DNA of 20,004 nucleotides, from positions 1-20,004 of the IMG/VR virus record IMGVR_UViG_3300013093_000359; one strand, given 5' to 3'. Positions within the stretch are counted from its first letter, which is position 1. Each line of letters starts with the position of its first letter. The notes below the pieces were generated by a model that was given only the letters and a program-made list of their open reading frames with translations, ran no database searches and was not told the DNA's origin. The position numbers were made by a program, and so were the translations under genes. Shown in pieces: positions 1 to 20,004 of the stretch. Source of the DNA: a virus.

Positions 1-8
1 AATAAATA
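1..8 (+). promoter_or_regulatory. T4-type late promoter octamer (AATAAATA) upstream of the gp25-like gene
   Basis: The first eight bases read AATAAATA, followed by CTATT. This matches the NATAAATA late-promoter type of T4-like phages (T4 consensus TATAAATA, lying about -13 to -6). The same core recurs at 425, 14576 and 18184, each time near a gene start, which supports a real signal. By T4 spacing, transcription would begin at about base 14, which is the A of the gp25-like ATG. Bases to the left lie outside the window, so the upstream context cannot be checked. Confidence 0.6.
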
Positions 9-13
9 CTATT

Positions 14-391
14 ATGACCATTACATATCGCGGATTTAGTACACTCAACAGCGCAAAGAAATATTCTTTGACTGATTTTGAGCTGGCTCAACAAGACCTA
101 ATCAACTACTTTAGTCTACGCAAAGGACAAAAGTTAATGAATCCCACCTTTGGTACTATTATATGGGACATGCTGTTTGAACCACTAGATGAAGCAACAC
201 AAGAAATAATCACACAAGACATTAAAAAAATAGTTGCGTATGATCCACGCTTGCAAGTTGGTCAAGTGGCTATTACACAAAAAGATACTGGATTTTTAGT
301 ACAGTTAACTTTGTCATACGTTCCTACCAATCAAACATCAACTATTGAGTTAAATTTTAACAAAAATAGTCAAACACTTTCTGCATCTTAA
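14..391 (+). CDS. gp25: gp25-like baseplate wedge protein
   Basis: A 125-aa protein close in length to T4 gp25 (132 aa). It shows the family pattern: RKG at residues 36-38, NPTFGT at 43-48, LFEPLDE at 54-60 and YDPRL at 76-80, then a short beta-rich C-terminus. Proteins of the gp25/lysozyme-like family (also in type VI secretion baseplates) form part of the inner baseplate wedge, where they contact gp6 and sheath-initiating proteins; despite the name they are not active lysozymes. The gp6-like gene follows after 72 bases, the expected neighbour. The ATG at 14 is chosen because the residues just after it align with the family N-terminus and no later start has a ribosome-binding site. It has no room for a Shine-Dalgarno site if transcription starts at the adjacent late promoter, so that transcript would be leaderless. 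Family assignment is firm; the leaderless idea is inference. Confidence 0.9.
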   Translation: MTITYRGFSTLNSAKKYSLTDFELAQQDLINYFSLRKGQKLMNPTFGTIIWDMLFEPLDEATQEIITQDIKKIVAYDPRLQVGQVAITQKDTGFLVQLTLSYVPTNQTSTIELNFNKNSQTLSAS

Positions 392-424
392 TACCTTGAA
401 TTAACTACACATATTATTCCGCCT

Positions 425-432
425 GATAAATA
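425..432 (+). promoter_or_regulatory. T4-type late promoter octamer (GATAAATA) upstream of the gp6-like gene
   Basis: GATAAATA followed by CTT lies in the 72-base gap between the gp25-like and gp6-like genes. It matches the NATAAATA late-promoter type. T4 spacing would place the transcription start near 438, leaving a leader of about 26 bases before the ATG at 464. The leader holds a weak AGG at 450-452, 11 bases from the start codon. The rest of the 392-463 gap shows no gene and no convincing terminator hairpin. No promoter motif was spotted from here to 14576, so this one probably drives both the gp6-like and the giant gene. Confidence 0.7.
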
Positions 433-463
433 CTTGATATAGGTAATATAGGCAAACAATAAT

Positions 464-3400
464 ATGGCACAAACCACACGTCAGACCAGTTTATTAGTTC
501 AGCAAGACTGGACTAAAGTATATCAAGCGTTTACCAACGCTGACTTTACCAGCTACGACTTTGAGACTCTGCGTAACAGCATGATCAACTACATCAAAGT
601 CTATTACCCAGAAACATTCAATGACTTCCTAGAATCCAGTGAATATCTAGCACTCATTGACATGATTGCCTTTTTAGGTCAAAGTCTTGCTTTTCGTACA
701 GACTTAAATGCTCGTGAAAACTTTATTGACACAGCACAGCGTAGAGATAGTATTCTTAAACTGGCACGTATGTTAAGTTACAATCCAAGCCGTACCACAG
801 CGGCTTCGGGATTATTAAAGTTTGACTCAGTTAAAACAACTGAAAGTGTTATTGACAGCGCCGGTATTAATCTGGCTAATGCTACAATACACTGGAACGA
901 TTTGACTAATGATAACTGGTTAGAACAGTTTACTGCGGTTATCAATGCCAGTTTGATTTCTAGTCAAAACATTGGTAAACCCGGCAATAGTCAACAGATT
1001 AACAATATTCAAACTGACGAATATAGTATTGCTATCAATCCAAACTTATTGCCAACTGCACCTTTTACAGTTAACATCCAAGGTAACCCTACTAGCTTTG
1101 AAGCAGTAAGTGGAACTAGCGTCGGTGAAACATATATCTATGAAGATGATCCAACTAAAACAGGTCAGTTCAATATACTTTATCGTAATGACAACAACGG
1201 TAATGGTAGTAACAATACTGGATTCTTTGTTTACTTTAAACAAGGATCGTTATCGGCTACCAAATTTAATATTACCAATGCGATTCCAAACAACTTTGTT
1301 CCTATTAACTCAAACAACATTACCAACACAGACCAATGGTTATATAGTTTAAATGTCAATGGTGGACCGCAAACTAAATGGACACAAGTTCCTGCATTAC
1401 CAGGATCCAATGTTGTGTTTAATAACTTAACTGATAAAAATCTATATCAGATCAATACATTAAATAATGATCAAGTTAGCTTGGTCTTTGGCGACGGATC
1501 GTTTGCTAACATTCCTCAAGGTCAGTTTATATTTTATTATCGTACCAGTAACGGTACAACCTATGCTATCAACCCAAATGATTTAGCTAGTGTAAGTATT
1601 AACTTCAACTATGTAAGTAAAAATAATACACTAGAAAATATGACAGTTATTGCCAGTCTAAAGTATACAGTAACTAACGCCAATGCGGCACCTAGCTTAT
1701 CAAGTATTAAGACAGCGGCACCACAACAATACTACACACAGAATCGTATGGTAACTGGCGAAGATTATAATATCTTCCCAACAACCAAATATACCAGTAT
1801 TCAAAAGGTTAAGGCAATCAATCGTACCAGTAGTGGTGTAAGTTTATACTTAGATGCCATTGATCCTACTGGTAGTTATAGCTCAACAAACATTTTTGCT
1901 GACGATGGTATCTTGACTGCTAACAATACTACTAGCACAACTACATTTAGTTTTTTAACTTCTAACGACATTTATACTGCCATCTACAATCAAGTTATTC
2001 CAGCGATTGACAGTACAGAAATGCGTAACTATTACTATGGAACATATCCACGTTACAGCACTAGTACCGCACTAGGTGGCAATGTGGTATTCTATCAAAC
2101 TAGTAACAGCACATCAACTAGTTCTGGATTCTTGGCCAATGTTATAACTGGTAATACCTTACAAGTTGGTCCTGGAGTTAGCGGTAACCTACAATATGTT
2201 GCACCTGGTGCAAGCCTGCAGTTTACAGCACCTGCTGGTTATTACTTTGATGCACAGCACGTTATTAAATCTGGTACACCTACCTTGGGCACAGACAGTT
2301 TAAACTTTTATGCAACTGTTTCCAGTGTTGTTGCTAATAACAACTTTACTACACCAAGTCAAGTAACATTTGCTACAGTAGTGCCCAATGGTGCTGTTTT
2401 GAGCGATGTTAACTTGTCTGGCGCCAACAGTATTATTCCGCCTTACATGAATGATTTACCATTGACCTTGATTCCGACCATAACTAGTCAGATTAAATCA
2501 AACTTAAACTTTGGTCTAACATATGATCAACTAAATCAAACTTGGATTAATATTCCTCCTTCAAGCATTGGCACAAGTACCAACTGGCTATTAAAGTTTA
2601 CCTACAATGCAGGCCTATATACTATTACATATAAGCAACTAGAATATACATTTGCCAGTGCTGGCACTACTAATTTTTACTTTGATCCAACTGTAAGTGT
2701 TTACGATAGTACCACAGGCTTAACCATTACAGACAGTATCAAAGTTTTAAAAATCAATGACAAGCCTGCACCTAACACTAATGTTCCATTGGGTCAAGAC
2801 ATTATCTGGAAAATTTACAATAGTAAAGTAGAGCCAGACGGTTATGTAGATCAGAATGTTGTATTAATCACCTTCCCAGATACACAGATGCCAGGGGTAC
2901 CGGATAATCCAGAGTTATTCACTGATGTTGCTGGATCTAATTCTAGTCGCAGTGGCTTGTATTTCCAATACAAACACAATGCTCCAGCACGTAGTCGAAT
3001 TGATCCAACACCGGTTAATCTTATTGACTTATATATTTTAGTTGCATCTTATACCAGTGCATACATAGCTTGGTTGCGTGATTTAACTGGCACAGTACAA
3101 GAACCTATGCCGCCAACATCAAGCAGTTTAGAAATTGACTATGCTGGGTTAGATGACTACAAAACAGTTAGTGATACAATCATTTATAATCCTGCACAGT
3201 TTAAACCACTATTTGGCTCTAAAGCAGATCCTAGTCTACAAGCACGTTTCCAAGTAGTTAAGAATCCTAGTGTTGGTATTACTGACAACGAAATCAAAAC
3301 ACAGGTAATCTCAGCGATTAACAATTACTTTGATCCTAATAACTGGGACTTTGGTGATACATTCTACTTTAGTGAATTGGCCGCTTATTTGCACAGCACA

Positions 3401-3595
3401 CTAGCGCCTAATATTAGTAGTGTGGTTATTGTTCCATCAGACAGTAGTTTAGTATTTGGTAACTATTTCCAAGTTAACGCTGAACCATGGGAAATCATTA
3501 CATCGGCTGCAACAGTAAACGATATCGACATTGTGTCCGCAGTAACTGCCGCACAACTAGGTATGAGTGGTATTAACTTTGGTTCTACACAATAA
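464..3595 (+). CDS. gp6: gp6-like baseplate wedge protein, enlarged
   Basis: A 1043-aa protein. The N-terminal 110 residues carry the gp6 signature: an acidic helix (YPETFNDF, 48-55), the segment LIDMIAFLGQSLAFRTD at 64-80, and AQRRDSILKLARMLSY at 91-106. The C-terminus is also gp6-like: ITDNEIKTQVISAINNYF from residue 939, then NNWDFGDTFYFSELA at 959-973. In T4, gp6 dimers form the continuous ring of the baseplate inner rim, clamping gp7 and gp25. T4 gp6 has 660 residues; the extra length here lies in the middle (about 120-870), which is rich in Ser, Thr, Asn and beta-prone stretches and matches nothing I recognise. The ATG at 464 gives the intact conserved N-terminus; the upstream AGG is weak. 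The stop overlaps the next start by one base (TAATG), suggesting translational coupling with the giant gene. The family call is strong; the role of the central insert is unknown. Confidence 0.88.
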   Translation: MAQTTRQTSLLVQQDWTKVYQAFTNADFTSYDFETLRNSMINYIKVYYPETFNDFLESSEYLALIDMIAFLGQSLAFRTDLNARENFIDTAQRRDSILKLARMLSYNPSRTTAASGLLKFDSVKTTESVIDSAGINLANATIHWNDLTNDNWLEQFTAVINASLISSQNIGKPGNSQQINNIQTDEYSIAINPNLLPTAPFTVNIQGNPTSFEAVSGTSVGETYIYEDDPTKTGQFNILYRNDNNGNGSNNTGFFVYFKQGSLSATKFNITNAIPNNFVPINSNNITNTDQWLYSLNVNGGPQTKWTQVPALPGSNVVFNNLTDKNLYQINTLNNDQVSLVFGDGSFANIPQGQFIFYYRTSNGTTYAINPNDLASVSINFNYVSKNNTLENMTVIASLKYTVTNANAAPSLSSIKTAAPQQYYTQNRMVTGEDYNIFPTTKYTSIQKVKAINRTSSGVSLYLDAIDPTGSYSSTNIFADDGILTANNTTSTTTFSFLTSNDIYTAIYNQVIPAIDSTEMRNYYYGTYPRYSTSTALGGNVVFYQTSNSTSTSSGFLANVITGNTLQVGPGVSGNLQYVAPGASLQFTAPAGYYFDAQHVIKSGTPTLGTDSLNFYATVSSVVANNNFTTPSQVTFATVVPNGAVLSDVNLSGANSIIPPYMNDLPLTLIPTITSQIKSNLNFGLTYDQLNQTWINIPPSSIGTSTNWLLKFTYNAGLYTITYKQLEYTFASAGTTNFYFDPTVSVYDSTTGLTITDSIKVLKINDKPAPNTNVPLGQDIIWKIYNSKVEPDGYVDQNVVLITFPDTQMPGVPDNPELFTDVAGSNSSRSGLYFQYKHNAPARSRIDPTPVNLIDLYILVASYTSAYIAWLRDLTGTVQEPMPPTSSSLEIDYAGLDDYKTVSDTIIYNPAQFKPLFGSKADPSLQARFQVVKNPSVGITDNEIKTQVISAINNYFDPNNWDFGDTFYFSELAAYLHSTLAPNISSVVIVPSDSSLVFGNYFQVNAEPWEIITSAATVNDIDIVSAVTAAQLGMSGINFGSTQ

Positions 3596-6500
3596 TGGCA
3601 CTATTAAACACTATTAACTTTTTACCTGAAGCATTTCGCTCAGACACCAACCAACGTTTTCTTGGCGCAACAATGGATCAGTTGTTTACGCCAGGTGTTA
3701 ATCAACCAGTTAATGGATACATTGGTCGTACGTTTGCACCTACATATAAACTAGGCGATAACTATGTACCAGAACAAAATTCAAGCAGAGCTAACTATCA
3801 ACTTGAAGCTGGCGTAGTTGTTACAGATGATAATAAAAATATTACATTTACAGCAGGATATTTAGATTTATTAAACAGTATCAATACAAACTCAGGTCCA
3901 GCTAATAATATAACTGCTAATCATCGGCGATTATTTTCTGCAGAAAGTTATAACTATGATGGTCACTTTGACTATGATAAGTTTGTAAACTATTATAACT
4001 ACTTTTGGTTACCTAACGGTCCAATGTCAGTTAATGTTTCTGTAAACAAAGTTCCATATCAAGCCACTTATGATGTAACACGCAGTACACAAGTAGGCGG
4101 CTATACATTCTCTGGCGTTGGCCCACATCCTAATACACAACTAACACTAGCACGTGGTGGTACATATACATTTAACGTTGATCAACCTGGCTCACAGTTT
4201 TGGATTCAAACTAGTCCTGGTGTTAGTGGTCTTGATCCTAATATTGATACAGTTACTACACGTCAAGTCTATGGCGTAGCCAACAATGGTACCGACAATG
4301 GTACGGTAACATTTAAAGTTCCTTTAGCAACAGCCCAGGACTTTTATTCCAACATGCCTATTGTTACCCCATCTACAGGTAGTACTACGGTAGCAGTTTC
4401 ATTTCACTATACTGATGTACAAAACCAATTGGTCAGCAACTTCCTGACTAAGTTCCCGTCAGGACTTGATGGCATTAACAATCAAAGTTTGTTAACTGGT
4501 ACAACATTTATTTTTATTAATAACGATTTATCTGATGCCGCTTGGACTAATCCGACAGATCCGTTTGCAGTAAAAATGGCCGAAATACAAGCTGCCAATC
4601 CAACAGGATATTTGTCTGACCCCGATTATATTACTGCTAAATCTTTATTGAATTCAACATCGGGCGTAGTTTCTAAAACAAATCGTACAAGTATTTGGAA
4701 AATTAAACTAGTTCCACTTGGCAACGATTATGTAATGCAGTTACTGATTGATACAGTACTCAAGCCTCAGCAAAAAGTTTTCATCACGTCCGGTCAAACT
4801 TATGCTGGTAATCAATTCTGGTTAGATAATAATCAACATTACGAAACAGTTCCAGCAATAACAGCCGGTTTAGATTATCTGTACTACCAGGACAGCAATA
4901 ATCCTGGATTTACAGGACAAATCAAGTTAGTTGATAATTCAACTAGTACTCTTGATATCAATGCTGACATTATTGGTAGTGTTGGATATACTAGTCCCAA
5001 TGGTGTAATTTTTACCAATGGATTAAAAGTTGCATTTGACAGCGATGTAACACCTGCTACTTACGCTAACAACGAATATTATGTTGAAGGGGTGGGAACC
5101 AGTATTAATCTAGTTCCGGTTGCAGATCTGATAGTACCAGAACCGTTTGGTGAAAATATTGAAACTGTTCCTGATTATATCACTATTAATCGTGCGGCAC
5201 AAGATTTAAATCCTTGGACGCGATACAATCGTTGGTTCCACAGAGACGTTATCACAGCCACAGCTGAATACAATAATACTGTAGCTGACTACGGCGACAA
5301 TATTTCTGCACGTCGTAGTATCATTGAGTTTGAACCAAACCTACAACTATTTAACTACGGCCGCCAAGCTACAACTAGTGTATCTTATATTGTAACTGCA
5401 TCAACTGATGCATTTAATGATTTTGAAGGAAAAACAACTGCCGCAATAGATGGGGTTACTCTAGTCAACGGAGACACAGTTATTTTTGCCAATGACTATG
5501 ATACTGCTATTATCAATGAAGTATGGGAAGTCCAATATCAACAGATCATTGACATGCCATATTTGACTCTAAACAAGACAGCGACAGATCCAGTACTGCC
5601 TGGAGAGAATGTACTAGTTACCAAAGGATCTCATGCTGGTTATACATTTGCATTCGATGGCAGCGCATGGTCACAATGTCAACAAAAGACCAATGTTAAT
5701 CAAGCACCACTATTTGATGTTGTTGACAATGATGGATATAGCTTTGGCGATACTACAGTTTATACTGATAGCACGTTTGCTGGAACAAAATTCTTTGGAT
5801 ATGCACAAGGCACAGGCAATAATGATGTAGTATTAGGTTTTCCTTTACAATATCAAAACTTCAATAACATTGGCGATATTGTATTCAGTAACTTCTACGA
5901 TACAGATACATTTACTACTGATGCAGGCACGATCAATGTCAACACCGGATATATTGTTAAAAATACTGATCTAACTGCTACAACCAAGTTAACTAACTGG
6001 GTAACTAATGTTGAACCAACTGAACAGTTCCAGATCTTTACTAGATTCTTTGAAGGTTTTGTCATTGAGTACAAAGGTGCTCAAACAGCATTCGTTCAAA
6101 TCGATGTACTACCAACAGCGGAAACAACTGTACCTCATCTTAAAGTCTATTTAAACAATGCGTTATTAGTAGAAGGTGTTGATTATGTAGTAGACATGAT
6201 TGGTGTGTACTATGCTGTATTGTTTACCACAATGCCAGAGATCAATGACAAGATTGATGTTAAAATCTTTAGTTCAGGCTCAAGTCAAATAGGCTATTAC
6301 GAAATACCTGACAACTTAGATTTAAATCCGTTGAATGAAAACTTTGACACTATTACTCTTGGTCAGATTCGTACACACTACGATAAGCTAATAGAAAATA
6401 CTACAGTTAATTCAACAAACCCAATCCCAACACAGGATAACTATCTTAAAAAGCAAGGCGGAACACTACGTCAGCATTCTGCTCCATTAGTATATGCACT

Positions 6501-9500
6501 ATCATTTTTAAATGATCCAGATTTTAGTTTTGTTGATGGCATTACGTTAGCCAAAAAAGAATACACTAAGTTTAAACACAAGTTCTTAAGCCTGTGCAAC
6601 AAATCATCTGATATTGACTACAATAATCCGGCTGCCGGAGTAGATGCAATACTACAAAGTATTAATGTATTAAAGAACAGTAGCTTCCCTTGGTACTATA
6701 GTGATATGGTTCCACAAGGCAGTAGTTATAACGAAATTGTCTATACAGTTCTTAATGCTCGTCAGACTAACTATGAAATCAATTCTTTATTTGACAACAC
6801 AGTTTTAAGTAATCGTGCCATACTAGTATACGTCAACAGTCAACAACAGATACTTGGAGTTGATTATACATTTAGTACTGTTAGTCCAACTTTAATCTTT
6901 AATAATGAGTTCACAGCCGAGGATGTAGCAAATGGTACAAAGATTACCATTAGAGATTATGCCAATACTGATGGTAATTACATTCCAGAAACTCCAACTA
7001 AGTTGGGACTGTACCCAAAGTTTACTCCATTGATGTATGTGGATAACACATATCAAACTCCTACAACAGTTATTCGCGGACATGACGGTAGTATAACTCC
7101 AGCATTTGGCGACTTCCGTGACGATTATCTATTAGAGTTAGAGCTCCGTATATACAATAATATCAAAGCAGATTACAGTAAGAATGTTATTGATTTATAT
7201 GATACCATACCGGGACGTTTCAGAACTGGCGATTACAGTCTAACTGAATTTAATCAAGTACTCGAACAAAACTTTTTAACTTGGGTTGGTACTAACAACG
7301 TTGATTATACAACAAACAATTTTTATGATGTTAACAACCCATGGACATGGAACTATGGATCCTTCCCTGATGTAATAGATGGTTCTAGTTTACAAGGGTC
7401 TTGGCGTGCCATTTATAACTATTGGTTTGATACAGATACTCCAAATCTAACACCTTGGGAAATGCTAGGCTTTGCCAGTGAACCAAGTTGGTGGGCAAGC
7501 CGTTATGGTGTTGGTCCTTATACTGATGGTAATACCCTATTATGGGAAGACTTGTCTAATGGCTATATCTGGAACAATGGCGCACCGTACTACGACACAC
7601 GTTTTGCACGTCCTGGATTAACAGGTTTTATTCCAGTTGACTCTGCCGGCAATCTAATAGATCCTACACAGATTCCTTTAATCAAAACTTATGTTTCTTC
7701 GACAGCTAGCAATGCATTTTTAGCAGGGCAACAAAGTCCTGCAGAAGTAGCATGGCGTCGCAGTAGTGACTATCCTTATGCTGTACAGATGACGTTGGCA
7801 TTACTACGTCCAGCACAGTATTTTGCTACACAACTAGATACAAGTCGCTTTTCTAATAGCCCACAGACTGGACAGTTCTCTAACTCATCTAATAGAAAGA
7901 TTTCACCAAGTCTATTGACTGTTAACGGTAACACCAACAGTACAACTGGTGCCATTGATCGTACAAGTGGATATATCAACTGGGTTGGTGATAGCATTAA
8001 GAATCTTGGCATAGATCCGGTATCAACATTGATTGATTATTTTTCAAACTTGTCTGTTCGTTTGAACTATAAAGTCGCAGGCTTCACTGATAAAAATTTA
8101 ATAACAGTAAGTGCTGAACAAACAAGCCCTGGTAGTACAAGCGGTAGCATTATTATTCCGGATACTAACTATCAAGTTTATTTAAATAAATCAGTGCCAA
8201 TCGGCTCGGCCGTATATAGTGCAGTCATCGTTGAAAAAACTTCAACCGGCTGGAGTGTAACTGGGTATGATCCAACTAATCCATTTTTTAACATTGTACC
8301 AAGTGTTGCTGATTCAAACGCACAAAACTTAACTGTTAACGGCACAACAATCAAACTTTACCAATCTAGTTCTAATACTGTTAGCGTAGTTCCTTACGGA
8401 ACTGTTTATTCTAGTATTCAGCAAGTAGCAGACTTTATATTAAGCTATCAAAGATACTTAAACAATGTTGGTTTCCGTTTTGAAACTTTTAATACCGACT
8501 TACAGGCACAGCAAGATTGGTTATTAAGCATACAAGAACTATTATACTGGAGTCAACAAGGATGGAATACTACTTCAGTTATTGTGTTAAATCCTGTGGC
8601 AACTAGCTTAGAGTTAGCAGTAGCGGGAGCGATTGTCGACGAAGTTACTAATACTTCAAATGGTAGCAAAATATTAGATCAGAATTTTGCACCTATTAAG
8701 AGTAATAACTTTAATATTGTAAGAACTAATAGTGCGGTCAATGGAAATAAGTTTACAATATCTACACTAAATGGATCTACAATTTGTTATGCAAAGTTAA
8801 ATCTAACTTCATATGAACATGTTTTAGTCTTTGATAACGTAGATGACTTTGGAGATATTATCTATGTTCCTGATACTGGTACACGCCAATATCGTTTAAA
8901 AATAGCAGGAAGTAAGACCGGTGCATGGGACGGTTCATTAAGTGCGGCAGGCTATATCTATAGCGATCCTATCATTGATCCTTGGCAACCTGGCACTGAC
9001 TATCAACTTGGTGATATTGTTCAATACAATAACTTTTATTATACAGCCACACAAAATATTTCAGCAAGTGTTGATTTCAATCCAGTGCTTTGGACACAAA
9101 TTTCATATGATAGTATACAAACTGGATTGTTGCCTAGCTTTAGTTTAAATGCACAAGAGTTTACTAACTTCTACGACGTAGATAATCCTCCTACAGACGA
9201 AACATTCCAAAAATATAGTGCAGGCTTACTTGGCTTCCGTCAACGCAGTTACCTAACAGATTTAGGCATCAGTATTCCAACTCAGACTAAGTTTTATCAA
9301 GGTTACATTAAGCAAAAAGGCACAATGGAGGCCATAACAGCATTAACCAAAGCTAACTTTAATAACGTAAACGGTAATGTTAATGTTTATGAAGAATGGG
9401 CATTTAATGTTGGCAAGTACGGTAATCTAAATAACAACATTTACAAAGATTTTATCTTAGATCAAAGTGTATTCAAAACTAATCCAGTGGTATTTACATC

Positions 9501-12500
9501 CGATGGTGTTTACAATGCTGGTAATATCATTGTTAGTTTAAATGGTAACGCATTAAGCTCTAATTCTAATGTTTACACATCTAGCAATACTTTTGTCGGT
9601 ACTACTACACTTTATAACAATCGTACAGATTTAGTTTATATAACCGATTTACCTGATGTTGGCTATATGAATATCAATGATGTTGACTATACATTATTTG
9701 ATATTACAAAACCCAATTCACTGAATGTTGCTACCCTTGGTGGTGGCGATAAAGTTTGGGTAGCCAAAGATATCAATGGTAACTGGGATATTTTAAGAAC
9801 AAATGAATCTAATATTATAGCTGAATCATTGACATTTATTCTTGATTCAAATGCTCAGTTATTGTTTAACACTACACACAAGTTTAGTGTAGGCGATATA
9901 TTTGTATTAAAAGATTTTAATCCTACATTTGACGGAGTGTATGAAGTTGTTAGTGCTCCTACACCTACATCGGTTGTTATACAGATTAACAACATACAGC
10001 CTAACATTAACACAATCAGTCCACTACAAACATTGATTCGCGCATTGGTAATCACAGGATCTGGCATTGTATATACTCTTGATAGTGCTAGAATTGGATC
10101 GCTTGGTGCGTTCCCTACACACCCTGTGCCTATTAATGGTTGGCTGGATGGCGATCGCATTTGGGTTGATAATGCTAGTACCGCAGGCTGGGGTGTTTAC
10201 ACATTTAATCATCCTTGGTTGGCAAATACTGCTGTTCGTGTAACAGGTAATACTACTGCCAATGGTCGCTTTGGATCTACAATACGAGTTAGTGCCGATA
10301 ATACATTTGTATTTGCAGGAAGCCCTGCTAGCCGTCAGGTATTTGCTGAACCAGTTAAGTCAGGATCAACCGTTACTATTTCTGTAGCCGACTCGGGATT
10401 TGGTCAGTCAATAGACAGTCAAGGTAACTTATTAACTGTAGCAAGTACATCTAATGTTTATCTATATCGTCAAAATGGTAACGTAATCACAGCATTACAA
10501 ACTATTATCAGTGGAAACTTAACAGGAAATGTAACTAGCATTTCAATGAGTGCCGACCAAACTTGGTTGTACATTGGTGGTAACAATGCAGTACACGCTT
10601 ACACAGCAAATACTACGCCTAGCTCGGCTAATGTTAGTTATGTATGGGCTGGAAAGATTACTGGCACAGGTTCTTTTGGTAATGTGATTCGCACAAACAA
10701 CAATGGTACTACATTATTTGTTGGCGCACCGACTGCAAACAATATATATTCTCAAAACGGAAATGTATATGTTTACTCACGTTCAGGCAACACATTAACC
10801 AACACACAAACACTATCTAGTCAGCATAAAAATCAAAGTGCAGGATTTGGCACAAGCATCAGTATTGATGCAACAGCTGGAAACGTCTATATTGGTGTGC
10901 CTGGATCAACTGTTACTGGATTCTTAAATGGCGCAGTAGAACGTTATGTATTGACCGGTGGATCATACGTGTACAATCAAACACTTAACCAGCCTGAAAC
11001 TAATACCGGTGCATTTGGTACTAGTGTTAGTATTAGTGGAAACGGTCAAGTGCTAGCTATTGGAAGTGTTGGATCAGCCGTTGAAGAACATACAACTTTT
11101 GATAATACTGCAACAACCATTGACACCAATACTACACACTTTGTAGAATATATTTCTAACAGTGGTGCAACTTACCTATTTGAACCTGTAGGCGGTGCTT
11201 ATGTTTATACACAACAACTAGAAGCACAGTTATACTCCAATGATTTATATGGTACAGCAGTTGATGCTACCAACGGTACTATTGCAGTTGGGGCGCCTGG
11301 TACTTTAAACAATTATGGCGCTGGATATGTCTTTGCTAATCCTACTCAAACACGTGCATGGATTCAAACACGTACACAGATGCCTATAGTTGACACCGAC
11401 AGTATTAGTCGTACTTTTGTTTATAACAAAACTAACAATAACTTATTAGCGGCATTAGACTATATTGATCCTGCTAAAGGAAAAATCTTAAATGCATTTG
11501 GCCAGGATATTGATTTCCAACGTGCAACAGATCCTGCGTTATATAATGCAGGTAACAATGTTGTTAACAAAACATTACATTGGGGACCCAATCAAGTTGG
11601 AACAATCTGGTGGGATCTAAGTACAGTTCGATACATTAACTACGAACAAGATGCATTGATTTATCGCTTGAACCATTGGGGAGAAACATTCCCCGGGTCA
11701 AGCATTGATGTATACCAATGGATAGCAAGCAGTCAGCTACCTAGCGAATATACTGGTAGTGGCACACCGATGCATCCTGATAACTCTGCTTACAGTACCT
11801 ATGGATATGTAACACCCACTGGTGCTATTAATCTAACCTATTACTATTGGGTTAAAAATATCCAATCGGTTGATAAAGCTAAACAAAATAGTGTTTATAG
11901 TATTGCCGAAGCTATTAAAAATCCACAGAGTCAAGGTATTCCGTATATTAACGTACTACGTAACGATACAGTGGCAGCTTATAATATAAACAATCTATTA
12001 GTTGGACAAAGTAGTGTTATTGAACTTGGCACATTAAATGTTAATGCTACAGAAACAGCATTAGTACACAGTGAATATGCATTAGTACAAGAAGGTAATC
12101 CTCGTAGTCAGCTACCGACGCTGATTGTTGATAAAATCAATGACAGTATTTCTGGTATTGATGCGGTTGGTAACCCGGTACCAGATCCTGCACTACCACC
12201 TAGCCAAGCATACGGTATTAGTATTCGCCCAAGACAATCGGCTATCATTGACGTTAATACGGCTTTATATAATATTGTTACTTTAGTTAATTCAAAGTTA
12301 ATAGCGTATCCAGTAACCGAACGTAAGGTATTGACTACTCTTAATAGCAGTGAATTATATCCTGTTGCTGGATCTGGGTATTACTCTATTTCTGTTAATA
12401 TAGTTGATGAGCTCGAATACATCGATACCAACACTATATCTACAGGATATCAAGTGCTAGTCTTAAGTGACACTAATAATTTAGGCAAATGGGCAATATA

Positions 12501-14577
12501 TCGCTGGACTGGTACTGCATGGACTGTAGCAACCAGACCCGATGGAACTACACCTTGGGTTCAGCTATATAAGACTAATCTGTATTGGTCATACGCTGAC
12601 TGGTATGCAGAAGGATTTGACCCAACTACTACTATTGATGTAGTGGTTGCAAATAACTTAGAACTTGGTAAACTAACCTTACAGGCTGGCACATACGTTG
12701 AGGTAGCAGATGACGGCAATGGTAACTTTGTAATTTATTACATCAACAAAGATTTATCTAAGACTACGGTTGGCATACAAAACGGAACTATACAGTTACC
12801 GGGCGCAGAAACAAATATTCCAGACCGCGAGCTACGTCAAATATTAGTTGCACTACACAAAGAAATCTTTATTGATGACCTGGCTGCAGAATACAACGAA
12901 ATTTTCTTCACTATGATTAAGTACATCCTGTCAGAGCAGAAAAATGTTGACTGGGTATTTAAAACTAGTTTTGTTAGCGCCACACAAAGTATTCGTAAGT
13001 TACAACAGTTCCCAAGTTATATTCCAGATAATCAAAACTTCTATTTGGACTATATCGATGAAGTTAAACCGTACCGCACAGTGGTTCGTGAGTTCGTGGT
13101 CGACTATTTAGGCAATGATGAATATGGAAGTGACATCACTGACTTTGACTTGCCTCCATATTGGGACACCAATCTAAAAGTATATCGTAGTCCGAGTGGC
13201 GAGCAAAGTTATGATGCTAATACATTAAGTACTACAAATAGTGTTTACAGTCAGTGGTATAATAGTTACAAGTATCAAGTAGTTAACGCCATTATTGATA
13301 ATCCTGGATCGGGTTATTTAACTGCACCGCAGGTGGTTATCACCGGTGATCAAGGCAGCGGTGCCACAGCCTACGCGGTATTAGGCAACAACGGCGCTGT
13401 TAGTCAGATTGTTATTACTAACTCTGGTAGCGGTTACACAACCATACCAGAAATCATCATCAATGGTACAGGATCGGGTGCAAAAGCTCGGGCAGTATTG
13501 AAAAACTTATTTAACGGTAACAATGCTGGACACAATCTTGTACGCAGTTTAGGCATGACATTAACTTATGATCGTGTAACTTATGCAAACGTTACCTATC
13601 CTGGTGTTATTGTTGATGGCGGTAACTTACGAACTTACGCAGATGGAACAGTTACATTTGGATCTCCAGCAAGTAATGTAGCCGGCGGATTTGATGCTAC
13701 TATATCAAGTAGTTATACTAGTAGTCTTGGTGTAAACCCTGCAGATATCATTGTAGATGGCGGCGCTTATGTTGGGCCATTTAGTAGTTATGCTCCAGAG
13801 GAGTTAGTTCCTGGACGTATGTTTGACAGCTTGAACATGCAAGTATTTTCAAATGTTAATCCAGGTACGAACGATTACGCTTTCCGTATCTTTACTGATA
13901 TGAATCAAGCAACTACATTCTATCGCATTGCGGCGGCAAATACAACCACATTGGCCAGCAACTTACACATTACCGACAGTAACATTTATGTAGTTAATAG
14001 TTCAGTATTACCTATACCAAATCCTACACTAGCTATCCCTGGTGTAGTATTCATTGGCGGAGAGAAGATCACTTACTATACCAATGATACTGTAAACAAT
14101 GTACTAGGACAAATACGTCGTGCAGTTGATGGAACCGGCGTTGGCAGAGTGTTAGATTGGGTACCAAAATTAAATATTGCCACCGGATCGTTAATATCTT
14201 TTGGTAGTAATAGCTATATAACAACAGGCAATGTTTATGGTGTTAGCTGGACCGATACATCTGTACAAGCTAACGTCACATATTATGGAAGTGCATATAT
14301 ACACTCGGCAGGTACTCGTGTTGTTGATGCTAGTTTAGATCAAGTGGTTCCCTTAACTAGTCAAACTACAGCTAACGTAGGTGCCGCTAATGTAACCTAC
14401 ACAAATACAGCAGGAAATACTATTACAGTATTAGCTAATACCGTTGTATACAAGGATCTAGCCAACTGGTATGATACTGATACTGCAAACAGCCGTCCAA
14501 GTTTTGGTAACGGACTGATCAATAGTACTACAGTACAAGCCAAGTTCCTATTAGCAAGTCCAGGATATACACCATGA
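3595..14577 (+). CDS. giant virion protein, probably a gp7-like baseplate wedge or fibre-docking protein
   Basis: An uninterrupted 3660-aa protein. It begins with NTINFLPEAFRSDTN (residues 5-19), and FDYDKFVNYYNYFWLPNG at 125-142. These, plus LTPWEMLGF (1285-1293) and NVDWVFKTSF...DYIDEVKPY (3117-3160), resemble large structural proteins encoded after gp6 in marine T4-like phages. Modules seen by eye: a beta-sandwich-like segment at 185-258 with a cupredoxin-like pattern but no metal ligands; a chitin-binding-like module at 1796-1836; seven FG-GAP-like repeats at 2225-2580; paired GSGY repeats at 3231-3302; and a GVVFIGGEKITYY motif near 3483. No signal peptide or membrane segment is evident. 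T4 gp7 (1032 aa) sits at this place in the gene order, so a wedge role is inferred from position, not from recognised gp7 sequence. The start at 3595 overlaps the gp6 stop and has no Shine-Dalgarno site, so translation is probably coupled. The stop TGA overlaps the next ATG and a late promoter. Alternative: a side fibre or baseplate-decoration protein. Confidence 0.75.
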   Translation: MALLNTINFLPEAFRSDTNQRFLGATMDQLFTPGVNQPVNGYIGRTFAPTYKLGDNYVPEQNSSRANYQLEAGVVVTDDNKNITFTAGYLDLLNSINTNSGPANNITANHRRLFSAESYNYDGHFDYDKFVNYYNYFWLPNGPMSVNVSVNKVPYQATYDVTRSTQVGGYTFSGVGPHPNTQLTLARGGTYTFNVDQPGSQFWIQTSPGVSGLDPNIDTVTTRQVYGVANNGTDNGTVTFKVPLATAQDFYSNMPIVTPSTGSTTVAVSFHYTDVQNQLVSNFLTKFPSGLDGINNQSLLTGTTFIFINNDLSDAAWTNPTDPFAVKMAEIQAANPTGYLSDPDYITAKSLLNSTSGVVSKTNRTSIWKIKLVPLGNDYVMQLLIDTVLKPQQKVFITSGQTYAGNQFWLDNNQHYETVPAITAGLDYLYYQDSNNPGFTGQIKLVDNSTSTLDINADIIGSVGYTSPNGVIFTNGLKVAFDSDVTPATYANNEYYVEGVGTSINLVPVADLIVPEPFGENIETVPDYITINRAAQDLNPWTRYNRWFHRDVITATAEYNNTVADYGDNISARRSIIEFEPNLQLFNYGRQATTSVSYIVTASTDAFNDFEGKTTAAIDGVTLVNGDTVIFANDYDTAIINEVWEVQYQQIIDMPYLTLNKTATDPVLPGENVLVTKGSHAGYTFAFDGSAWSQCQQKTNVNQAPLFDVVDNDGYSFGDTTVYTDSTFAGTKFFGYAQGTGNNDVVLGFPLQYQNFNNIGDIVFSNFYDTDTFTTDAGTINVNTGYIVKNTDLTATTKLTNWVTNVEPTEQFQIFTRFFEGFVIEYKGAQTAFVQIDVLPTAETTVPHLKVYLNNALLVEGVDYVVDMIGVYYAVLFTTMPEINDKIDVKIFSSGSSQIGYYEIPDNLDLNPLNENFDTITLGQIRTHYDKLIENTTVNSTNPIPTQDNYLKKQGGTLRQHSAPLVYALSFLNDPDFSFVDGITLAKKEYTKFKHKFLSLCNKSSDIDYNNPAAGVDAILQSINVLKNSSFPWYYSDMVPQGSSYNEIVYTVLNARQTNYEINSLFDNTVLSNRAILVYVNSQQQILGVDYTFSTVSPTLIFNNEFTAEDVANGTKITIRDYANTDGNYIPETPTKLGLYPKFTPLMYVDNTYQTPTTVIRGHDGSITPAFGDFRDDYLLELELRIYNNIKADYSKNVIDLYDTIPGRFRTGDYSLTEFNQVLEQNFLTWVGTNNVDYTTNNFYDVNNPWTWNYGSFPDVIDGSSLQGSWRAIYNYWFDTDTPNLTPWEMLGFASEPSWWASRYGVGPYTDGNTLLWEDLSNGYIWNNGAPYYDTRFARPGLTGFIPVDSAGNLIDPTQIPLIKTYVSSTASNAFLAGQQSPAEVAWRRSSDYPYAVQMTLALLRPAQYFATQLDTSRFSNSPQTGQFSNSSNRKISPSLLTVNGNTNSTTGAIDRTSGYINWVGDSIKNLGIDPVSTLIDYFSNLSVRLNYKVAGFTDKNLITVSAEQTSPGSTSGSIIIPDTNYQVYLNKSVPIGSAVYSAVIVEKTSTGWSVTGYDPTNPFFNIVPSVADSNAQNLTVNGTTIKLYQSSSNTVSVVPYGTVYSSIQQVADFILSYQRYLNNVGFRFETFNTDLQAQQDWLLSIQELLYWSQQGWNTTSVIVLNPVATSLELAVAGAIVDEVTNTSNGSKILDQNFAPIKSNNFNIVRTNSAVNGNKFTISTLNGSTICYAKLNLTSYEHVLVFDNVDDFGDIIYVPDTGTRQYRLKIAGSKTGAWDGSLSAAGYIYSDPIIDPWQPGTDYQLGDIVQYNNFYYTATQNISASVDFNPVLWTQISYDSIQTGLLPSFSLNAQEFTNFYDVDNPPTDETFQKYSAGLLGFRQRSYLTDLGISIPTQTKFYQGYIKQKGTMEAITALTKANFNNVNGNVNVYEEWAFNVGKYGNLNNNIYKDFILDQSVFKTNPVVFTSDGVYNAGNIIVSLNGNALSSNSNVYTSSNTFVGTTTLYNNRTDLVYITDLPDVGYMNINDVDYTLFDITKPNSLNVATLGGGDKVWVAKDINGNWDILRTNESNIIAESLTFILDSNAQLLFNTTHKFSVGDIFVLKDFNPTFDGVYEVVSAPTPTSVVIQINNIQPNINTISPLQTLIRALVITGSGIVYTLDSARIGSLGAFPTHPVPINGWLDGDRIWVDNASTAGWGVYTFNHPWLANTAVRVTGNTTANGRFGSTIRVSADNTFVFAGSPASRQVFAEPVKSGSTVTISVADSGFGQSIDSQGNLLTVASTSNVYLYRQNGNVITALQTIISGNLTGNVTSISMSADQTWLYIGGNNAVHAYTANTTPSSANVSYVWAGKITGTGSFGNVIRTNNNGTTLFVGAPTANNIYSQNGNVYVYSRSGNTLTNTQTLSSQHKNQSAGFGTSISIDATAGNVYIGVPGSTVTGFLNGAVERYVLTGGSYVYNQTLNQPETNTGAFGTSVSISGNGQVLAIGSVGSAVEEHTTFDNTATTIDTNTTHFVEYISNSGATYLFEPVGGAYVYTQQLEAQLYSNDLYGTAVDATNGTIAVGAPGTLNNYGAGYVFANPTQTRAWIQTRTQMPIVDTDSISRTFVYNKTNNNLLAALDYIDPAKGKILNAFGQDIDFQRATDPALYNAGNNVVNKTLHWGPNQVGTIWWDLSTVRYINYEQDALIYRLNHWGETFPGSSIDVYQWIASSQLPSEYTGSGTPMHPDNSAYSTYGYVTPTGAINLTYYYWVKNIQSVDKAKQNSVYSIAEAIKNPQSQGIPYINVLRNDTVAAYNINNLLVGQSSVIELGTLNVNATETALVHSEYALVQEGNPRSQLPTLIVDKINDSISGIDAVGNPVPDPALPPSQAYGISIRPRQSAIIDVNTALYNIVTLVNSKLIAYPVTERKVLTTLNSSELYPVAGSGYYSISVNIVDELEYIDTNTISTGYQVLVLSDTNNLGKWAIYRWTGTAWTVATRPDGTTPWVQLYKTNLYWSYADWYAEGFDPTTTIDVVVANNLELGKLTLQAGTYVEVADDGNGNFVIYYINKDLSKTTVGIQNGTIQLPGAETNIPDRELRQILVALHKEIFIDDLAAEYNEIFFTMIKYILSEQKNVDWVFKTSFVSATQSIRKLQQFPSYIPDNQNFYLDYIDEVKPYRTVVREFVVDYLGNDEYGSDITDFDLPPYWDTNLKVYRSPSGEQSYDANTLSTTNSVYSQWYNSYKYQVVNAIIDNPGSGYLTAPQVVITGDQGSGATAYAVLGNNGAVSQIVITNSGSGYTTIPEIIINGTGSGAKARAVLKNLFNGNNAGHNLVRSLGMTLTYDRVTYANVTYPGVIVDGGNLRTYADGTVTFGSPASNVAGGFDATISSSYTSSLGVNPADIIVDGGAYVGPFSSYAPEELVPGRMFDSLNMQVFSNVNPGTNDYAFRIFTDMNQATTFYRIAAANTTTLASNLHITDSNIYVVNSSVLPIPNPTLAIPGVVFIGGEKITYYTNDTVNNVLGQIRRAVDGTGVGRVLDWVPKLNIATGSLISFGSNSYITTGNVYGVSWTDTSVQANVTYYGSAYIHSAGTRVVDASLDQVVPLTSQTTANVGAANVTYTNTAGNTITVLANTVVYKDLANWYDTDTANSRPSFGNGLINSTTVQAKFLLASPGYTP
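8980..9102 (+). other. Chitin-binding-like (CBM5/12, ChtBD3 type) module within the giant protein
   Basis: Residues 1796-1836 of the giant protein follow the ChtBD3 pattern: PWQPGTDYQLGDIVQYNNFY, then an alternating stretch, ending in PVLWTQI. The family hallmark is W-x-x-G-x-x-Y-x-x-G-D-x-V-x-Y-x-x-x-x-Y followed some 15-20 residues later by W, and every one of these positions is present. In bacterial chitinases such modules bind chitin or related polysaccharides through exposed aromatics; in phages they occur in tail proteins. Whether it binds sugar here or only serves as a small structural domain cannot be told from the sequence. Confidence 0.65.
10267..11334 (+). repeat. Seven FG-GAP-like repeats, predicted seven-bladed beta-propeller, within the giant protein
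   Basis: Seven imperfect repeats at roughly residues 2225, 2268, 2311, 2361, 2416, 2473 and 2550 share the pattern (G/S/A)-F-G-x-S/T-hydrophobic-S-x-(D/N)-G-N-hydrophobic-hydrophobic-x-(V/I)-G-(A/V/S)-P. Examples are RFGSTIRVSADNTFVFAGSP, SFGNVIRTNNNGTTLFVGAP, GFGTSISI and AFGTSVSISGNGQVLAIGS. Repeat 3 (GNVTSISMSADQTWLYIGG) lacks the FG. This is the FG-GAP/integrin-alpha pattern, and seven copies is the number that closes a propeller of that family. The blades are 43 to 77 residues apart, the widest spacing being before the last. The fold is inferred from repeat pattern and count. Confidence 0.7.
13285..13500 (+). repeat. Tandem GSGY protein repeats near the C-terminus of the giant protein
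   Basis: Two tandem units, at about residues 3231-3262 and 3269-3302, share the order: NPGSGYLTAPQVVITG / NSGSGYTTIPEIIINGTGSG, then GSGATAYAVL / GSGAKARAVL. The linker GAVSQIVI belongs to the first unit. Similar GSGY-x-x-x-P repeats occur in phage and marine bacterial surface proteins, usually as small beta-rich units. The two DNA copies have diverged, so this is an old duplication and not a recent one. Confidence 0.6.
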
Positions 14578-15260
14578 TAAATACTGATAACAAACAAAAT
14601 TTAGAGGAAAAAGCAGTGGAAAATACACAAAAACGCCCAGACGAATCATCCGGAGTTTATATTCGCGGGCATATTAAGATCTTTGATCCAGAAACCAAGG
14701 AAGTCTTCATCGATAAGCCTAATGCTATTCACTATGAAAATATGAGTGTGGCGCTGGCTAACAGTATTGCAGATAAAGGACAAAACTTTATCTATGAAAT
14801 GAACTTTGGCAATGGCGGAACTAGTGTGGATCCAACTGGTATTATTACATATTTGCCTACTAATACAGTAGGTCAAAACGCTAACTTGTACAATCCAACA
14901 TACAGTAAGATTGTTGATGATACAGCTATTGCCAATCCAGACCCAGTAAACAACAATATGTCTATTAGCCATATTCCTGGTACAGTTTACACAGATATCC
15001 TAGTCAGTTGTTTATTAGACTACGGTGAGCCTAGTGGACAAGCCGCATTTGATAACAGTACAAACTTAAACGGTCAATATGTATTTGACGAGCTAGGTCT
15101 ACGCGGTCGTAGTACCGACGGAACAAGTGGATTAACATCAACTGGTTTATTATTAACACACGTGGTATTCCACCCTGTTCAAAAATCACTGAACCGACTA
15201 ATTCAAATCGATTATACTGTGAGAATTCAAACCCTAACAAACTTAAGTTCAAACGGATAA
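14574..15260 (+). CDS. Conserved virion structural protein of marine T4-like phages (function not assigned)
   Basis: A 228-aa reading frame from the ATG at 14574. A GTG at 14616 (codon 15) is the better start: AGAGG at 14603-14607 lies 8 bases before it, and the late promoter at 14576-14583 should start transcripts near 14589, downstream of the ATG. That gives a 214-aa protein. The core contains IKIFDPETKEVFIDKPNAIH (34-53), followed by YENMS, and EMNFGNGGT (75-83). I recall this pattern from structural proteins in marine T4-like phages but cannot tie it to a T4 gene number; gp8 occupies a similar place in T4, but I see no convincing gp8 sequence. The rest is soluble and beta-prone, without signal peptide or membrane segment. 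It sits between the giant protein and the fibre genes, so a baseplate or fibre-connector role is plausible. The gene ends with tandem stops (TAATAA). Confidence 0.7.
   Translation: MINTDNKQNLEEKAVENTQKRPDESSGVYIRGHIKIFDPETKEVFIDKPNAIHYENMSVALANSIADKGQNFIYEMNFGNGGTSVDPTGIITYLPTNTVGQNANLYNPTYSKIVDDTAIANPDPVNNNMSISHIPGTVYTDILVSCLLDYGEPSGQAAFDNSTNLNGQYVFDELGLRGRSTDGTSGLTSTGLLLTHVVFHPVQKSLNRLIQIDYTVRIQTLTNLSSNG
14576..14583 (+). promoter_or_regulatory. T4-type late promoter octamer (GATAAATA) inside the giant-gene stop / next-gene start overlap
   Basis: GATAAATACT begins within the ATGATAA junction where the giant gene ends and the next frame opens. It is identical over ten bases to the promoter at 425-434. 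The expected start of transcription, about 14589, lies after the ATG at 14574 and before the GTG at 14616, which has a good Shine-Dalgarno site. This probably gives the small virion protein, fibre A and the glycine-rich adhesin their own late transcript. Confidence 0.7.
14603..14607 (+). promoter_or_regulatory. Ribosome-binding site deciding for the GTG start at 14616
   Basis: AGAGG followed by AAA lies 8 bases before an in-frame GTG at 14616-14618. It is one of the two strongest Shine-Dalgarno sites in the window, the other being the AGGA before 16836. No comparable site stands before the ATG at 14574, which is inside the preceding coding sequence. Both starts could be used: the ATG by coupled translation on read-through transcripts, the GTG on transcripts from the local late promoter. 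Confidence 0.6.
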
Positions 15261-15266
15261 TAAACA

Positions 15267-16832
15267 ATGACATACCCTATTAACAAGACTGACGGAACAG
15301 CACTAGTAACTCCAACAATGCCATCGGGTGTGTTACAGGATGGCACCCTTGATACTACTACTGGTGTAACCCTAATCGGACGTAACTATCCTAACTACGG
15401 CGAAATACAAAATGAAAACTTTATCAAGTTATTACAAAACTTTGCCAATAGTCAGCCACCGAGTGTAAGTCAAAATGCACTATTATTGTTACCTGGTACA
15501 CTATGGTACAATACCGCTACTAATGTATTAAATGTTTATAATGGTACAAACTTTATTCCCACAAGTCAACGCATTGTTGCCAACACAGCCCCAACGGCTA
15601 CTAGCATTGGAGACCAATGGTACGACAGCGTTAATCAACAACTACGTTCTTGGACTGGTACTCAATGGCAACTAGTTGGACCTGCTTATACCGCCAGCCA
15701 AGGTAAGAGTGGTGCATTTGTTGAGTCAGTTACTGACACAACTGGGAATACTCATATAGTTGTTGCTGAATATGTCAGCAATACAGCAGTATCAGTGACC
15801 AGCATTGACCCAGTATTTACAGTAAACTCTGCTATCTCTACAGCCTACACTGGATTTACAACAGTACAGCCTGGTGTAAACTTATCCACAACATCAATAT
15901 TAAACGGCACAGCAACTAATAGTAATACAGTTGGCGGTCTAAGCCCAACAGTATTTGCACGTAATGATATTGCTACTAGCTTTGCTAGCGATGTTGCAGT
16001 TGCAGGCAATCTAGCATTTAGTAGTGCAAACATTTCTACAACAAATGGTTCTTTGATACTACAAAATAAAAACGTTGGTGGTAACGTAGAACTATTTGTA
16101 AATACAACCAATAGCGGAAATATTCGTAGCATGTCAGTTGACGGTGCTACCGGATTAGCCTATGTATACGGTAATCCAGTAAATCCGTTGGGCATTGCAA
16201 CCAAGGGATATGCTGATGCCATTGGCACTTCTGCCAGTTCTGCACTAGCTTCGGCTGTTGGACAAATCAACTCTAACGTCAATGGTGTGCGTATTGACTA
16301 CATAGGTAACATTAGTTCTGTTATTACATCAACTAATGCAAACTTAGCGGCAGTACAGTCAAGTACTAATGCTAACATTACTGCCGCCAATGCGGCCATT
16401 GTAGAGGCCAATGTGGCAATGAATGCTCATGTTAGTGAACAGATTTCTGCAGTTAACACAGCACTAAGCGCAGGTATAGCAGCCGCTGAAACAATGTCTA
16501 ACTTAGCAGTTGCAAGTTTGAATACTACATTAAGTTCTACTATTGGAAATCTACAAAGTTATATCAACACAACTATTAATCCAGAACTTGTAACACTTGC
16601 TGGTAACGTAGTTCAGTTAACTTCAGCATTGATACCTTTAGCAAATATAGATAGCCCAGCATTTACAGGAGCACCTACTGCTCCTACTCCACCTTCAGGA
16701 GATAACACTGGAAATGTTGCTACAACAGCATTTATTCAAAGCGCAATTAACTCACAAAAGTTTAACTATACAGTTTCTAGTAATCCACCAAGTGGCGGGA
16801 ATAACGGCGACTTCTGGTTCCAGGTAGGATAA
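15267..16832 (+). CDS. Tail fibre protein (fibre A)
   Basis: A 521-aa fibre protein. The N-terminal ~200 residues are homologous by eye to those of the fibre at 18220: both share a YxIxKxDGT opening, an NENxxxLLxNFA motif (here residues 49-60), a GxLWYxT-type motif (76-82), and a Y-T-x-x-Q-G-x-S-G-A segment after the GDQWYDS motif. Next come LNGTATNSNTVGGLSPTVFA (about 212-231) and PLGIATKGYADAIG (near 305-320), both common in trimeric phage fibres. Residues 320-460 are Ala/Asn/Ser-rich with heptad-like character, a probable helical coiled-coil shaft. A tail-fibre motif, SPAFTGAPTAPTPPSGDN then VATTAFIQSAI, spans 463-495. The end, SSNPPSGGNNGDFWFQVG, is short, so no own receptor-binding tip is seen; the adjacent glycine-rich protein may supply it. 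The ATG at 15267 has only a weak upstream site (ACGGA, 9 bases away). It lies 6 bases after the previous gene and has no promoter of its own. Confidence 0.82.
   Translation: MTYPINKTDGTALVTPTMPSGVLQDGTLDTTTGVTLIGRNYPNYGEIQNENFIKLLQNFANSQPPSVSQNALLLLPGTLWYNTATNVLNVYNGTNFIPTSQRIVANTAPTATSIGDQWYDSVNQQLRSWTGTQWQLVGPAYTASQGKSGAFVESVTDTTGNTHIVVAEYVSNTAVSVTSIDPVFTVNSAISTAYTGFTTVQPGVNLSTTSILNGTATNSNTVGGLSPTVFARNDIATSFASDVAVAGNLAFSSANISTTNGSLILQNKNVGGNVELFVNTTNSGNIRSMSVDGATGLAYVYGNPVNPLGIATKGYADAIGTSASSALASAVGQINSNVNGVRIDYIGNISSVITSTNANLAAVQSSTNANITAANAAIVEANVAMNAHVSEQISAVNTALSAGIAAAETMSNLAVASLNTTLSSTIGNLQSYINTTINPELVTLAGNVVQLTSALIPLANIDSPAFTGAPTAPTPPSGDNTGNVATTAFIQSAINSQKFNYTVSSNPPSGGNNGDFWFQVG
16826..16829 (+). 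promoter_or_regulatory. Ribosome-binding site of the glycine-rich adhesin gene
   Basis: AGGTAGGA at 16822-16829 ends 6 bases before the ATG at 16836. It lies within the last codons of fibre A, whose stop is only three bases before this start, so the two genes are likely translated in tandem from one transcript. Confidence 0.6.
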
Positions 16833-16835
16833 TCA

Positions 16836-18185
16836 ATGTCCGGCCGCGGAATATTTACTAAACAAAATGGTCAATGGGTGCCAGTGGATGCACCCACAGT
16901 CAATCAGACTGGAACCTGGACCAATATTAAAGCTGGATATACAAACGTCAACGGCCAATGGCAACAGTTTTGGCCTCCTAATGTACACGCTAATATCCTT
17001 GTAGTCGCCGGTGGCGGCGGCGGGGGTATTGGATATGGTTGGGAAGGCGGCGGAGGAGGCGGAGCCGGCGGAGTAATATACGCATCAAACATACTACTAG
17101 ATGCTACTCATACATATAATGCAACAGTTGGTGCCGGTGGTGGCGCAAATGCTAGTGGTGGCGACAGTTATTTTGGTTTGAATACAACTATACCAAGTAC
17201 ATCGGCAGTTGATACAACGGTATACCCTGTAAGTTATGGATGCTACAATGGATTTTTAAATACCTACGGAGTTTGGGTAAACCCCGATGCAGTAGACCCA
17301 GTGGGATCGTGGGTAACTGTAAACTACACAGCATATATTCCTGTAGCACAGCAATATCAGCTAATAGTTTCAGCTGACAATCATATAAGAGTAACAATCA
17401 ACAGTACCCAAGTTGGTGCAAATGATGATTGGGGAAGTACTAATACAAGCTATGTTAACCTCAATAGTGGATTAGTAACGGTAACTTGTCAAGCATTAAA
17501 TGATGGCGGCCCTGCTAGTTTTGCGGCAGCCCTCTATGACCCAAGCGGTAACGTAGTATGGAATACCCGACAAACAGCACCTATACAATACAATGATGGT
17601 TGGTTTACAGCCATTGGTGGTGGTAACGGCGGATGGGGCACTCCTAATCAAACAGCCGGATCGGGTGGATCAGGTGGCGGTGGCTGCGGATATGTAAACA
17701 CACATGGTGGCGGTGGCGATGTTGGCGGTCAAGGTAACAACGGCGGCACGGGTGTTTGGCAAGGTTTTGGCGCCGCAGGTGGCGGTGGCGGTGGCGGATT
17801 TGGCGGGCCAGGATACGATAGTAACGGCAATCAAGGCGGCGACGGAGGCCCGGGCGGCACATTTTTAGGATTCCAAGTTGGCGGTGGTGGTGGCGGTGGC
17901 TGGGGACGTCAAGGACCCGAAGGCACAGGCCCCGGTGGAGCTGGTGGATTAGGTGGTGGCGGAGCTGGTAATGGGGGAAATGGTGTAAATGGAACAGGCG
18001 GGGGTGGTGGCGGATCTGAGCATAGTTCTTATACACCAGCTGGCACAGGCGGTTCGGGATTAGTTGTAGTACAATACCCCGGGGTAACACCTTTTTTCCA
18101 GGGCGGAGATCAAGTTACAGTTAATAATGGTATAGTTACACACGTGTTTACTACGTTGGGTAACAGTACCCTAACTCCAAAGTAA
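16836..18185 (+). CDS. Glycine-rich tail-fibre adhesin with an inserted lectin-like domain
   Basis: A 449-aa protein. Residues 1-50 hold two short NGQW repeats (11-14 and 39-42). Residues 52-115 start a polyglycine-rich domain of the phage tip type: ANILVVAGGGGGG, then GGGGGGAGGVIYASN and YNATVGAGGG. At about 128-250 a different, glycine-poor domain interrupts it, with SYGCYNGFLNTYGVWVNP (133-150), YQLIVSADNHIRVTI (174-188) and YDPSGNVVWNTR (234-245); this resembles PA14/GLEYA-type carbohydrate-binding beta-sandwiches. The glycine-rich part then resumes (258-410) with many GGGGGG runs and closes with GGSGLVVVQYP and a THVFTT strand, the usual end of such domains. Glycine-rich tips of T4-like phages, such as gp38 of T2 and S16, form polyglycine sandwiches that contact the receptor; similarity here is by composition, not alignment. 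It follows fibre A by 3 bases, so it may be the tip or an adhesin on it. The lectin call is the least certain part. Confidence 0.78.
   Translation: MSGRGIFTKQNGQWVPVDAPTVNQTGTWTNIKAGYTNVNGQWQQFWPPNVHANILVVAGGGGGGIGYGWEGGGGGGAGGVIYASNILLDATHTYNATVGAGGGANASGGDSYFGLNTTIPSTSAVDTTVYPVSYGCYNGFLNTYGVWVNPDAVDPVGSWVTVNYTAYIPVAQQYQLIVSADNHIRVTINSTQVGANDDWGSTNTSYVNLNSGLVTVTCQALNDGGPASFAAALYDPSGNVVWNTRQTAPIQYNDGWFTAIGGGNGGWGTPNQTAGSGGSGGGGCGYVNTHGGGGDVGGQGNNGGTGVWQGFGAAGGGGGGGFGGPGYDSNGNQGGDGGPGGTFLGFQVGGGGGGGWGRQGPEGTGPGGAGGLGGGGAGNGGNGVNGTGGGGGGSEHSSYTPAGTGGSGLVVVQYPGVTPFFQGGDQVTVNNGIVTHVFTTLGNSTLTPK
17214..17583 (+). other. Lectin-like (PA14/GLEYA-type) domain inserted in the glycine-rich adhesin
   Basis: About residues 127-250 of the adhesin lack glycine runs and read as alternating beta strands. 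Key features are FLNTYGVWV (140-148), Y-x-L-x-x-S-A-D-N (174-182), and an ASFAAALYD strand (227-235) near the end. Polyglycine sequence flanks both sides, and the flanking halves together make one complete glycine-rich domain, which marks this as an insertion. Sugar binding is inference from family resemblance; a DN pair (181-182) is the only obvious candidate for ligand or metal contact. Confidence 0.5.
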
Positions 18186-18191
18186 TAAATA
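18184..18191 (+). promoter_or_regulatory. T4-type late promoter octamer (AATAAATA) upstream of fibre B
   Basis: AATAAATA overlaps the stop codon of the glycine-rich gene, in a 34-base gap before fibre B. The expected transcription start is near 18197, leaving a leader of about 23 bases. The leader contains AGGTAG at 18203-18208, 11 bases before the ATG at 18220. The two bases after the octamer are AG instead of the CT seen at the other three sites. Confidence 0.6.
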
Positions 18192-18219
18192 AGTATAATG
18201 ATAGGTAGCAAGTAAAAAT

Positions 18220-20004
18220 ATGGCATATACAATAACAAAAAGTGACGGAACAACATTAGCTACAATCTCTGATGGTACCGTAAACACTACAGCAACAAAC
18301 TTAAGTTTACCCGGACCACTTTATGTAGGATATGGGCAAGCTCTCAACGAAAACTTAGTATATCTACTAGAAAACTTTGCTAGTAATTCAGCCCCATTGG
18401 GTACAAATATTCAAGGTCAGCTTTGGTTTGACAAAGCACATCAAACATTAAACGTCTTTACTAGTACTGGATACAGTCCAGTATCGGGTGTTACAGTTGG
18501 AAGTAGTTTTCCTGTTACGCAAAAAGATGGAGATATTTTCTTTAACACTAGTACTAATCAACTTTATATTTCCAGTGCTGGTACATTTGACCTAATAGGA
18601 CCCTTATATACAAAATTACAAGGCACAAGTGGTGCTATTCCAACAACTGTAAACGATGGCAGTATTGGTGGAGTAACGCATAACATAGTTCAGCTACAGT
18701 TTGGTAATACGGTTATTGCTACATTTAGTACTGACAATCCATTTTTACCAAGTCCGCCTATTCCTGGTTTTACTTATATCAACCCAGGTATTACTTTAAA
18801 TGGATCTTTAGCTGGTGCTTCTCTTAATTCTAATGTTGTTGGTACATTAACCGGTACAGTTACTGGTAATGTTGCTGGTAACTTAACAGGTAATGTTGTT
18901 GGTAATGTAGTAGGTAATGTTGCTGGTAACTTAACAGGTAATGTTGTTGGTACTAGTTTAACTGGAACACTAACCGGCAACTTTTTATCTACAAACGGCA
19001 CAGTCACTAACTTAACTTCTGGTAATGTAAACTTAACTGGCGGTAGTATAACTGGATTAACTAACTTAGCATCAACAAATGCAACAGTAACTAACTTTAA
19101 TGCCACCACATCAAACTTAACTAATCTAAGTGTTGCAAATCTTGTAGTAGCCGGAGGAACATTATCAGGATTAACAGCATTAACCGTAACTAATCTAACA
19201 TCAACAAACTTTACAGTTGCTAATGCTCAGATTGCTAGTGGTAGTGCAACTGGCCTAACAACGGTTGCCGGAACAAATGGTACATTTACAAACTTTAGTT
19301 CTAGCAACATATATGTCACTGGCGGTAGTTTAAGCGGCATTGGAGGATTTACTGCACAATCAACACAAACTACAAATCTTGCCACTGGCAACGCCTTAAT
19401 CACTGGCGGTAGCGCAACTGGATTATCGGCAGTTACTGCAACAGCCGGACAGGTAACCAATCTAACAACAGCAAATATTATAGCCACTGGCGGTAATGTA
19501 TCTAACACAGTTGGTGTAAACAATACATTAACTGGTGCAAACTTAATAAATTCTACAGCAACAACTAAATCTTATAGTGATAGTAGTACAGCTATAGCAA
19601 CTACAGCATACGTTAACTCAGTATTACCACGTGGTGCTATCATTATGTGGGGCGGCATTGTAGCAAGTATACCCGCAGGATGGCAACTATGCGACGGCAG
19701 TAACGGAACACCAAACCTACAAGGTCAATTCATTGTTGGCGCTTCTGGTAGTGGTGGCTACACAGTTGGTGCAACTGGCGGTACTAGTTCGGTTACTTTA
19801 ACCGGCAATAACTTACCAGTACACTCACACGCAATATCAGTATCTGGTACAACCGATGGTGGTGGAGCACATAATCACACCGTCGTTGATAATGGACACG
19901 TACATTACTCATACGGTTCTGGTGCATTCAATGGCGGTGGAGATGGCGGCGCATACGGACAAAATGGTACAGGATATGGCGCTCGAGCACTACAATCAGC
20001 AGTA
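18220..20004 (+). CDS. Tail fibre protein with collar-domain tip (fibre B), partial at the right edge
   Basis: An open frame of 595 codons from the ATG at 18220 with no stop before the window ends. Residues 1-195 are a paralogous copy of the fibre A N-terminus: MAYTITKSDGTTLATI, NENLVYLLENFA (43-54), GQLWFD (66-71), and YTKLQGTSGA (130-139). Residues 208-255 are a GNV/GNL/TGT four-residue repeat. Residues 274-427 are a six-copy shaft repeat with a mostly 28-residue period. STAIATTAYVNSV (456-468) matches the ATTAF motif of fibre A. From 471 comes a phage tail-collar domain: GAIIMWGG, PAGWQLCDGS, TPNLQGQFIVGA. After it stand three HxH motifs: HSH (535-537), HNH (551-553) and HVH (560-562). In T4 gp12 and gp37, HxH motifs bind metal ions along the fibre axis, so this is likely a metal-bound trimeric tip. 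It could be the short tail fibre (gp12-like) or a second long fibre. The start has AGGTAG 11 bases upstream. Confidence 0.85.
   Translation, partial: MAYTITKSDGTTLATISDGTVNTTATNLSLPGPLYVGYGQALNENLVYLLENFASNSAPLGTNIQGQLWFDKAHQTLNVFTSTGYSPVSGVTVGSSFPVTQKDGDIFFNTSTNQLYISSAGTFDLIGPLYTKLQGTSGAIPTTVNDGSIGGVTHNIVQLQFGNTVIATFSTDNPFLPSPPIPGFTYINPGITLNGSLAGASLNSNVVGTLTGTVTGNVAGNLTGNVVGNVVGNVAGNLTGNVVGTSLTGTLTGNFLSTNGTVTNLTSGNVNLTGGSITGLTNLASTNATVTNFNATTSNLTNLSVANLVVAGGTLSGLTALTVTNLTSTNFTVANAQIASGSATGLTTVAGTNGTFTNFSSSNIYVTGGSLSGIGGFTAQSTQTTNLATGNALITGGSATGLSAVTATAGQVTNLTTANIIATGGNVSNTVGVNNTLTGANLINSTATTKSYSDSSTAIATTAYVNSVLPRGAIIMWGGIVASIPAGWQLCDGSNGTPNLQGQFIVGASGSGGYTVGATGGTSSVTLTGNNLPVHSHAISVSGTTDGGGAHNHTVVDNGHVHYSYGSGAFNGGGDGGAYGQNGTGYGARALQSAV
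18841..18984 (+). repeat. Four-residue (12-base) GNV-type tandem repeat in fibre B
   Basis: Residues 208-255 are built from units such as TGNV, AGNL, VGNV and TGT(V/L). At DNA level the unit is GGTAATGTTGCT-like, 12 bases. A 40-base stretch starting at 18865 recurs identically at 18913, a period of 48 bases (16 residues). The identity is high enough to suggest recent expansion or ongoing slippage. All copies keep the reading frame. Confidence 0.8.
19039..19500 (+). repeat. 28-residue shaft repeat in fibre B
   Basis: GGS/GGT-type motifs (GGSITGL, GGTLSGL, SGSATGL, GGSLSGI, GGSATGL, GGNV) begin at residues 274, 312, 340, 368, 396 and 424. The last five are exactly 28 residues apart and the first interval is 38. 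Each unit continues with a T/N-rich strand ending in TNL or TNF before the next turn. This looks like a triple-beta-helix-type fibre shaft. The DNA copies have diverged, unlike the 12-base repeat just upstream. Confidence 0.7.

Follow-up and report, generated by a model that had tools for sequence, protein, structure and literature searches.

FG-GAP propellers and the giant virion proteins of jumbo phages are already known, as are YHYH domains fused to phage tail or baseplate proteins, for which a role as tail-associated Zn-dependent hydrolases has been predicted (PMC7824862). A baseplate propeller is known as well, in the receptor-binding protein of staphylococcal phage 80alpha, whose five-bladed propeller is suggested to bind the GlcNAc of wall teichoic acid (PMC7048315). 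The window analysed here is the 20,004-base IMG/VR virus record IMGVR_UViG_3300013093_000359, from an uncultivated jumbo phage, and encodes a giant protein in which a propeller is predicted at the turn of a single beta-hairpin. A literature search of incomplete coverage returned no report of an FG-GAP propeller in phage baseplates or in this giant protein, nor of a single hairpin that holds nothing, a propeller or a YHYH domain depending on the relative.

The giant protein and its gene neighbourhood

The genes of the window are arranged in the order gp25-like, gp6-like, giant protein, conserved 228-aa protein and fibre-like proteins (Table 1). The giant protein matches phrog_10938 'virion structural protein' at 1016.7 bits, with its best stretch at residues 882-1794, and is assigned to this family on the homology of its conserved core. 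Blocks that can be aligned by blastp with PA5oct, SCTP-2, Atu_ph07, GAP32 and Vibrio 2.275.O cover most of its length, and the upstream core is common to all five. Homologues likewise follow gp6 in jumbo phages, PA5oct, Atu_ph07 and GAP32 among them, and the record of the PA5oct homologue, gp355, is marked ESI-MS/MS, denoting detection by mass spectrometry. The giant protein comes from the jumbo-phage family of PA5oct and RaK2, and a baseplate position is suggested from the gp25-gp6-giant synteny only. Its relative gene position after gp6 matches that of the T4 baseplate wedge protein gp7, but profile similarity to gp7 is not detectable (hhalign with a profile of 10 sequences, probability 0.1%, E 0.5), and homology between the two is rejected. 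An hmmsearch of the PDB with a whole-protein profile gave nothing significant (best 0.05); the whole-protein alignment runs to 8,241 columns and is very gappy.

Other segments of the window also vary among relatives or recall known modules. About 300 residues near the N-terminus (window 4015-4959, residues about 141-455) are reduced to about 15 in PA5oct and constitute another large insertion, to which Pfam gives no confident assignment. A CBM5/12-like module at window 8983-9081 (residues 1797-1829) scores 23.8 bits, just under the Pfam cut-off of 26.2, and a homologue of the PA5oct group carries the annotation 'chitin-binding type-3 domain-containing protein'. Glycine-rich GSGYxxxP repeats at window 13234-13491 (residues 3214-3299) match phrog_460 'head closure Hc2' and occur several times in the Atu_ph07 giant; a mobile repeat that is shared is the probable explanation, not a neck-protein relationship. 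The fibre-like proteins at window 15267-16832 and 18220-20004 have similar N-terminal stretches (xYxIxKxDGTxL...YG...NENxxxLLxNFAS), as if they used a common attachment adaptor.

Table 1. Features of the window, with residue numbers of the giant protein and the basis of each assignment.
Feature	Residues	Window coordinates	Strand	Basis
gp25-like baseplate wedge protein		14..391	+	PF04965 E=7.1e-9
gp6-like baseplate wedge protein		464..3595	+	phrog_10646 E=7.9e-278, phrog_219
Giant virion-type protein, 3,660 aa		3595..14577	+	ORF; directly 3' of gp25-like and gp6-like genes
Upstream conserved core	about 882-2060	6238..9774	+	blastp blocks, phrog_10938
Slot hairpin, first half, RIWVDNASTAGWGVYTF	2188-2204	10156..10206	+	AF2 context strands 204-211, 214-220
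Predicted seven-bladed FG-GAP_2-type beta-propeller	2229-2594	10279..11376	+	AF2, Foldseek, PF14312
Blade 1	2229-2263	10279..10383	+	AF2 strands
Blade 2, degenerate motif	2272-2305	10408..10509	+	AF2 strands
Blade 3, without FG	2313-2356	10531..10662	+	AF2 strands
Blade 4	2364-2407	10684..10815	+	AF2 strands
Blade 5	2422-2465	10858..10989	+	AF2 strands
Blade 6, long B-C loop	2473-2541	11011..11217	+	AF2 strands
Blade 6 long B-C loop, ...TTFDNTATTIDTNTT...	2493-2523	11071..11163	+	conservation, motif count, pLDDT
Blade 7	2555-2594	11257..11376	+	AF2 strands
Slot hairpin, second strand, AWIQTRTQM	2588-2596	11356..11382	+	conservation, allele comparison
Downstream conserved core	2600-2905	11392..12309	+	query for relatives census
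Conserved downstream protein, 228 aa		14574..15260	+	phrog_11259; in relatives with and without propeller

A predicted seven-bladed propeller

The initial annotation had described seven FG-GAP-like repeats in the giant protein at residues 2225-2580, possibly forming a seven-bladed propeller (by the ORF coordinates, window position 10267 is residue 2225). AlphaFold2 (AF2) modelling of the block from an alignment of 35 sequences agrees with this, predicting seven four-stranded ABCD blades (pLDDT 82.8, pTM 0.82), and a second model spanning residues 1985-2720 (736 aa, 47 sequences) reproduces the propeller with a pLDDT of 81.4 and a pTM of 0.81; the antiparallel four-stranded blades of an FG-GAP_2 propeller are seen in both. 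The propeller runs slightly past the annotated 3' end, the last D strand ending at residue 2594, about 14 residues further on. Foldseek searches of the PDB with the block model match integrin alpha-X (E=4.5e-11) and closed seven-bladed WD40 propellers such as that of PRPF19 (TM 0.76 normalised to the target, 392 columns); integrin and WD40 propellers are matched again with the context model, over about 390 columns, and viral FG-GAP proteins are among the top matches in BFVD. We have very little doubt about the propeller as the predicted fold, and the full-length matches to closed seven-bladed propellers suggest that the ring is closed.

The strict FG...GxP-type pattern is present in five of the seven blades (1, 4, 5, 6 and 7), the motif being degenerate in blade 2 (FGQSIDSQGNLLTVAS) and in blade 3, which has no FG (VTSISMSADQTWLYIGG); an FG-type motif can be read in all seven blades of one relative, L033. 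Five strict motifs in the 501-aa block compare with a mean of 0.34 after shuffling, and none of 5,000 shuffles reaches five. The FG-GAP_2 profile (PF14312) matches the excised block with 29.6 bits (E=7.9e-7) against a cut-off of 23, scores 17.7 bits, under that cut-off, when scanned in the whole 3,660 aa, and matches all 11 members of a close alignment (best 1.2e-16). The FG-GAP relationship first noted thus holds for FG-GAP_2 but not for PF01839 itself, the integrin alpha FG-GAP profile, which has no match in the window record and matches only 3 of the 11 relatives in the close alignment, weakly (best 0.0037). Fold prediction and an FG-GAP profile match were the two points on which the initial annotation could have failed, and both turned out in favour of the propeller. 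A phmmer search of PDB sequences with the block found no match, a profile search of the PDB gave weak WD40 and integrin matches (best 4e-4), and a DNA-level search of phages with the propeller block found none.

Neither a DxDxDG calcium loop nor the relaxed pattern [DN]x[DN]x[DN]Gxx[DE] occurs anywhere in the 3,660 aa. The absence of the integrin-type loop, remarked on in the initial annotation, therefore extends to the entire protein, and the accompanying proposal of a metal-free module stands as regards this classical loop.

The propeller occupies a hairpin turn

A single conserved beta-hairpin, WxVY ... WxxxRxQ, has its turn interrupted by the propeller. The first half of the hairpin comprises two strands, the second of which (WGVYTF) leads into the insert, and the motif is kept in relatives with an empty site; the second hairpin strand, in which W2589 and R2593 are conserved, is found in empty, propeller and YHYH alleles. 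Where the empty allele L067 reads GWAVYTYNGSTWTRTRQQSPSVDI, the window reads GWGVYTFN-propeller-AWIQTRTQMPIVDT, a junction that is exact among close environmental relatives. In the empty alleles L051, L054, L067, L069, L079 and L100, as in cultured PA5oct, 20-22 residues separate the first strand from the second. The spacing is about 320 residues where a YHYH domain is present, about 400-420 in most alleles with a plain propeller, and 638-886 in most of the decorated alleles in which the motif was located. This spacing and the matched junction together argue that the propeller occupies the hairpin turn and that the second strand becomes the D strand of blade 7, whose WIQTRT is equivalent to strand two of an empty hairpin.

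The blocks shared with most cultured homologues end near residues 2025-2107 and restart near 2580-2593. Between them lie from 51 (GAP32) to 413 (SCTP-2) residues, and more than 1,000 in Atu_ph07, with no recognisable counterpart of the propeller in any of the cultured homologues examined. The initial annotation asked whether the block is inserted when compared with homologous giant proteins; the empty hairpins of relatives bear this out, and it is highly likely that the hairpin is an insertion slot and that the core can be encoded with or without an insert.

Two cultured giants have long stretches in this region that are largely unassigned by Pfam, one of 408 aa in SCTP-2 (L012:10929-12152), lying outside the hairpin turn, and one of 1,437 aa in Atu_ph07 (L013:10185-14495). 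A LamG-type domain in the SCTP-2 slot was considered and rejected, as the insert is upstream of an intact hairpin and has no Pfam match.

Distribution and history of the insert

Relatives were collected with the downstream core as query, and the best 80 of at least 585 were taken, so that the census is biased to close kin. Both anchors are present in 72 of the best 80, among which 65 have the propeller, five an empty hairpin and two a YHYH domain; the propeller is thus found in about 90% of this sample. In the two exceptional relatives (L106 and L119) the YHYH domain (PF14240, 4.1e-31 and 4.4e-31) lies between the identical two hairpin strands, while many more distant relatives (e.g. L033, L035 and L042) have enlarged propellers with extra segments in the blade loops. 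A host lookup among bacterial and archaeal genomes found no relative.

A tree of the downstream core with 94 rows needs five changes between propeller and no propeller, a rough count since the bootstraps have not fully settled. The empty alleles sit within a 40-row clade (support 100/100) whose other members all bear the propeller. Because the cultured outgroups are without a propeller, the simplest history suggested by the tree has the insert acquired once, on the branch leading to the environmental clade, then lost repeatedly and replaced a single time. Mean pairwise identity is 0.395 in the propeller versus 0.604 in the adjacent downstream core, and each of the 637 pairs shows the lower value in the propeller. 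The segment directly preceding the propeller is equally variable (0.405), and faster change is therefore not unique to the propeller.

The empty-hairpin relatives retain the downstream 228-aa protein, at 82-88% identity, together with homologues of the fibre-like genes. A partner gene co-varying with the propeller was sought downstream; no co-variation was seen, and the idea that the propeller is accompanied by such a gene is rejected.

Conserved and variable loops

The B-C and D-A loops are the usual ligand face of propellers. Hypervariable ligand-face loops are not supported here, as these two classes are no more variable than the rest, and it is the C-D loops that are least conserved. In blade 6, three residues of the long B-C loop, D2503, D2510 and T2514, are invariant among 35 sequences, and a strict pattern detects a TTFD-type motif in 66 of the 85 distinct propellers, for the most part 104-124 residues ahead of the core. 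In both AF2 models, confidence within the propeller is lowest in this loop, which falls partly below a pLDDT of 50, and we consider it a promising place for a ligand, metal or partner to bind.

Sinorhizobium phage Phosso encodes a separate very long protein of about 3,690 aa, annotated as hypothetical (L014:1007-9056; record 57900-68978), with about 49 FG-type motifs in its first 2,683 aa and apparently consisting of a string of many FG-GAP propellers. A TTFD-type motif was sought in this protein and is absent.

Possible functions of the propeller

Beside what has been computed, namely the predicted fold, the slot, its presence and absence, the YHYH replacement and a greater divergence than in the downstream core, we infer exposure, ligand binding and a baseplate position for the propeller. 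A seven-bladed propeller without the metal loop, looped out from the hairpin turn of a giant virion protein, would most likely be displayed outside, on the tail tip or the baseplate rim, where it would bind a host-surface ligand (glycan or protein); its gain, loss, enlargement or swap would retune adsorption with no rebuilding of the baseplate. Taken as a whole, the explanation as a display slot whose surface-binding module can be exchanged is one that we hold to be reasonably probable, and the chances of the surface-binding role itself are a little better than even.

The initial annotation had offered receptor contact and fibre docking as alternatives. Receptor contact is plausible and is favoured by the presence/absence pattern and the replacement, whereas docking becomes less likely because propeller-less phages retain equivalent downstream genes. 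More generally, display and host-ligand binding are favoured since the core tolerates absence of the propeller, a YHYH domain can be swapped in and the fibre genes are kept on loss, and the propeller gives the impression of a surface-contact module that can be exchanged, not of a core machine part. A constitutive structural role is also compatible with the finding that about 90% of the sampled relatives have the propeller. Beta-propellers often serve as protein-docking platforms, and a platform for a tail fibre or a neighbouring baseplate subunit, rather than for host contact, would suit both a gene directly upstream of fibre-like genes and an invariant, poorly modelled TTFD loop that could become ordered by a partner. 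We nevertheless think such docking unlikely, given that the 228-aa protein and the fibre-like homologues persist beside empty hairpins and that an unrelated YHYH domain fills the slot in two relatives.

If the slot favoured enzymes, as the predicted Zn-dependent hydrolase activity of the replacing YHYH domain might indicate (PMC7824862), the propeller could act on a capsule or cell-wall polymer at the tail tip, and its two invariant aspartates lie within one loop; however, no enzyme propeller family is above cut-off for the window block, the top structural matches are binding propellers (integrin, WD40) and the YHYH activity is itself only a prediction, so that we regard an enzymatic module as improbable. 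We give as little credence to a lineage-specific filler, inserted at a tolerant loop and retained without selected function. In its favour, the core tolerates absence, and a single hairpin is where gains, losses and swaps concentrate; against it, sequences sharing only about 30% identity in the block can be aligned over the entire propeller, most sampled relatives retain the propeller and one of its loops is nearly invariant.

Returning to the exchangeable surface-binding module, we tentatively suggest, at somewhat under an even chance, that the hairpin turn is a dedicated cargo slot that takes entire folded domains for host contact, be it a plain or decorated seven-bladed propeller or a YHYH domain, or nothing, and that exchange of the cargo changes adsorption. 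Discussions of phage host range usually centre on tail fibres and tailspikes, and such a slot in a large clade of uncultivated jumbo phages, if real, would represent a change of adsorption distinct from fibre-tip exchange. Natural alleles of a core-region giant protein either contain or lack an entire integrin-like propeller, with the junction at identical residues, and an abundant environmental jumbo-phage group thus provides a clean natural presence/absence comparison for the role of a baseplate-region propeller.

Comparison with known systems

The predicted propeller shares seven blades with that of integrin alpha, and its best PDB fold match is integrin alpha-X, but it lacks the DxDxDG loops, is unmatched by PF01839 and is 16% identical in the structural alignment. 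The repeat consensus of FG-GAP_2 (PF14312) is common to the block and all of its close relatives; the block differs in being inserted in a giant phage virion protein, in its degenerate blades 2 and 3, and in the long TTFD loop of blade 6, which is absent from the one other FG-GAP phage protein checked. With the giant virion proteins of the PA5oct/RaK2/GAP32 type (phrog_10938) it has in common the gene order after gp6 and alignable core blocks, whereas no cultured homologue examined has the propeller and PA5oct has an intact 20-residue hairpin in its place. The YHYH domain (PF14240), a predicted Zn hydrolase, fills the same hairpin slot in L106 and L119 and is unrelated to the repeat propeller of the window. 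The 80alpha receptor-binding protein carries its propeller on the baseplate periphery, resembling the display that we propose, but that propeller has five blades and belongs to a separate trimeric receptor-binding protein, whereas the propeller of the window lies inside a wedge-region giant.
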